Shown here: positions 1 through 64,000 of the stretch, piece after piece | Layout: every line of letters begins with the position of its first letter | How positions within the stretch are numbered: the stretch's first letter is position 1 | Notes under the pieces: model-generated | The model's database searches: none | What the model saw: only the letters and a program-made list of their open reading frames with translations | What the model was told of the DNA's origin: nothing | Assembly: GCF_000302535.1 (NCBI RefSeq) | Contig: NC_018708.1 | Span: forward strand, 3,720,001 to 3,784,000 | Reading direction: 5' to 3' | Length of the DNA: 64,000 nucleotides | From: Acidovorax sp. KKS102 | GTDB taxonomy: Bacteria; Pseudomonadota; Gammaproteobacteria; Burkholderiales; Burkholderiaceae_C | Position numbers and translations under genes: made by a program

Positions 1-489
1 GGCAACATTGCATCCGCGGTCGAGGCTACCGTTCCTGTGCTCGCGCACGCCCGCGCGAGCGGCTGGCCAATTGCCCACAGCCGCATCGTCTACCCCGCCG
101 ACGGCAGTGAAAGCAACGTGTTCGTGGAGAAGATTCCAGGGATGCGGACGCTGCACGAGGACGCGCAAGCAAGCGCCATCGTTCCCTCCCTTGCGCCTCG
201 CGCGGGTGAGCTGGTGGTGCGCAAGACGGCTCCGTCCGCGTTCTTCGGAACAGCGCTCTCCGCTTGGCTGACTGCGCGTCGCATTTCTACGCTGTTTATC
301 GCTGGCGCTACCACCAGTGGCTGTGTGCGCGCCAGCGTGGTGGATGCAATGAGCTGGGGCTTTCGCCCAGTGGTGCTCGAAGACTGTGTTGGGGACAGGG
401 CAATCGGTCCTCACAATGCAGCACTCTTCGACCTTCAGGCGAAGTATGCCGATGTCCGCCCATGGAGCGACGTGGCCACTCGACTCTGA
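1..489 (+). CDS. Isochorismatase-family amidohydrolase (C-terminal part)
   Basis: This is the 3' part of a cysteine hydrolase whose reading frame is open from base 1, so its start lies outside the window. The motif GATTSGCVRASVVDAM carries the expected nucleophilic cysteine, and VVRKTAPSAFFGT upstream supplies the conserved lysine. The end of the protein (VGDRAIGPHNAALFDLQAKYADV) matches the N-carbamoylsarcosine/maleamate amidohydrolase branch better than true isochorismatases, so hydrolysis of a small amide releasing ammonia is the likely reaction. This substrate class is inferred from family resemblance. The protein has no visible export signal and should be cytosolic. It is the last intact gene before a block of broken mobile-element genes on the opposite strand. 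Confidence 0.85.
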   Translation, partial: GNIASAVEATVPVLAHARASGWPIAHSRIVYPADGSESNVFVEKIPGMRTLHEDAQASAIVPSLAPRAGELVVRKTAPSAFFGTALSAWLTARRISTLFIAGATTSGCVRASVVDAMSWGFRPVVLEDCVGDRAIGPHNAALFDLQAKYADVRPWSDVATRL

Positions 490-545
490 GGATGACCTGC
501 CCCCATTGACCGTACCAATGGATTGGAGAAGTCTGGGGTTAAAGA

Positions 546-737
546 TTAATCGAAGTTTTGTTTCTGCTCACTGCCAGCGGCACCGCCAGCGCGCTGGAGG
601 TGCTGCTGGGCGAATCGTGCCGGCGGGATGCGCCCCAGACTGCTGTGCGGCCTGACCTCGTTGTAATCCCGCCGCCAATGTGCAACGCACTCCCGGGCCC
701 CTTCAACCTCCCATTGGCGTCGAAACTCTGACGCGCA
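546..737 (-). pseudogene. IS3-family transposase OrfB C-terminal fragment
   Basis: Read on the minus strand, this stretch encodes about 63 residues ending at a stop, including WRRDYNEVRPHSSLGRIPPARFA. That is the characteristic end of the IS3-family integrase-type transposase (OrfB). Nothing resembling the rest of the gene or its inverted repeats is present upstream, so it is a remnant. Its upstream edge, near 735, falls inside the short open frame that follows the recombinase fragment at 851-1561. The IS fragment is therefore what cut that gene short. Confidence 0.75.
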
Positions 738-850
738 ACCAACTCCCGCAGCGCAGCGCAGAGTTTCGCCTCTCTAGGGTCATCGGACATGAAGGCATCT
801 AATTGGCTCGCCACAACAGATGAGGGCGATGCTATTTGAGCATCCAACAT
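738..850 (-). pseudogene. Truncated third gene of recombinase module
   Basis: An ATG at 850 follows immediately after the TAA stop of the recombinase fragment at 851-1561, an arrangement typical of translational coupling. About 38 residues (starting MLDAQIASPSSVVASQLDAF) can be read before the sequence changes into IS3-family transposase DNA near 735. The frame stays open to 539 but is then out of frame in IS DNA. I do not recognise the fragment. Its position suggests the last small gene of a multi-gene recombinase operon (compare Tn554 TnpC or the third gene of recombinase trios), but that is inference from layout only. Confidence 0.4.
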
Positions 851-1561
851 TTACCTATTTTTCTTGAACCAGCGAACAACCGCCATAGCTTGCGCGTGCC
901 TGCTTACGGCAACTCTGTTGGTGGGGTCCTTTGCAGCTTCGCCCCAGTCCTCAACGCGTCTCTCCCAGTAGGGCAAGTGCGTGGAGTCAAATACGAAGCA
1001 GTTGCAGCCCGCGCACATGGTGATGCTGCGGGTCTTATAGTTAGGCTTTCGTAGCATCCACGACGCCCCACCCGCAGCTTGCTGGCAGCGAGACTCCAGA
1101 GGAGCGGCGCTGATGAAACAGTTGCCGAAGTCATTGAAAAAAATCCGGATGTCGTGCGCATAGACAACCTCCTTGACCTTAGTACGCAGCACTCCAATGT
1201 CCTGAATAGAGTCGAGTTTGGCGTCTGTCAGAAAGCGGTCCACAGCTGCTGCCATATTGCCGAAGACAACTTTCCTCTCGCTTCGACTAACAAAGAAGTC
1301 AACTGTCGCACTGTGTGCCAAGCTGTCCACCTCGTCGGCCAGTCTTTGAATGGGCTCGTAGTACCCCTTGTAGGTAATGGACTCATTGAGGTGTCCGTAG
1401 TGAAAGCTCAGCGCCGAGAGCGATGATTTTCGGGTTTTCAGACAGTAGTCCGCGAAGGTCTTGCGTCCTTGGTGAGTCCTGATGCAGCCCCCTCTGGACT
1501 GCCGATAGCGCATCAAGTTGTTGCCGAAGCTGTCGTAGTCAGGAAGCCTGGATAGGTTCAC
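851..1561 (-). pseudogene. Tyrosine recombinase, catalytic C-terminal part
   Basis: This 236-residue frame (GTG at 1561) holds the second half of a tyrosine recombinase. Near its start it has an HxxR box (H30-Q-G-R33), then YGH (His57) and a candidate nucleophile Tyr67 in ESITYKGYYEP. After the catalytic part come about 130 further residues ending in a cysteine-rich stretch (MCAGCNCFVF) that looks metal-binding, as in some transposon-type integrases. The frame is open upstream of the GTG through at least 1650, overlapping the N-terminal recombinase frame at 1539-2258 in another phase. The two were probably one protein before a frameshift and/or deletion. The box I arginine region is not recognisable, so activity is unlikely. 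Confidence 0.65.
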
Positions 1562-2258
1562 AAAACACCGAATGAATCGACGGCAGGCCTGCTTGGCAAG
1601 CGATATCCATCCCGAGATGAGCTGTAGATGTTTTTTCGGTCTTATCGTGCTCCTTATTAGGAATCACTGCTGAGCCTGCGCCACCGCTAATCTCATGTTC
1701 TGTGTGTGACATGGGCGGAGGGCCGATTACCTTTAGTACCGCCTCTACTTCGCTCGGTTGCATGGCATTTGGCAGCAAGATGTCCTCGGTAGACTCCTTG
1801 CCATAGCCAACACGTTGTCGGAGTTCCTTGCGGCGGTCATCAAGAAAGTAGGCCACATTAGCCGCCTTGAACAAGGTACCTTCGGGAGCTCCTGAACACA
1901 GGTCAGGAAGATTCTCCGTTGCCCACTGGTATAACTGTTGAATTGGCACTAGACGTCTTGAGACTGTGGCCTGTCGGAACGTTTGACTGTGATGAGGTGA
2001 CACCAAGTTCATGCTGTCGACGTAGCGTCCTAAATCAGCCCACGTGGCTTTGTTCCAAGGGATTTCGAACCGGGCGCAGAACCGCATCCAATCAAGCAAG
2101 TCACTTGAGTAAGCTTCTACCGTGTTAGCGTTGTACGTCAGGTTGCGAGTGAGATGCTTGTCTGTCATGTAAAGCAACCCGACTAAGCGCAGCATGACTG
2201 ACACACCTTTCTGAAACGGGGTTAGTCGGTCAGTCCGCCGCCGGCTTCCGACGGTCAC
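1539..2258 (-). pseudogene. Tyrosine recombinase, N-terminal core-binding part
   Basis: The 239-residue frame contains an N-terminal SAM-like DNA-binding domain: NANTVEAYSSDLLDWMRFC, then TVSRRLVPIQQLYQWA. It continues to the linker where the catalytic domain should begin (QPSEVEAVLKVIG). From there on the sequence no longer looks like a recombinase and ends at 1539, overlapping the catalytic half (851-1561) in a different frame. Together they give about 475 residues but lack the box I arginine segment, so a frameshift plus internal loss is the simplest reading. A natural two-polypeptide recombinase is the alternative. A direct repeat pair lies about 90-125 bases upstream and may be its binding site. 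Confidence 0.6.
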
Positions 2259-2343
2259 AGCACTCAGACAGCAGCGTGTGGGTGACCTAATAAGCCGATA
2301 ATTTCAGGCCTAATGAATCAACGACTTACGCGTCATGGGCAAA

Positions 2344-2382
2344 CATAAGTTGAGAAATTTGGACGCATAAGCTGAGAAATTT
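2344..2382. repeat. Direct repeat pair upstream of recombinase
   Basis: Two 17-base copies of CATAAGYTGAGAAATTT, at 2344-2360 and 2366-2382, differ at one position and have a 22-base period (two helical turns). They lie 86-125 bases in front of the recombinase frame that reads leftward. Such tandem sites often bind an integrase or its accessory protein near an element end. That role is inferred. Confidence 0.6.
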
Positions 2383-2389
2383 CTACCAG

Positions 2390-2450
2390 CGCTGTTTTTT
2401 CAGGCATCTCTGCGTCCGCCGCGATGCGGCGTCTCCCATCAAAAACAGCG
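2390..2450. repeat. Nested inverted repeat
   Basis: A perfect 10-base arm pair (CGCTGTTTTT at 2390-2399, AAAAACAGCG at 2441-2450) encloses a second perfect hairpin, CGCCGC-GAT-GCGGCG, at 2417-2431. The unequal loops (17 and 9 bases) leave a bulged, asymmetric cruciform. It may be a terminator, or a folded-strand recombination site of the neighbouring recombinase. There is no independent evidence for either. Confidence 0.5.
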
Positions 2451-2835
2451 TGGGGCATCAATGAAAAAGCGTCTTCTGCGTATGAAACAGCACTATACGC
2501 TTGATTGTTCGCTCAACCGGGACAATGAGCCCACGGATAGCGTCAGGCCGCAGAGTCTTGGAACTGGAGCCAGAGATGCTGGGATTCGCACGCAGGCCCC
2601 CGTCTCAGGTTTTTCTCTCACCGACGGAAGGTGAGTGAACAGAGCTGGGATGTCGCGCGGTCGACGCTGATGCAGACTGAGCGGCCGAGTTCGACACAAG
2701 CCTGATGGCACCACGAACAGACCGTGGCCACCGTCGCGCTGTTGCACAGCAATGGCAGTGAACTTAACTACCCATGCAGCGGAGCACGTCGAATTGTGGC
2801 ACTCAACAAATGCCCCGCCGCTAGCGCATTCAGTC

Positions 2836-3804
2836 TCAGTCAACACTGGCACCCGAGGAGCGAACAATCTTGGCCCACTTTTCGGTGTCACTTTGGATGC
2901 GTTGAGTGAACTCAGCTGGAGAGGACGAAAGCGGCGTAGCCCCCTGGCCAGACAACTTGTCTATCGTCGCTTTCTCCCTGGAAATTTGAGTGATTTCGGT
3001 AGATAACTTGCTCAAAATTTCTGGAGGCAAGTTCTTTGGTGCAATCACACCAAACCACACGTCCGCCACATATCCGGTCACGCCAGCCTCAGCCATGGTG
3101 GGCACATCTGGAAGTGCTGGCGAACGTGACGCTCCGGTCACTGCTAGCGCACGCAGGGCGCCCGATTTCACATGCGGCAATGAACCCGGTAGGTTGTCAA
3201 ACATCAGTTGAATCTGGTTACCCAACAGGTCTGCCATCGCAGGACCGCTGCCTTTGTAGGGTACATGGGTCATCGATGCCCCCGTCATCGACTTGAACAT
3301 CTCACCGGTCAGGTGATTTGTCGTCCCACTGCCTGCCGACCCCATGTTCAAAGTTTCAGGCTGACGTTTCGAGTAGGCAATCAGTTCTGAGACCGTCCTC
3401 GCCGGGACTTTTGGGTTGACCACTAGGATGTTTGGAACGCTTGCAAAAGGCGCTACGGGCGTGAAATCTTTATGCGGGTCAAATGGAAGCTTCTTGTACA
3501 AAGAGGGGTTGATGGAGCTGGTTCCGACCGTTCCGAAAAGAAGCGTGTAGCCGTCGGCGGGCGCCTTGGCGACCAAGTCCGCGCCAATATTTCCACCTGC
3601 ACCACCACGGTTGTCGACCACCACCGACTGCCCCAGCTTTTCGGACAGCCTCGTTGCCAGCAAACGCCCCAGGTTGTCGGTGGTACCTCCCGCCGGAAAT
3701 GGCACCACCAACCGAATCGGCTTGCTGGGAAAAGCATCGGCGAAGGCGGAGGATGCAGCGAGCGCAACGACGACCGCTGCAGTGAGCTTGGAAACACAAA
3801 TCAT
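2836..3804 (-). CDS. Bug/TctC-family periplasmic solute receptor
   Basis: The 322-residue product starts with a signal peptide (MICVSKLTAAVVVALAASSAFA), followed by the Bug-family opening FPSKPIRLVVPFPAGGTTDNLGR, and continues full length with the family blocks MGSAGSGTTNHLTGEMF and MTHVPYKGSGPAMADLLG. These periplasmic proteins bind carboxylated compounds, either for tripartite tricarboxylate transporters or as extracytoplasmic sensors. No membrane components are adjacent, so it is an orphan receptor here. I placed the start at the ATG at 3804, which begins the signal peptide; the frame itself stays open upstream to 3861. The gene follows the argininosuccinate-lyase-like gene by 53 bases on the same strand and is probably co-transcribed with it. 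The ligand may be the substrate of that enzyme. Confidence 0.9.
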   Translation of the reverse strand: MICVSKLTAAVVVALAASSAFADAFPSKPIRLVVPFPAGGTTDNLGRLLATRLSEKLGQSVVVDNRGGAGGNIGADLVAKAPADGYTLLFGTVGTSSINPSLYKKLPFDPHKDFTPVAPFASVPNILVVNPKVPARTVSELIAYSKRQPETLNMGSAGSGTTNHLTGEMFKSMTGASMTHVPYKGSGPAMADLLGNQIQLMFDNLPGSLPHVKSGALRALAVTGASRSPALPDVPTMAEAGVTGYVADVWFGVIAPKNLPPEILSKLSTEITQISREKATIDKLSGQGATPLSSSPAEFTQRIQSDTEKWAKIVRSSGASVD

Positions 3805-3857
3805 GGTTCGTCCAAATGTAGATAGGTGGATGGAAAGTAGTTGAAAGGAAAAGTCGC

Positions 3858-5369
3858 TCAATCAGCAGACAGGTCAGCAAGTTCGGTTAGCTCGCACTGA
3901 AGCCTGGTACGTGAATCCGCAACCATCTGCCGAGTGCGCATGGCTCGCTCTTGAGCTTTGTGGAGCTCATCCCGCTGTTGTGCGATTCGCAGGACGACCA
4001 GAGAGGGTGCAGGCCCCCCCTTCGCAGAGCGCGACTCAAGGCTGTACGCCGGGTCGAGACACAGTCGCACGGACTGGTCACTCAAGCAAATGGGCCTACC
4101 CGTCTGCTCCGTGGCTGCCGCGTTGACCATCTCCGCTGTGATGTCGCTGGCCGGCAAGCTGGCATCCAGTGCCTGACGCACCACAGCCCCCACGACATGA
4201 TGTGCTTCTCTGAAGGAAAGGCCAGATTCACGGACCAGAGCGTCAGCCAGGTCCGTGGCCGTGGAGAAGTCCGTGCGAGCCTTGTGCAGCATGGTCGCTT
4301 CAGCTGGCCTCGCGGAATCGATGACCAGCTTGAACAGGACGAGACAGCGCAGGCATTCATCGGCACTCTCCCAAAAGCTGCGCATGCTCTCCCGATTGCC
4401 ATCGCCGCTGTGGGTAAAGTGCGTACCCTTCACCGCTGACATCGCCGCTGTCAAAAGACCTATGAGGTGGCTTGTCTTCCCCTTGAGGTATTCAACGACC
4501 ACCGGGTTCTTCTTCTGCGGCATGATGCTCGAAGTTCCCGCTACGCTGTCGGGGAACTCAATCAAACCGAACTCCGGAGTGGCCCACACATAGAAGTCCT
4601 GGGCAATTCGTCCCCAGGTCAGCGATGCGATGGTCATCGCAGACATCAACTCCCAGGCGAAGTCACGCGAAGCCACTGCATCTAAGGAGTTCTCCACGCA
4701 TCCCGAAAACCCGAGCAACCGGGCCGTCTCCTCGCGCTGAATTGGGAATGCGGTGCCAGCCAGAGCACCCGCTCCAAGGGGGCTCGCATCCATATTGACA
4801 ATGGCCTGCTCTATTCGTCCTGCATCACGCGCCATAGCCTGCGCTACGGCAGACAGATAGTGACCGTAGCTGATGGGCTGAGCGGACTGAAGATGTGTGT
4901 ACCCTGGCATTACCACATCGGCGTAGGCGGCAGCACGCGATAGCGCCACCTCCCTGGCTGCATTCAACGCATCCAGCACATTGAGCCCGATGTCTCTCGC
5001 TCGCAGCCGGTCGTGGGTCGCAAGAATGTCGTTACGGCTGCGAGCCACGTGCAGACGCCCACCCACATCTGAGCCCGCCAGGCTCATCAGTTGCGCTTCG
5101 TAGTTGAAGTACGCATCCTCGCGCTGCGGGTCCAACGTGACCGCGTCAGGTCCGTCGCCTTGCATTTTCACGAGCGTCCGAGCAAGCAAAGCGGCAACGT
5201 TTGTTGGCACCAAGCCCGCCTTTCGCAACATCAAGAGGTGGGCAGCGTTGATGTCGGTCAGGTAGATGAACCCACTCGCGAACTCGCGATTGAGCCGCGG
5301 TAGGTAGATGTGGTCGCACACCTCCTGTGCGGTGGGTTGTTGCAAACGACGACTTACTTTGGATTCCAT
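3858..5369 (-). CDS. Argininosuccinate-lyase-like C-N/C-O lyase
   Basis: This is a 503-residue member of the fumarase/aspartase superfamily. It carries the three family signatures: GGRLHVARSRND, the catalytic-histidine segment MPGYTHLQSAQPIS, and the mobile-loop motif AGTSSIMPQKKNP with its catalytic serine. The closest pattern is argininosuccinate lyase. However, its pairing with a Bug receptor and a divergent LysR regulator, away from arginine genes, suggests a catabolic paralogue, for example one acting on an amino-polycarboxylate such as ethylenediamine- or imino-disuccinate. This substrate idea is inference. The start at 5369 is supported by an AGGAAG-type ribosome binding site, and the frame upstream is not conserved-looking. 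The gene is divergent from the LysR gene across 144 bases. Confidence 0.8.
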   Translation of the reverse strand: MESKVSRRLQQPTAQEVCDHIYLPRLNREFASGFIYLTDINAAHLLMLRKAGLVPTNVAALLARTLVKMQGDGPDAVTLDPQREDAYFNYEAQLMSLAGSDVGGRLHVARSRNDILATHDRLRARDIGLNVLDALNAAREVALSRAAAYADVVMPGYTHLQSAQPISYGHYLSAVAQAMARDAGRIEQAIVNMDASPLGAGALAGTAFPIQREETARLLGFSGCVENSLDAVASRDFAWELMSAMTIASLTWGRIAQDFYVWATPEFGLIEFPDSVAGTSSIMPQKKNPVVVEYLKGKTSHLIGLLTAAMSAVKGTHFTHSGDGNRESMRSFWESADECLRCLVLFKLVIDSARPAEATMLHKARTDFSTATDLADALVRESGLSFREAHHVVGAVVRQALDASLPASDITAEMVNAAATEQTGRPICLSDQSVRLCLDPAYSLESRSAKGGPAPSLVVLRIAQQRDELHKAQERAMRTRQMVADSRTRLQCELTELADLSAD

Positions 5370-5470
5370 GAATTGCCTGCTTCCTGCCACTGGGGAACCG
5401 TTCCCCCGAGTTCTTGAGCGAAGTATGAAAACCGCATGACATGCCGTCAAATACGAGTTTTATAGGAACC

Positions 5471-5487
5471 CATACATCCTTGTTATG
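5471..5487. promoter_or_regulatory. Candidate LysR-type operator
   Basis: The dyad CATA-N9-TATG contains a T-N11-A core and sits 27 bases before the LysR start, inside the divergent intergenic region. That is the usual place for a LysR box controlling both directions. It is short and could be chance. Confidence 0.35.
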
Positions 5488-5513
5488 CTCATTGAAAATA
5501 CGCAGAGGTGCAA

Positions 5514-6380
5514 ATGAAGTTCAAGCAGATTGAGACATTCAGGGTGGTGATGCTCACGAGGTCAATGACCTTGGCTGCCAAGGAGTTGCACACCACCCAG
5601 CCAAACATCAGCAGGTTCATTGCCCAGCTGGAAGCCGAAACAGGCCTGCACCTCTTCGAGCGAAAGGCTGGGAGACTCACGCCCACTGCGGAAGGGGACG
5701 CGTTCTACCAAGAGGTTCAGCGCTCGTTCTTGGGCATGGACGCCCTCGAGAACTCGGTACGACTGATTCGACAACTGGGCACTGGAACGCTTCGCATCGG
5801 AGCAGTACCGTCAATTGCGATGAGTGTGATGCCCAAAGTCATTCAAGTGTTCCGGAAACGCTACCCCGATACCCCGGTCTCCATCCACACCAATGACTCA
5901 CCAACGGTGGCGAAATGGACGGCCACCCGCTACTGTGACCTCGGTCTTGTTTCGTACCTTGTTGACACTGCGGGCGTTCAGTCGAGTCTGTGGGCGCAAG
6001 AACAGGGTGTTTGCATCGTTCCCGTAGGCCATCGTCTGGCCAAAAAGCGCTCGGTCAAACCAAGTGACTTTGATGATGAACCATTTATCTCGCTCACACA
6101 GGGTGATGGCACGAGAGAGGCGGTGGACGCGGCGTTCAATCCAGACCGTCGCAAGCTCATCTTGGACACCCCATATGCCCCCACCATTTGCAGAATGGTC
6201 GAAATGGGCCTTGGAGTCAGCGTGGTCAACCCATTGGTGGTGCGCAACATGAGCCTGCCAGGAATCAAGGTGCTTCGATTCGAGCCCGCGGTGCAGTTTG
6301 CACGGCACGTGCTAATCGCTCAGCAGCACACAGAGTCGGCGCAGATGACAGCCTTCATGCGGTGTTTGGCTGAGATTTGA
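5514..6380 (+). CDS. LysR-family transcriptional regulator
   Basis: A 288-residue LysR-type regulator. The N-terminal winged helix-turn-helix reads FKQIETFRVVMLTRSMTLAAKELHTTQPNISRFIAQLE, with substitutions typical of the family. The remaining 200 residues form the periplasmic-binding-protein-like effector domain (TGTLRIGAVPSIAMSVMPKVI). The start was set at the ATG at 5514, preceded at 5 bases by GAGG; a GTG two codons upstream (5508) would overlap that site. It is divergent from the lyase and Bug genes and most likely controls them in response to the substrate, as is usual for this arrangement. The 3' end abuts a broken TniQ-like fragment on the other strand. Confidence 0.9.
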   Translation: MKFKQIETFRVVMLTRSMTLAAKELHTTQPNISRFIAQLEAETGLHLFERKAGRLTPTAEGDAFYQEVQRSFLGMDALENSVRLIRQLGTGTLRIGAVPSIAMSVMPKVIQVFRKRYPDTPVSIHTNDSPTVAKWTATRYCDLGLVSYLVDTAGVQSSLWAQEQGVCIVPVGHRLAKKRSVKPSDFDDEPFISLTQGDGTREAVDAAFNPDRRKLILDTPYAPTICRMVEMGLGVSVVNPLVVRNMSLPGIKVLRFEPAVQFARHVLIAQQHTESAQMTAFMRCLAEI

Positions 6381-6855
6381 GGGTCATGAAATCCCTGGTC
6401 CTGAAGGTCGCCGCATGAACACCAATTCGCTTGGCCGCTTGTGTGGCGGTCATATGCGTTGCCGTAGCGGCGACCTCAGGCGTGGCAAAGTCTATGCACG
6501 TACCGTCGAACTCTGCTTCGGCTACGCGCAAGATGACGTCAAGGAACTGCTGTAATCCTTGGCAATGGTGCAGCGCCTTTAGGCGCTCGTACCACGGTCC
6601 GAGTCGGGTCCGCAATGTACGGCCGTCTGGATTGCCGGACAAAAATCCGGGCTCTCACGTGCGCTTCAAACTGCGTGGGCCAATTTGGGAGCAACTGGTC
6701 CATGGGCGCAAGAAATTCCACGCCCTGACTGACGGCACCAGGCCCAGAGGCGTTGGTGCGTGACGGTGCAGCATCGGGCACGTACCACTGACAAAGGGTG
6801 CGCACCAACTCAGTCACCGCGTACAGAGTGCTTCCTTCGACCGCTGGTGTCCGAG
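6355..6855 (-). pseudogene. Frameshifted TniQ-like fragment
   Basis: Two minus-strand frames join into one sensible protein if one base is added. The first carries VEFLAPMDQLLPNWPTQFEAHVRARI. The second continues FLSGNPDGRTLRTRLGPWY, FLDVILRVAEAEFDG and a helix-turn-helix-like MTATQAAKRIGVHAATF. The switch point is the run of five A at 6641-6645 on the plus strand; six would restore the frame. The WP-x-x-F segment followed by a late HTH resembles TniQ/TnsD-type transposition targeting proteins, but the match is from memory and tentative. The fragment is cut at its N-terminal side by the IS5-family element and at its end by LysR-adjacent DNA. Confidence 0.45.
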
Positions 6856-7809
6856 CAGATGCACTCGGCACAGGTAGATGTTGGCCAGGGCCAAGGCGGT
6901 GAACGCACGCGTGGCGTTCTTTTGCAGCCCGCGATAGCGCACCTTAGTGAACCCCCATAGCCGCTTGACCACGGCAAAGACGTGTTCGACCCGAGCACGC
7001 AAGCGCGACTTGTTGCGATTCTTGGCCCGCTGCACCTCATCAACCTCTCCCGCACGGCGCGTGCGCTGGTTGGTGAAGTCCTTGGCCTTGGGTGCCTTGC
7101 TCGCTATCAGTGCCTTCTGGCTGGCATAGGCCAAGTCGCCATAAACGCGCTGCTCGTTGCCGTGCAGCAAATCAGGCAGTGGATGTTTGTCGTGCACGTT
7201 GGCCGCCGTGACCACCGCGCTGTGGGCCAGCCCGGTTTGGCTGTCCACGCCGATGTGCAGCTTCATGCCGAAATACCACTGCTGGCCCTTGCGGGTTTGG
7301 TGCATTTCTGGGTCTCTGGCTTTGGCGGCGTTCTTGGTGGAGCTGGGTGCACCAATGATGGTGGCGTCCACGATGGTGCCGGTGTTGACCTTGATGCCGC
7401 GCGCCTGCAACTCCTTGCCCACGCGTGCGAACAGCGCTTCGCCCAACTTGTTGTCGCCCAGCAGATGGCGGAACTTGAGCATCGTGGTGGCATCGGGCAC
7501 TGGCTCGCAACCCAGGTCAATGCCGACGAAGCGGCGCAGGCTGGCACTGTCGTAGAGGGCTTCCTCACACGCCAGGTCGGCGAGGTTGAACCAGTGCTGG
7601 ATGAAGTGGATGCGCAGCATGCGCTCCAGTCCAATGGGAGGACGCCCATTGCCAGCCTTGGGGTAGTGCGGTGCGATTTCTTCGCACAGCGCCGCCCAGG
7701 GCACCAGCGCCTCCATGGTCTTGAGGAATTCGTCGCGCCGCGTGGGCTTGCGATGCTGTTCAAAACCCGACTGGGCGTCGGCTGCCATAGCAAGGGTCTG
7801 CTGCTTCAT
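6814..7809 (-). CDS. IS5-family transposase
   Basis: A 331-residue DDE transposase of the IS5 group. It shows the N-terminal RRDEFLKTMEALVPW block, GNGRPPIGLERMLRIHFIQHW, the first catalytic aspartate in TGTIVDATIIGAPSS, KLHIGVDSQTGLAHS, the second aspartate in VYGDLAYAS, and the C-terminal glutamate region RARVEHVFAVVKRLWGF. The last dozen residues (HLLGHQRSKEALCTR) are not typical and are encoded by DNA beyond the break near 6855, so the normal C-terminus has been replaced. The catalytic core appears complete, so the protein could act in trans on intact relatives. Confidence 0.85.
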   Translation of the reverse strand: MKQQTLAMAADAQSGFEQHRKPTRRDEFLKTMEALVPWAALCEEIAPHYPKAGNGRPPIGLERMLRIHFIQHWFNLADLACEEALYDSASLRRFVGIDLGCEPVPDATTMLKFRHLLGDNKLGEALFARVGKELQARGIKVNTGTIVDATIIGAPSSTKNAAKARDPEMHQTRKGQQWYFGMKLHIGVDSQTGLAHSAVVTAANVHDKHPLPDLLHGNEQRVYGDLAYASQKALIASKAPKAKDFTNQRTRRAGEVDEVQRAKNRNKSRLRARVEHVFAVVKRLWGFTKVRYRGLQKNATRAFTALALANIYLCRVHLLGHQRSKEALCTR

Positions 7810-7863
7810 GGCCCAGTAATTTACCCACGCTGGAGTAGCAGCGGAGACTTTTTCAGCGTTGCC
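6855..7863 (-). mobile_element. IS5-family element, left end missing
   Basis: The transposase gene is on the minus strand. The right terminus reads GACTTTTTCAGCGTTGCC at 7846-7863 and is flanked by CTAA, a YTAR-type target as used by IS5-group elements. On the other side the sequence stops matching the related fragment at 23726-23933 near 6855, a few codons before the expected end of the transposase. No inverted copy of the terminal repeat follows. The element is therefore truncated on the left and is probably immobile. Confidence 0.7.
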
Positions 7864-7899
7864 CTAAGCCTTCCCAGAGAGTAGATAGACATTGCTCTG

Positions 7900-7924
7900 T
7901 GTCCGACGAAAGTACTTTCGGACA
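7900..7924. promoter_or_regulatory. Perfect dyad resembling a recombinase subsite
   Basis: TGTCCGA at 7900-7906 and TCGGACA at 7918-7924 form a perfect inverted repeat around an 11-base core. An overlapping perfect 14-base palindrome, CGAAAGTACTTTCG, lies at 7907-7920. Resolvase subsites of Tn3-type elements have TGTCYGA-like arms, so this may be a leftover res or inversion site. No resolvase gene is in the window. Confidence 0.35.
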
Positions 7925-7988
7925 TCTGCATGGGTCACGGGGCTGGGAATTGCGTTGTGCATCTCTCAACGCTGATTTGCGAGGTTCC

Positions 7989-8006
7989 ACAGCCGCAAGC
8001 GGCTGT
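7989..8006. repeat. Perfect short hairpin
   Basis: ACAGCCGC-AA-GCGGCTGT is a perfect 8-base stem in the gene-free 240 bases between the IS5 end and the radical SAM stub. No T-tract follows on either strand, so it is not a convincing terminator. Confidence 0.4.
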
Positions 8007-8074
8007 TCCACCCCGCCTCACAAGAGGAACAACCGGTTAAACAAAACCCGAAAACCAGCTGCCTGTTTTATTCA

Positions 8075-8506
8075 CTATCGCCAGACACGCAGTTTCTGTC
8101 GCTCCATAACATGCTCGCAGCCCCGGTAGGGATTGACCGATAGCTCAAAGAAGATGTCGGGCGAGTCGTTGGCGCACAGGGCACTGCGCGCGGTCTCGAA
8201 ATGCACGCGGGTGGCGGGCGAAGGACGGCTGTCGCCATCGCCCTCGTCGCACGCAGCAGGCCCGCCCGGCGCCCCGGCGCCCCATTCATCACCGCCCTCC
8301 CGACCTCCGTGGCCCGGGGCGAAGCCCTCCGCATTGCCAGGTGCCCGAACAGGGCTCCACCCGTCATCTGCGGGCTCGCGCTGGTCTTTTGCAAACCGGT
8401 GCGCCATGGCTGTCGCCGCACCTCGGCCGCGAATGGCTTGCAGCGGGACGCGGATTTCCTGCGGCTGTTCGGGCAGGTCGTCTTCAGGAGGGGGTAAGAG
8501 GCCCAT
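8075..8506 (-). pseudogene. 5' stub of PA0069-family radical SAM protein
   Basis: The frame begins MGLLPPPEDDLPEQPQ, continues through GRGAATAMAHRFAKDQREP and ends its homology at ELSVNPYRGCEH. That is exactly the point where the radical SAM cluster motif (CxxxCxxC, normally CEHGCxYCxAR) should be completed. After about 8115 the sequence departs, and a stop follows 11 codons later. The cofactor-binding cysteines and the whole catalytic domain are therefore missing. PA0069-type proteins are spore-photoproduct-lyase-like proteins linked to DNA damage responses. The promoter side is intact and carries a LexA box at 8536-8555. Foreign sequence, probably introduced with the IS5/TniQ-like debris to the left, removed the rest. 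Confidence 0.75.
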
Positions 8507-8535
8507 AGCGAGCGGGGGTGGGGTCGGCGCTAAAA

Positions 8536-8555
8536 AACTGTTTATTTATACAGTA
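8536..8555. promoter_or_regulatory. LexA (SOS) box
   Basis: AACTGTTTATTTATACAGTA contains a perfect CTGT-N8-ACAG core with an AT-rich centre and flanks, the gamma/betaproteobacterial LexA operator. It lies 30 bases before the ATG of the radical SAM stub (8506, minus strand) and 155 bases before amtB. PA0069 of Pseudomonas aeruginosa is, as I recall, a LexA-regulon member, which fits this placement. Confidence 0.75.
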
Positions 8556-8599
8556 TTTTGAGCCTCCATTCTTCGATCACCCCATCAAGCCCCAAATCA

Positions 8600-8615
8600 G
8601 TGCAAAACCTTGCAC
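8600..8615. promoter_or_regulatory. NtrC-like dyad upstream of amtB
   Basis: GTGCAA-AACC-TTGCAC is a perfect 6-base inverted repeat with the GTGCA/TGCAC half-sites of NtrC operators. It lies just upstream of the sigma-54 promoter of amtB. A further TTGGTGCA half-site lies at 8644-8651. The spacing differs from the textbook enhancer, so the assignment is moderate. Confidence 0.5.
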
Positions 8616-8622
8616 CAACTCT

Positions 8623-8638
8623 TGGCGCGCTTCTTGCT
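8623..8638 (+). promoter_or_regulatory. Sigma-54 promoter of amtB
   Basis: TGGCGCGCTTCTTGCT fits the -24/-12 consensus TGGCACG-N4-TTGCT with one mismatch and exact GG-to-GC spacing. Transcription would begin around 8650, leaving a leader of about 60 bases before the ATG at 8711. This rules out the in-frame start at 8558 for amtB and indicates nitrogen-limitation control through RpoN/NtrC. Confidence 0.75.
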
Positions 8639-8710
8639 TCAACTTGGTGCAAATCTGTGGCGTATCCCGAAAACGCACCAGAGTCGATCAATCACTATCG
8701 CGAGGACGTT

Positions 8711-9913
8711 ATGGAAGCACTCAAACAGGGCACAGATGCCTTGTTCATCTTGCTCGGGGCGATCATGGTGTTGGCCATGCACGCCGGGTTTGCGTTTCTG
8801 GAGCTGGGCACGGTTCGCAAAAAGAACCAGGTGAATGCGCTGGTCAAGATCCTGGTGGACTTTTCGGTGTCCACGGTGGTCTATTTCGTCGTCGGCTACA
8901 CCGTGGCCTACGGCACGCATTTTTTTGTTGGCGCAGAGTCGCTGGTGCAGCTCAGCGGGTATGCGCTGGTCAAGTTCTTCTTCCTGCTCACGTTCGCAGC
9001 CGCCATCCCGGCCATCGTGTCGGGCGGCATCGCAGAGCGCGCCAAGTTTTGGCCACAACTGCTGGCAACGGCAGTCATCGTGGGCTTTGTGTACCCGTTT
9101 TTTGAGGGCATCGCCTGGAACCAGCATTTTGGAGTGCAGGGCTGGATCAAGGCCGTGACGGGCGAGGAGTTCCATGACTTTGCGGGCTCGGTGGTGGTGC
9201 ACGCCATGGGCGGCTGGATTGCGTTGCCGGCGGTGATCCTGCTGGGCTCTCGCGCCAACCGCTACCGCAAGGACGGTGCGATCTCGGCCCACCCGCCATC
9301 GAACATTCCCTTCCTGGCGCTGGGCGCCTGGATCTTGGTGGTGGGCTGGTTCGGCTTCAATGTGATGAGCGCGCAGTCCGTGGACAAGCTCTCGGGCCTG
9401 GTCGCGGTGAACTCGCTGATGGCCATGGTGGGCGGCACGCTCGCTGCCCTGGTACTGGGCAAGAACGACCCCGGCTTTGTGCACAATGGCCCGCTCGCAG
9501 GTCTGGTGGCCGTGTGTGCGGGCTCGGACCTCATGCACCCGCTGGGTGCGCTGGTGGTGGGCGCGGTGGCCGGGGCCATCTTTGTGCTGATGTTCACCTT
9601 GACACAGAACAAATGGAAGATCGACGACGTGCTCGGCGTATGGCCGCTGCACGGGCTGTGCGGCACCTGGGGCGGGCTGGCGGCAGGCCTCTTTGGCAGC
9701 AAGGCGCTGGGCGGGCTGGGCGGGGTGAGCCTGTCGGCCCAGCTCATCGGCACGGGCCTGGGTGTGGTGTGGGCCCTGATCGGCGGCGTGGTGGTGTACG
9801 GCATCCTCAAGCAGACGGTGGGCATCCGGCTGACGCAGGAAGAAGAGTTTGACGGTGCCGACCTGAGCATCCACAAGATCAGCGCCACGCCCGACCGCGA
9901 AGTGAGTTGGTAA
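8711..9913 (+). CDS. amtB: Ammonium transporter AmtB
   Basis: A 400-residue inner-membrane ammonium channel of the Amt/Mep/Rh family with about 11 hydrophobic segments. The twin-histidine pore residues are visible in FAGSVVVHAMGGW and VWPLHGLCGTWGGLAAG. The early LFILLGAIMVLAMHAGFAFLE and the SGGIAERAKFW segment near the outer phenylalanine gate are also typical. There is no cleavable signal peptide, as in the shorter Amt subgroup. The start at 8711 follows a GAGG site at 8702-8706; upstream codons of the open frame overlap the promoter. Regulation is most likely by sigma-54 and NtrC (sites at 8600-8638). No glnK is adjacent on either side. Confidence 0.93.
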   Translation: MEALKQGTDALFILLGAIMVLAMHAGFAFLELGTVRKKNQVNALVKILVDFSVSTVVYFVVGYTVAYGTHFFVGAESLVQLSGYALVKFFFLLTFAAAIPAIVSGGIAERAKFWPQLLATAVIVGFVYPFFEGIAWNQHFGVQGWIKAVTGEEFHDFAGSVVVHAMGGWIALPAVILLGSRANRYRKDGAISAHPPSNIPFLALGAWILVVGWFGFNVMSAQSVDKLSGLVAVNSLMAMVGGTLAALVLGKNDPGFVHNGPLAGLVAVCAGSDLMHPLGALVVGAVAGAIFVLMFTLTQNKWKIDDVLGVWPLHGLCGTWGGLAAGLFGSKALGGLGGVSLSAQLIGTGLGVVWALIGGVVVYGILKQTVGIRLTQEEEFDGADLSIHKISATPDREVSW

Positions 9914-10072
9914 CCCAACACCCGGCGACGGCATCGGACCGGCGAGGGACCCGGTGCAAGGCCTGATACGGGTCCAAGCCGTCGCCTTGGCGCGCTGTCT
10001 GACAGCGGATGGACCGGTGCGCAGCTATACCTGAGCCCTGCGCCCCAGCGGCTCCACGGTCACAATCGCGCC

Positions 10073-11980
10073 ATGCTGTCTTCGCCCCCCTTGTCCGTCG
10101 TCACCCAGCCCCAGTCGGCCCGCTCCAGATGGCTGGGCATGGTCGTGCTGCTGGTCACCCTAGCCCTGGCGGGATGCGCGGGCCTGCCCAAGGAGGTGGA
10201 CCGCCCAGTGTCGGTTGCTCTGGCGGCTCCCGGCGACACTCCACTGGGGAAGCTGGTCGCCGCGCGCAGGGCCGCCGAGGGGGCACGGCATGCCTCAGGG
10301 TTTGCACTGCTCAGCGGCCCACAGGCTGCCTACAGCAGCCGCCTGGCCCTGGTCGACGCCGCCCAGAAAACCCTGGACCTGCAGTACTACGCCATCCATG
10401 CAGACGCCAGCAGCGAGCGCCTGCTGCTCAGCGTGATGGCCGCGGCACAGCGTGGTGTGCGGGTGCGCGTGTTGCTGGACGACTTTCACAGCACCGGGCG
10501 CGACGCGCAGGTGATGCGGCTGGCGTTTGTGCCCAATATCGAGATGCGGATGTTCAACCCCGTGACCGGTGCCCGGGGGTCGCCCATCGGCCGCATGCTG
10601 AGCCTGCTGGGCGACTTCTCGCGCGTGCAGCAGCGCATGCACAACAAGCTGTTCATTGCCGACAACGCCATGGCCGTCACCGGGGGACGCAACCTGGGCG
10701 ATGCCTACTTCGGTAACGCCGATTCGGGCAACTTTGTGGACCTGGACGTGCTGGCCGCAGGCCCCATCGTGCAGGACCTATCACGCAGCTTTGACAGCTA
10801 CTGGAACAACGAACGCGCCTACCCGGTGCAGTCGCTTATCACCCAGAGCGAACTCGACCACTTGCGCGACAGCATCCGAGTGGCCGACGAAGGGCGGAGG
10901 CGCCGTGTCGCAGGCCAGGGTGGCACCACGGCGCCCGACCGCTCACCGCCCGACATGGGGCCCGGCACCACCGCTGCGCAGCGGGCGCGCATCTGGAACT
11001 ACGAGCCCATGGACCTGGAGCGCACGCCCTTTGTCTGGGCAGCAGCAGCGGTCCTGGTAGACCAGCCCGCCAAGATTCCGGCCGACAGCGCAGCGGCGGG
11101 CAGCGTGCCCAATGGGGCCGCCCCTGCAGTGTCCCCAGCGCCACCCAGTCCTGCCGCGAGCACCCCGGCAGGGGTACCCGGCAACCTGAGCAGCCCCAGC
11201 AGTCCCAAGGCCGCTGCCGCCGCGCTGGTGTCGGGCTCCCGCAAAGTAGCGGCGGCAGACAGTCCACCGAGCCCCCTGCCCCGCGCCGGCACGGAGACCA
11301 ACGAGGCGCAGACCGATACGGTGGTGGATGGCCTTCTGCAGCTCATGGCCCAGGCGCGGCGCGACCTGCTCATCATCTCGCCCTACTTCGTGCCCGGGCC
11401 GGACATGGAGGCCGCCTTCGCCGCTGCGCGCGCACGCGGCGTGCGGGTGCGGGTGCTGACCAACTCGCTGGCCTCCAACGACGCGCCCATTGCACACGCC
11501 GGCTACGCTCGCCACCGGCCGCAGCTGCTGGCCATGGGGGTGGAGCTGTACGAGATGCACAGCGAGTTGCCCGGCGTGCTGCGGGGGGCGCTGGGCGTGT
11601 CGGGCAGCATGGGCAACCACAGCGCGGGCGTCGTGGGTTCGCAAGGCGGCTCGCGCGCCATGCTGCACTCCAAGCTGCTGATCGTGGACGGCCGCTTGCT
11701 GGTCGTGGGGTCAATGAATCTGGACATGCGCTCACAGCGGCAGAACACCGAGGTGGCGCTGCTGATTCGCAGCACGGAGCTGTCTCGCCGGGCCACCACG
11801 CAGATTGACGCGGCACTGAAAGAGTCCGCCTGGCAGGTGCAAGCCACCGACCAGGGCCTGCGCTGGCGTGCTCCTGAGGGCAGCGGGCTGCCCGACGCCA
11901 CCACCGAGCCCGACGCCAGCGCCCCCCTGCGGCTGATGCTGCAGCTGCTGGGACCGCTGGCCCCGGACCACTTGCTGTAG
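10073..11980 (+). CDS. Phospholipase D/cardiolipin-synthase-like lipoprotein
   Basis: A 635-residue PLD-superfamily enzyme with both HKD motifs: MHNKLFIADNAMAVTGGRNLGDAYF in the first half and LHSKLLIVDGRLLVVGSMNLDMRSQR near the C-terminus. The N-terminus (VVLLVTLALAGCAGLP) has a lipobox (LAG-C), so it should be lipid-anchored in the cell envelope. Family members of this layout (ClsC/YmdC-like) make cardiolipin from phosphatidylglycerol or phosphatidylethanolamine. An unusual alanine/proline/serine-rich insert of about 90 residues (around residues 330-415) separates the two halves and looks like an unstructured linker. The gene is convergent with dusC, with only 5 bases between stops. Confidence 0.85.
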   Translation: MLSSPPLSVVTQPQSARSRWLGMVVLLVTLALAGCAGLPKEVDRPVSVALAAPGDTPLGKLVAARRAAEGARHASGFALLSGPQAAYSSRLALVDAAQKTLDLQYYAIHADASSERLLLSVMAAAQRGVRVRVLLDDFHSTGRDAQVMRLAFVPNIEMRMFNPVTGARGSPIGRMLSLLGDFSRVQQRMHNKLFIADNAMAVTGGRNLGDAYFGNADSGNFVDLDVLAAGPIVQDLSRSFDSYWNNERAYPVQSLITQSELDHLRDSIRVADEGRRRRVAGQGGTTAPDRSPPDMGPGTTAAQRARIWNYEPMDLERTPFVWAAAAVLVDQPAKIPADSAAAGSVPNGAAPAVSPAPPSPAASTPAGVPGNLSSPSSPKAAAAALVSGSRKVAAADSPPSPLPRAGTETNEAQTDTVVDGLLQLMAQARRDLLIISPYFVPGPDMEAAFAAARARGVRVRVLTNSLASNDAPIAHAGYARHRPQLLAMGVELYEMHSELPGVLRGALGVSGSMGNHSAGVVGSQGGSRAMLHSKLLIVDGRLLVVGSMNLDMRSQRQNTEVALLIRSTELSRRATTQIDAALKESAWQVQATDQGLRWRAPEGSGLPDATTEPDASAPLRLMLQLLGPLAPDHLL

Positions 11981-11985
11981 CCGGT

Positions 11986-12963
11986 TTAAGCCCCTTGGGC
12001 GCAGCCCGCTCGGGCCTGCAGCTCTGCCACCCACACGGTGATGGCCCGCTGGTCCGTCATGGTGCGCACATGCTGGTAGGCCACCTCTGCCTCGGCAAAC
12101 CGGCGGCGCAGCAGGTTAAGCCATTGCTTGAGACGCCCTGCGCGCTGGCGCGGCTCCAGGTCGTCGCACACCAGCTGCCAAAAGGCGGCCAGGTGTGGCA
12201 CCAGATCGGCCCACACCACGGTGTCCGAGTCCGGACGCCCTGCATCGGCCGCCCGAATGGCGCGTGCCAGGCCGGGGTCCGCCACGATGCCACGCCCCAG
12301 CATCAGCGCGTCGCAGCCCGACACCTCACGGCAGCGCTGCGCGTCGGCCACCGTCCAGATCTCGCCATTGGCCACCACGGGAACGGAGACCGCCGCACGG
12401 ATGGTGGGGATGTGTTCCCAGTACGCCGGTGGGCGGTAGCCGTCGGCCTTGGTGCGCGCGTGCACCACCAGTTCGGCCGCGCCGCCCGCCTGCATGGCCT
12501 GGGCACATTCGCGCATCCGCCCCGTATCGTTAAAACCCAGGCGCATCTTGGCCGACACCGGCAGGTGCGCGGGCACAGCGCGGCGCACGGCACCCACTAC
12601 GGCCGCGATGCGCTCGGGTTCCTGCAAAAGCGCAGCGCCACCACCATGGCGGTTGACGACTTTGGCCGGGCAGCCAAAGTTCAGGTCGATACCCTCAGGG
12701 CCCAGTGCTGCCAGGCGCGCAGCATTCTCGGCCATGCTGACCGGGTCAGAGCCCAGCAACTGCGCCCGCACGGGCACACCGGCCAGGGTGCGGCTGCCAT
12801 TGCGCAGCTCAGGCACGTAGCGCAGGAACACCTTGTCGGGCAGCAGGGTGCCGGTGATGCGGATGAACTCGGACACGCAGCGGTCCACGCCCCCCACACG
12901 GGTCAGCACATCACGCAGCACAAAGTCCAGAAGCCCCTCCATCGGGGCGAGCAGCAAGGTCAT
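11986..12963 (-). CDS. dusC: tRNA-dihydrouridine(16) synthase DusC
   Basis: A 325-residue flavin-dependent tRNA-dihydrouridine synthase. The TIM-barrel opening LLLAPMEGLLDFVLRDVLT, the catalytic cysteine in IDLNFGCPAKVVNRHGGGAALL, the KMRLGF FMN/tRNA segment, VVHARTKADGY and CDALMLGRGIVADP are all present. The opening PMEG and the C-terminal QWLNLLRRRF helix place it in the DusC branch, which reduces U16 in the D-loop. I chose the ATG at 12963 because the protein begins there in the family; the frame is open to 13035. A hairpin (GGCCCTCT/AGAGGGCC, 12987-13007) lies in the short leader. Confidence 0.9.
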   Translation of the reverse strand: MTLLLAPMEGLLDFVLRDVLTRVGGVDRCVSEFIRITGTLLPDKVFLRYVPELRNGSRTLAGVPVRAQLLGSDPVSMAENAARLAALGPEGIDLNFGCPAKVVNRHGGGAALLQEPERIAAVVGAVRRAVPAHLPVSAKMRLGFNDTGRMRECAQAMQAGGAAELVVHARTKADGYRPPAYWEHIPTIRAAVSVPVVANGEIWTVADAQRCREVSGCDALMLGRGIVADPGLARAIRAADAGRPDSDTVVWADLVPHLAAFWQLVCDDLEPRQRAGRLKQWLNLLRRRFAEAEVAYQHVRTMTDQRAITVWVAELQARAGCAQGA

Positions 12964-12986
12964 CTCAGGGGGCTGCTGGCTCGATG

Positions 12987-13007
12987 GGCCCTCTCGGAAA
13001 GAGGGCC
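12987..13007. repeat. Hairpin in dusC leader
   Basis: A perfect 8-base inverted repeat, GGCCCTCT-CGGAA-AGAGGGCC, lies 24 bases before the dusC start. It may form in the dusC transcript leader. No function is evident. Confidence 0.35.
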
Positions 13008-13026
13008 TCCACAGGCACTCAGCAGC

Positions 13027-13092
13027 AAAAATCAAACAAAAACAGCTTCAAGCGCTAGTGCAATATGCGCTGGCAGCTATCAAATAAGGAGC
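13027..13092 (-). repeat. Interspersed repeat copy A
   Basis: Read on the minus strand, this matches the family core TTGATAGCTGCC-x-GCGCAT-N3-GCACTAGCGCTT, followed by an AT-rich tail. It is the longest of five related copies in the window (others at 39806, 48931, 51241 and 56195). It fills the space between dusC and the hypothetical gene at 13224. Confidence 0.7.
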
Positions 13093-13223
13093 AAATGTAT
13101 GGACCGGTGGCGCCCAACGCAGCGCCGGTCAGCCCGTGATTGTGATGCAGGACACCCAAGGGGTCATCACGGCGTCACGCCCGGCTGGTGCAATGCCCGC
13201 CTCAGACTGCCACGGAGCCACCC

Positions 13224-13769
13224 ATGCTGCTGCAAAAAACCGAGAAAGCCCGCCTGGAACTCTCGCCCGGTGTGCGCACCCTCAGCCTGCGCGAACGCTC
13301 TCTGCTGTTGCTGGCCGACGGCAAGCCGCTGTCAGACCTGCAAGCCATGTACAACGGCATCGGCGCGCAGATCGTCGAGAACCTGATGCGCCAGGGCTAC
13401 CTGACCGGGCCGGCAGACCTGCCGCCCACACCAGAGCCCACCACACCCACGCCCACACCGTCCATCGAGCGCCCCGCGCCTGGCGAATCCCTGCGGTCGC
13501 TGGCCGGGGCCCGCATGTACCTGTTTGACACCTGCGAGCGCCTGTTTGCGCGCCGCGACCCGGTGCTGGCGCAGCACTTTCGCGAGGCACTGCGCGCCGC
13601 CAAGGACCGCACCAGCATGCTGGATGTGGGCGAGGCCATGTTCGAGGAAGTCGCTCTCGCAGCGGGTGCCGAGCGTGCCGCCAGCCTGCGAGAGCGGCTG
13701 GACCAGTTGCTGCCCACCAGCCCGGTGGCTGAAAACTTTGCCGCTACGCAGCCTGCGCTGCTGGATTGA
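13224..13769 (+). CDS. Hypothetical protein
   Basis: The 181-residue product is not recognised. It starts MLLQKTEKARLELSPGVRTLSLRER and includes a helix-turn-helix-looking segment (LLLLADGKPLSDLQAMYNGIGAQIVENLMRQGYL). A Pro/Thr linker (PPTPEPTTPTPTP) follows, then a helical C-terminal domain of about 95 residues. The arrangement suggests a small cytosolic DNA- or protein-binding protein. The start at 13224 has a GGAG site 7 bases ahead (13214-13217). Coding looks genuine: codon use is like its neighbours and the gene runs convergently to within 16 bases of the methyltransferase gene. Confidence 0.7.
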   Translation: MLLQKTEKARLELSPGVRTLSLRERSLLLLADGKPLSDLQAMYNGIGAQIVENLMRQGYLTGPADLPPTPEPTTPTPTPSIERPAPGESLRSLAGARMYLFDTCERLFARRDPVLAQHFREALRAAKDRTSMLDVGEAMFEEVALAAGAERAASLRERLDQLLPTSPVAENFAATQPALLD

Positions 13770-13785
13770 GCCGTTCAGTGCGGAT

Positions 13786-14952
13786 TCAGGCCGCAGCCAA
13801 CCGCCACAGGGACGTGACCTCGGCCGCACGCGCAGCGTGCAGAGCATCCTGGGCGTCGGCGGCCTTGGCATGCCCCGGCTTGACGTCATGGCGGCCACGC
13901 ACCACCAAGCCCGCCTCGGCAATCCACGCCAGCAGTTGCTCGCGCGGGCGCAGGCCCAGGTGTTCTGCCAGGTCCGACAGGATCAACCAGCCCTCGCCGC
14001 CGGGCTCCAGGTGGGCCGACAAACCCGCCAGAAAGCCCTTGAGCATGCGGCTGCCTTCGTCGTACACGGCGTGTTCGATGGGGGAGTTGGCGCGCGCTGG
14101 CACCCACGGGGGGTTGCACACCACCAGCGGCGCACGGCCCGGTGGAAACAGGTCCGCTTGCAGCAGCTCCACACGGTCCAGCAGTTGCAGGCGTTGCAGG
14201 TTGTCGCGCGCACAGGCCAGAGCGCGCGGGTCCTGGTCAGTCGCGACCACCCTTTGCACACCCCGGCGCGCCAGCACGGCAGACAACACCCCCGTGCCCA
14301 CGCCAATGTCGAACGCCAGCGCCTTGCTGGGCAGCGGGGCTGCGGCCACCAAGCCCACGTATTCGCCCCGCACCGGAGAGAACACCCCATAGTGCGGGTG
14401 GATGCGGTTGAGCGGCGGGGCACCCAGCGCAGGGATTTCGACCCCTTTCTTGCGCCACTCGTGCGCGCCCACCAGCCCCAGCAGCTCACGCAGCGTGGCC
14501 ACCGAGCGCTCGCCGGTCGCTGGCCCCCAGGCCTCGGTACAGGCCTGGCGCCAGTCCGGGGCGCGGCGCAGCGCAATGCTGTAGTCGCCTTCGAGCGGGA
14601 TCAGCACCGACGCCAGCACCCGCGCGCGCTGAGCCTGCGCCTGGCGGTGCAGGTGAAACGCCTCGGCCGGGGTCGCCGCCGCGAGCTTCTGGGACGCTTT
14701 TGCCGCCGCCTTGCGCGGCTTCTTGTCAGCCCGGCGCATCAGCGCCTGCAGCAGGTGCCGCGCGTTCTGAAAATCGCCCTGCCACAACAACCCCGTGCCC
14801 TCGCAGGCCATGCGGTAGGCGGTGTCGGCGGCCAACGTGTCGTCGGCCGTCTCCACCCTGCGTGGTGCCGCAGCGCCACTTTCGGAGCGCCACAGGGCTT
14901 GCCGGGGCTGGCCCTGGTGGGTCCAGTGGATGGTGGAAGGAGTTGTGGGCAT
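13786..14952 (-). CDS. Class I SAM-dependent methyltransferase
   Basis: A 388-residue methyltransferase with the SAM-binding motif I (LAFDIGVGTGVLSAVLA), the acidic residue of motif II (VVATDQDPRALACARDN) and motif IV NPPW (LVVCNPPWVPARA). NPPW is of the type used for methylating nitrogen in amides or bases (PrmC/HemK, RlmG or DNA N6-adenine enzymes). About 190 residues precede the catalytic domain, including a Lys/Ala-rich stretch (RRADKKPRKAAAKASQKLAAA). The substrate cannot be decided. A ribosomal protein or rRNA is most plausible, because nothing around it looks like restriction-modification. Confidence 0.8.
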   Translation of the reverse strand: MPTTPSTIHWTHQGQPRQALWRSESGAAAPRRVETADDTLAADTAYRMACEGTGLLWQGDFQNARHLLQALMRRADKKPRKAAAKASQKLAAATPAEAFHLHRQAQAQRARVLASVLIPLEGDYSIALRRAPDWRQACTEAWGPATGERSVATLRELLGLVGAHEWRKKGVEIPALGAPPLNRIHPHYGVFSPVRGEYVGLVAAAPLPSKALAFDIGVGTGVLSAVLARRGVQRVVATDQDPRALACARDNLQRLQLLDRVELLQADLFPPGRAPLVVCNPPWVPARANSPIEHAVYDEGSRMLKGFLAGLSAHLEPGGEGWLILSDLAEHLGLRPREQLLAWIAEAGLVVRGRHDVKPGHAKAADAQDALHAARAAEVTSLWRLAAA

Positions 14953-15027
14953 CAGCGTCTGACAGTGCCGCGCACAGTCCGAAGGGTTGGAAAGGGGCGC
15001 GGCGACGCGGCGGGGTGTCGTGGCACC

Positions 15028-15552
15028 TTATGCGTTGATCGGGCGCTTTAGGCGGACTTCTTCAATCTTCACGCCACCGATCACGGCCGTCTTGGCTGTG
15101 GACAGCTCGCGCTTGAAGCCGGCCAGCTCGTGAAAGCGCAGTGCGCGCTCGTTGCGCAGCGGCACCCATGCGGTGACATTGGTGCAGCCTTCTTCTTGGA
15201 GGCCGTCGCGGGCGGCGTCCCACAGGGCCAGGCCTACGCCCTGGTTCCAATGGGTGGGGGCGGCGTAGATGGCCCAGATCTCACCGGTGGTGGGGCGGGA
15301 CTTTTCATCGCGCGAGCGGTCGTAGCCCACAAAGCCGACGATCTTCTCGCCGTCGACCGCCACCTGAACCTGGGGCTCGCAATATTCAATGGCCTCGCGC
15401 CAGTAGGCCTGGCGCTTTTCGACCGAAGACATGGATTTCAACTGCTCGTCTGGCACCAGTCCTTTGTAAGCCTCTTGGGCAGAGACAGTGTGGATCTGGG
15501 CAATGGCTTTGGCATCGCGAAGCGTAGCGGGACGAACCTGGATACTTGACAT
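15028..15552 (-). CDS. GNAT-family N-acetyltransferase
   Basis: A 174-residue GNAT acetyltransferase. The N-terminal IQVRPATLRDAKAIAQIHTVSAQEAYKGLVP, the beta-strand pair VQVAVDGEKIVGFVGYDRS, the acetyl-CoA loop region (IYAAPTHWNQGVGLALWDAA) and the terminal ALRFHELAGFKRE block follow the standard fold order. The start was set at 15552, where the family-like N-terminus begins; the upstream codons are Phe-rich and not conserved-looking. The substrate is unknown. Confidence 0.85.
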   Translation of the reverse strand: MSSIQVRPATLRDAKAIAQIHTVSAQEAYKGLVPDEQLKSMSSVEKRQAYWREAIEYCEPQVQVAVDGEKIVGFVGYDRSRDEKSRPTTGEIWAIYAAPTHWNQGVGLALWDAARDGLQEEGCTNVTAWVPLRNERALRFHELAGFKRELSTAKTAVIGGVKIEEVRLKRPINA

Positions 15553-15719
15553 GAAAAAACCGAACGAAAACGGGGAATGAAAAAACAAAAGGACCGGCAT
15601 TGTCGCCGCAAACGGTTTTTCCACCCTGACAGGCGGTTAGTACGGCCCTGAAGGCCATCCTTTCCCACCCCGCTTTTCGCCCCATTCAGCCCCTCCCAAC
15701 GAGGGCCCTGGCAACGCCC

Positions 15720-16307
15720 TCAGGCCATGGCCATGGCACCCGACAGGGCGCTGCCTGCGGCTGCAGTGGCCGCAGCCGCGCGTTGCACCATCGCGCGCTT
15801 GTTGCGTGGGCGCGGCACATGCACGGCGGGCGGGGCCCCATTGATGGCCGCCAGGCTGAGCACCAGGGTGACAGTGCGCGAGCCACCGTCGCGGTCCTCG
15901 CTGGCATAGGCACGGTAGCTGCCGTTGCCCTGGCCGTGGCTGCGCTGCACCGTGTGGAATGCCACCCGAGCGCCCGTCACACGGTGCCCGCCGAAGGGCA
16001 GCACCCGCAGGCGGGCATCGCAGTCCAGCGCCAGACCCAGATTGCCGGGACGGTTGATGAGGTCGGTGCGGATGGCGCGCCAGGTCTGCCCCGCATCGGC
16101 CGAGAATTGCCACGTGCCCGCCTGGGCGTCAAGGTGCTCGATCACCACGCCTGCGGCGGCCAGCATGTCGGGGCAATGCTCCTGCACGATGTGCGCCACG
16201 CTGTTGCCTCCCAGGCCTGTGCCAGCGTCGGCGGCCGGTCGTCGTTCGCTGCGGTGCAGGCCTGCTTCGGAGGTGCCGGCGCCATGGGTGTGTGCATTGA
16301 TAGTCAT
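15720..16307 (-). CDS. Stand-alone adhesin-repeat-like protein
   Basis: A 195-residue product with no recognised enzyme domain and no signal peptide. The centre (GTWQFSADAGQTWRAI, about 30 variable residues, then ARLRVLPFGG) has the pattern of a repeat found many times in giant RTX/cadherin-type surface proteins (typically GTWQYSxDGGxTWxxV...RIRFVP). Here one copy makes up most of the gene. The end is Ala-rich. The start is placed at 16307 (MTINAHTHGAGTSEAG). It is divergent from the response regulator gene. It could be a fragment of a former adhesin or a small structural protein; function is unknown. Confidence 0.6.
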   Translation of the reverse strand: MTINAHTHGAGTSEAGLHRSERRPAADAGTGLGGNSVAHIVQEHCPDMLAAAGVVIEHLDAQAGTWQFSADAGQTWRAIRTDLINRPGNLGLALDCDARLRVLPFGGHRVTGARVAFHTVQRSHGQGNGSYRAYASEDRDGGSRTVTLVLSLAAINGAPPAVHVPRPRNKRAMVQRAAAATAAAGSALSGAMAMA

Positions 16308-16470
16308 GGGAACCCTTTGAAAACGGAATGTGGTTACGAAGGTTTGCGCATTGGTGCGCACCCAAAGTGCTTTTCAATGCTTGACGGAAAGTCTAGAAAG
16401 TGCACATAGGGGCGTCCATCGCACAAATGGACTAGCCCGCAACACCCGGTTGTGCGCAATACTTGCCTGT

Positions 16471-17106
16471 ATGACTGCCCGTCTTTTGCTCGTGGATGAC
16501 CACACCTTGTTCCGCACGGGGCTGCGCCTGATCGTGCAAGACCATCCCAGCGTGGGCAGCATTGCCGAGGCCGGCTCGATCGCCGATGCTTGCGCACTGC
16601 AGCAGGCCGACACGGATCTGGTGCTGCTGGACATCCAGTTGCCAGGCATAAGCGGACTGGACGGGCTGCGGCTGCTGCGGCAGGCCTGCCCCAAGGCGCG
16701 CATCGTGCTGGTGTCCGCCAGCGTGGCGCCCGATGCGATTCACGAAGCGCGTGCGCGTGGTGCAGATGGCTTTCTGCCCAAGTCTGCAAGCGCCGAGGAC
16801 ATCCTGGAGGCCATCAGCTGTGCGCTGTCTGGCCAGCCGTGTTTTCCGATCAACAGCGGCAACAGCGCCACGGTGCGCGGACCCGACACGCCGTCGCTCA
16901 CGGCGCGGCAGCTGGATGTGCTGTCGCTGCTGTGCTCCGGCCGGCCCAACAAAGTGATCGCCCGCGACCTGGGACTGAGCGAGAACACGGTGCGTGTGCA
17001 TGTGGCGGCCATCTTTGCGCAGCTGGGCGTCAACAGCCGCAGCGCTGCGCTGCTGGCAGCCCAGCGCCTGGGCCTGTCAACCCCGCAGCTCCATGACCCC
17101 CTCTGA
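16471..17106 (+). CDS. LuxR/NarL-type response regulator
   Basis: A 211-residue two-component regulator. The receiver domain (residues 1-120) shows the acidic pair in LLLVDDHTLFRTG, the phosphoacceptor aspartate in LVLLDIQLPGISGLDGL and the conserved lysine in GADGFLPKSASAED. The C-terminal LuxR helix-turn-helix reads LTARQLDVLSLLCSGRPNKVIARDLGLSENTVRVH. The start at 16471 begins the receiver fold directly. Its last 14 bases overlap the start of the hybrid kinase, so the two are translated together and form a cognate pair. Confidence 0.92.
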   Translation: MTARLLLVDDHTLFRTGLRLIVQDHPSVGSIAEAGSIADACALQQADTDLVLLDIQLPGISGLDGLRLLRQACPKARIVLVSASVAPDAIHEARARGADGFLPKSASAEDILEAISCALSGQPCFPINSGNSATVRGPDTPSLTARQLDVLSLLCSGRPNKVIARDLGLSENTVRVHVAAIFAQLGVNSRSAALLAAQRLGLSTPQLHDPL

Positions 17107-18991
17107 GACCAGTCCGCTGCCCCTCGATCCGGTGATTCCGCCCACACGCTGGGGCTGGCCGGTGTGGGAGCGCGACGAGGTGCTGCGCGAACAGGTGGCC
17201 CTGCTGCGGCAGAACTTTCCGATGACGCTTCTGGCGTCGCTTGCTACGGCCCTGGGCACGCTCTGGGTCATGGCCCGGGTGGCAGACACGCAGGCCATCA
17301 CGGTGTGGCTGGTCTCACACACGCTGGTGGTGGCTGGGGTGTACCTCACGCTGCGCAGCATTACACCGTTTGTGGACCCGGCGCCGCAGGCCGCGCGCAA
17401 GCTCATCGCCTGCATGGCGGCCATGGGCCTGAGCTGGGGCAGCCTGGGCTATGTGGTGCTGTACTGGGGCAACTCCGACAGCGTCATTTACGCCATCGGC
17501 ATCATCAGCACGGTCTCTTCAGGGGCGCTAGGGCTGGGCGCACCGCTGTACCGCGCCTACGTCACCTACCTCACCAGCGCCATCGGCGGTGTGATGATGT
17601 CGGTGGCACTGGCCGGGGGCCCCGTGATGTGGCCGGCGCTGTTCCTGACCGGCGTGTACTACGCACTGACCTGCCTGCAGGCACGCACGGCCGACCGTGC
17701 CACGCGGCGCAGCATTGCGCTCAAGCTGGAAAACGAGCGCCTGGTCAGCCAGCTGCGGGCCGAGTCGCAGCGGGCCCTGGCGGCGCAAGAGGCCGCCGAG
17801 CAGGCCGACCGCGACAAATCCCGCTTTCTCGCAGCGGCCAGCCATGACCTGCGCCAGCCGTTGCATGCCATGGGCCTGTTTCTGGAATCGCTGCACCGCA
17901 GCCCGCTCAACGACCACCAGCGCACCGTGCTCAAGCACGCCCATGCGGCATCAGGCGCTGCGGCCGAGATGCTCACCACCCTGCTCGACTACTCCCGGCT
18001 GGAAGCGGGCGTGGTCAAGGTACGGCCAGCCGCCTTTGCGGTGCAGCCCCTGCTCACCGCGCTGGAGCAGGAGTTTGGCGTGCAGGCCGACACAGCCGGG
18101 CTGGTGTATCGCACCCGCGAGACCTCAGCCGCTGCGTTTGCCGACCGCTCTCTGGTGGGACTGGTGATGCATAACTTCATCTCCAACGCCCTGCGCTATA
18201 CCGCCCAAGGCGGTGTGCTGATTGCCTGCCGCACGCGCGGCAAACGGCTGGCGCTGGAGGTGTGGGACACCGGGGCAGGCATCCCCGAGCAGCAGTGGGA
18301 AAACATCTTCAAGGAGTTCCACCAGCTCGGCAACCCGGAGCGCGACCGCCGCAAGGGCCTGGGCTTGGGCCTGGCCATCGTGCAGCGCCTGGCGCGTGAA
18401 ATGCGAACGTCTGTGGAGCTGCGCTCACAGCCTGGCAAAGGATCGGTCTTCAGGCTTTGGCTGGACCGCTGGCAGGGTGCGCTGGAAGACGATGCCACCA
18501 CACCCCAGGACGGCCGTAGCCTGATGGGCCTGAAGGTGCTGGCCATCGACGATGACGAGGCCGTGCGCCTGGGCATGCAGTCACTGCTGCAAAGCTGGGG
18601 CTGTCAGTGCATGACCGCAGAGTCCAGCGCGGATGCCCTCGAAGTCCTGGAGGACGTGACGCCCGACATCATCATCACCGACTTCCGCCTGCGCCATGAA
18701 GAAACCGGCAAACAGGTGCTGCAGGCGCTGCGTGCCTACCTGGGAACCAACGTGCCCGCGATCATCATGACGGGTGACACCTCGCCCCAGCGCCTGCGGG
18801 ACGCGCAGTCCACCTCCGCGTTGCTGCTACACAAACCAGTGTCCACCGGCCAGCTGCGCGATGCGATGGTGCAGCTCATCACCCAGCCGCCGCTCCCTGC
18901 GGCCATGGTGGACGACGAACCGGAAGACAGTCAGACAACACCCGGGCAACTCACACAAGCCACTACAACCAGCGGCGCAGCAGCCCCATGA
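17093..18991 (+). CDS. Hybrid sensor histidine kinase
   Basis: A 632-residue kinase. Residues 40-190 form about six membrane segments with little periplasmic sequence. They are followed by a coiled coil (LKLENERLVSQLRAESQRALAAQEAAEQADRD) and the DHp helix with the phosphoacceptor histidine (FLAAASHDLRQPLHAMG). The ATPase domain has N, G1 and G2 boxes (NFISNALRYT, VWDTGAGIPE, RKGLGLGLAIV). A receiver domain follows at the C-terminus (LAIDDDEAVRLG, phosphoaspartate in IIITDFRLRHEE, lysine in LLLHKPVS). No periplasmic sensor domain is seen, so it may sense a membrane or internal signal. The true start at 17093 overlaps the response regulator. Its 3' end overlaps the convergent aldehyde dehydrogenase gene by 29 bases. 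Confidence 0.9.
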   Translation: MTPSETSPLPLDPVIPPTRWGWPVWERDEVLREQVALLRQNFPMTLLASLATALGTLWVMARVADTQAITVWLVSHTLVVAGVYLTLRSITPFVDPAPQAARKLIACMAAMGLSWGSLGYVVLYWGNSDSVIYAIGIISTVSSGALGLGAPLYRAYVTYLTSAIGGVMMSVALAGGPVMWPALFLTGVYYALTCLQARTADRATRRSIALKLENERLVSQLRAESQRALAAQEAAEQADRDKSRFLAAASHDLRQPLHAMGLFLESLHRSPLNDHQRTVLKHAHAASGAAAEMLTTLLDYSRLEAGVVKVRPAAFAVQPLLTALEQEFGVQADTAGLVYRTRETSAAAFADRSLVGLVMHNFISNALRYTAQGGVLIACRTRGKRLALEVWDTGAGIPEQQWENIFKEFHQLGNPERDRRKGLGLGLAIVQRLAREMRTSVELRSQPGKGSVFRLWLDRWQGALEDDATTPQDGRSLMGLKVLAIDDDEAVRLGMQSLLQSWGCQCMTAESSADALEVLEDVTPDIIITDFRLRHEETGKQVLQALRAYLGTNVPAIIMTGDTSPQRLRDAQSTSALLLHKPVSTGQLRDAMVQLITQPPLPAAMVDDEPEDSQTTPGQLTQATTTSGAAAP

Positions 18992-20402
18992 CCTGATCGA
19001 ACTTGGCGCCATAGGGCGGATAGAACAGCGAGCCCATGGCCCAGCGCGACTGCACCAGCACCGACTTCTGGTGGCAAAAGCGCAGGAATCCCTGCTCGCC
19101 GTGGTAGGCACCCCAGCCACTGTCGCCCACGCCGCCAAACGGCAGGTTGTCGTGCGCAATGTGCATCAGCGTGTCGTTCACCGTCACCCCGCCGCTTACG
19201 GTACGGCGCAGCACATCGTCGCGCACGGCCTCGCTCTGGCCAAACCAGTACAGCGCCAGCGGGCGGGGCCCGACGTTGATGTGGGCGATGGCGTCGTCCA
19301 GCCGCTCGTACGAGATCACCGGCAGGATGGGGCCGAATATCTCTTCCTGCATGAGCTGCATCTGCGACGTGGCGCCAAACACCAGTGTGGGCAGCATCTG
19401 GCGGCTGGCACCGTCACCCAGCGTACCTACCGTAGGAGCCACCTGCTTGCCATCGGTCGGGTCGATGGTGTGCACCTCTGCCCCTTGCGTTTGCGCCTGC
19501 TGCAGCATCGTACGCAGGCGGGCATGGTGGCGTGGCGTGATGATGGAGGCGTAGTCGGCGTTGCCCTCGATGGTGGGAAACAAGCGCACCACCGCAGCCC
19601 GGTAAGCCTGTGCAAATTCGCCCTCACGACCGCGCGGCAACAGCACGTAGTCGGGAGCGATGCAGGTCTGCCCTGCGTTGAGCAGCTTGCCGTGCGCAAT
19701 CTTGAGTGCTGCGTCCTGCATGTCGCAATGGCCGTCGATGATGCAGGGCGACTTGCCCCCCAGTTCCAGCGTGGTGGGCGTCAGGTTCTGCGCCGCCGCC
19801 TGCGCCACCTTGCGGCCCACCGCCGTGGAGCCCGTGAACACCAGATGATCAAAAGGCAACGAGGCGAACAAGGCGGACAGGTTGGCATCGCCCTGCACCA
19901 CACAGAATTCGTCGGGAGCGAAGAACTGCGCCACCAGCAGTGCCAGTTGGGCAGAGGTATGGGGTGTCAGCTCACTGGGCTTGAGCATCACGCGGTTGCC
20001 CGCCGCCAGTGCCGTGATGGCGGGCGCCAAGGCCAGTTGCACCGGGTAGTTCCACGGCGCAATCACACCCACCACCCCCATGGGCTGGCGCTGGATGAAG
20101 GCGTGGGCCGGCTGCAGGTAAATCGGCGTGTGAACCTTGCGGGGCTTGACCCACTTGGCCAAGTGGCGCAGCGTGTGCGACAGCAGGGTGCGCAGCACAA
20201 AGAAGTCGGCCACTTCCGTAAGGCGCGGGGACCGCATGCCAAAGTCGGCCTGCACGGCCGCCGCCAGCACAGGCCCATTCTCATCGAGCAATTTGCGAAG
20301 GCGCAGCAATCGCTCCCGGCGCACGAGCAGCGGCACATCCACATGCGCGCGGCTGGCCTGGAACTGAAGATCGAAATGGGCGCGGATATCGGTGGGTGTC
20401 AT
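18963..20402 (-). CDS. Coniferyl-aldehyde-type dehydrogenase
   Basis: A 479-residue NAD(P)-dependent aldehyde dehydrogenase. The oxyanion asparagine (VIAPWNYPVQLALAP), the general-base glutamate (TTLELGGKSPCII), the nucleophilic cysteine (LNAGQTCIAPDYVLLP) and the EEIFGPILPV motif are all present. The short N-terminal part, the extended C-terminal end after GGVGDSGWGAYHG, and HQKSVLVQSRW are typical of the class containing coniferyl aldehyde dehydrogenase (CalB). Aromatic or long-chain aldehydes are therefore likely substrates; the precise one is not decided by context. The 3' end overlaps that of the histidine kinase on the opposite strand. Confidence 0.85.
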   Translation of the reverse strand: MTPTDIRAHFDLQFQASRAHVDVPLLVRRERLLRLRKLLDENGPVLAAAVQADFGMRSPRLTEVADFFVLRTLLSHTLRHLAKWVKPRKVHTPIYLQPAHAFIQRQPMGVVGVIAPWNYPVQLALAPAITALAAGNRVMLKPSELTPHTSAQLALLVAQFFAPDEFCVVQGDANLSALFASLPFDHLVFTGSTAVGRKVAQAAAQNLTPTTLELGGKSPCIIDGHCDMQDAALKIAHGKLLNAGQTCIAPDYVLLPRGREGEFAQAYRAAVVRLFPTIEGNADYASIITPRHHARLRTMLQQAQTQGAEVHTIDPTDGKQVAPTVGTLGDGASRQMLPTLVFGATSQMQLMQEEIFGPILPVISYERLDDAIAHINVGPRPLALYWFGQSEAVRDDVLRRTVSGGVTVNDTLMHIAHDNLPFGGVGDSGWGAYHGEQGFLRFCHQKSVLVQSRWAMGSLFYPPYGAKFDQVMGLLRRWL

Positions 20403-20548
20403 GGTCAGATGATAGGAGACACCCCGGTGGGCGCGTCACAAAAAGGCATGCGCGCTAGGGTTGATGACCGTTGGCTTGCGCCCGCGCAGCAGGACTTTCT
20501 TGGGAGGACGCTGATTGCCGCCGTAGTGCAGCGGCCGCCACCACCCTA

Positions 20549-20902
20549 TCAACGCACTTCGCGCGCTTCCACGTCCGTGACCTGCGCCGCCCCCGGCAGG
20601 ATGCCACCCCGGCGCGACGCTGCAGCGTCCTCACCGGTAGCTTCCGGCGCCCTGCTGCCACGGCGGCCCGCGGACCACCGTTCCGTGGACCGAAAGACCT
20701 TGCTGAAGCCTGTGCGCGGGTCCACACCCATCACCCACGGCGTCACCGGCCGACCGGTCAGGCGGGCCCAACCTGCACGCAGCACCCACACCAGCGCCAG
20801 CAACATGGCCGCGACCAAAAGGCTGGCAAACAAGACCAGCCCCATGGCAATCACGATCACACGCAGCAGCAGGCTGACGACACCCGCAACAAAATCATTC
20901 AA
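20549..20902 (-). CDS. Small membrane protein, TTG start
   Basis: A roughly 117-residue protein with one long or two short membrane segments (VVSLLLRVIVIAMGLVLFAS and LVAAMLLALVWVLRAGW). A positively charged cytosolic tail of about 70 residues follows (WARLTGRPVTPWVMGVDP). The sequence AAGGAGAGG lies at the first codons of the longer ATG frame (20920). This makes the TTG at 20902, seven codons in, the probable start. It is downstream of clpB on the same strand, separated by a 17-base-stem hairpin (20926-20967). No family is recognised. Confidence 0.65.
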   Translation of the reverse strand: MNDFVAGVVSLLLRVIVIAMGLVLFASLLVAAMLLALVWVLRAGWARLTGRPVTPWVMGVDPRTGFSKVFRSTERWSAGRRGSRAPEATGEDAAASRRGGILPGAAQVTDVEAREVR

Positions 20903-20925
20903 ACGACACCTCTCCTTCACAACTT

Positions 20926-20967
20926 GGGATGCGATTGCGGTGCCGAATCACACCGCAATCGCATCCC
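20926..20967 (-). terminator. Strong hairpin downstream of clpB
   Basis: GGGATGCGATTGCGGTG and its exact complement form a perfect 17-base stem with an 8-base loop, 9 bases past the clpB stop. There is no T-tract on the minus strand. It may be a processing site, a transcript-stabilising 3' structure or a partial terminator in front of the small membrane gene. Confidence 0.55.
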
Positions 20968-20976
20968 GGGCCCACA

Positions 20977-23583
20977 TCACTCCTGCAGAGCCACTCCGAA
21001 CTGGAACACACCAGGCTCCAGCACAGGGTTCACGGTGACCGGAATCACACTCTTGGGCGCGAATCGCCCTTCCAGCAACAGCTTGGACAGCGGGTTCTCG
21101 ATGCGCTGCTGAATTGCCCGCTTGAGCGGCCGCGCACCGAACACCGGGTCAAACCCCACCTTTGCCAATTCTGCCAAGGCAGCGTCGGACACCTGCAATT
21201 CCAAATCCATCTTGGCCAACCGGGATTGCAGCAGCTGCAACTGAATCTTGGCGATGGACGCAATGTGCTGTGCATCCAGCGCGTGGAATACCACCGTCTC
21301 ATCAATGCGGTTCAAAAACTCGGGCCGGAAGTGGTTCTTGAGTTCGCCCCACACCGCTTCCTTGATGTCGTCCGAGTCCTGCCCCACCATCGCCTGGATC
21401 AGGTGCGAGCCGATGTTGCTGGTCATCACGATCACCGTGTTCTTGAAGTCCACGGTGCGGCCCTGGCCATCGGTCAGGCGACCATCGTCCAGCACCTGCA
21501 GCAGCACGTTGAAGACATCGGGATGGGCCTTCTCCACCTCGTCGAGCAGCAGCACGCTGTAGGGCTTGCGGCGCACGGCTTCGGTCAGATAGCCGCCCTC
21601 CTCGTAACCAACGTAGCCGGGGGGCGCGCCAATCAGGCGGGCCACCGAATGCTTCTCCATGAACTCGCTCATGTCGATGCGGATCAGGTGGTCTTCGCTG
21701 TCGAACAAGAAGCCGGCCAGTGCCTTGCACAGCTCGGTCTTGCCCACGCCCGTGGGGCCCAGGAACAGGAAGGAGCCCGTGGGACGGTTGGGATCGCTCA
21801 GGCCCGAGCGCGAGCGACGGATGGCATTGGCTACCGCGGCAATCGCCTCGTTTTGCCCCACCACACGTTCGTGCAGCTTGGCTTCCATCTGCAAGAGCTT
21901 GTCTTTCTCGCCCTGCATCATCTTGGCGACCGGGATGCCCGTGGCACGGCTCACCACCTCAGCGATTTCCTCGGCGCCCACTTGTGTGCGCAACAGGCGG
22001 CGCGCGGCGGGCGCACCGTCCTTGCCAGCTTCTTGCGCCTGGGCTTCCTTGAGCTGCTTTTCCAGCTCGGGCAGCTTGCCGTATTGCAGCTCTGCCACCT
22101 TGTTGAAGTCGCCCTTGCGAGTGAATTCTTCGATCTGGAACTTGAGCTTGTCGATGGCCTCGCGCACATGGGCGCTGCCCTGCGCCTGGGCCTTTTCGGA
22201 CTGCCAGATTTCGTCGTAGTCGGCGATTTCCTTTTGCAGCCGGGTGATCTCTTCCTCGATCAGCGCAAAGCGCTTTTGAGAGGACTCGTCTTTTTCCTTG
22301 CGCACGGCTTCGCGCTCGATCTGCAACTGGATCAGACGGCGGTCGAGCTTGTCCATCACCTCAGGCTTGGAGTCCATCTCGATCTTGATCTTGGACGCAG
22401 CCTCGTCGATCAGATCGATCGCCTTGTCCGGCAAGAAGCGATCCGTGATGTAGCGATTGCTCAGCTCGGCCGCTGCGACGATTGCCGGGTCGGTGATGTC
22501 CACGCCATGGTGCACCTCGTACTTCTCCTGCAGGCCGCGCAGGATGGCAATGGTCGCCTCCACCGTGGGCTCGCCCACGAGGATTTTCTGGAAGCGACGC
22601 TCCAGCGCCGCGTCCTTTTCGATGTACTTGCGGTATTCGTCGAGGGTGGTAGCACCCACGCAGTGCAGTTCGCCGCGCGCCAGCGCGGGCTTGAGCATGT
22701 TGCCCGCATCCATCGCGCCCTCGCCCTTGCCGGCCCCCACCATGGTGTGCAACTCATCGATAAAGACAATGGTCTGGCCTTCATCTTTGGCCAGCTCGTT
22801 GAGGACACTTTTCAGGCGCTCTTCAAACTCGCCACGGTACTTGGCACCGGCGAGGAGCGCCGCCATGTCGAGACTGAGCACGCGCTTGTTCTTCAGGCTC
22901 TCGGGCACCTCGCCCGCCACGATGCGCTGGGCCAAGCCCTCAACGATGGCGGTCTTGCCCACACCGGGCTCACCGATCAGCACGGGGTTGTTCTTGGTAC
23001 GCCGCTGCAGCACCTGAATGGCGCGACGAATCTCGTCGTCACGACCGATCACGGGGTCCAGCTTGCCCAGGCGAGCACGCTCGGTCAGGTCCAGACAGTA
23101 TTTGGCCAAGGCGCCACGCTGCCCCTCAGCCTCGGCGCTGTCCATCTTCTGGCCGCCGCGCACGGCTTCAATCGCAGCCTCCAGACTCTTGCGCGTGAGG
23201 CCGTTGTCCTTGGCGATCTTGGCAGCATCGCCCTTGCTATCGATCACAGCCAGCAAAAACAGCTCACTGGCAATGAACTGGTCGCCACGTTTGATGGCTT
23301 CTTTCTCAGTGGCTTGCAGCACGCGGCCCAATTCAGGGCCGCCTTGTACCTGGTCATTGCCTTGCACCTGAGGCAGCCGCTTGACGGCGGCCTCAGCCGC
23401 GGCCAGCAACCCGGGCACATTGGCGCCTGCACGTTGCAGCAATGCCTTGGGGCCGTCATCCTGCTGCAGCATGGCCTGCAGCACATGCACGGGCTCGATA
23501 TAGGCGTGGTCATTGCCCAGCGCAATGCTTTGGGCGTCGCTCAGGGCTTCCTGAAACTTGGTGGTGAATTTGTCGAGACGCAT
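20977..23583 (-). CDS. clpB: Chaperone ATPase ClpB
   Basis: An 868-residue, full-length Hsp100 disaggregase that works with DnaK to rescue aggregated proteins in the cytosol. It shows the N-terminal Clp domain ([18 protein letters not shown]) and AAA-1 with Walker [14 protein letters not shown] and Walker [25 protein letters not shown]. The long coiled-coil M-domain follows ([16 protein letters not shown]-type region through [11 protein letters not shown], about residues 395-530). AAA-2 has Walker [15 protein letters not shown] and the sensor/arginine region. A GGAGGAC site lies 7 bases before the ATG. A CTTGAAA box resembling a sigma-32 -35 element lies upstream (23631-23637), but no good CCCCAT -10 is found at the right distance. 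Confidence 0.95.
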
Positions 23584-23725
23584 GGTCTATGTCCTCCGAA
23601 TTGCACTGAACTTGAGGCGGGGGTGCATGATTTCAAGACTGTGGCTACGTAGCCGATTAATCTGCCTCATTGATCGATCTGAACCGCCACAGGTTCAGGA
23701 AACACCGTCGACCCCAAAACTTTAA

Positions 23726-23933
23726 GGCAACGCTGAACAAGTCCCCGCAATTGTTCATGCGCGGAGGGATGACACAGTTTTGCGGCCTTTCGCTGCGCCC
23801 CTTTGGGCGATTTGCGGGGTCTTGGGACCCAATCTCTGCCTTTAATAAGGACGCACTTTTGCCTGCAGATGCCCTCGGTACAGGTAGATGCTGGCCGATG
23901 CCAGCGCAGTGAACGCACACAGCTGTTGATTTC
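23726..23933 (-). mobile_element. IS5-family end fragment
   Basis: The left terminus GGCAACGCTGAACAAGTCC starts at 23726 directly after TTAA, a YTAR target like that of the copy at 6.8 kb. About 140 bases later (from 23865) the sequence matches the last codons of an IS5-family transposase on the minus strand (AFTALASASIYLYRGHL in one frame). The match stops at 23933, where the IS21-family element begins. The rest of the transposase is not found on the far side of the IS21 element. The fragment is related to, but not identical with, the element at 6855-7863. Confidence 0.65.
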
Positions 23934-24031
23934 CGCGCAGAAGTGACCCACTAGCCCCCAGGATTTCCATCCAAACCTGACCCACGTACTAACCCTAACC
24001 TGCTGCTTTGTTGAGCAGCAGGAGACCAGGA

Positions 24032-25558
24032 GTGATAGACGTGGCAACACTGAGTGTCATCAGGCGCTGGGCCCTGCGAGAGCAGTTGTCCATCCGGGAG
24101 ATCGCCCGCCGCACGGGCCTCTCGCGCAACACCATCCGCAAGTACCTGCGCGCTGGCGAGGCCGAGCCGCACTACGCCAAGCGGGTCAGTCCATCCAAGC
24201 TCGATCCCTTCGCCTTGAAGCTCGCCGGCTGGCTCAAGACGGAAGCTGGCCGATCCCGCAAGCAGCGGCGCACCATCAAGCAGATGTACTTGGATCTGCA
24301 GGCGCTCGGTTATGGCGGCTCCTACAACCGTGTGGCGGCCTTTGCGCGCCTCTGGCACGAGCAGCGCCTTGTGGCACAGCAGACCACTGGCCGTGGCACC
24401 TTCGTTCCCCTGACCTTCGGTCCGGGTGAGGCCTTCCAGTTCGACTGGAGCGAGGACTGGGCTGTTCTCGCTGGCGTGCGCACCAAGCTGCAGGTAGCCC
24501 ACTTCAAGCTCAGTCACAGCCGAGCGTTCTACCTGCGCGCCTATCCGCTGCAGACGCACGAGATGCTGTTCGATGCCCACAACCATGCGTTCGTGGTCCT
24601 GGGTGGCGTGCCCCGCCGTGGCATCTACGACAACATGCGCACCGCTGTAGACCGGGTGCGCCGTGGCAAGGAGCGCGACGTCAATGCGCGCTTTGCGGCC
24701 ATGGTCAGCCACTTCCTGTTCGAGGCCGAGTTCTGCAACCCGGCCTCGGGCTGGGAGAAAGGCCAGGTGGAGAAGAACGTGCGCGATGCCCGCCATCGCC
24801 TGTGGCAGGTCGTGCCGCCATTCCCAAGCCTTCCTGAGCTCAATGCATGGCTGCAGGAGCGCTGCGTGGCTCTGTGGCACGAGATCGCGCACGGCAAGCT
24901 GCCTGGCACCGTCGCGGATGTCTGGGCCCAAGAGAAGGCAGCCTTGATGCCGATGTTCCGGCCCTTCGATGGCTTTGTGGAGCACACCAAGCGCGTCTCA
25001 CCCACCTGCCTGGTCCACTTCGAGCGCAATCGCTACAGCGTGCCAGCCCCGTATGCCAATCGGCCTGTGAGCTTGCGGGTCTACGCAGATCGTCTTGTGG
25101 TTGCGGCCGAAGGCCAGATCGTTTGCGAGCACCAGCGCCTGATCGAGCGTAACCACCATGGTGCCGGGCAAACCGTGTACGACTGGCGCCACTACCTGGC
25201 GGTGCTGCAGCGCAAACCAGGAGCTTTGCGCAACGGCGCCCCATTCCTGGAGTTGCCGCCGGCCTTCAAGCGACTGCAGGCCACCTTGCTCAAGCAAACC
25301 GGTGGCGACCGAGAGATGGTGGAGGTTCTGGCTCTGGTGCTGCACCACGATGAACAGGCTGTGCTCGCTGCAGTGGAGTTGGCACTGGAGTCAGGGGCTG
25401 CCAGCAAGACGCACATCCTGAACGTGCTGCACCGCCTGCTGGACGGTAAGCCCGCTCCAGCACCGGTCACATCGCCGCAGGCCCTCAAGCTGGAGGTGGA
25501 ACCCCAAGCCAATGTGCTTCGCTATGACCAATTGAGGGGTGTGCGCTATGCGTCATGA
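24032..25558 (+). CDS. istA: IS21-family transposase IstA
   Basis: A roughly 508-residue DDE transposase. The N-terminal helix-turn-helix reads [20 protein letters not shown] then [17 protein letters not shown]. The catalytic core shows the first aspartate in [12 protein letters not shown], the second in [14 protein letters not shown] and the glutamate in [14 protein letters not shown]-terminal domain contacts DNA and IstB. The start is taken at the GTG at 24032 (with CAGGAG 9 bases ahead); a GTG three codons later is equally possible. The gene ends inside istB with an 11-base overlap, the usual coupling. Confidence 0.92.
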
Positions 25559-26351
25559 CCCTGCCATCGCTTCCATCGTGATCATGCTACGCGAGCTCAA
25601 GATGCACGGCATGGCCCAGGCGGTTGCGGAACTGGCTGAGCAAGGTGCGCCGGCCTTCGACGCAGCGCAGCCCATCCTGTCCCAACTGCTCAAGGCCGAG
25701 ACCGCCGAGCGGGAGGTGCGCTCGGTGGCCTACCAATTGAAGGTGGCCAGGTTCCCGGCGTACCGGGACCTGGCTGGGTTTGACTTCGGCCACAGTGAGG
25801 TGAACGAGGCACTGGTACGCCAGCTGCACCGCTGCGAATTCTTGGAGAACGCCAACAACGTGGTGTTGGTGGGTGGCCCGGGTACGGGCAAGACCCACAT
25901 CGCCACAGCCCTCGGGGTGCAAGCCATTGAGCACCATCACCGCAGGGTGCGGTTCTTCTCCACGGTGGAGCTGGTCAATGCACTGGAAGAGGAGAAGGCC
26001 AACGGCAAGCCCGGACAGTTGGCCCACCGGTTGGCCTATGCCGATCTGGTGATCCTGGATGAACTGGGCTACCTGCCATTCAGCACGTCAGGAGGAGCCT
26101 TGCTGTTCCACCTGCTGTCCAAGCTGTACGAGCGCACCAGCGTTGTGATCACCACCAACCTGAGCTTCAGCGAATGGGCCAGTGTGTTCGGGGATGCCAA
26201 GATGACCACGGCACTGCTGGACCGACTCACGCATCACTGCCATATTCTGGAAACGGGTAACGACAGCTACAGGTTCAAGAACAGCTCCGCACAGCAACCA
26301 CCACAGACCACCAAGAAGGAGAAGGCGACCAAGAACTTATCCACAACGTGA
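25548..26351 (+). CDS. istB: IS21-family helper ATPase IstB
   Basis: A 267-residue DnaC-like AAA+ ATPase that selects the target DNA and activates IstA. The N-terminal helical domain ([21 protein letters not shown]) precedes Walker A ([17 protein letters not shown]), Walker B ([15 protein letters not shown]) and sensor I ([18 protein letters not shown]). The terminal [18 protein letters not shown] is typical. Full length, with no disruptions. Confidence 0.93.
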
Positions 26352-26424
26352 GCGTGAAGCTCACGAACCAGGGTGGGTTAGATCGAGATGAAAATGGTGG
26401 GGCAGGTTTGCATGGGAATCAACA

Positions 26425-26681
26425 GAGAGCAAGCAAGAAGCGGTGTGATGGGTCGACAGGTCAAACCGAGGTCGGAGCAATCCGATAGGGATAAAGGGCT
26501 TGGAGCTCGACGTGCAGACAGGAGCCTCACCCGCGAATGCCATCAGGGCTAGCAGGACGAACACCCTGCACCAACAGGCCGTATGTAAAACTGCAAACCC
26601 TTCAAACCTTCACGCCGCCGAATCTTGCGCTTCTGTAGACGTCCATATAAGGACCCCTAAGTCGAATACTTAGTTAATAAA
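26425..26681. other. Gene-free spacer between IS21 and pilin operon
   Basis: No coding signature, RNA gene or IS remnant is evident. A short dyad, CTAAGT-CGAAT-ACTTAG, lies near 26660, just after the last pilin gene. It may weakly end that operon, but it lacks a T-tract. Confidence 0.4.
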
Positions 26682-27227
26682 TCAATCAGAGCCAGAACAT
26701 TCATTTTTGTTGATATTGCTCTCACAAAGACGAACGCGCCCCGTCCTTGAAAACACCACGCCTTTTCGGTACTGCCCCGAGGGAATATTTTCAGATGAAA
26801 ATACTACCCTGCCTGCCGCACCACCCAACAAGTAACCAGTAGAACCAAATCCAATGAATGCAAGTGTCCCAGGCATTATTTCATTCATCTCCACACCACC
26901 TGCCTTTGCAGAAATGGTACTAATAAGAGTATCACTTCCAACCGTATAACTCCTATCGCCATCAGCATCAATATAAATTCTCCAACCCTTAGTCCAATCA
27001 CCTGCTGCTATTGGCTGAACGATAGTCGGTTGATTATTGGTTATTGCCGTACTCCGCGCCTGCAAAGCAGACACCATCAAATCACTAGCTACTTCGCTAA
27101 CTTTTCTCTGAGCAACACTTCGTTGAAAATTAGGCGCCGCGAGACTAGCCAGTATGGCAATCATAGCGATGACCACCAACAATTCGATAAGCGTAAATCC
27201 CAAGCCGCCGAGACGCTGCATCTTCAT
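26682..27227 (-). CDS. FimT/GspH-type minor pseudopilin
   Basis: A 181-residue type IV pilin-like protein. The prepilin peptidase site is GLG|FTLIELLVVIAMIAILASLAAPNFQRSV, with the glutamate at position 5 of the mature part and the hydrophobic assembly helix. The C-terminal domain ends RKGVVFSRTGRVRLCE, as in GspH/FimT proteins. Its ATG overlaps the pilE stop (ATGA), so it is the last gene of the pilV-W-X-Y1-E operon. In many bacteria a FimT/FimU gene comes first, so the terminal position is unusual. It likely primes pilus assembly or binds DNA during uptake (FimT role), which is inference. Confidence 0.8.
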   Translation of the reverse strand: MKMQRLGGLGFTLIELLVVIAMIAILASLAAPNFQRSVAQRKVSEVASDLMVSALQARSTAITNNQPTIVQPIAAGDWTKGWRIYIDADGDRSYTVGSDTLISTISAKAGGVEMNEIMPGTLAFIGFGSTGYLLGGAAGRVVFSSENIPSGQYRKGVVFSRTGRVRLCESNINKNECSGSD

Positions 27228-27697
27228 GGCCAGCATTTCTCTGGAACGGTGTCTGACGGTGCTTTCTTTGTATTTCCATCAACCGTGCAACCTTTGTCTC
27301 CATTACTATTAACAGAAAGCATACTTACAGAATCAGATCCACTGCGGGCCGTGGCCTGCAACTCGATGCATTGGTTCAAAGGCAACGCGGTGCCACCACT
27401 GCTACACTGAACAGCTGCAATACTACAAGCACTTTTTTCCAGAGAATCACCAGAAAATGCTTTTGTTTTTGCATTTGTTGCACCAGCAGCGAACGCAGCA
27501 TATTTATTAAACTGACTAAAGTACCGTTCCTGTTGCTGCATCGACTGCATCAATCCACTGCGACACTCCGCCCTTCTCCCCTTCCGAATTTGATCGGTGA
27601 AAGCGGGGTAAGCGACAGCAGCGATTATACCAACAACAGCCACTGTAATCATTAATTCAATTAAAGTAAATCCGCTTACCATTTTTAATCTCAGCAT
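27224..27697 (-). CDS. pilE: Type IV minor pilin PilE
   Basis: A 157-residue pilin of the PilE minor class. A short leader ends in SG|FTLIELMITVAVVGIIAAVAYPAFTDQIRKGRR, then QSMQQQERYFSQFNKYA, the hallmark of minor PilE proteins. Paired cysteines near the end (CTVDG...KCWP) form the D-region loop. The ATG at 27697 begins two bases after the pilY1 stop. With PilV, PilW, PilX and PilY1 it should form the tip complex that starts pilus polymerisation. Confidence 0.85.
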   Translation of the reverse strand: MLRLKMVSGFTLIELMITVAVVGIIAAVAYPAFTDQIRKGRRAECRSGLMQSMQQQERYFSQFNKYAAFAAGATNAKTKAFSGDSLEKSACSIAAVQCSSGGTALPLNQCIELQATARSGSDSVSMLSVNSNGDKGCTVDGNTKKAPSDTVPEKCWP

Positions 27698-27699
27698 AA

Positions 27700-30600
27700 T
27701 CAATCCTTAAAATCACGCACCTCACGCCAACTAACTCGACCAGCTCGAACAGTATCTTGAAGAAGCTGCGATGACTTAACCTTTGCGATATTGTTCACAC
27801 CTGTGAGTTTCGTTGTAGGACTGATAACACGTTCAGCAGACGTGAAATTTCTAGCACCAGATGTATAGCGCGTCGAATAGTTACCTCCATCAAGCTCTAC
27901 ATCAAGATATATTGGGATACCGAGCATGCCACCACCGGTACCTAAATCTACGGGTATAGCAGGAATCCCTGTTATAGGATTTAACGTATAGCTACGACCA
28001 TCCCCATCTCCAGAGCAATCCCCGGTCGGAATTGCTGAATTGAGTGTGATAGTTGAAAAGCCCTGTGCACCCTCCACCGCTATCCGCTCGCGGGTAGCAG
28101 GCAGATCAAAATACCAGCCTCTTTTTTGTCCTGTTTTTCGACCAAGTGTGTAGGCGGAGGTTGGCGGCGTAATTGCCACCGTTGAGGATCCTTCGGACAC
28201 ACCGTTGGCGGCCAGCGCAAGACGCGTCAGTCCAAAGTCGCCACTTGCCGCTCCACTGTCATCCCAAATCCCATAGATAGATTGAACTCCAGTAGAGTTG
28301 ACGTCATTTTTCTCCATGAACTTGCCCGTCCCGAACACCACCATATTAGCCCCTTGACCAGTATTTGCAATCAACGGCGGGGTCGTGATTGGCTGACGAG
28401 TGCCTGAAGGAGCTGTGGCCGTGAACATCGGCGTAGTACCACCCCTCAAAATCTTGCCGTCATTTATATTTTGAGTGCTCAGCCCCTCGCTGAGATCAAG
28501 CTTCCACACTTGCCCCTGCAAATCCCCAGCATACAAGGCCTTCACTTCTCCTTGGTTTCCAAGCAAAACGCCAGGATTGGCTAAACCATTTGCCGTCGTC
28601 GTATTATTGGCTGGCACAGTAATTTTGAAGTAGTTGCTTCCTTCTGCCCAAGCGACACCCGCAGCCTTGTCAAGACTCAAAAAGAAAATAGCCTGTGAGC
28701 CATCGCTTTGATAGCGTCCCAATCCATCATTTACATAATTGTTGTATCCACTGCTCACAGCGATAAACCACTTGTAGATAGGGGAGCCTCCAGAGGTCGA
28801 GGCAGGGATTTTGATCATCACCAACTGAGGTTGAGTCAGCACATTACCCATAGCGGGGTCGTCTTGGTCAGTGAATTCAAAGAGTACCTTACTCTGATCC
28901 GTTGAGCCATCTTCAAAGTGGTCTGGGTCAGTTACGTCTAAGGCAAAAACTCCCTGTGCTCCACCACCCATACCACTTGCCAGAATCGTGCGCCATTTCG
29001 TGCCAATTTTGGCCTCGCCCACGCTTGGCACACCATCTACGAAAGGTGTGTGTTGATAACTGGGATTAGTCAACTGGTTGAGCGTTTTGGCCACTGCCAA
29101 CGGCACATATGCAAACAGCTCTTTACCGTCGCTGGCCCGCAGTGCGTGCAACATGCCGTCGTTGGCACCGACATAAACCACTGCGGTTCGGGAGGCGGCC
29201 GATTGCACAAAGGCCGGATAGTCGCCGTCTCCTTTGATGTTTTGGTCAGCCTCCTTCTTGAATACTGGTCCAGAGTTGATGACGTCACCCATCACACTTG
29301 CACGGCGTCTGAACGAATTGGTTGTCGCGTTCTCTTGAAAACGAGCGCCACGCAAATAATCAATTCGTTGGCTCCCCATATTATCAACGCTATTATCTAC
29401 CGGATTTTTATTCAGTGCGTTGCGCATTACAGTATCGAACTGGTTCAGATTGGCAGCAGTGAATGCAATGCCCGGACTCGCAGTTGTTTCTCGCCTATAA
29501 GTGAAAATCCTTCGTTCGGCAGGCTTGAGATAAGGGTCCGTTGAAGTATCTGCTGAGTTAAGAATAGAGCCGGCCGTCAAAATCTGTCCCGCGTCCCATA
29601 GAACAGTGGATAGCGATTCAACGGCATTAGTAGTGGTATTCAGTCTAAGTCCCGACTTCACGACGGTGCCAGACCAATCACCAGAACTAAAACTGGGTGA
29701 ATAAAAGTCCCCGTTGGGCGAACGAGCTGTAAAACGCTGAGAACTGACAGCGGAAGCAGAGATCGTCCCACTTTGCGAACTGACAGCGCCAAAAAATTTT
29801 CGAATACCTGCAATCATGCGCTGCGCTTGACTGGCGAGCACATAGCCGTCAGGAATCGTCGCTGCTGTGGGGTCCTCCCACTCCTTGTTGCTCACTGCAC
29901 CACCCGAGGTCTTGAACGGATTGCCATCTTCATTGGCGTCGTTGAACCAGCCGTATTTCCCTGCAAGGAAGAAAGAGCTGTTGCGTGGTTTGATACCACG
30001 AGTGTTGGCATCGATAGAGCCATTGCCTCCCTCATCGACGTCGATAGTAAACGTCTTTACCCGAATATCTTTCATGCTCTGGGCTGTGCCATCGACGGTT
30101 TTCGTATCTAGGCGGATGGACTGCGTGTTGGCCCAGTAAGCTGCACCAGCCCAATAATATGCACTAGATGATGAACCTGTGGCTTTCGTGTCCAGCGACG
30201 TGTTACCCGCCACCACATTAGGATTGCCTAGCGTATTTTGTGCCCTGCCCAAAGCATCCGTGTAACTTACGCTCGTCCCGGTTTCAAACCCAGTCAGCAA
30301 CTTGGCCCAATCTACGGCATTGAATGTTTGAGAAGACGATCCCCCAGGAATAGGTTCAGCAGCCCTCGCAGGGTCGGTCGTGGTCTCATTCACCCCCGCG
30401 GGGGATTTATGCCCGGGGAGTTGTTTGTCGTAGTGAGTATTAACATCGCCAATGGTTAGAATGAAATTACGCCGCTGGCAAGCATTTTGAACAGGATCAG
30501 TCCATGACGTATAAATTGGAAAATTGTCATAACCTGCGGCGGACACGCTGCTCACTGAAGTGCTGGTTGGCTGAAGCCCCTGAAAATAACGCAGTGCTTC

Positions 30601-32448
30601 ATAGTAAAGTTCACCCACCGGATCATTACTTTTGTATTTGCCAGTCTGCCCGAACTTGTTCAGGTAATTAGCGACTCCACTGATACCGTACGTAGCGTCA
30701 TTGAGCGGATTAGTGATGAAAACTCCGGTATTTGCATCCCACTCGGCCTGCGCATTTGACTGGACAACACCACTGGTGTCACGGTATTTGTTACCAAGAA
30801 ATTTCATGGGCGCGCGCAGCACACCGCCGTAGCGGCCATTGCCATCTTCCATGACGTATCCAAAGGCTGACACGCGAACGCCTTCGGCTTTGCGCTGAAG
30901 TTCCCCCACAGGCTTGTAGTTGCCAGAATCCGCCGTGTCGTCCGGGTAGCGCTTGCATAGCTTCACGCCATCCGAATCTTGGCGAGTCGTGGCCTCAGTA
31001 TTGTCACAGACTTGCACATTGGCCTTCATCCTTACTTGCTTAGTGCCGTAGACCCGGTAAATTGTGTAAAGACTCATCTGGTACCAAGTGGGAATCTCTT
31101 GGTAGTAGTTGTAAATCGGGGTGGTCGTGTATTCTTTATAGAGGGTCTTTTTGGTGTACATCACGTATGTAGTGACATTGCGATTGTTCGCAGAAGCGCC
31201 ACTAATACCACTACAGTCATTGCCGGCACTATTGCGGCGCAAGCGGACGTATGTGCTCCCCACCTGGCACACCGAGTGATTTAAAGTATGCACAACAGTC
31301 TGAGGAGATCCCGTCGCCAACTCAGAAAGCAGGCCCTCACCATTTTGAACGTTATGCGCTAAGGTGGGATTGGTATCCGCTCCCGCTACATTCGGATCCC
31401 ACCTTGTGCCTTGGGCTGACGTATCGGGAGCCCCAGTCGGCGGCACCACAGTCGTTAAGTTGCCTGTTGGCGTATAAGTAGTACCAACTTGGGGATCTCC
31501 AGCCCGTTGAGGGGTTGATCCTGTCGAGACGACCGTACTGTTGCGCGGAGTAGGAGTCACTGCCTCTGGCACCAAAGTCCCTGCATTGGGATCAGATCCG
31601 CTAGGCATTACCGTAGTAGTGGCCTCAGGCTGGGAGCGTCGCCATTCCTTTCTGCCTGCGGGGTCCAATACATACGCCGTGGTTGAAGTATTAGTGGGGG
31701 GAGACACAAAACCCTGTTCTGTGTATGCGCCACTAGTATCGGCAATTACAGGTCCAAAAGCATTGGTACTTCCGGGTGAAGCGCAAGTGCCCCCAGTAGA
31801 AGCATTGCCAACCAATAGCAGATCGTCACAAGAATTGAAATAGACTGTCCCGGCATAGTTAGTCGTTGCGCCAGGTGTCAAAAACTGAGGCGTGACCAAA
31901 CCCACCAAGTTAGCCGGAACTTCCTTTTGGGGAAAATAGGAGGCATTTCGTATACCATTAAAATTTGACGGTAAAAATGCACGCCCCAAGACGGTCTTAC
32001 TGGCTGTATCAAGAACTCGATTTCCACCTGTCAGCGCATAGCGTAACAAGTCGATGGAGGAAGTGGCAGCATAATTAAGAACGTTGCCGCTGTAACTCGT
32101 ACCACCAGAACAGTACTTGTTACTATCCACCGAACCAGTCCGACGAAAATAATTGCCTTCCAAAGCGCTGGCGTCGCCCACATCACCATACTGATAGCAC
32201 CCCTTGGGGTCCCAGTAACCAAGGTACTCCTGGTTGTGGTTGTATGATCCTGTACGATAGGCCGCACCAGCGGTGGGAAATTCAACCGACAAAGCCAGGG
32301 CCACATTCACAGCTTGGGTTGTTACGGCCAACGGTCCTAAGCTGAGGTCAACAGAAGGCATGGCAGTGGTCTGTGCACCGCTTCCCGCAACAAAGATGGT
32401 GACAGCGACCGTACCAACCATCAATGCGAATTTTTTCTTGTTACTCAT
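27700..32448 (-). CDS. pilY1: Type IV pilus tip adhesin PilY1
   Basis: A 1582-residue secreted or outer-surface protein. After a signal peptide (SNKKKFALMVGTVAVTIFVAGSGA) the N-terminal half carries YRTGSYNHNQEYLGYWDP-type repeats. A Thr/Pro-rich linker at about 280-370 has repeated TTVVPPTG/STVVSTGS-like units. The C-terminal half is the PilC/PilY beta-propeller (VVYVGANDGMLHALRASDGKELFAYVP, ASGMGGGAQGVFALDVTDPDHFEDG). An Asp-rich loop, IDVDEGGNGSIDANT, fits a calcium-binding turn. PilY1 sits on the minor-pilin tip, controls retraction and binds surfaces. Base composition is visibly more AT-rich than the flanking chromosome. The start at 32448 is just after the pilX stop. Confidence 0.9.
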   Translation of the reverse strand: MSNKKKFALMVGTVAVTIFVAGSGAQTTAMPSVDLSLGPLAVTTQAVNVALALSVEFPTAGAAYRTGSYNHNQEYLGYWDPKGCYQYGDVGDASALEGNYFRRTGSVDSNKYCSGGTSYSGNVLNYAATSSIDLLRYALTGGNRVLDTASKTVLGRAFLPSNFNGIRNASYFPQKEVPANLVGLVTPQFLTPGATTNYAGTVYFNSCDDLLLVGNASTGGTCASPGSTNAFGPVIADTSGAYTEQGFVSPPTNTSTTAYVLDPAGRKEWRRSQPEATTTVMPSGSDPNAGTLVPEAVTPTPRNSTVVSTGSTPQRAGDPQVGTTYTPTGNLTTVVPPTGAPDTSAQGTRWDPNVAGADTNPTLAHNVQNGEGLLSELATGSPQTVVHTLNHSVCQVGSTYVRLRRNSAGNDCSGISGASANNRNVTTYVMYTKKTLYKEYTTTPIYNYYQEIPTWYQMSLYTIYRVYGTKQVRMKANVQVCDNTEATTRQDSDGVKLCKRYPDDTADSGNYKPVGELQRKAEGVRVSAFGYVMEDGNGRYGGVLRAPMKFLGNKYRDTSGVVQSNAQAEWDANTGVFITNPLNDATYGISGVANYLNKFGQTGKYKSNDPVGELYYEALRYFQGLQPTSTSVSSVSAAGYDNFPIYTSWTDPVQNACQRRNFILTIGDVNTHYDKQLPGHKSPAGVNETTTDPARAAEPIPGGSSSQTFNAVDWAKLLTGFETGTSVSYTDALGRAQNTLGNPNVVAGNTSLDTKATGSSSSAYYWAGAAYWANTQSIRLDTKTVDGTAQSMKDIRVKTFTIDVDEGGNGSIDANTRGIKPRNSSFFLAGKYGWFNDANEDGNPFKTSGGAVSNKEWEDPTAATIPDGYVLASQAQRMIAGIRKFFGAVSSQSGTISASAVSSQRFTARSPNGDFYSPSFSSGDWSGTVVKSGLRLNTTTNAVESLSTVLWDAGQILTAGSILNSADTSTDPYLKPAERRIFTYRRETTASPGIAFTAANLNQFDTVMRNALNKNPVDNSVDNMGSQRIDYLRGARFQENATTNSFRRRASVMGDVINSGPVFKKEADQNIKGDGDYPAFVQSAASRTAVVYVGANDGMLHALRASDGKELFAYVPLAVAKTLNQLTNPSYQHTPFVDGVPSVGEAKIGTKWRTILASGMGGGAQGVFALDVTDPDHFEDGSTDQSKVLFEFTDQDDPAMGNVLTQPQLVMIKIPASTSGGSPIYKWFIAVSSGYNNYVNDGLGRYQSDGSQAIFFLSLDKAAGVAWAEGSNYFKITVPANNTTTANGLANPGVLLGNQGEVKALYAGDLQGQVWKLDLSEGLSTQNINDGKILRGGTTPMFTATAPSGTRQPITTPPLIANTGQGANMVVFGTGKFMEKNDVNSTGVQSIYGIWDDSGAASGDFGLTRLALAANGVSEGSSTVAITPPTSAYTLGRKTGQKRGWYFDLPATRERIAVEGAQGFSTITLNSAIPTGDCSGDGDGRSYTLNPITGIPAIPVDLGTGGGMLGIPIYLDVELDGGNYSTRYTSGARNFTSAERVISPTTKLTGVNNIAKVKSSQLLQDTVRAGRVSWREVRDFKD

Positions 32449-32452
32449 GGTT

Positions 32453-33064
32453 TCAGCATCCTGGTACGTCGGGTTTATAAACAACAGCTTGCAACATGAC
32501 TTGAGTTTTTTTATTCAAACCATAGCCCAAGCTGGTAATCAAAAAAGCTGTTTCATTCGTACTTCTGGGGCGAGGATAAGCAATAACCTCGATGATATAT
32601 TTCGGTTTTTGTGCGGGCAGTGCGCTGTTATCCGTCGCAAAACCAGTTTCACGTCCACCCGTGTATTCACCCAACGTGACATAGCGGCGCGAACTACCGG
32701 TTTCTTCGAAATCAATCGCCTTGTACAGGGGTTGGCTGGTAGAGTTGGTACAGAATCCGCGATTTGCATCCGTATTTCCACAGCCTTCCGTAAAAAGTGA
32801 AACCTTTTTGCTGGCTGTAGAGCAAACCCGACTGTTAGTCGCCGCATTTGGTCCCATCAGATCAATTTCCGCATCGCCGAGGGCAGCTTCAGCCGCCTGG
32901 AATGCAATCTGTCTATCACGGTCATTGCGAGACGATTTTTCACCTAACAATGTCAGACGTGCGCCAAACGCTGCCATCAAGAAAATGGCACTCATCAAAA
33001 TGAGCACTACCACTAGAGATACGCCCTTCTGGAAGTGACGATGCCCCATAGGATTGGATTTCAT
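32453..33064 (-). CDS. pilX: Type IV minor pilin PilX
   Basis: A 203-residue PilX. The leader MKSNPMGHRHFQKG precedes VSLVVVLILMSAIFLMAAFGARL. There is no glutamate at position 5, as is usual for PilX/GspK-like minor pilins that cap the tip. The helix continues as RDRQIAFQAAEAALGDAE, the PilX signature. The start was set at 33064, 13 bases after the pilW stop; the frame is open further upstream but that part overlaps pilW. It links PilY1 to the pilin tip complex. Confidence 0.85.
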   Translation of the reverse strand: MKSNPMGHRHFQKGVSLVVVLILMSAIFLMAAFGARLTLLGEKSSRNDRDRQIAFQAAEAALGDAEIDLMGPNAATNSRVCSTASKKVSLFTEGCGNTDANRGFCTNSTSQPLYKAIDFEETGSSRRYVTLGEYTGGRETGFATDNSALPAQKPKYIIEVIAYPRPRSTNETAFLITSLGYGLNKKTQVMLQAVVYKPDVPGC

Positions 33065-33077
33065 TGGGATCACATAT

Positions 33078-34010
33078 TTAGTTTTGGGGATTACGTAACG
33101 TAAATGTCGCATTGAAAGTGCGCCGCAAGCGCCCATCCGCTGGCGGCGTGAAAACCAGCGCCGCCTCAGTACTGCTTCCGGTGAAGGTTGCTCCGAGGGG
33201 GTAGAGCTTGTTTTCACTGGCGGTAGCGGATGCGCCTTGATATCCTTGACTGCTACCAGGAGCACCTCGGAGAACGAAGCCCACACGAACAGCAGAGACC
33301 TGAGTCCAGTCGGTAACTTCGTTTGCGCTAACCCATTTTTCCGGTACGGAGTTGGCATTGACGTCGATACCGTACATAACTTGGAAGGACTCAACGCCCT
33401 TGATAATAGGCTGGGTATTACGACTGGGTGAAGCAGGGTCCCCGCGTGAGATGCACTGCAGTGATGGCTCCCCCGTGCTGTCGACCTTCACCCAGAAAAG
33501 ACTTAAAGCCACGTCACTGAGATCGTTGGACAGTAGTGGCGCAGTCTGAGCAACTCCCTGGCAATCGATCATCGAGCCATCAGCCTTCGTGCGATCACTT
33601 TGAAGACTCGCCCCGTGGAATCTGAAAGCAAGCGTGTCACTGCTGTTGTAGCCGCCATTGTCATTGGTGCCATCATCGCTAACGCTTGTAACGCTAGCCA
33701 CCTTGGCATTATTGGCACCCCGAACCGAGGGAAACAAGCTGGTATTGGTGGCGTACGTATCTGTCCAGCGCAAACCATATCCTTCAGGATAATTTTCGTA
33801 TCCTGCCTGTCGCGCGGCCTGACCGATGATTTCAAGAGCAAAACGCCCATTATCTTGAAGCTCTTGTCCCGCATCAACCGTGCGATAACTGGAGATACCA
33901 ACAGTATAGAGTCCGACTGCAGCTAAAGTAATCAAACTAGCCAGCACCAGCGAAACCATCAACTCCACCAAGGTCAAACCTTGCTGTGTGATACGAGCAG
34001 AATGTTTCAT
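33078..34010 (-). CDS. pilW: Type IV minor pilin PilW
   Basis: A 310-residue minor pilin. The cleavage site is QQG|LTLVELMVSLVLASLITLAAVGLY, with Glu5. The PilW block FALEIIGQAARQAGYENYPEG is followed by a long beta-rich C-terminal part. The start at 34010 lies 4 bases after the pilV stop, so translation is coupled. It belongs to the tip-priming complex. Confidence 0.85.
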   Translation of the reverse strand: MKHSARITQQGLTLVELMVSLVLASLITLAAVGLYTVGISSYRTVDAGQELQDNGRFALEIIGQAARQAGYENYPEGYGLRWTDTYATNTSLFPSVRGANNAKVASVTSVSDDGTNDNGGYNSSDTLAFRFHGASLQSDRTKADGSMIDCQGVAQTAPLLSNDLSDVALSLFWVKVDSTGEPSLQCISRGDPASPSRNTQPIIKGVESFQVMYGIDVNANSVPEKWVSANEVTDWTQVSAVRVGFVLRGAPGSSQGYQGASATASENKLYPLGATFTGSSTEAALVFTPPADGRLRRTFNATFTLRNPQN

Positions 34011-34014
34011 CGCA

Positions 34015-34626
34015 TCAATCCGTGAAGTCTTTTTGGTTGCCAAAAACGGTCATTACAATTCTTGGCCGGTTCTCTGTCCCAATGGTTTGCTGTGTCTGGT
34101 CGGCCTTATCCGCTTTGGCAGTCCACCCAATTTTGACCATCAGCATGTCACCCTGGTTGTCGCAAGTCCAGTGGTACAAGCCTGAACTGGTGCCAGAGGT
34201 ATCTTTGGGCGCGCTATCGCGACAGATCACGGCTCGCCCCCCTGGGAGCTCTGTGGTAACGCGAGTTTTCCATTCCTTAAGCATGAATGCCGCCAACTCG
34301 CTTGATGTGCATGCAGCGCCAGAGCTCTGGCAATTGACAGTTGTCGTGTCGGCAGTATTGGTATCCAAACTGCTTAGCACATTGCTGCCCTCGGAGGTCG
34401 ATAGATCGGCCGAGCGCAGCATCTGGGTAATCTCTTCGTAGTCTCGGACTAGCTGGGTAGCGACACTAGCCTGAGCAGTGAATTGGTTGCTGCGCATTGT
34501 GGCCAACTGAAGACCAGCCGCCCCCAACAATCCGATACCAAAAATTACTATTGATACCAGCACTTCGATCAAAGAAAATCCTTTTTCTTTTTTGACCGAA
34601 CTACTCAATGTTGAGGGAACTTTCAT
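34015..34626 (-). CDS. pilV: Type IV minor pilin PilV
   Basis: A 203-residue minor pilin and first gene of the operon. The cleavage site is KKEKG|FSLIEVLVSIVIFGIGLLGAAGLQLATMRSN, matching the PilV family (GLLGxAGLQ). An ATG five codons upstream (34641) is also possible. The 0.9 kb upstream carries no gene; no clear sigma-54 or other promoter motif directed toward pilV was recognised. Confidence 0.85.
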   Translation of the reverse strand: MKVPSTLSSSVKKEKGFSLIEVLVSIVIFGIGLLGAAGLQLATMRSNQFTAQASVATQLVRDYEEITQMLRSADLSTSEGSNVLSSLDTNTADTTTVNCQSSGAACTSSELAAFMLKEWKTRVTTELPGGRAVICRDSAPKDTSGTSSGLYHWTCDNQGDMLMVKIGWTAKADKADQTQQTIGTENRPRIVMTVFGNQKDFTD

Positions 34627-34641
34627 GTGTGTGTGCCGCAT

Positions 34642-35586
34642 TCGCCGTAGTCTACGGACACCTCACTGAAGAATCGATGGACATTCGACGAACGGCCGCC
34701 AAGAGGTAGTGGGCGGCGGAGACAAAGGTCAACGCTTTGACTCCTAGTCACACAAGCACTGGGCCTTGGCAACTTGCATGCATCCGAACTTGGATCACTA
34801 CTGGTAAGAGGTGGCGCAGGAGATGCCTCCGTCGCGACAGATTTTTTTGATAGGTATGCCTGTCTCTTCCTACCGCAGCGCCTCATTGATCCGCACCTCA
34901 ATGCATCTACTACTCTTCTTCCCGTCCATCATTGTCCAAAGTGTTAGCTGGATCTAGTCAAGTCTTATAAGGACGACCAATAAGTACTGATCAGCAGGTG
35001 GAATCATGCTCTTCACAGCTGCCGCTTCCGGAGCTGCGAAAACCCAGATCTCCACTTGCGTAGCCAGTTGCCGAATCGAGACCCAACTCATGCTCACGAC
35101 ACCAGCCTCTCAGGGAATTCTTAGTGAGTTAACCCGATGATCTAGTTGTGAATGTGATTACCACGCGTGACTACGAGCTCAAAGGTTCGACGCTAGGCTC
35201 ATGGGAATACATCACCTATCTACTGTCAGATACTGGTTTCGTCTGCGCTTCATACCCTCGAAAGTCCGGGCCCCGCACAGTTCCTCGCTTGTCAGAGACC
35301 GCCAGGAAGCTCCGCCTGCAGCTCGTTTATCCGTGCGGAGATGAAATTAGCCCAGATCGTCTATCGATATCGGGTAGCGCTTTGTTTAGTTAGTTTTTCA
35401 GGCAGGAGGTAGCGTGGAAGCACCCCCACTAGTGAGGCGATTGCCGCGCGCATTAAAGACATCTCTGATCAGCCGGTAAGCGAGGTCGGGCACCCCCCTT
35501 TTGGGACCATTCCCAGTGCACTGCCGAAGCGAGGCCTAAAAGCATGTTTGGCATTGTTCTTCCATGCAGACACAATAACACCCTCC
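34642..35586. other. 0.9 kb without a supported gene
   Basis: This AT-richer stretch upstream of the pilin operon has no frame I can support. The longest, 35148-35393 (+, 81 codons, beginning NVITTRDYELKGS), lacks a ribosome binding site and any family resemblance. No tRNA, IS end or long repeat was recognised. It may hold the pilin promoter and leader, or be leftover foreign DNA. Confidence 0.45.
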
Positions 35587-35967
35587 ATGACCATCCTACG
35601 ACCCGACGAAACCCAGTCTCCTGCCGACGCATTTGACCCGGATTCAACCTTGGCATTTCAGCGACGCATGGAGCGAGCTCCGGAATGGTTCTGCTCCTTT
35701 TTGGCCGGCAACAGCCGGGAAAAGAGCCGTTTACGCAGAGAGATAGCCACGATGAAAGGCTCGGTGGTCTGGCTGGTGCAGCAGCGCAGACAGGACACTT
35801 GGAGTGCAGAGGAACGGGCCCACCTGCGGGATGTCATGCGCTCCGCCTCTTCGGTCAGTCCTTATCTTTTCATCTGGGTGATCCCGGGCTCGATGCTGCT
35901 GCTGCCCTTCATGGCATGGTTTCTGGACAGGCAACGCAAGCGTCGGGAGCGCAAGCTGTTGCGGTAG
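35587..35967 (+). CDS. LETM1-like small membrane protein
   Basis: A 126-residue protein. The N-terminal half is charged (FQRRMERAPEWFCSFLAGNSREKSRLRREI). The C-terminal half has one membrane segment in SVSPYLFIWVIPGSMLLLPFMAWFLDRQRKRR, very like the SPYLxIWxxPGSxLLLP motif of short bacterial LETM1-related proteins. Mitochondrial LETM1 is a cation/proton exchanger component; the role of the short bacterial forms is unknown. The start at 35587 was chosen over a TTG at 35548. Base composition returns to the chromosomal high-GC type here. Confidence 0.65.
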   Translation: MTILRPDETQSPADAFDPDSTLAFQRRMERAPEWFCSFLAGNSREKSRLRREIATMKGSVVWLVQQRRQDTWSAEERAHLRDVMRSASSVSPYLFIWVIPGSMLLLPFMAWFLDRQRKRRERKLLR

Positions 35968-35997
35968 CACGGCACTCAGCGAAAGGGCGGGCCATGC

Positions 35998-36035
35998 TCA
36001 AAAAAAAACGCCCCCCCAGCTCGCCCAGGCGGTTT
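35998..36035 (-). terminator. Possible terminator of acyltransferase gene
   Basis: On the minus strand a GC-rich stretch (CGCC...GGGCG pairing possible) is followed directly by nine T. It lies just past the acyltransferase stop. The stem is short, so support is moderate. Confidence 0.4.
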
Positions 36036-36046
36036 CAACTCAAAGG

Positions 36047-37165
36047 CTACGCCCAGTTGCTGGTAATGACCACCAGCATGCCCGCCCCTACCAGCCCCAG
36101 CTGCCAGCGCAGCGCCGTGGACCACGATGGAACGTGGCGCTCCACACGCAGATACAGGAGGCGGCCGGCGACCAGCGACAGTGTGAAGGCCAACAGCATG
36201 CCGAATGCATTCAACACGGGCGAAGTGGGCCAGAGGTGGCTGACCACCGCGTTGACCAGCAAGCACACAGCAAAGTGCACCAGGAAGACCGAATACGACA
36301 TCTGACCGAGTTGGACGAGCTGAGACACGCCAGCAAAACTGCGCACGCGATCGGAGCGCATGGCCACCACTAGGCACAGCGCCGTGACCGCGGCCACGGC
36401 AATGCGAGCGCGGAAGTCCACAGCCAGTGCCACGCCCGCCAACAACGCCATCATCGTCATCCACCCCTGCGCCTGGGGGACGCGGGTCGCCCAGTAGGCC
36501 AGCATGCCAAGGCCGTAAGCACCAAAAAAGTACAGCGCCCACATGTCCAGCCCCGCCATGCGGTTGAACAGCCACAATGAGGCGCCCGCCATCAGCAACA
36601 CCAATCCTTGCGACAGGGCCGCCGCGTGGTGCCGTAACTTGCGCATTGGCAGCGCACGCACCCCGGCGAGCATGAGCACGGTCAGGGCAAAGAGCTGGAA
36701 GTCGATGGCCACGTACCAGACGCCGGCCGACAACGCGCCTGCACCCACAATGTCCTGCAGCAGCAATGCGTTCGCCAGCAGCTGCGAGAAAGTGGGCTGG
36801 TCGGGCACGGAGTGGTGGTCCATCCAAGGCCGAACCAGGGCAGACACCAGCACCGCCAGCACCAGTGCCACGGCGTAAGGCACTACCAGACGCACAAACC
36901 GCTTGGCAATGGCGGTGCCAGCGTGTTCAAAACGGGCCACGCCCTGGGGCGCAAGACTCGCAGCAGCCAGGTACCCGCCCAGCACCAAAAACACCTGCAC
37001 CGCCATGCGCCCGTAGTCGTACAGCCAAGCCATGAGGGCTGGCGCCAAAGGGTGGGCGATGTCGGACATCGGGCCATAGAAAGCCAGGTGGTGCCACACG
37101 ATGGTGGCGCAAGCCATGCCCTTGATCATGTCGATCAACGGCGTTCGGGATGTGGACGAGGACAT
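36047..37165 (-). CDS. Acyltransferase-3 family membrane protein
   Basis: A 372-residue integral membrane O-acyltransferase of the OafA/NodX type with about ten membrane helices. The N-terminal LIDMIKGMACATIVWHHLAFYGP contains the histidine expected in the first loop (WHH). VQVFLVLGGYLAAAS matches the family F-(F/L)-L-S/GGY block. Such enzymes acylate sugars of lipopolysaccharide, exopolysaccharide or other envelope glycans. No glycan genes are adjacent, so the acceptor is unknown. The start at 37165 begins the conserved part. Confidence 0.85.
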   Translation of the reverse strand: MSSSTSRTPLIDMIKGMACATIVWHHLAFYGPMSDIAHPLAPALMAWLYDYGRMAVQVFLVLGGYLAAASLAPQGVARFEHAGTAIAKRFVRLVVPYAVALVLAVLVSALVRPWMDHHSVPDQPTFSQLLANALLLQDIVGAGALSAGVWYVAIDFQLFALTVLMLAGVRALPMRKLRHHAAALSQGLVLLMAGASLWLFNRMAGLDMWALYFFGAYGLGMLAYWATRVPQAQGWMTMMALLAGVALAVDFRARIAVAAVTALCLVVAMRSDRVRSFAGVSQLVQLGQMSYSVFLVHFAVCLLVNAVVSHLWPTSPVLNAFGMLLAFTLSLVAGRLLYLRVERHVPSWSTALRWQLGLVGAGMLVVITSNWA

Positions 37166-37284
37166 AGGGGGTGTTCGTGAACTCCAGCGGACAGAACACC
37201 GCCAGACATCCGTAGCCACCCCTACCGCGTTATCTACCCTGCCAGGCAGCGAGACGAACGGAACAAGGGGCGGAGCAACAAAAC

Positions 37285-37314
37285 CCTCTATTGTCCTCGG
37301 TTAGAGGATTTTTT
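37285..37314. terminator. Bidirectional terminator
   Basis: On the plus strand TCCTC-GGTTA-GAGGA is followed by TTTTTT. On the minus strand an overlapping CCTCTA/TAGAGG stem is followed by GTTTTG. It lies between the broken binding-protein gene and the acyltransferase gene, both on the minus strand. Confidence 0.6.
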
Positions 37315-37403
37315 GCACCAACCTGCTGTCGCGCCGGGGTCGCCCCTACACAGCGTGGGTCACCCGACCGCAAATCCAACCCTCTGATCGGCGCGAACAG
37401 CCG

Positions 37404-38536
37404 TCAATAGCGCAGGCTGCCCTCGGCATCCACAATGGCCAGCTCGACGTAGGTCGAGCCATTGTGGTTGCGCGGCGAATACTTCACGTTGAAGCGGCCA
37501 AAGGCAATTTCCCCCGCGTCTTCCATCGTTTTGGAGAACGACTCGGTGGTCAGGTTGCGCCCCGTGCGACGCAGCCCTTCCACCAGCAAGCGTGCGTGGA
37601 CAAAGCCTTCGAACTGGGAGGCCGACGGTTGTGCGCCCGGCGACTTGGCGCGCAGCAGGCTCAGATATTCGAGCCACCGCCGGGATGGTGGTGTTGCGCA
37701 GGGAAGGCATGATCTGCGCCAGGATGATGCCCCGCGCCTTGTCCTTGAGTTCGCGCTGGATCACGTCCATGCTGGCCACCGAGAACCCGTAGTAGGCAGG
37801 CCGCGCTGCCGTGGCCTGCACGGCCTTGATGTAGCTGGTGAAGGTGGTGCCGCCCGTGGCCACGATCACCGCCTGGGGCTGGGCTTTTTCGGTTGCTTGC
37901 GCGGCAGCGGCAAAGTCGGGCTGTTTGGGGTCCACCTTGATCTCGGCCAGGAAGGGCAGCTTCTCCTCTTCCGACGCTTTCTTGAGCTCGCCCGCCAGTG
38001 TCTTGCCCAGGCCATCGTCCTGAAAGAACACGGCTACACGGGTCATTGCCTTGCTGGCGCAGTTGCGACACGATCTTGCTGGCCTCGTTCGCATAACCCG
38101 CACGCACATGGAACACATAGGGATTGAACGTCTCACGGAACACCGAGGCGCCCGTGACGGGGCCAAACAACAGGGTGCGCTGCTCCTTGATCAACGGCAG
38201 GATGGCCGCCGTTTGCGCCGTGCCGGTGCTGTGAAAGATCATGAACACCTTGTCGTTTTCCAGCAGCTGGCGCGTGTTCTCGACGGCCTTTTGCGGGTCG
38301 AAAGCATCGTCGAGCGTGGTGTAACGGATCATGCGGCCATGCACCCCGCCCTGCGCGTTCACCGCGTCGAACAGCAATCGCGAGCCCTCTCCGTACTGTG
38401 CCGTCTGCGGCCCCAGCGGCCCCGACAGCACCACCGATGCACCCAGCCGAATTTCATTAGCCGTCACACCTTCATTGCGGGCATGAATCAGGGTGGTGGC
38501 GCATACGGCCATCAGGCACACAAAAGCACGGAACAT
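37404..38536 (-). pseudogene. Branched-chain amino-acid-type ABC binding protein, two frameshifts
   Basis: Three minus-strand frames together give a complete Leu/Ile/Val-type periplasmic binding protein. The first has a signal peptide (MFRAFVCLMAVCATTLIHA) and IRLGASVVLSGPLGPQTAQYGEG through SKIVSQLRQQG. The second runs from TRVAVFFQDDGLGKTLAGELKKA to MPSLRNTTIPAVAR. The third ends with FEGFVHARLLVEGLRRTGRNL and NGSTYVELAIVDAEGSLRY. Each junction needs removal of one base: near 38046 (GGCAATGACC for GGCATGACC) and near 37668 (CGAATATCTG for CGATATCTG, minus strand). No permease or ATPase genes are adjacent. Either the gene is freshly dead or both extra A residues are assembly errors. Confidence 0.8.
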
Positions 38537-38704
38537 CGGGCATCTCCCTCGCAACTTGGTGACAAGGCCGGCGAACACTGCACCAACCTTAATTGATTAT
38601 TTTTCATCACCATTATCTGTAGAGAGCTTGTGCTCCCTACTCGGGTTTCCCCCTGGGTTAAACCGTCGCACGAACAGGGGAGGAAGTCCCCTCACAAAGA
38701 CAAT

Positions 38705-38736
38705 CGCCCGCCATGTGTGCGCACACATGGCGGGCG
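38705..38736 (-). terminator. 32-base perfect palindrome
   Basis: Two 16-base arms (CGCCCGCCATGTGTGC and its exact complement) meet without a spacer. The minus-strand continuation is ATTGTCTTT. It lies 85 bases past the nitronate monooxygenase stop and is probably its terminator, although the T-tract is weak. Confidence 0.6.
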
Positions 38737-38820
38737 AAACGGGCGTCAAGGTGAAGTACGGGGATGACTGCATGGCGCCGGAGGCAAAAAGCCCCAGCCC
38801 CCCACGCAAAGCGCAGAGCG

Positions 38821-39774
38821 TCAGAGCTTGAGGCGGGCGCGGGCTGCCTCGTATTCGCTCCGCAGCTTCGCGACCAGCTCGGCAGTGCTGGTCACAGCGT
38901 TGATGGCACCGATGCCCTGGCCGCAGCCCCAGATGTCCTTCCAGGCCTTCTTGGCGTCGCCGCCAAAGTTCATCTTGCTGGGGTCGGACTCGGGGAGGTT
39001 GTCCGGGTCCATGCCTGCCGCACGGATCGAGGGTGCCAGGTAGTTGCCGTGCACACCCGTGAACAAGTTGCTGTAGACGATGTCGTCCGAGTTGCCGTCC
39101 ACGATGGCCTGTTTGTAGGCCTCGCTGGCACGTGCCTCATGCGTGGCGATGAAGGCCGAGCCGATGTAGCCAAAGTCCGCCCCCATGGCCTGTGCAGCCA
39201 GCACCGCGCCGCCACTGGCGATAGAGCCGCTGAGCGCCAGCGGGCCGTCGAACCACTGGCGGATTTCCTGGATCAGCGCAAATGGGCTCTTGGTGCCCGC
39301 ATGGCCACCCGCACCGGCCGCCACGGCGATCAGGCCGTCAGCGCCCTTCTCGATGGCCTTGTGCGCAAACTTGTTGTTGATGATGTCGTGCAGCACCACG
39401 CCGCCCCAGGCGTGCACGGCCTGATTCACATCTTCGCGCGCGCCCAGGCTGGTGATGATGATCGGCACCTTGTACTTGGCGCAGACCTGCATGTCGTGCT
39501 CCAGGCGGTCGTTGCTCTTGTGCACGATCTGGTTGATGGCGAAGGGCGCGGCAGGCTTGTCGGGGTTGGCCTTGTTGTAGGCCGCCAAGGTTTCGGTGAT
39601 CTCGGCCAGCCATTCGTCCAGCAGCTCTGCGGGGCGGGCGTTCAGGGCAGGCATGGAGCCCACCACACCGGCCTTGCACTGCTCGATCACGAGCTTGGGG
39701 TTGCTGATGATGAACAGCGGCGACCCGATGACGGGCAGCGACAGGTTTTGCAACACGGGAGGCAGTTTGGACAT
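38821..39774 (-). CDS. Nitronate monooxygenase family protein
   Basis: A 317-residue FMN-dependent TIM-barrel enzyme of the nitronate monooxygenase/2-nitropropane dioxygenase family, oxidising alkyl nitronates to carbonyl compounds and nitrite. The substrate-side opening LPVIGSPLFIISNPKLVIEQCKAG, the flavin phosphate region IAVAAGAGGHAGTKSPFALI with its histidine, and LSGSIASGGAVLAAQAMGADFGYIG are present. It lies just downstream of the acyl-CoA dehydrogenase gene on the same strand. In Comamonadaceae-like genomes such enzymes often accompany fatty-acid genes, so a role in acyl-CoA side chemistry is possible. Start at the ATG at 39774. Confidence 0.85.
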   Translation of the reverse strand: MSKLPPVLQNLSLPVIGSPLFIISNPKLVIEQCKAGVVGSMPALNARPAELLDEWLAEITETLAAYNKANPDKPAAPFAINQIVHKSNDRLEHDMQVCAKYKVPIIITSLGAREDVNQAVHAWGGVVLHDIINNKFAHKAIEKGADGLIAVAAGAGGHAGTKSPFALIQEIRQWFDGPLALSGSIASGGAVLAAQAMGADFGYIGSAFIATHEARASEAYKQAIVDGNSDDIVYSNLFTGVHGNYLAPSIRAAGMDPDNLPESDPSKMNFGGDAKKAWKDIWGCGQGIGAINAVTSTAELVAKLRSEYEAARARLKL

Positions 39775-39805
39775 GGCTACAACTTCCAGAACAAGAATAG
39801 GGATG

Positions 39806-39862
39806 AAATAGACCGGACGCGCTGGTGAATCATGCGCCCGTAGCTATCATTTTTATATCAAG
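39806..39862 (-). repeat. Interspersed repeat copy E
   Basis: Read on the minus strand: AAATGATAGCTAC, then GGGCGCATGATTCACCAGCGC. The core (GATAGCT, GCGCAT, CACYAGCGC) and spacing match copy A at 13027. It occupies the gap between the acyl-CoA dehydrogenase and nitronate monooxygenase genes. Confidence 0.6.
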
Positions 39863-39908
39863 GCCCCTGCCCTGCAGGTGGCCTGTCTCCTCACAGCACG
39901 CCAGTCCT

Positions 39909-41699
39909 TCAGAAGGCTTCCAGCGCCAGCTCGGTCACGCTGGCTGCGCCTTCCACAATGCTGTCGCGCAGGCCCGGGGCCTTCACCAGGATGTGGTCGG
40001 CGTAGAACTGGGCCGTGGTGATTTTTGCGCGCATGAAGGCTTCGTCCTGTCCCTTTTGCAACAGGTCTTGCGCCACCAGCAGGCTGCGAGCCAGCTGCCA
40101 GCCTGCCACCACATTGCCTGCCAGCATCAGGTAAGGCACGCTACCTGCAAACACGGCGTTGGGCTGGGCCTTGGTGCCACCGGCCACGAAGTCGATCACG
40201 TCGAGCAGCGCCTTGCGCGCCGCCGTGAGGCGTTTGGCCACGGCCAGCGCGGCAGGGGTGCCGCTGGCCAGCAGATCGGCCTCGGTCTTCTCGATCTGCG
40301 CAGCAATGCCCTTGGCCACCTGGCCGCCATCGCGGGCTGTCTTGCGGCCCACGAGGTCGTTGGCCTGAATGGCGGTAGTGCCTTCGTAGATGGTCAGGAT
40401 CTTGGCGTCGCGGTAGTACTGGGCCGCGCCAGTTTCTTCAATGAAACCCATGCCGCCGTGCACCTGCACGCCCAGGCTGGTCACCTCCAGGCTGGTCTCG
40501 GTGCTGTAGCCCTTGACCAGCGGCACCATGAATTCATAGAACGCCTGGTTCTGCTTACGCGTGTCGGCATCGGGGTGGTGGTGCGCGGCGTCAAACGCCG
40601 CTGCCGCCACGGTGGCCATGGCGCGGCAACCCTCGACGGTGGCGCGCATCGTCATCAGCATGCGCTTCACATCGGGGTGGTGGATGATGGGCGCGCTGGC
40701 GGCAATGCTGCCGTCCACGGGGCGGCTTTGCACACGGTCTTTGGCGTACTGCACGGCCTTTTGGTAGGCGCGCTCGGAGATCGCAATGCCCTGCATGCCC
40801 ACGGCGTAGCGGGCCGCGTTCATCATGATGAACATGTATTCGAGGCCACGGTTTTCTTCGCCCACCAGGTAGCCCACGGCACCGCCGTGGTCGCCAAACT
40901 GCAGCACGGCCGTGGGCGATGCCTTGATACCCAGCTTGTGCTCGATGCTCACGCAGTGCGCGTCGTTGCGTGCACCCAGCGTGCCATCCTTGTTGACCAT
41001 GAACTTGGGCACTACGAACAAGCTGATGCCCTTCACGCCCTCGGGCGCGCCTTGCACGCGGGCCAGCACCAGGTGCACGATGTTTTCGGCCATGTCGTGC
41101 TCACCGTAGGTGATGAAGATCTTGGTGCCGAAGATTTTGTAGGTGCCATCGGGCTGCGGCTCGGCGCGGGTGCGCACCAGGGCCAGGTCCGAGCCCGCCT
41201 GGGGTTCGGTCAGGTTCATGGTGCCGGTCCATTGGCCGGTCACCAGTTTCTCCAGATAGGTGGCCTTGAGCTCATCGCTGCCTGCTGTCAGTAGGGCCTC
41301 GATGGCGCCATCGGTCAGCAGCGGGCACAGCGCGAAGCTCATGTTGGCGCTGTTGGTCATCTCGATGCAGGCGGCGCCAATCGTCTTGGGCAGGCCCTGG
41401 CCGCCGAAGTCGGCAGGGTGCTGCAGGCCTTGCCAGCCGCCGTCGGCGTACTGGCGGAAGGCTTCCTTGAAGCCTGGGGTGGTCGTGACCACGCCGTCTT
41501 TCCAGCTCGACGGGTTCTTGTCGCCTTCCCAGTTGAGCGGCGACAGCACCCCCTCATTGAACTTGGCGCACTCTTCCAGCACGGCAGAGGCCGTGTCGAG
41601 TCCGGCGTCTTCAAAACCGGGAATCTGCGCGATCTGTTCAATGTTGGCCAGGTGCTCGATGGCGAACAGCATGTCTTTGACGGGGGCGGTGTAGCTCAT
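39909..41699 (-). CDS. Acyl-CoA dehydrogenase (DmdC-like)
   Basis: A 596-residue FAD enzyme of the long acyl-CoA dehydrogenase class that includes 3-methylmercaptopropionyl-CoA dehydrogenase DmdC. The FAD-binding block GTMNLTEPQAGSDLALVRTRAEP and the FGTKIFITYGEHD strand are present. The C-terminal helical bundle contains VHGGMGFIEETGAAQYYRDAKILTIYEGTTAIQANDLVGRK, with a candidate catalytic glutamate in the YEGT loop. An extra C-terminal domain of about 120 residues follows. Electrons would pass to the EtfBA pair encoded upstream on the same strand. The length and N-terminus (MSYTAPVKDMLFAIEHLANI) are standard for the group; the natural substrate may simply be a fatty acyl-CoA. Confidence 0.88.
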   Translation of the reverse strand: MSYTAPVKDMLFAIEHLANIEQIAQIPGFEDAGLDTASAVLEECAKFNEGVLSPLNWEGDKNPSSWKDGVVTTTPGFKEAFRQYADGGWQGLQHPADFGGQGLPKTIGAACIEMTNSANMSFALCPLLTDGAIEALLTAGSDELKATYLEKLVTGQWTGTMNLTEPQAGSDLALVRTRAEPQPDGTYKIFGTKIFITYGEHDMAENIVHLVLARVQGAPEGVKGISLFVVPKFMVNKDGTLGARNDAHCVSIEHKLGIKASPTAVLQFGDHGGAVGYLVGEENRGLEYMFIMMNAARYAVGMQGIAISERAYQKAVQYAKDRVQSRPVDGSIAASAPIIHHPDVKRMLMTMRATVEGCRAMATVAAAAFDAAHHHPDADTRKQNQAFYEFMVPLVKGYSTETSLEVTSLGVQVHGGMGFIEETGAAQYYRDAKILTIYEGTTAIQANDLVGRKTARDGGQVAKGIAAQIEKTEADLLASGTPAALAVAKRLTAARKALLDVIDFVAGGTKAQPNAVFAGSVPYLMLAGNVVAGWQLARSLLVAQDLLQKGQDEAFMRAKITTAQFYADHILVKAPGLRDSIVEGAASVTELALEAF

Positions 41700-41728
41700 G
41701 GGTGTCTCCGGGAAAGCAAAAATTCGTC

Positions 41729-41757
41729 AAAAAAAAGGCATCGCGAGCGATGCCTTT
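41729..41757 (-). terminator. Rho-independent terminator of etfBA
   Basis: AAAGGCATCGC-GA-GCGATGCCTTT is a perfect inverted repeat followed on the minus strand by eight T. It sits 19 bases past the etfA stop and before the acyl-CoA dehydrogenase gene, so that gene must have its own promoter or depend on read-through. Confidence 0.9.
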
Positions 41758-41775
41758 GTGTGCACAGGGGCGTTC

Positions 41776-42708
41776 TTACAGGGCCTTGACCAGTTCAGGC
41801 ACAGCCGTGAACAGATCCGCTTCCAGCCCATAGTCGGCCACGCTGAAGATCGGCGCCTCAGGGTCCTTGTTGATCGCCACGATCACCTTCGAATCCTTCA
41901 TGCCCGCCAAGTGCTGGATCGCACCCGAGATACCGGCCGCCACATACAGCTGCGGCGCCACGATCTTGCCCGTCTGGCCCACTTGCCAGTCGTTGGGGGC
42001 GTAGCCTGCGTCCACCGCCGCACGGCTGGCACCCAGAGCCGCGCCCAGCTTGTCGGCCAGGGGCGTCATGACTTCGTCGAACTTTTCCTTGCTGCCCAGG
42101 GCCCGACCACCGGAGACGATGATCTTGGCGGCTGTCAGCTCGGGGCGGTCGCTCTTGGCGATTTCGCTGCCCACAAAGCTGCTCTTGCCGGCGTCGGCCG
42201 TTGCAGCGGCGGTTTCTACTGGTGCGCTGCCACCAGTGGCGGCTGCGGCGTCAAAGCCGGTGGTGCGCACGGTGATGATCTTCACGCTGTCGCTGCTTTG
42301 CACGGTGGCAATGGCGTTACCTGCGTAGATGGGGCGCTCGAAGGTGTCTTGGCTCACCACCTTGGTGATGTCGCTGATCTGGGCGACATCGAGCTTGGCA
42401 GCCACGCGGGGGGCCACGTTCTTGCCGCTGGCAGTCGCGGGGAACAGGATGTGGCTGTAGTTGGAGGCGATGGACAGGACTTGTGCGGCCACGTTTTCTG
42501 CGAGGCCGTGTTCCAGCCCGGCTGCGTCGGCGTGGATGACCTTGGCGACACCGGCGATGCTGGCGGCAGCTTGTGCGGCTGCTCCGGCGTTGTGGCCGGC
42601 CACCAGGACGTGCACGTCGCCGCCGCAAGCTGCAGCTGCAGTCACGGTGTTCAGCGTGGCGCCCTTGATGGACGCGTTGTCGTGTTCAGCAATAACGAGT
42701 ACCGACAT
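41776..42708 (-). CDS. etfA: Electron transfer flavoprotein alpha subunit
   Basis: A 310-residue EtfA. The N-terminal domain ([25 protein letters not shown]) precedes the C-terminal FAD domain ([63 protein letters not shown]). [22 protein letters not shown] is the family signature. With EtfB it moves electrons from acyl-CoA dehydrogenases to ETF-ubiquinone oxidoreductase. Its ATG follows the etfB stop directly, and a strong terminator follows the gene. Confidence 0.95.
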
Positions 42709-43458
42709 TTAGATCACCTTCGCTTCGTTCTTGAGTTTTTCGACCAGTGCGGCCACGTCGGCCACCTTGATGCCTGCGCCGCGCTTGGCGGGTTCGGTCA
42801 CCTTCAGGGTCTTCAGGCGCGGAGCAACGTCCACGCCGAGGTCTTCGGGCTTGACGGTATCGAGCTGCTTTTTCTTGGCCTTCATGATGTTGGGCAAGGT
42901 GACGTAGCGGGGCTCGTTCAGGCGCAGGTCGGTGGTGATGACGGCGGGCAGTGTCAGGGCCAGGGTTTCCAGGCCGCCGTCGACTTCGCGGGTCACGCTG
43001 ACTTTGTCGGCAGCCAGTTCCACCTTGCTGGCGAAGGTGGCCTGGGGCAGGTCGGCCAGGGCCGCCAGCATCTGGCCGGTCTGGTTGGCGTCGTCGTCGA
43101 TGGCTTGTTTGCCCAGGATGATGAGAGAAGGTTGTTCTTTGTCGACCAGGGCTTTGAGGAGCTTGGCCACGGCCAGGGGCTGCAGTTCGACGTCGGTTTC
43201 CACCAGGATGGCGCGGTCGGCGCCAATGGCCATGGCGGTGCGCAGGGTTTCCTGGCATTGGGCTACGCCGCAGGAGACTGCGATGACTTCGGTCACCAGG
43301 CCTTTTTCTTTCAGGCGCACGGCCTCTTCAACGGCGATTTCGTCAAAGGGGTTCATGCTCATCTTCACGTTGGCGATGTCCACACCCGTGTTGTCCGACT
43401 TCACGCGGACCTTCACGTTGTAGTCCACCACGCGCTTGACAGGGACCAAGACCTTCAT
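42709..43458 (-). CDS. etfB: Electron transfer flavoprotein beta subunit
   Basis: A 249-residue EtfB. It begins [27 protein letters not shown] and carries the [20 protein letters not shown] block, the AMP-binding region ([25 protein letters not shown]) and the recognition loop [28 protein letters not shown]. That loop docks onto acyl-CoA dehydrogenases. It is the first gene of etfB-etfA. A perfect GTTTACGTAAAC palindrome lies 34 bases upstream. Confidence 0.95.
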
Positions 43459-43491
43459 TGCTGCGGCTCCTAGAGAGTTGGTTGAATTGAC

Positions 43492-43503
43492 GTTTACGTA
43501 AAC
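43492..43503. promoter_or_regulatory. GTTTACGTAAAC operator upstream of etfB
   Basis: A perfect 12-base palindrome in the context TTGAC-GTTTACGTAAAC, 34 bases before the etfB ATG. It resembles the operator described for LiuR, the MerR-type repressor of branched-chain amino acid and acyl-CoA catabolism in proteobacteria. The regulator assignment is from memory of that motif. Confidence 0.6.
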
Positions 43504-43682
43504 TAGAACATTCTATGTCGCACTGCAGCGAAAGCGCTACGGAGCCACCACACAGACTGCACAATCACAAAAAAGAACGATCGTGCTTTTTGTGAATTAT
43601 AGGCGAGTGCACAAGGCCAGTGTCTAGAGTGGGCTGTCGCCTGCGCTACCGGCCACCCACCGGGACCTCGGCATGTCCCGGC

Positions 43683-45011
43683 TCAGCCCGCCGAAGCCGG
43701 TGCTGACGCGGGCGCCCCGCCAGGCGACATTGCTGCCGGGACTGCGCCATCGACCTGGACATGCATGACCCGCTGCGGGTAAGGGATTTCGATCTGGTGG
43801 GCCCGCAGCGCACTCAGGATGGCCCGGTTGATGTCCGAACGCAGTCCCAACGACCCGTTTTCAGGGTCCGCAATCCAGAACCCCACCGTGAACTCCAGTC
43901 CATCGGCCCCGAAGGCCGACAGCGCGGCGCTGGGGGCCGGATCGCGCAGCACACGCGGGCTGACCAGGGCGGCATTGGTGAGCAACTGGGCCACCTGGTC
44001 CACATCGCTCTCGTAGGCCACGCTGACCACCGTGGACATCCACACCCGGGGGTCGCTGAGCGACAGGTTCTCTACCCGCTGGGTAATGAGCATCTCGTTG
44101 GGCACGATGGACTCCCGGCCGGACGATGAGCGGATGACGGTGTAGCGGGCGTTGATCTGCGTGATGCGCCCCTCGAAGTTGTCGAGCTTGACGTTGTCGC
44201 CAATGCGCATGCTGCGCTCAGCCAGGATCACAAAACCGCTGACATAGTTGGCCGCGAGCTTCTGCAGGCCAAAGCCAATGCCCACGCCGACCGCACCACC
44301 CAACACCGACAGCGCAGTCAGGTCGATGCCCACCGACGACAAGGCCACCAGCAAGCCCACAAACACCAGCAGCGCCCGCACAGCATTGCTCACGGCCTTG
44401 CGCAGCGACAGCTCGGCGCCCGTGGCCGAGCGCAGCAGGCGCGATTCGATGGCCGCCGAGATCCACAAGGCGATCAGCAGCACCGCTGCAGCGGTGACCG
44501 CCCCTTCGATGATGGTGCGCACCGACAGCGTCGCCCCGCCCACCTTCCAGTGGATCTGGTCCAGCTCGTCCAGCACCAGCGGCAACAGCCCGGTGACCCA
44601 CAGCACCATGCCCAGCCACGCCATCCAGGAGATGGAGCGCTCGATGGGTCGCACCCAGGCAGCATCCGGGTAGGCCACCTGCAGCACCTTCACGCCAATG
44701 CGAATGACCACCAGCGCTACCAGCACGGGGATCGCAATCTTGAAAGCCGCCAGCGCCACCCAGTGGTGCAGCAGGGTGCGCGCGATGTAGGCCAGACTCA
44801 GCAGCACCAGCGGGAACAGCGCGCCGTCCACAATCCGCACCCCAAACAGGATGGAGCGCGGATCGCCTTGGCGCAGGCCGCGCTGCAGCAGCGCCACCAG
44901 CCCCCAGGCCAGGCCCACGCAGACGGCCAGGACGGCCAGCTCCACCAGCACCATGGGGCTGAGAAAGGCCTGCACCCATAGGCCCACGTCGTCGAGCATC
45001 GGCTTGTCCAT
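43683..45011 (-). CDS. MscS-family mechanosensitive channel
   Basis: A 442-residue inner-membrane channel. About five membrane helices precede the pore-lining TM3 (ALSVLGGAVGVGIGFGLQKLAANYVSGFVILAERSMRIGD), followed by the beta domain (VKLDNFEGRITQINARYTVIRSSSGRESIVPNE) and the C-terminal alpha/beta vestibule. An Ala/Pro-rich tail ends the protein. It releases solutes on osmotic downshock. The ATG at 45011 is chosen over a TTG at 45026. The start lies 11 bases past the enoyl-CoA hydratase-like stop on the same strand. A GC-rich hairpin (CCGGGAC/GTCCCGG, about 43659-43680) follows the stop. Confidence 0.88.
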   Translation of the reverse strand: MDKPMLDDVGLWVQAFLSPMVLVELAVLAVCVGLAWGLVALLQRGLRQGDPRSILFGVRIVDGALFPLVLLSLAYIARTLLHHWVALAAFKIAIPVLVALVVIRIGVKVLQVAYPDAAWVRPIERSISWMAWLGMVLWVTGLLPLVLDELDQIHWKVGGATLSVRTIIEGAVTAAAVLLIALWISAAIESRLLRSATGAELSLRKAVSNAVRALLVFVGLLVALSSVGIDLTALSVLGGAVGVGIGFGLQKLAANYVSGFVILAERSMRIGDNVKLDNFEGRITQINARYTVIRSSSGRESIVPNEMLITQRVENLSLSDPRVWMSTVVSVAYESDVDQVAQLLTNAALVSPRVLRDPAPSAALSAFGADGLEFTVGFWIADPENGSLGLRSDINRAILSALRAHQIEIPYPQRVMHVQVDGAVPAAMSPGGAPASAPASAG

Positions 45012-45022
45012 CGTGCCGTGCC

Positions 45023-45811
45023 TCAACGCTTCCAGGCGGGCTGGCGCTTCTCGGCAAACGCACGGGCGCCCTCCTGGGCGGCCCCGTCCATCATGTTGGT
45101 GGCCATGGTCTGGCCCGCCAGCTGGTAGGCGGCATCGATACCCAGCTCGCGCTGCTGGTACACCAGCGCCTTGCCCATGGCCACAGCCACGCGCGGCTTT
45201 TGAAGGATGGATTGCACCAGTTGCTCGACCTCGGCATCCAGCGCGTCGGCGGGCACCACGCGGTTCACCAGCCCTTGCGCCAGCGCCGTGGGCGCATCGA
45301 TGAAATCACCGGTGAGCAGCATTTCCATCGCCCGCTTGGCGGGCACGTTGCGCACCAGCGGCACGCTCGGCGTGGCACAAAACAGGCCGTAGTGAATGCC
45401 GCTGGTGGCAAAGCTGGCCGTGTCAGCTGCCACGGCCAGGTCACACTGCGCCACCAGCTGGCACCCCGCAGCCGTCGCCATGCCCTGCACCCGTGCGATG
45501 ACGGGCACGCTGAGCTTGTGGATCGTCAGCATCATCCGGCTGCACTGCGCAAACAGCTTCTGGTAGTACGCCAGCTCTGGGTGGGCCGCCATGTCCTTGA
45601 GGTTGTGGCCCGCGCAAAACGCCTTGCCGGCTGCCGCCAGCACCACCACACGCACCGATTCGTCGCGGCCCGCGTCGTCCAGCGCCTGCTGCAGCGCCGT
45701 GAGCATCTCGCTGCCCAGCGCGTTGAAGCGGGTGGGGTCGTTCAGGGTCAGGGTGACCACGCCGCGTGTGTCGCGGGCAATTTGCAGCAGCTCATGGGAA
45801 TTCGTCATCAT
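45023..45811 (-). CDS. Enoyl-CoA hydratase/isomerase family protein (ECHDC3-like)
   Basis: A 262-residue crotonase-fold protein. The oxyanion-hole segments are present (AGKAFCAGHNLKDMAAHPE and VQGMATAAGCQLVAQCDLAVA). However, the segments where enoyl-CoA hydratases carry their two catalytic glutamates read CQLVAQCDLA and SGIHYGLFCATPSVPLVRNV, without them. That pattern is shared with the ECHDC3-like group, so hydration of enoyl-CoA is doubtful; a thioester hydrolase or isomerase role is possible. The start is at 45811 (an ATG at 45808 is equally good) with a GGAG site ahead. Confidence 0.8.
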   Translation of the reverse strand: MMTNSHELLQIARDTRGVVTLTLNDPTRFNALGSEMLTALQQALDDAGRDESVRVVVLAAAGKAFCAGHNLKDMAAHPELAYYQKLFAQCSRMMLTIHKLSVPVIARVQGMATAAGCQLVAQCDLAVAADTASFATSGIHYGLFCATPSVPLVRNVPAKRAMEMLLTGDFIDAPTALAQGLVNRVVPADALDAEVEQLVQSILQKPRVAVAMGKALVYQQRELGIDAAYQLAGQTMATNMMDGAAQEGARAFAEKRQPAWKR

Positions 45812-45922
45812 TCTTCTCCAGTGTTTTGCACGACCGGCACCGCCGGGGCTGGCTCGTTTCCAGGCCATTGTCACCACGCAGGCGACCTTGCCAAAGCGCC
45901 AGTGGGCCCCGGCTGAGGAGGC

Positions 45923-46876
45923 TTACAAGTCCGCAAGGACCCGCAGATGCGCCTCGACGCTGCGCGCCAGCGGCCCCATCACGTAACCACCCTCCAGGCA
46001 AGACACGATGCGCCCCTTGGAGTAGCGCCGGGCCACATCCTTCACGCGCTGGGTGATCCAGGTGTAGTCCTGCTCGGTCAGGCCCAGCTGGCCCATGTCG
46101 TCCTCGCGGTGGCCGTCAAAACCGGCACTCACAAAAATCATCTCGGGCTTGAAGGCCTCCAGCCGGGGCATCCACATCATCTCGATGATCTCGCGGATGT
46201 CCATGCCGCGCGTGTACGCGGGCACCGGCACGTTGACCATGTTGGGGGCCGGGTCGTGGTCGCCGCTGTAGGGGTAGAACGGGTGCTGGAAGATGCTGAC
46301 CATCAGCGCGCGCGGGTCATTGGCCAGGATGTCTTCGGTGCCGTTGCCATGGTGCACGTCAAAGTCCACCACCGCCACGCGCTGCAGGTTGTAGCGCTGC
46401 AGCGCATATTTCACCGCCACCGCCACGTTGTTGAAAAAGCAAAAGCCCATCGCCTTGTCGCGGCAGGCATGGTGCCCTGGGGGGCGCACGGAACAGAACG
46501 CGTTTTCGACCTCGCCCGCCATGACCGCATCGGTGGCGGCCAGCGCGGCCCCGGCGGCGCGCAAGGACGCCTTCCAGGTGTGGGCGTTGATGGAGGTGTC
46601 GGTGTCGATCTGCGCGTAGCTCGGGCCGCCGGCCATCAGCTCTTCATTCAGCCGGTCGGACAGGCCGCGCAGCGCCGCAATGTGCATGCGGCCATGGGCC
46701 AGTTCGATGTCTGCCAGTGAGGCTTCGGGCGCCTCGTAGCGCTCCAGCGCATCCCCTACGCCAGTGACCAGCAAACGGTCTTCAATCGCATCCAGCCGCT
46801 CGGGGCATTCGGGGTGGCCCGGGCCCATCTCGTGCTTCCAACAATCCCGGTGGGTGAAATAGCCCGTCTTGCTCAC
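45923..46876 (-). CDS. Histone-deacetylase-family amidohydrolase
   Basis: A 317-residue zinc amidohydrolase of the HDAC/acetylpolyamine aminohydrolase superfamily. GPGHPECPERLDAI, the charge-relay pair in VRPPGHHACRDKAMGFCFFNN, the zinc ligands in VVDFDVHHGNGTEDI and SAGFDGHREDDMG, and the terminal CLEGGY are all intact, so it should be active. Likely substrates are acetylated polyamines, lysines or short acyl amides. The GTG at 46876 is preferred. It has GGGGAC ahead, and longer frames would run into the divergent moxR gene. Confidence 0.87.
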   Translation of the reverse strand: MSKTGYFTHRDCWKHEMGPGHPECPERLDAIEDRLLVTGVGDALERYEAPEASLADIELAHGRMHIAALRGLSDRLNEELMAGGPSYAQIDTDTSINAHTWKASLRAAGAALAATDAVMAGEVENAFCSVRPPGHHACRDKAMGFCFFNNVAVAVKYALQRYNLQRVAVVDFDVHHGNGTEDILANDPRALMVSIFQHPFYPYSGDHDPAPNMVNVPVPAYTRGMDIREIIEMMWMPRLEAFKPEMIFVSAGFDGHREDDMGQLGLTEQDYTWITQRVKDVARRYSKGRIVSCLEGGYVMGPLARSVEAHLRVLADL

Positions 46877-46929
46877 AGTCTTGTCCCCGCGTCTCGCATT
46901 TTTTGCCGTTTTTCGGATAACGTCGTGCC

Positions 46930-47850
<921 letters not shown>

Positions 47851-47853
47851 CCG

Positions 47854-48897
47854 ATGGAATCCGCCGCCCACCCTTCCCTCACCACGCCTACGGGCTGGCG
47901 CGGCCTGGCCGCGCGGCTCAGCCCCGTGGCACGCCTTCGCAGGCGCTTTCAGCGCTGGTGGCAGGCACGCCTGCCGCTGTCCGACACGCTGCAGCTCACC
48001 CAGCGCAATGTCTATATCCTGCCCACCAGCTCGGGCTGGATGCTGGCGCTCACGCTCGTGGTGCTGCTGGTGGCCTCCATCAACTACCAGCTCAATCTGG
48101 GCTACCTGCTGACCTTTTTGCTGGCAGGCAGCGCGGTGGTGGGCATGCACATCTGCCACGCCAACCTGCGCGGGCTGACGCTGCACCTGAAGGCGCCCGA
48201 GCCGCATTTTCTGGGCACCAGCACGGCGTTCGAGATCCAGCTGTCCAGTGATCGCAAGTCGCCGCGCTATGGCATTGCCCTGGCGGTGCACGGCACCGGC
48301 AAGGCCGAACACCACTGGGCTTGGACCGACGTGCCTGCCCAGGGCCAGGCCAGCGTGCAGGTCGCCTTCCAGCCGGGTCGCCGGGGGCTGCACCGCGTGC
48401 CCACGCTGACGGCCGAGACGCGGTTTCCGCTGGGCACCTTCCGCGTGTGGACCTACTGGCGCCCCGCTGCCGAGGTGCTGGTGTACCCCGCGCCCGAGGT
48501 GCCGCCACAGCCCTTGCCGCCGGGCGAGCCCCGCGCCGGGGGCACGGGCAATGCACCGTCGCAGGGCATTGGCGAATTCGACGGGGTGCGGGCCTACCGG
48601 CGGGGCGACCCGCTCAAACTGGTGGTCTGGAAGAAGGCCGCCAAGTCGCTGGCCACCGGCACCGACGACCTGGTGAGCCGCGATGCGCAGCAGGCGCAGC
48701 GGCATGAGCTGTGGCTGGATCTGGCCCACGCCGCGCTGCCCAACCACGAGGCGCGCGTGTCACGCCTGACGGCCTGGGTGCTGCAGGCCGACCGCCTGGG
48801 CCTGGACTATGGCCTGCGCCTGCCCGGCACCGAGATCGCGCCCGACACCGGGGCAGCCCACTGTAGGCGCTGCCTGGAGGCCTTGGCCCTGTGCTGA
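47854..48897 (+). CDS. DUF58-domain membrane protein
   Basis: A 347-residue protein. Two closely spaced membrane helices at about 55-100 (SSGWMLALTLVVLLVASINY, LNLGYLLTFLLAGSAVVGMH) are followed by a beta-rich part and the DUF58 core FDGVRAYRRGDPLKLVVWKKAAKS (pattern YxxGDPxxxVxWK). Such proteins accompany MoxR ATPases and are thought to act with them in envelope stress or protein maturation. It is cotranscribed with moxR and probably with tgpA, though a repeat copy lies before the latter. Confidence 0.85.
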   Translation: MESAAHPSLTTPTGWRGLAARLSPVARLRRRFQRWWQARLPLSDTLQLTQRNVYILPTSSGWMLALTLVVLLVASINYQLNLGYLLTFLLAGSAVVGMHICHANLRGLTLHLKAPEPHFLGTSTAFEIQLSSDRKSPRYGIALAVHGTGKAEHHWAWTDVPAQGQASVQVAFQPGRRGLHRVPTLTAETRFPLGTFRVWTYWRPAAEVLVYPAPEVPPQPLPPGEPRAGGTGNAPSQGIGEFDGVRAYRRGDPLKLVVWKKAAKSLATGTDDLVSRDAQQAQRHELWLDLAHAALPNHEARVSRLTAWVLQADRLGLDYGLRLPGTEIAPDTGAAHCRRCLEALALC

Positions 48898-48930
48898 ACC
48901 GCTGCCGCTTATTTCAGTCCATATCGGCCC

Positions 48931-48974
48931 CAAGCGCTCTTTCATATTGCCTCAGAAGCTATCAAATAAATAGC
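48931..48974 (-). repeat. Interspersed repeat copy B
   Basis: Read on the minus strand: GCTATTTATTTGATAGC, then a diverged centre and GAGCGCTTG. The first palindrome is the best preserved of all copies. It sits between the DUF58 and transglutaminase genes. Confidence 0.6.
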
Positions 48975-49012
48975 AAAATGAAATCTATCGCCCTCCACCC
49001 CGCCGCGCAGCC

Positions 49013-51052
49013 ATGAGCCTGCGCCAAACGCTCCACGCACTGCCGCGCGACGCGCGCGACACGCTGTTCTTGCTCGTCGTGATTGCGTGGGTCATCGCCC
49101 CGCAGGTCAACGTGTTGCCCGCATGGGCAAGCCTGCTGGCGGCCGGGCTGATGCTGTGGCGCGGCTGGCTGGCCTTCAAGGGTCGCCCACTGCCAACGCG
49201 CTGGGTGCTGGCCGTTCCGCTGGTGATCGCGGTGGCGGGCACCCTGTACACCCACCGCACCATCCTGGGCCGTGATGCCGGGGTGACGCTGATCGTGATG
49301 CTGCTGGCGCTCAAGATGCTGGAGTTGCGCGCACGGCGCGATGCGCTGGTGGTGTTCTTCCTGGGCTTCTTCACGATGCTCAGCAACTTCTTCTTCTCGC
49401 AGTCGCTGTTCACGGCCGCTGCCATGCTGGTGGCGCTGCTGGGGCTGCTCACGGCGCTGGTCAACGCCCATATGCCCGTGGGGCGCCCTCCGCTGTCGCA
49501 GGCACTGCGCACCGCAGGCACCATGGCACTGCTGGGCGCGCCCATCATGGCGGCGCTGTTCATGCTGTTCCCGCGCATGGCGCCCCTGTGGGGCATGCCC
49601 AGCGACACCATGAGCGGGCGCAGCGGCCTGTCGGGCGTGATGAAGGTCGGCAACATTGCCGAGCTGGCGCTGGACGACACGGTGGCCATGCGCGTGCGGT
49701 TTGACACCCCAGACGGCGCCGCGCCACCCCAGAGCGACCTGTACTTCCGTGGCCCGGTGTTCGGCACCTTCGACGGTGTCGAATGGCACCCGGTGTCGCC
49801 CCGCCCGGGCGATTATTCGCAGGCACGCGCCAACACTGTCGCCAATCTGCGCGTGCAAGGCCAGCCCGTGCGCTACGAGGTCACGCTGGAGCCTCACCAG
49901 CGCCCCTGGCTGCTGATGCTGGATGCTGCGGTGGACAAACCCGCCGTCGCAGGCATAGACACCTTCATGACGCAGGACCTGCAGTGGCTGACCACCCGTG
50001 CCGTGACGGATGTGGTGCGCTACAAGGCCGAAAGCTACACGCAGTTTGCCCATGGCCCCAGCACCCCCAACGCCGCCCTGCGTACCTACACCGAGCTGCC
50101 CACCGGCTTCAACCCCCGCACGCTGGCGCTGGCCCAGCAAATGCGCAACGACCCCGCACTCAACCCCAACCCGGCGCAGGACAACACCGAGGCGCTGGTC
50201 AATGCCGCCCTGACCCGCCTGCGCACGGGCGGATATGTCTACACGCTGGAGCCCGGCGTGTACGGCCAGCACACGGCCGACGAGTTCTGGTTTGACCGCA
50301 AGAGAGGTTTTTGCGAGCACATCGCATCGGCCTTTGTGGTGCTGATGCGTGCGCTCGACATCCCGGCCCGCGTCGTCACCGGCTACCAGGGCGGCGACCG
50401 CAACCCCGTGGACGGTCTATGGACCGTGCGCCAGAGCGACGCCCATGCCTGGGCCGAAGTCTGGCTATCCGGCCGGGGCTGGGTGCGAGTGGACCCCACC
50501 GGCGCCGTGTCGCCAGGCCGCACCGGGGCCTTCCAGCGGCTGCGCGCCCCCCAGGGGGCCTTTGCCACCGCCATGGGCACGGTCATCAGCCCGGGCCTGG
50601 CGCAGAACCTGCGCGCCGTGTGGGAGGCCGTCAACAACAGCTGGAACCAGTGGGTGCTCAACTACACCCAGAGCCGCCAGCTGGACCTGCTCAAGTCGCT
50701 GGGCTTTGAGTCGCCCAGCTGGCAGGACCTGACCATGGTGCTGGGCATCCTGATCATCGTGGCGGCCCTTGGGGGCATGGGATGGAGCCTGTGGGAGCGC
50801 AGCCAGCACGACCCGTGGCTGCGTCTGCTGGCACGCGCGCGCCAGCGTCTGGCCCGCGCAGGCATGGCATTGCCCGACACCTTGCCGCCCCGGGCCATGG
50901 CCGAGCGGGTGCAGGCACAATTCGGCGCACCCGCTGCGGCGGTGGCCGACTGGCTGCTGCGGCTGGAGCGCGTGCGCTACGCCCCCCATCCGGAGGCCGC
51001 GCTGGGCGACTTGCGTCGGGAGTTCCGCAGCATCGCCTGGCCGAAGCAGTGA
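49013..51052 (+). CDS. TgpA-like transglutaminase membrane protein
   Basis: A 679-residue inner-membrane protein of the TgpA type. Six N-terminal membrane helices (DUF3488 region, residues 15-190) are followed by a periplasmic transglutaminase-like domain and one more helix at about 570-590 (LTMVLGILIIVAALGGMG). The catalytic triad is visible as Cys (RKRGFCEHIASAF), His (QSDAHAWAEVWLS) and Asp (WVRVDPTGAV). A short cytosolic tail follows (DUF4129-like). TgpA is essential in Pseudomonas aeruginosa. It works beside MoxR/DUF58 partners, as the gene order here suggests. Confidence 0.9.
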   Translation: MSLRQTLHALPRDARDTLFLLVVIAWVIAPQVNVLPAWASLLAAGLMLWRGWLAFKGRPLPTRWVLAVPLVIAVAGTLYTHRTILGRDAGVTLIVMLLALKMLELRARRDALVVFFLGFFTMLSNFFFSQSLFTAAAMLVALLGLLTALVNAHMPVGRPPLSQALRTAGTMALLGAPIMAALFMLFPRMAPLWGMPSDTMSGRSGLSGVMKVGNIAELALDDTVAMRVRFDTPDGAAPPQSDLYFRGPVFGTFDGVEWHPVSPRPGDYSQARANTVANLRVQGQPVRYEVTLEPHQRPWLLMLDAAVDKPAVAGIDTFMTQDLQWLTTRAVTDVVRYKAESYTQFAHGPSTPNAALRTYTELPTGFNPRTLALAQQMRNDPALNPNPAQDNTEALVNAALTRLRTGGYVYTLEPGVYGQHTADEFWFDRKRGFCEHIASAFVVLMRALDIPARVVTGYQGGDRNPVDGLWTVRQSDAHAWAEVWLSGRGWVRVDPTGAVSPGRTGAFQRLRAPQGAFATAMGTVISPGLAQNLRAVWEAVNNSWNQWVLNYTQSRQLDLLKSLGFESPSWQDLTMVLGILIIVAALGGMGWSLWERSQHDPWLRLLARARQRLARAGMALPDTLPPRAMAERVQAQFGAPAAAVADWLLRLERVRYAPHPEAALGDLRREFRSIAWPKQ

Positions 51053-51211
51053 ATCATCCCCCTGAGCGGCTGCGCCGTTTCCCCTTTCTCTCGCGCTGTG
51101 CGCGGGAAGGGGGACGATGCCCTCGCTGCGGGGCAGCCCTGGCTCGGCATCCCTGGTCACAGGGTGCGCCAGTTTCAAAGCACCGGGCTCTACAAAGCTA
51201 CAACGACTGAC

Positions 51212-52324
51212 ATGAAGAAGACAGCACCATGGACCGCAGCAGCTATTTTTTTGATAGCTGCCTGGGCATTACCCGCTAGCGCAAAGCCCGAAAATCAACC
51301 CAAATCAGCAGCCCAGAAGGCGCATGCCAAAGCCGGCCAGGCCCACCAGGGGCGGGCCAGTGCCAAGGCCACGGTGCTCTATGCATCGCGCCCTGAGGCC
51401 ATGGAGTTTGCCGACGACCTGGCCACGCGCCGCGACCTGGACCGTGAATGGGTGCGCCAGGCCATTGGGCAGGCGCATTTCCTGCCCCAGGTGCCCAAGC
51501 TCATGCTGCCGCCCGCCAAGGGCACGGCCAAGAACTGGCGCGTGTACCGCAGCCGTTTCATCGACCCCATACGCATCCGTGCAGGCGTGCGCTTCTGGCA
51601 GGAGAACCAGGCCACGCTGGAGCGTGCCGAGCGCGAGTTTGGCGTGCCGGCCGAGATCATCGTGGGCATCATCGGGGTGGAGACGATCTACGGCCAGCAG
51701 ATGGGCACCTTCCGCGTGATGGACGCACTGGCCACGCTGGCGTTCGACTTCCCCTCGGCCCACCCGCGCGCCAAGGAGCGCACCGAGTTCTTCCGCCGCG
51801 AGCTGGAGCAGTTCCTGAGCCTCACCAACCGCAGCAACACCGACCCCTTCGAGCCGCGCGGCAGCTACGCGGGCGCCATGGGTCTGGGCCAGTTCATGCC
51901 CTCCAGCTGGGTGCGCTACGCGGTGGACTTTGATGGCGACGGCCGCGTAGACCTGTTCAAGAGCCCGGCCGATGCCATCGGCTCGGTGGCCAACTACTTC
52001 CGCGGCCACGGCTGGACGCCCGGCATGCCCACGCACTTTGGGGTGCAGTTCGACAACGCGCGCCTGCAGCTGGACGACCTGCTCGCCCCCGACATCCTGC
52101 CCACCTTCAGTGCCGCCGGCATGTTGGCCAAGGGCGCCGTACTCGATGCCCAGGGTGCGCAGCACACGGGCCCGCTCGCTCTGGTGGAACTGCAAAACGG
52201 CAACGATGCACCCAGCTACGTGGCGGGCACCGAGAACTTCTACGCCATCACGCGCTACAACTGGTCCAGCTACTACGCCATGGCGGTGATCGAGCTGGGC
52301 CGCGAGGTGGCGGCAGCGCGCTGA
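51212..52324 (+). CDS. mltB: Lytic murein transglycosylase B
   Basis: A 370-residue peptidoglycan-cleaving enzyme. The signal peptide (MKKTAPWTAAAIFLIAAWALPASA) ends at a signal peptidase I-type site, with no lipobox. The catalytic glutamate is in IIGVETIYGQQMG, and AMGLGQFMPSSWVRYAVD is the SLT-type signature. It forms 1,6-anhydromuramyl products in the periplasm. The DNA coding for the signal peptide's hydrophobic core and cleavage region (51241-51298) is itself a copy of the interspersed repeat found at four other places in the window. The ATG at 51212 begins the signal peptide. Confidence 0.9.
   Translation: MKKTAPWTAAAIFLIAAWALPASAKPENQPKSAAQKAHAKAGQAHQGRASAKATVLYASRPEAMEFADDLATRRDLDREWVRQAIGQAHFLPQVPKLMLPPAKGTAKNWRVYRSRFIDPIRIRAGVRFWQENQATLERAEREFGVPAEIIVGIIGVETIYGQQMGTFRVMDALATLAFDFPSAHPRAKERTEFFRRELEQFLSLTNRSNTDPFEPRGSYAGAMGLGQFMPSSWVRYAVDFDGDGRVDLFKSPADAIGSVANYFRGHGWTPGMPTHFGVQFDNARLQLDDLLAPDILPTFSAAGMLAKGAVLDAQGAQHTGPLALVELQNGNDAPSYVAGTENFYAITRYNWSSYYAMAVIELGREVAAAR
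51241..51298 (+). repeat. Interspersed repeat copy C, inside mltB
   Basis: GCTATTTTTTTGATAGCTGCC, TGGGCATT and CGCTAGCGC follow in the order and spacing of copy A (13027-13092, minus strand). Here the repeat is read as codons for AAIFLIAAWALPASAKPENQ in the mltB signal peptide. Confidence 0.65.
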
Positions 52325-52500
52325 TGGCGAACCCCTGCGCTGCGAACCACTTACCCACCGGCTGAACCCGGAGGTTTCTGCGGGCACGGAGCCCCTGCCC
52401 TGCACGCTTGCGCAAGTCAGTCCACAATGCCTGGCTTCGACCGCTTGTGCAGCGGCCCGGCCAAGGCGGCGCGCCCTGGCCTTCCAAGAGAACCCTCCCC

Positions 52501-53493
52501 ATGCCTGCATCACCTTCTCCAGCACCCGACACGGACGCCATCGTCCGCGTACGCGGCCTGAGCAAAACCTACGCCGGCGGCTTTCAGGCACTCAAGAACA
52601 TCGACCTGGACATCCGGCGCGGCGAGATCTTTGCCCTGCTGGGGCCCAACGGGGCGGGCAAGACCACGCTGATCAGTGTGATTTGCGGCATGAGCAATGC
52701 CACGGCGGGCACCGTTACGGCAGATGGGCACGACACGGTGCGCGACTACCGCGCAGCCCGTGCGGCGATTGGCCTAGTGCCCCAGGAGCTGCACACCGAC
52801 TCATTCGAGACCGTATGGGCCACGGTGAACTTCAGCCGGGGCCTGTTTGGCAAGGCTCCCAATCCCGCTTACATCGAGAAGATCCTCAAGGACCTGTCGC
52901 TGTGGGACAAGAAGGATAACAAGATCCTCGCGCTGTCGGGCGGCATGAAACGCCGCGTACTGATCGCCAAGGCGCTGTCGCACGAACCCAAGATTCTGTT
53001 CCTCGACGAGCCCAGCGCGGGCGTGGATGTGGAGCTTCGCCACGACATGTGGCGCCTGGTGCGGGCGCTGCGCGACGCGGGCACCACCATCATCCTGACC
53101 ACCCACTACCTGGAAGAAGCCGAGGACATGGCCGACCGCATCGGTGTGATCCGCAAGGGCGAGTTGATCGTGGTGGAAGACAAGGCCGTGCTGATGCGCA
53201 AGCTGGGCAAGAAGGAACTTGCCATCACCCTGCAGCAGCCCATGGAGCAGGTGCCCGCAACGCTCGCCCGCTGGCCGCTGGCGCTGAGCCAGGGCGGCAC
53301 CGTGCTGACCTACACCTTCGACACGCAGCGCGAGGACACCGGCATCGCCGCCCTGTTGCGCGCCCTGGCCGAGCACGGCATCGACTTCAAGGACCTGCAT
53401 TCCAGTGAAAGCTCGCTCGAAGACATCTTCGTGAGCCTGGTGCACCAGGACCAGGCCCCCACCCCCTCGGCCCAGAAAGCGATCCCAGCATGA
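52501..53493 (+). CDS. ABC exporter ATP-binding protein (YadG-like)
   Basis: A 330-residue ATPase. Walker A ([18 protein letters not shown]), signature ([20 protein letters not shown]), Walker B ([18 protein letters not shown]) and the H-loop ([18 protein letters not shown]) are all present. A C-terminal extension of about 90 residues is typical of the YadG/CcmA/drug-exporter subgroup. Its stop overlaps the start of the permease gene (ATGA). The pair forms a type-V-like exporter of unknown substrate. The start at 52501 excludes 31 upstream codons with no family similarity. Confidence 0.9.
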
Positions 53494-54260
53494 CCGGTGT
53501 GAACCTGCATGGCGTGCGCGCCATCTACCGCTTTGAAATGAACCGTGCCTTCCGCACCTGGATGCAGAGCCTCATTGCACCCGTGCTGACTACCGCGCTG
53601 TACTTCATCGTCTTCGGCTCCGCCATCGGCTCGCGCATGGGTGACATCGGCGGGGTGAGCTATGGCGCCTACATCATCCCCGGCCTGCTCATGCTGTCAC
53701 TGCTCTCCGAGAGCATTTCCAACTCGGCCTTCGGCATCTACATGCCCAAGTGGTCGGGCACCATCTACGAGCTGCTGAGCGCACCCGTCAACTGGGTGGA
53801 GGTGCTGCTGGGCTACGTGGGCGCGGCGGCCAGCAAGTCGCTGCTGGTGTCGGTGCTCATCCTGTCCACCGCCCGGGTGTTCGTTCCGTACGAGGTGGCG
53901 CACCCGGTGTGGATGGTGGGCTTTCTGGTGCTCACGGCCGTCACGTTCTGCCTGTTCGGCTTCCTGATCGGCCTGTGGGCCGACAGCTTTCAGAAGCTGC
54001 AGGTGATCCCGCTGCTGGTGATCACGCCGCTCACCTTTCTGGGCGGGGCGTTTTACAGCATCAGCATGCTGCCACCGTTCTGGCAGAACGTCTCGTTGTT
54101 CAACCCGGTGGTCTATCTCATCAGCGGGCTGCGGTGGGCGTTCTACGGCCACGCCGACGTGCACATTGCGGTAAGCACCAGCATGACGCTGGTGTTCATG
54201 GCCCTGTGTCTCACCGTGGTGTGGTGGGTGTTCAAGACCGGCCACCGCATTCGGCGCTGA
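53490..54260 (+). CDS. ABC-2 type permease (YadH-like)
   Basis: A 256-residue ABC-2 membrane subunit with six helices. [33 protein letters not shown] and the late block [39 protein letters not shown] are the family hallmarks. It partners the ATPase encoded just upstream. The export substrate is unknown; envelope lipids or glycans are typical for this group. Confidence 0.9.
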
Positions 54261-54277
54261 GCGCGATCACCCCGGTC

Positions 54278-54295
54278 GCCCCGGCCGCCCGGGGC
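54278..54295 (+). terminator. GC-rich hairpin after the ABC permease gene
   Basis: GCCCCGG-CCGC-CCGGGGC lies 18 bases past the permease stop. There is no T-tract, so it may only partly terminate transcription between the convergent genes. Confidence 0.45.
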
Positions 54296-54320
54296 GGACC
54301 CACGCATCAGTAGCGCTGCA

Positions 54321-55664
54321 TCAATAACGCTGCATTTGGCAGCTGTGCGGCTGCTGCGCCTTCGCCGCTGCAATCTGCCGCACCACGCGGAAGCCGTAGC
54401 CCGAGCCTTCCACGTCGAACTTCACGCCGGGCGCGCCTTTCTTGTCCATCACGCCCACCGCCAGCGCCTGCTGGAACTGGTGGTCGGCCGCGCGCATGGT
54501 GCCGCCCTGGCCGGCCAGCTGCACGTTGGCCGACTCCATCTGGCGCGCAACGGCCACCACATCGGTGCTGCCCGCACGCTCGATGGACTGCGCGAGTGCC
54601 TCAATCATCAGCTGCATGCGCATGTGCACATAGTCGTCCTGCGGCTTGGGAAAGCGTGTGCGGAAGGACTGGTAGAACGCCTCGCTCTGCGCGCCCGGCA
54701 CGTTGGGCAGCCAGTCGGCCACGGCCACCACCTTGCCGATGCCGGCATCGCCAATGGCGGCGGGCGCACCCAGCGCGTTGCCGTAGAAGGTGTAGAAGCT
54801 GCCCTCGTAGCCCACATCCCGCGCGGCCTTGACCAGCAGCGTCAAGTCGTTGCCCCAGTTGCCGGTGACCACGGCCTGTGCGCCGCTGCTCTTGATCTTG
54901 ACGGCGTAGGGTGCAAAGTCCTTCACGCGGCCGATGGGGTGCAGCTCTTCGCCCACCACCGCCACATCGGGGCGCTGGGCGGCCAGCTGCTTCTTCGCCT
55001 CGCGCAGCACGGCCTGGCCAAAGCTGTAGTCCTGGCCGATGAGGTACACGCTCTTCAAGGCCTTGTCCTCGCGCATCACCTCCATCAGCGCGGCCATGCG
55101 CATGTCGGCATGGGCATCAAAGCGGAAGTGCCAGAAGCTACACTTTTCGTTGGTAAGGATGGGGTCCACCGCCGAGTAGTTGAGGAACAGCACGCGCTTG
55201 TTCGGCTCGCGCTCGTTGTGCTTGTTGATGGCCTCGATCAGCACGGCGGCCGTGGACGACGAATTGCCCTGCAGGATGACCTGCGCGCCATCGTCAATCG
55301 CGGCGCGCAGGGCAGACAGGGCCTCTTCGTTCTGGCCCTTGCTGTCGTAGCGCTCCAGCACCAGAGGGCGGGGGCCGCCGCTGCTGGCTGGCAGCTGCAC
55401 GCCGCCGCGCGCGTTCACACGCTCCATGGCCCAGTAGATGTTGCGGTACACGGCCTCGCCGGTGTTGGCGAACGGGCCCGAGAGGCTTTCGATGAGTGCC
55501 AGCTTGACCGGCTTGGACTGGGCCACGGCGGCGGGCGCCGGTGCCTGCGCCTGCGCGGCAGGCGCCAACGCCACGGCACCTGCGAGGGCCACTGCGGCTG
55601 CCCAAACGGTGTGACGTAATGCCGCAGCGCCTGATTTCAAGCCCACGGATTGCAATTTATTCAT
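54321..55664 (-). CDS. Branched-chain amino-acid-type ABC substrate-binding protein
   Basis: A 447-residue periplasmic binding protein. The signal peptide (WAAAVALAGAVALAPAAQAQ) precedes VKLALIESLSGPFANTGEAVYRNIYWAMERVNARGGVQLP, the Peripla_BP_6 opening. The remainder covers both lobes (SVYLIGQDYSFGQAVLREAKKQLAA, VVTGNWGNDLTLLVKAARDVGYEG). No transporter genes are adjacent, so it is an orphan receptor. The start at 55664 has AAGGGA upstream. It is divergent from the Hsp20-like gene. Confidence 0.88.
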   Translation of the reverse strand: MNKLQSVGLKSGAAALRHTVWAAAVALAGAVALAPAAQAQAPAPAAVAQSKPVKLALIESLSGPFANTGEAVYRNIYWAMERVNARGGVQLPASSGGPRPLVLERYDSKGQNEEALSALRAAIDDGAQVILQGNSSSTAAVLIEAINKHNEREPNKRVLFLNYSAVDPILTNEKCSFWHFRFDAHADMRMAALMEVMREDKALKSVYLIGQDYSFGQAVLREAKKQLAAQRPDVAVVGEELHPIGRVKDFAPYAVKIKSSGAQAVVTGNWGNDLTLLVKAARDVGYEGSFYTFYGNALGAPAAIGDAGIGKVVAVADWLPNVPGAQSEAFYQSFRTRFPKPQDDYVHMRMQLMIEALAQSIERAGSTDVVAVARQMESANVQLAGQGGTMRAADHQFQQALAVGVMDKKGAPGVKFDVEGSGYGFRVVRQIAAAKAQQPHSCQMQRY

Positions 55665-55756
55665 GGCATTTTTCCCTTGAAATGCGGCGTGGCCGCACAC
55701 AACTCTCTGCCATGCGGCGACCACGTCGAGAGCCGCGCAGTGTATAGGAGTTACCC

Positions 55757-56155
55757 ATGATCTTCGCCCCCGTGATCCGCCGCGCCGCTTATGCCCAAGC
55801 CCCCCGTTCCGCCGACCTGGCGCTGCAACGTTTTCTGATGGGAGCGCTGGCACAGCCTGCATCCGCAGCGGCAGCACCCGCCGCCGGCTGCACCGTGACG
55901 CAGGACGAAAAAGCCACCACCCTGCAGCTGGACGTGCCCGGCCTGGCGCGCGAACAGCTCTCGATCAGCATTGAAGGCCAGGTGGTGCAGGTGCAAAGCG
56001 TGGAAGGCGCACCGCGCAAGGTGCAGCGTGCTTGGGAGCTGCCCACCGAGATCGATGCCAGCGCCAGCACCGCCAAGCTGGAAAACGGCGTGCTGACCCT
56101 GACGCTGGTCCGTCTGGAGCCCGTGAGCAAGGCCACCACGCTGACCATTCACTGA
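55757..56155 (+). CDS. Hsp20/alpha-crystallin family protein
   Basis: A 132-residue small heat-shock-like protein. An Ala-rich N-terminal arm of about 45 residues precedes the alpha-crystallin domain (TVTQDEKATTLQLDVPGLAREQLSISIEGQVVQVQ...), which ends with the conserved A-x-L-x-N-G-V-L motif (AKLENGVLTLTLV). The usual C-terminal I-x-I tail motif is reduced to LTIH. It is a probable ATP-independent holdase. An AGGAG site precedes the ATG. Confidence 0.85.
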   Translation: MIFAPVIRRAAYAQAPRSADLALQRFLMGALAQPASAAAAPAAGCTVTQDEKATTLQLDVPGLAREQLSISIEGQVVQVQSVEGAPRKVQRAWELPTEIDASASTAKLENGVLTLTLVRLEPVSKATTLTIH

Positions 56156-56194
56156 AGCGGGCCGCTTCCCAAGCGATGGCGCATGACGGCCATC

Positions 56195-56240
56195 GCTATT
56201 TTTTCAATAGCAATCAAGGCATGATGCACTAGCGCTTCAT
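56195..56240 (+). repeat. Interspersed repeat copy D
   Basis: GCTATTTTTTCAATAGC followed by GGCATGATGCACTAGCGCTT. The first palindrome carries a compensated change relative to copy B, and the second core (GCACTAGCGCTT) is identical to copy A. It lies between the Hsp20 and MacB-like permease genes. Confidence 0.65.
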
Positions 56241-56283
56241 TCCTTCTTTTCTTGCACCTCCGCTCAGAACCCTCTGCAAGCCC

Positions 56284-57488
<1,205 letters not shown>

Positions 57489-57489
<1 letters not shown>

Positions 57490-58256
57490 CAGTGGCCTCC
57501 TGAATCCGCCGTGACCAAGTTCGATACCGCATCCGCATCCAGCCCCTTGGGGTGCGGGTTGGCGGCATCGCTGTCCACCACACCATCCACAAACCGCACG
57601 ATGCGCCGCGCGTACTGGGCCATGTCGGGCTCGTGCGTGACCATGAGCACAGTGATGCCGTGGTCGGCATTCAGGCGCCACAGCAGTTCCATGATCTCGA
57701 TGCTGCGTTGCGTATCGAGGTTGCCGGTGGGCTCATCGGCCAGCAGCACATCGGGCTCGGTGACGATGGCGCGCGCAATCGCCACGCGCTGCTGCTGCCC
57801 GCCCGACAGCTCGGCAGGCGTGTGGTGCTCCCAGCCCTTGAGGCCGACCGCATCCAGTGCCCGGGCCGCGGCCGCATGGCGCGCCGCGGCGGATTCGCCT
57901 CGGTACAGCAGGGGCAGCTCCACGTTCTCTTGCGCCGAGGTGCGCGCCAGCAGGTTGAAGCCCTGGAACACAAAGCCAAAGTAGCGCCGCCGCAGTCGAG
58001 CCCGCTCGTCGCGCGAGAGCGACTCCACATGCACGCCCTTGAACAGGTATTCGCCCGTGGTGGGCCGGTCCAGGCAGCCCAGCGTGTTCATGGCGGTGGA
58101 CTTTCCCGAGCCACTGGGGCCCATGATGGCCACAAAGTCGCCCTGTGCAATGTCGAGGTCCACGCCCTTGAGCGCCTGAAAAGCCAGCGCCCCTTCGCCA
58201 TAGACCTTGGTCACGCTACGCAGGCGGATGAGGGGAGTGTCGCCCGCCACGCTCAT
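57489..58256 (-). CDS. MacB-like ATP-binding protein
   Basis: A 255-residue ABC ATPase of the LolD/MacB group. Walker A (IMGPSGSGKSTAMNTLGCLD), signature (ELSGGQQQRVAIARAIV), Walker B (VLLADEPTGNLDTQRS) and the H-loop (VLMVTHEPDMAQYA) are present. The start overlaps the adaptor's stop by 4 bases, and its own stop overlaps the permease start. In Escherichia coli these two domains are a single MacB protein. Confidence 0.92.
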
Positions 58257-59641
58257 GGCTTGGCCCCTGCCGCGCGCTGGTCGGTGATCACGGCCATGCC
58301 AGGGGTCAGGCCCTCGCCGCTGACCTCGGTATGGCGGCCATCACTGATGCCCACCTGCACATCGATGGGCTTGGCAGCACCGTCTTGCAGCACCCACACC
58401 TGCCGCGTCTTGCCCGCACCATCGCCTGCCTCTACACCTGCACCCGGCTTGCGTGGACCCGAGCCCGAGCGTGGCATGCGCGGCATGAGCTGCGACATGA
58501 TGCCGCCACCACTGCCGCTGCCCGATGCGGCAGGCTTGGCGCCACCCGCCCCGGGCTTCGCATCGCCCCCGGCAGCCTGAGCGGGCGTGAAGCGCAATGC
58601 CGTGTTGGGCACCAGCAGCACGTCCTTGCGCTCGGTGGACGTAATGGTGGCCGCCGCCGTCATGCCAGGGCGCAGGCTCATGTCGCTGTTGTTCACCTCC
58701 AGCCAGGTGATGTAGGTCACCACGTTGTCCGTCTTGGTGGAGCCAAACGACACGCGCGTGACCTGGGCCGGATAGCGGCGCGAGGGATAGGCGCTGACTG
58801 TGAAGCTCGCGTCCTGCCCCACCTTGACCGAGCCCACATCGGCCTCGTCCACGCTCACATCCAACCGCAGCCGCGTGAGGTCTTCAGCCACGGTGAACAA
58901 AGTCACCGCCTGCAACGATGCAGCCACTGCGTTGCCAGGCTCCACCGACCGGGTGAGCACCACGCCGTCGATGGGCGAGCGGATGGAGGCCTTGGACAGG
59001 TTGGTCTCGTCGGTGGACAGCGCCGCACGGGCGTCTTCCACCGTGGCACGTGCGCTGGTTTCGTCGGCGCGGGCGCGGTCCAGCGTGGCGCGGCCTGCGT
59101 CCAGCTCGGAGGCCGAGGGCACCTTGCCGCCGGACAGGCGGGCCACTTCTTCGAGCCGGCCCAGGTTGGCAATAGCCTCCTTGGAGGTGGCCACGGCCTG
59201 GGCCAGGCGGGCCTGCGCCGAGGCGAGCGAGGCGCGCGAGCGCAGCACCTGTGCTTCGAGCTTGGCAGTGTCCAGCTCCACCAGCAGCTGCCCCTTCTTG
59301 ACCTTGTCGTTCACATCCACCAGCACATTGCGCACCGTGCCCGACAACTCGCTGCCGATGGTGACCGAGCGCGTAGGCTGCAGCGTGCCGTTGGCCGACA
59401 CGGTAAGTGTGAGGTTGCCCCGGCGCAGCTCTTCGGTCACATAGGTGGGTGCAGTGCTGGCGCTCTGGCGCGATTGCCAGGCGTACAAGCCACCGCCCAC
59501 CACCACGAGCGCGGCCACCCCCAGCCACACGGTAGTGCGCTGCCACCAGCGGCGCGGACGGTCGGCCCCCAGCAAGGCGCTCAGGTCGGAGGGGGCGGCT
59601 TTGGCGGTTGCAGAAGAAGCGGAGGTGTCGGTATTTGGCAT
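58253..59641 (-). CDS. MacA-like periplasmic adaptor
   Basis: A 462-residue membrane-fusion protein. One N-terminal anchor helix (TVWLGVAALVVVGGGLYAW) precedes a lipoyl/barrel-sandwich domain split around a long helical hairpin. SVTIGSELSGTVRNVLVDVNDKVKKGQLLVELD starts it and SIRSPIDGVVLTRSVEPGNAV closes it. A beta-barrel domain and a C-terminal region with a Gly/Ser/Pro-rich linker (GGAKPAASGSGSGGG) follow. It connects the MacB-like pump to the outer-membrane channel encoded upstream. Confidence 0.9.
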   Translation of the reverse strand: MPNTDTSASSATAKAAPSDLSALLGADRPRRWWQRTTVWLGVAALVVVGGGLYAWQSRQSASTAPTYVTEELRRGNLTLTVSANGTLQPTRSVTIGSELSGTVRNVLVDVNDKVKKGQLLVELDTAKLEAQVLRSRASLASAQARLAQAVATSKEAIANLGRLEEVARLSGGKVPSASELDAGRATLDRARADETSARATVEDARAALSTDETNLSKASIRSPIDGVVLTRSVEPGNAVAASLQAVTLFTVAEDLTRLRLDVSVDEADVGSVKVGQDASFTVSAYPSRRYPAQVTRVSFGSTKTDNVVTYITWLEVNNSDMSLRPGMTAAATITSTERKDVLLVPNTALRFTPAQAAGGDAKPGAGGAKPAASGSGSGGGIMSQLMPRMPRSGSGPRKPGAGVEAGDGAGKTRQVWVLQDGAAKPIDVQVGISDGRHTEVSGEGLTPGMAVITDQRAAGAKP

Positions 59642-59709
59642 GGGACGTGAATCAGAAAATGGAGGCTCGCAGGCAATGGGGTGGGCGTGTGGAAGGGCTT
59701 GTCAGCTGT

Positions 59710-61173
59710 TCATTCGGCTACCGCCCAGCCGCCGCCCAGCGCCTTGTAGAGGCGCACATGGTCTGCCGCGACCGCAGCAGTGGTGGTGGCCACGCTCTCT
59801 TGCGTGGACAGCAGCGTGCGCTGCGTCTCCAGCACCGCCTGAAAGTCGATGAGACCACTGCTGTAGCGCTGCTGCGCCAACAGGGCGGCGTTGCGGGCGG
59901 CGTCTGCGGCGGCCGTCAGTCGTTCCAGTTTTTCCCGGTCGCCACGCAAGGCCACCAGCGCGTTCTCCACATCCTGCAGTGCCGTGAGCACGGTGGCTTC
60001 GTAGGCCACACGGGCCTGCTCCAGCGCTGCAGACTGCACACGCACCTGTGCGCGGGCGGCGCCGCCATCCAGCAGCGGGATGGACACGCTGCCCAGCAAG
60101 GCACTGGTCACCGCACCGCCGCCCGACAGCGCGCCCAGCGTGAGGGCACGCAGGCCCAGCGAGCCACCGAGGGAGAAGCTGGGGTAGCGCGCCGCGTCGG
60201 CCTGCGACACGCGCGCCAGGGCGGCTGCAATGCGCTGCTCGGCCGCACGCACATCGGGGCGTTGGCGCAGCGTCTCGGCCGGGATTGCCAGGGCAAGCTC
60301 TGCGGTCGGCTGCGGCACGGGTGCACTGGCGGCCAGGGTAGCGTCGAGCGCGCCGGGCACCTGGCCTGTCAGAACGGCCAGGCTGTAGCGCGACTGAGCC
60401 AGGCTGGCTTCCAGGCTGGGAATCTGCGCGGCGGTCTGCTCGGCCGCTGCACGGGCCTGCTCGGTGACGAGCGAGGTGGTGAGCCCGGCCTGCAGGCGCC
60501 ACTGGGTGAGCTGCAGGGTCTCTTGCTGGCTGGCCAGGTTGCTGCGCGCAATGGCCAGGCGCTGCTGCAGCCCGCGCAGCTCGATGTAGTTAACGGCCAC
60601 CTCGGCGGCCAGCGATACCTGAACGCCAGCCAGGCTGGCCTCGGCCGCGCGGGCGTCAGCCTCGCTGGCGCTCACGCCGCTACGCAGGCGGCCAAACACA
60701 TCGGGCTCCCAGCTCGCATCAAAACCGGCCTGGAACGTGTTACCGGTGCTGTTGCTGGCCCGGCTGCGCTGCGCCGAAGCCGATGCACCCACGCTGGGCA
60801 GCAGGCCAGCCGACTGCACATCCACCTGCGCACGCGCCTGCTGCAGCGCGGCCTGGGCGGTGCGCACGCTGCTGTTGGCGCGCAAGGCTTGCTCGACCAG
60901 CGAGGTAAGCACCGCATCGTCAAACCGCTGCCACCACTGGGCCAGGGATGTCGCCGTAGCCCCTTGCGCTGTGCCGTTGCCCCCCGCAGACCAGGCCGGT
61001 GGAACGGCCACTGCGGGCAATGCGCGATCCGTGGGTACCAGGCTGGCACACCCGGCTGTGGCTAGCACGCACAACAACAAGGCCGTTTGCCTCCACGGCA
61101 CAGCACGCAAAGGTTGCGCTGCGCGGGCAGTGGGTGTGCCGGTAGAGGCAAGTGGGAGAAAACGCATGGGCAA
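59710..61173 (-). CDS. NodT-family outer-membrane efflux lipoprotein
   Basis: A 487-residue TolC/OprM-like channel with a lipobox (LLCVLATAGCASLVP) and two repeated OEP domains (AALQQARAQVDVQSAGLLPSVGASASAQRS, then QRPDVRAAEQRIAAALARVSQADAARYPSFSLGG). LEQARVAYEATVLTALQDVENALVALRG is the family signature. It is the first gene of the outer-membrane factor-adaptor-ATPase-permease operon and completes a tripartite efflux system. An ATG two codons downstream (61167) is equally possible. Confidence 0.9.
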   Translation of the reverse strand: MPMRFLPLASTGTPTARAAQPLRAVPWRQTALLLCVLATAGCASLVPTDRALPAVAVPPAWSAGGNGTAQGATATSLAQWWQRFDDAVLTSLVEQALRANSSVRTAQAALQQARAQVDVQSAGLLPSVGASASAQRSRASNSTGNTFQAGFDASWEPDVFGRLRSGVSASEADARAAEASLAGVQVSLAAEVAVNYIELRGLQQRLAIARSNLASQQETLQLTQWRLQAGLTTSLVTEQARAAAEQTAAQIPSLEASLAQSRYSLAVLTGQVPGALDATLAASAPVPQPTAELALAIPAETLRQRPDVRAAEQRIAAALARVSQADAARYPSFSLGGSLGLRALTLGALSGGGAVTSALLGSVSIPLLDGGAARAQVRVQSAALEQARVAYEATVLTALQDVENALVALRGDREKLERLTAAADAARNAALLAQQRYSSGLIDFQAVLETQRTLLSTQESVATTTAAVAADHVRLYKALGGGWAVAE

Positions 61174-61364
61174 TGGCTACGCAGGGGAAAGCTCCATTGT
61201 GAGCAGCGATTGCGCCAACAACGTACCCACTGGGTCAAGCCCGCGTAAAGAATTGATGCAAGGCAAAGGTCACGCAGCCACCGTGCCGATGTGGCGTGTG
61301 GCTAAAACACGCAAGCATGCGGCGCCGCACAGACGGCCCCACACGCAAGTGGCCGGGGTGCCGC

Positions 61365-62360
61365 TCAGTGCGCGAGCCGCGATTCGTCCCGCAACAGCAC
61401 CACCGGCGCCAACGCGCGGGCCCGGTATTCGCTGGGGCTGCAGCCCACGTGCGCGCGGAACGCCCGGCTGAAATGCGCGCTGTTGCTGAAGCCCCAGGAC
61501 AGCGCAATGTCGGTGACCGAGCGCTGTGCGTGCGCAGGGTGGCGCAGGTCGCGCAGGCAGGCCTCCAGGCGGCGGCGCTGGATCATGGCGGCCAGGGTTT
61601 CTGCGTCGTCGGCCACCGCGTTGTACAGGTGCCGCTTGCTGCAGTTCAGCGCCTGGGCCATGCGGTCGATGGTGAGGTTTGGGTCGCCCAGATGGCGGTC
61701 GATGTACTGGCTGATGCGGTCACGCAGGGCCTCGCGCTGCGACAGCAGGCTTTGCTGGCCGTTGCGCTCCAGCAGCGACAGCTGCACCAGGTGCGTGATC
61801 ACATCGGCCACGCCATCGGCGGCCACGTCGGACATGGTGGGCAGCTCGGCAAACGCGGCGCGCATGGTGTCCCACGCGAGGCGCGACACGCCCGTGGTGC
61901 CCGAGAAGCGCTGCACCATGAGGTCGTCGAGCTTGAGCTTGCGCTCGGGCAGCTGTTCCTTGGGGATCATCAGCACCATCTGCCGCACGGCCTCGGGGTT
62001 GCTCACGGCGTAGGCGCGCGTGGTGTCGTACACGCTCCACTCGCCGGGCGACAGCCACACCTGGCGGCCGTTTTGCTCAAAGCAGGCCCGCCCTTCGAGC
62101 TGCGCCACCACCTTGATGTAGGCCCGGTCGCTGCCCCGGATGAGGCTGGGGGTGCGCACCACGCGGTGGCGGCTCACATCCAGCTGGCACAGGTTCACAT
62201 AGCCCGCCTGGCCCGAGGTGATGTGGCCCGCAAAGGCATCGTCGCCAAACGCATCGGACTCCAGCCCGCCAATGAGGCGCCACACGGCATCGCCCCACAG
62301 GTGCAGGCGGTCGCGCGCGGGCACAGCGTCGGTGGATACCTCGGTCAAGGGATGGGCCAT
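61365..62360 (-). CDS. AraC-family transcriptional regulator
   Basis: A 331-residue regulator. The N-terminal part is the AraC-binding-like domain (GHITSGQAGYVNLCQLDVSRHRVVRTPSLI, SPGEWSVYDTTRAYAVSN). The C-terminal 100 residues hold the two helix-turn-helix motifs (LTIDRMAQALNCSKRHLYNAV and SVTDIALSWGFSNSAHFSRAFRAHVGCSPSEYR). It is divergent, across 220 bases, from the ABC substrate-binding protein gene and probably controls that uptake operon in response to an aromatic or amine-like compound. The effector is unknown. Confidence 0.9.
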   Translation of the reverse strand: MAHPLTEVSTDAVPARDRLHLWGDAVWRLIGGLESDAFGDDAFAGHITSGQAGYVNLCQLDVSRHRVVRTPSLIRGSDRAYIKVVAQLEGRACFEQNGRQVWLSPGEWSVYDTTRAYAVSNPEAVRQMVLMIPKEQLPERKLKLDDLMVQRFSGTTGVSRLAWDTMRAAFAELPTMSDVAADGVADVITHLVQLSLLERNGQQSLLSQREALRDRISQYIDRHLGDPNLTIDRMAQALNCSKRHLYNAVADDAETLAAMIQRRRLEACLRDLRHPAHAQRSVTDIALSWGFSNSAHFSRAFRAHVGCSPSEYRARALAPVVLLRDESRLAH

Positions 62361-62580
62361 GGTGTCTCCAATGCGGGGTTGCGCAAACCTGATGGTTATG
62401 CGGCTGAATTATCGGACGCCCCGTTACCCCATGCCACCGAGGGAAATCCGGGTAAACCCGCTGCCATCTGCACGCTGAGGCAAGCGTTTTGTGCACGCTG
62501 AGCGCAGCGCGCTGATGCCTGTCTCCCTACGATTCCCGGCACGGCGTGCACCACGCAGGCCCCATCTGAGGAGACACACA

Positions 62581-63789
62581 ATGACAGCACACCAACCCTC
62601 CAAGCGCCAGTGGATCAAAGGCGCAGCCGCCACGGTCGGCACCCTGGCCGTGGCGCCCCAGCTGTGGGCCCAAACCGGCAGCGCAGCCCCCATCCGCATT
62701 GGCTATGCCATCGCCCGCACAGGCCCCTGGGCGGCCGGCGCGCAGGTGAGCCAGGAGCCCAACTACCTGCTGTGGGCCGAACAGGTGAATGCAGCGGGCG
62801 GCCTGAGCGTGAAGGGCACCAAGCGTCCCATTGAACTCATCGGCTACGACGACCGCAGCGAGACCGAGACCTGCGTGCGCACCTACGAAAAACTCATGGG
62901 CAGCGACAAGGTGGACCTGATCCTGCCGCCCTGGGGTTCGGGTGCCAACTTCGCCATTGCGCCGCTGGCCAACCGCTTTGGCTACCCGCTGCTGGCGCCC
63001 ACGGCGCTGTCGCGCAAGCTGATCGACATGAACCTGCCCCACTTCTTCTCGCTGCTGCAGCAACCCGACAAGATGATGGGCGCGCTGGTGGACATGCTGG
63101 TGGCCAACAACGTCAAGACCATAGCCATCGTCTACATGGACGACCTGTTTGGCCTGGAAAACTTTGCCGCGCTGAACAACGCGCTCAAGAAGACCAGCAT
63201 CCAGGTGGTGGAGCGCAAGAGCTACCCGCTGGGCGTGAAGGACTTGGCCCCCGTGCTGCGCGGCATCAAGGACCAGAACCCCGACGCGTTCATCGGTATC
63301 ACCTACCCGCCCGACACCATCCTGGCGAGCCGCCAGGCGCGCGAGGTGGGGCTGAACCCCAAGTTCTTTTACGCCTCGGTGGGCACGGCCTTCCAGCTCT
63401 ACAAGAACGTGATGCAGGCCAACACCGAGGGCGTGATCGGCATGGGCTCGTGGAGCGTGAAGACCAGCCCCGAGGCCAAGGCCTACTTCGACGCCCACGT
63501 GAAGAAATTCAACAAGGAACCCGACCGCTGGGCCAGCGGCCACGCCTGGGCGGGCCTGCAGATCCTGCAGCAGGCCGTGGAAAAGGCGGGCCTGGACCGC
63601 AAGGCCCTGCGCGAGCACATCGCCAAGAACGAGTTCAAGACCATCCTGGGCGGCATCCGCTTCCAGGGCAGCGAGAACGCGTCCATCCCCGGCACGGTGA
63701 GCCAGTGGCAGGGCAACGACTTCGAAGTCGTGTGGCCCAAAGACCGCGCCACGGCTCAGCTCAACACCAACAAGCCTGCGTGGAAGTAA
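62581..63789 (+). CDS. Amino-acid/amide-type ABC substrate-binding protein
   Basis: A 402-residue periplasmic binding protein. The Tat-like or Sec signal (SKRQWIKGAAATVGTLAVAPQLWA) lacks a clear twin arginine. The mature part opens IRIGYAIARTGPWAAGAQVSQEPNYLLWAEQVNAAGG, and the two lobes follow (TIAIVYMDDLFGLENFAALNNALKK, GHAWAGLQILQQAVEKAG). It is the first gene of a Liv-type uptake operon; the LivH-like permease gene starts 4 bases after its stop. A GAGGAG site lies 8 bases before the ATG. Confidence 0.9.
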   Translation: MTAHQPSKRQWIKGAAATVGTLAVAPQLWAQTGSAAPIRIGYAIARTGPWAAGAQVSQEPNYLLWAEQVNAAGGLSVKGTKRPIELIGYDDRSETETCVRTYEKLMGSDKVDLILPPWGSGANFAIAPLANRFGYPLLAPTALSRKLIDMNLPHFFSLLQQPDKMMGALVDMLVANNVKTIAIVYMDDLFGLENFAALNNALKKTSIQVVERKSYPLGVKDLAPVLRGIKDQNPDAFIGITYPPDTILASRQAREVGLNPKFFYASVGTAFQLYKNVMQANTEGVIGMGSWSVKTSPEAKAYFDAHVKKFNKEPDRWASGHAWAGLQILQQAVEKAGLDRKALREHIAKNEFKTILGGIRFQGSENASIPGTVSQWQGNDFEVVWPKDRATAQLNTNKPAWK

Positions 63790-63793
63790 CAAA

Positions 63794-64000
63794 GTGTCTC
63801 TGACTTCCTGGGCCGAACTGGTCGCCAGCGGCCTCATTACCGGAGGCATCTATGCACTGGTGGCCATGGGCCTGAACCTGCAATACGGGCTGATGCGCAT
63901 CATGAACATCTCGCATGGCGAGTTCCTGATGCTGGGCGCCTTCCTCACCTGGTCGGCGCACACCCTGTGGGGCATCTCGCCGCTGCTGCTGATGCCGCTG
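63794..64000 (+). CDS. LivH-like ABC permease (N-terminal part)
   Basis: The first 69 codons of a branched-chain amino-acid-type permease, starting GTG: SLTSWAELVASGLITGGIYALVAMGLNLQYGLMRIMNISHGEFLMLGA. The GGIYALxAxGLNLxYGxxxxxNxxHG signature is unmistakable. The gene runs off the window. It is coupled to the preceding binding-protein gene. Confidence 0.88.
   Translation, partial: MSLTSWAELVASGLITGGIYALVAMGLNLQYGLMRIMNISHGEFLMLGAFLTWSAHTLWGISPLLLMPL

Follow-up and report, generated by a model that had tools for sequence, protein, structure and literature searches.

An interspersed repeat of Comamonadaceae forms the core of the predicted MltB signal peptide in Acidovorax sp. KKS102

Introduction

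Repeats that lie inside bacterial genes are usually viewed as recent, mildly harmful insertions. In a 64,000-nt stretch of the Acidovorax sp. KKS102 genome (positions 3720001-3784000 of the single 5.197-Mb contig; hereafter, the window), the lytic transglycosylase gene mltB, whose closest named relative is found in A. delafieldii DSM 64, carries a copy of a short interspersed repeat near its start. An initial annotation read this copy as a mobile element that had been domesticated into an export signal. Does the repeat indeed encode the signal peptide (SP) of MltB, how long has it been there, and what keeps it recognizable as a repeat?

A repeat copy at the start of mltB

The 45-nt core of the repeat overlaps mltB codons 10-24 and encodes both the hydrophobic core and the region of cleavage in the predicted MltB SP, which reads MKKTAPWTAAAIFLIAAWALPASA and is followed by KPENQ in the translation (Table 1). 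The start codon is backed by relatives, with an in-frame stop shortly upstream of RTIDMKK. Read from the sequence, the N-terminus displays the hallmarks of a Sec SP, i.e. a positive n-region, a hydrophobic core and small residues at -3/-1 (MKK, then AIFLIAAWALPASA, with K after the cleavage position), and the palindrome together with the second core of the repeat is translated as AAIFLIAAWALPASAKPENQ, just as the initial annotation had it. Judged from this predicted SP, MltB would be exported by means of a repeat-encoded peptide. At codon 18 (window 51263-51265), mltB has TGG (Trp) here and TGC or TGT (Cys, a possible IAAC lipobox) in relatives; a single base could decide between a lipoprotein and a soluble form.

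Folding of positions 51238-51300, which include the first palindrome, gave -19.7 kcal/mol (z -2.96), with 0 of 200 shuffled sequences being as stable. The mltB hairpin is thus stable, but three other copies of the repeat were not unusually so, which gives no support to an RNA structure common to the family.

Table 1 Features at the mltB locus and related repeat copies (window positions in the first eight rows, genome positions below).
Feature	Position	Strand	Remarks
mltB, lytic transglycosylase	51212..52324	+	ATG at 51212; Pfam PF13406 SLT_2, E 9.4e-93, residues 61-363
Repeat core AGCTATTTTTTTGATAGCTGCCTGGGCATTACCCGCTAGCGCAAA, in-frame reading AIFLIAAWALPASA(K)	51241..51285	+	R1 46.9 bits, E 7.6e-12; matrix 47.5 bits
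First palindrome, arms GCAGCTAT/ATAGCTGC (51239-51246/51254-51261), 7-nt loop	51239..51261	+	predicted mRNA hairpin
Predicted SP MKKTAPWTAAAIFLIAAWALPASA, predicted cleavage between ASA and K	51212..51283	+	translation; SP-like N-terminus at same region of orthologues
Other repeat copy, intergenic	13049..13093	-	68.5 bits
Other repeat copy, intergenic	39816..39860	-	copy at orthologous place in 7/7 relatives examined
Other repeat copy, intergenic	48931..48975	-	copies at orthologous place in 7/7 relatives examined
Other repeat copy, intergenic	56194..56238	+	copies at orthologous place in G027, G026, G012
Y1 transposase gene (L361)	960310-960597		PF01797; sole one; best adjoining repeat-like site 6.9 bits, just behind
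LolA	1459837		in-frame repeat copy as predicted SP
Plastocyanin-like protein	1543381		Pfam matches below cut-off alone; label from its sequence
Polysaccharide deacetylase	1854507		in-frame repeat copy as predicted SP
Copper-binding (cupredoxin/plastocyanin-like) protein	3285665		in-frame repeat copy as predicted SP
DsbD-like reductase	4676422		in-frame repeat copy as predicted SP

An abundant family with a preferred open frame

A first DNA search of the genome returned 40 matches to the repeat. With a profile (R1) built from 24 aligned copies, from which all SP cases including mltB had been left out, at least 150 matches were listed, mltB being among them at 46.9 bits; E-values of R1 searches are rough. 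The mltB stretch is thus a member of the family. With a weight matrix derived from the same 24 copies, 90 sites scored more than 10 bits within 0.86 Mb, 55 of which are intergenic, and none above 8 bits in reversed sequence. With another matrix, made from 48 intergenic copies, 195 sites exceeded 12 bits within 1.66 Mb of the genome (reversed control, 0). This corresponds to ~117 copies per Mb and, by extrapolation, to ~600 per genome, an approximate figure as the sampled stretches were picked partly to include known SP copies. The own-genome consensus is ATAGCTGCcAGCGCATgTTccACTAGCGCTaGcGGCC. The 45-nt core is open in the SP frame in 138 cases, versus 52 and 18 in the other two frames, and this is usually the sole open sense frame of the repeat (..ATA GCT GCn nnn GCA ...CT AGC GCn).

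Beyond this genome, R1 at E 1e-12 found no match in 59 other genomes across the order, one of them from the same family. Of another 37 Comamonadaceae genomes, seven contained weaker matches, with at most 21 per genome at E 1e-9; R1 is tuned to the variant of this genome, and a null result in relatives is no proof of absence. The repeat was detected only in Comamonadaceae. Eleven loci with copies matched no Rfam family above the gathering score. In the open-access literature, to which the search was confined, sequence words of the repeat returned unrelated work alone, and an earlier description may exist elsewhere.

The match exceeds the protein constraint

Hydrophobic SPs could merely resemble a translated repeat, by chance or convergence, and the L054, L075 and L086 orthologues of mltB do carry a similar SP in unrelated codons, the very finding that the initial annotation had named as the mark of a chance match. 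However, on the matrix from intergenic copies the mltB stretch scores 47.5 bits, and 0 of 20,000 synonymous recodings drawn with genome codon usage reached this value (mean -20.8, maximum 24.8). With uniform codons, the maximum for the same peptide was 44.2 bits. The five other SP copies of the genome (see below) each score above all of 3,000 synonymous recodings, and four gene families share the same rare codons. A chance match arising from amino-acid constraint is refuted by this recoding for mltB, and likewise for the five other SP copies, leaving chance or convergence with a negligible probability. To this extent the initial annotation is supported: the repeat encodes both h-region and cleavage region in the predicted MltB SP.

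Recurrence in secreted proteins and other in-gene copies

A search for other SPs containing the repeat translation, as the initial annotation had proposed, uncovered at least five more proteins, in each of which an in-frame copy at the gene start coincides with an SP-like N-terminus, matches the repeat at the DNA level and is read in the same frame as in mltB (Table 1). The proteins were compared with Pfam, where all but the one at 1543381 had matches that were not confined to the range below cut-off. By manual reading, six SPs are found among the ~24 sense copies in coding sequence, placed on the basis of our own simple gene calling (P ~1e-5, with the amount of SP-coding DNA set generously on purpose). 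Among plastocyanin-like homologues, three (L359 in G016, L360 in G015 and L348 in G011) have one stop codon inside the matched stretch.

In-frame copies also lie inside housekeeping proteins (4601242, 4416038, 1691889, 1751103 and 1493040), among them the CCA-adding enzyme, GlmU, MiaA and what we take, by recognition, to be ComEC and a UvrD-like helicase. Relative to solved structures, the net insertions at the copies amount to 7 aa in GlmU, 2-4 aa in the CCA-adding enzyme and ~4 aa in MiaA, all smaller than a whole copy.

The mltB copy is old

Of 80 named mltB orthologues from Comamonadaceae, 55 carry the repeat pattern at the same position and in an unchanged frame, if a score of 10 bits with a matrix that pools relatives, a cut-off of our choosing, is required. 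On the intergenic matrix, most orthologues score far above their synonymous versions, again in the same frame. On a tree of the 80 orthologues, the distribution of the pattern requires a minimum of 14 changes, versus a mean of 21.5 and a minimum of 16 in 300 shuffles. Several copies around mltB, too, occupy orthologous places in the same orientation in other Acidovorax genomes (seven relatives examined; Table 1). The mltB copy is old.

L075 and L086, both from Polaromonas, encode a similar peptide in GC-rich codons and are tree neighbours of L087, which keeps the repeat. Since they are nested among repeat-bearing relatives and recoding rejects chance, we read them as cases of later loss, the DNA pattern having probably disappeared there. 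L054 (Paracidovorax) likewise has a similar SP in unrelated codons. The repeat is not needed for export, as a number of mltB orthologues manage without it.

These data bear on the original proposal that a mobile repeat was domesticated in mltB, which we take here to mean a recent insertion. In its favour, copies are plentiful and may be read in frame within coding sequence, and the small net insertions in GlmU, the CCA-adding enzyme and MiaA would also suit such an event. Yet most of the Comamonadaceae share the position and reading frame of the copy, the net insertions fall short of a full copy, and the suggested comparison of mltB 5′ ends, while it did reveal relatives with and without the repeat, turned up no orthologue with an empty site and a matching N-terminus around it. 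We thus consider recent insertion very improbable; of the insertion scenario, only an old event at the base of the family is still possible.

Signal-peptide copies follow the repeat at the DNA level

At the marker position of the SP copies, Ile is invariably encoded by ATA (49/49 in mltB, 29/29 in lolA, 29/29 in dsbD and 21/21 in the plastocyanin-like gene), in counts that cover above-threshold copies alone, which favours ATA somewhat, and species that share ancestry. ATA makes up 7% of the Ile codons in the long genes of this genome and 0 of 21 Ile codons in the h-regions of 44 repeat-free SP-like genes. Exceptions to ATA at this position are mostly GTA, with TAGC preserved.

In addition, repeat variants differ between clades. 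The consensus in G012/G016/G025/G029 is ATAGCTGCTAGCGCTTtaTcgATAAGCGCTAGAGGCC. In the clade of KKS102 itself (G000, G027, G005, G033), all four genes have CT AGC, like the intergenic copies of that clade, and in most other clades the SP copies have A AGC. G010, G022, G031 and G034 carry GGC, i.e. a Ser-to-Gly change, in mltB, dsbD and mostly also the plastocyanin-like gene, with lolA keeping AGC; G028 has GGC in dsbD alone. Most G010 copies show GG at the columns matching this change, with G at the respective column in 8 of 14 copies within 100 kb of G010 (mltB at 471607 counted in), a small sample, as are those of the other clades outside KKS102. SP copies thus tend to follow the repeat variant of their clade. 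The correspondence is partial: GGC also occurs in dsbD of G002, G004 and G046 and in the plastocyanin-like gene of G015 and G016, and mltB retains GCA where intergenic copies show GCT. The notion of domestication, at least as first stated, does not capture this behaviour, as the nucleotides go along with the other copies of the repeat and do not drift freely among codons for the required residues.

How might one sequence serve both ends? In its open sense frame, the 45-60-nt interspersed repeat encodes hydrophobic residues and then small ones. A Sec SP requires just this, so that a copy lying in frame where a gene begins can supply h-region and cleavage region, and can probably be used with little change. 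Protein constraint would then keep the SP copy hydrophobic and free of stops, and a separate DNA-level process would keep it repeat-like and tracking the variant of its lineage. We regard as likely, from orthologues that are not independent of each other, an old and recurrent use of the repeat as h-region and cleavage region, combined with such a second process, presumably either selection for a recognized site or homogenization between copies.

If selection were at work, the copies, including that in mltB, would be recognition sites of a DNA- or RNA-binding factor, and the SP a passenger that tolerates them. Copies at orthologous positions across several species, the retention of ATA/GTA such that TAGC stays intact, and variants that affect the whole family per clade are consistent with this. 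Against it, the factor is putative, copy orientation showed no clear bias with respect to replication side, and many orthologues do without the site; we deem this account possible, if somewhat doubtful. Homogenization, in which copies rewrite each other by conversion or REP-like mobilization and SP copies stay repeat-like without site selection, appears rather unlikely. It would explain the concerted change of copies at fixed positions, and there is one Y1 transposase gene in the genome, but no good copy lies within 1.5 kb of this gene, and conversion would also transfer the many variable positions at which copies are seen to differ. Returning to old, recurrent use under a DNA-level process, we tentatively propose, at nearly even confidence, that the SP DNA of MltB, LolA, the DsbD-like and the plastocyanin-like protein might double as a site of the repeat system, with concerted repeat evolution steering SP residues, including the parallel Ser-to-Gly change in one clade.

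Relation to known repeats

In-frame repeats that form part of predicted SPs have been described by Delihas (PMC2759123; PMC2229807), e.g. the palindromic YPAL/RU-2 repeat of Yersinia in YPO1552 (Delihas 2007, PMC2759123; PMC2229807). The phenomenon, which the initial annotation had called rarely described, is hence rarely described but not new. YPAL/RU-2 is MITE-like and 168 bp long, and the putative protein that contains it is confined to Y. pestis and Y. pseudotuberculosis, whereas the Acidovorax repeat spans 45-60 nt, resides in conserved, named periplasmic proteins across much of a family, and is conserved at the DNA level. The present case thus differs from the precedent in the repeat family, the number of conserved envelope proteins and the DNA-level conservation. 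Rickettsia palindromic elements (RPE) are likewise found between genes and also as in-frame parts of genes for conserved proteins (PMC2229807), but are insertions of 105-146 bp with no tie to SPs, while the internal Acidovorax copies show small net insertions alone. As with RPE and YPAL, an open frame of the Acidovorax repeat is translated within host proteins.

Hundreds of short palindromic copies, mostly intergenic and some intragenic, are also typical of REP/RAYT elements (PMC2817692, PMC3733652); REP elements, too, occur inside genes (PMC3733652). The Acidovorax repeat shares the high copy number and mostly intergenic location (195 in 1.66 Mb; 55 of 90), but no RAYT flanked by copies was found, the only Y1 gene lacking good neighbouring copies, and no GTAG/CGTC end tag was apparent when the consensus sequences were read by eye.

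Several conserved envelope proteins appear to have long drawn their export signals from one repeat family, which meanwhile kept its DNA identity. This offers a natural test of how protein signals evolve under nucleotide constraint, and the clade variants provide a handle on what recognizes or rewrites the repeat.

Inverted copies ~800 bp apart (1409149/1409969 and 1764430/1765214) were inspected for a RAYT gene between them; no transposase ORF was recognized, and the intervening DNA resembles a different, larger repeat. The two ~800-bp stretches, 1409149-1410013 (L171) and 1764430-1765258 (L189), are each flanked by inverted copies of the short repeat, have AAAGTAACTTTCTT-type motifs in common and apparently represent a second, larger interspersed repeat.
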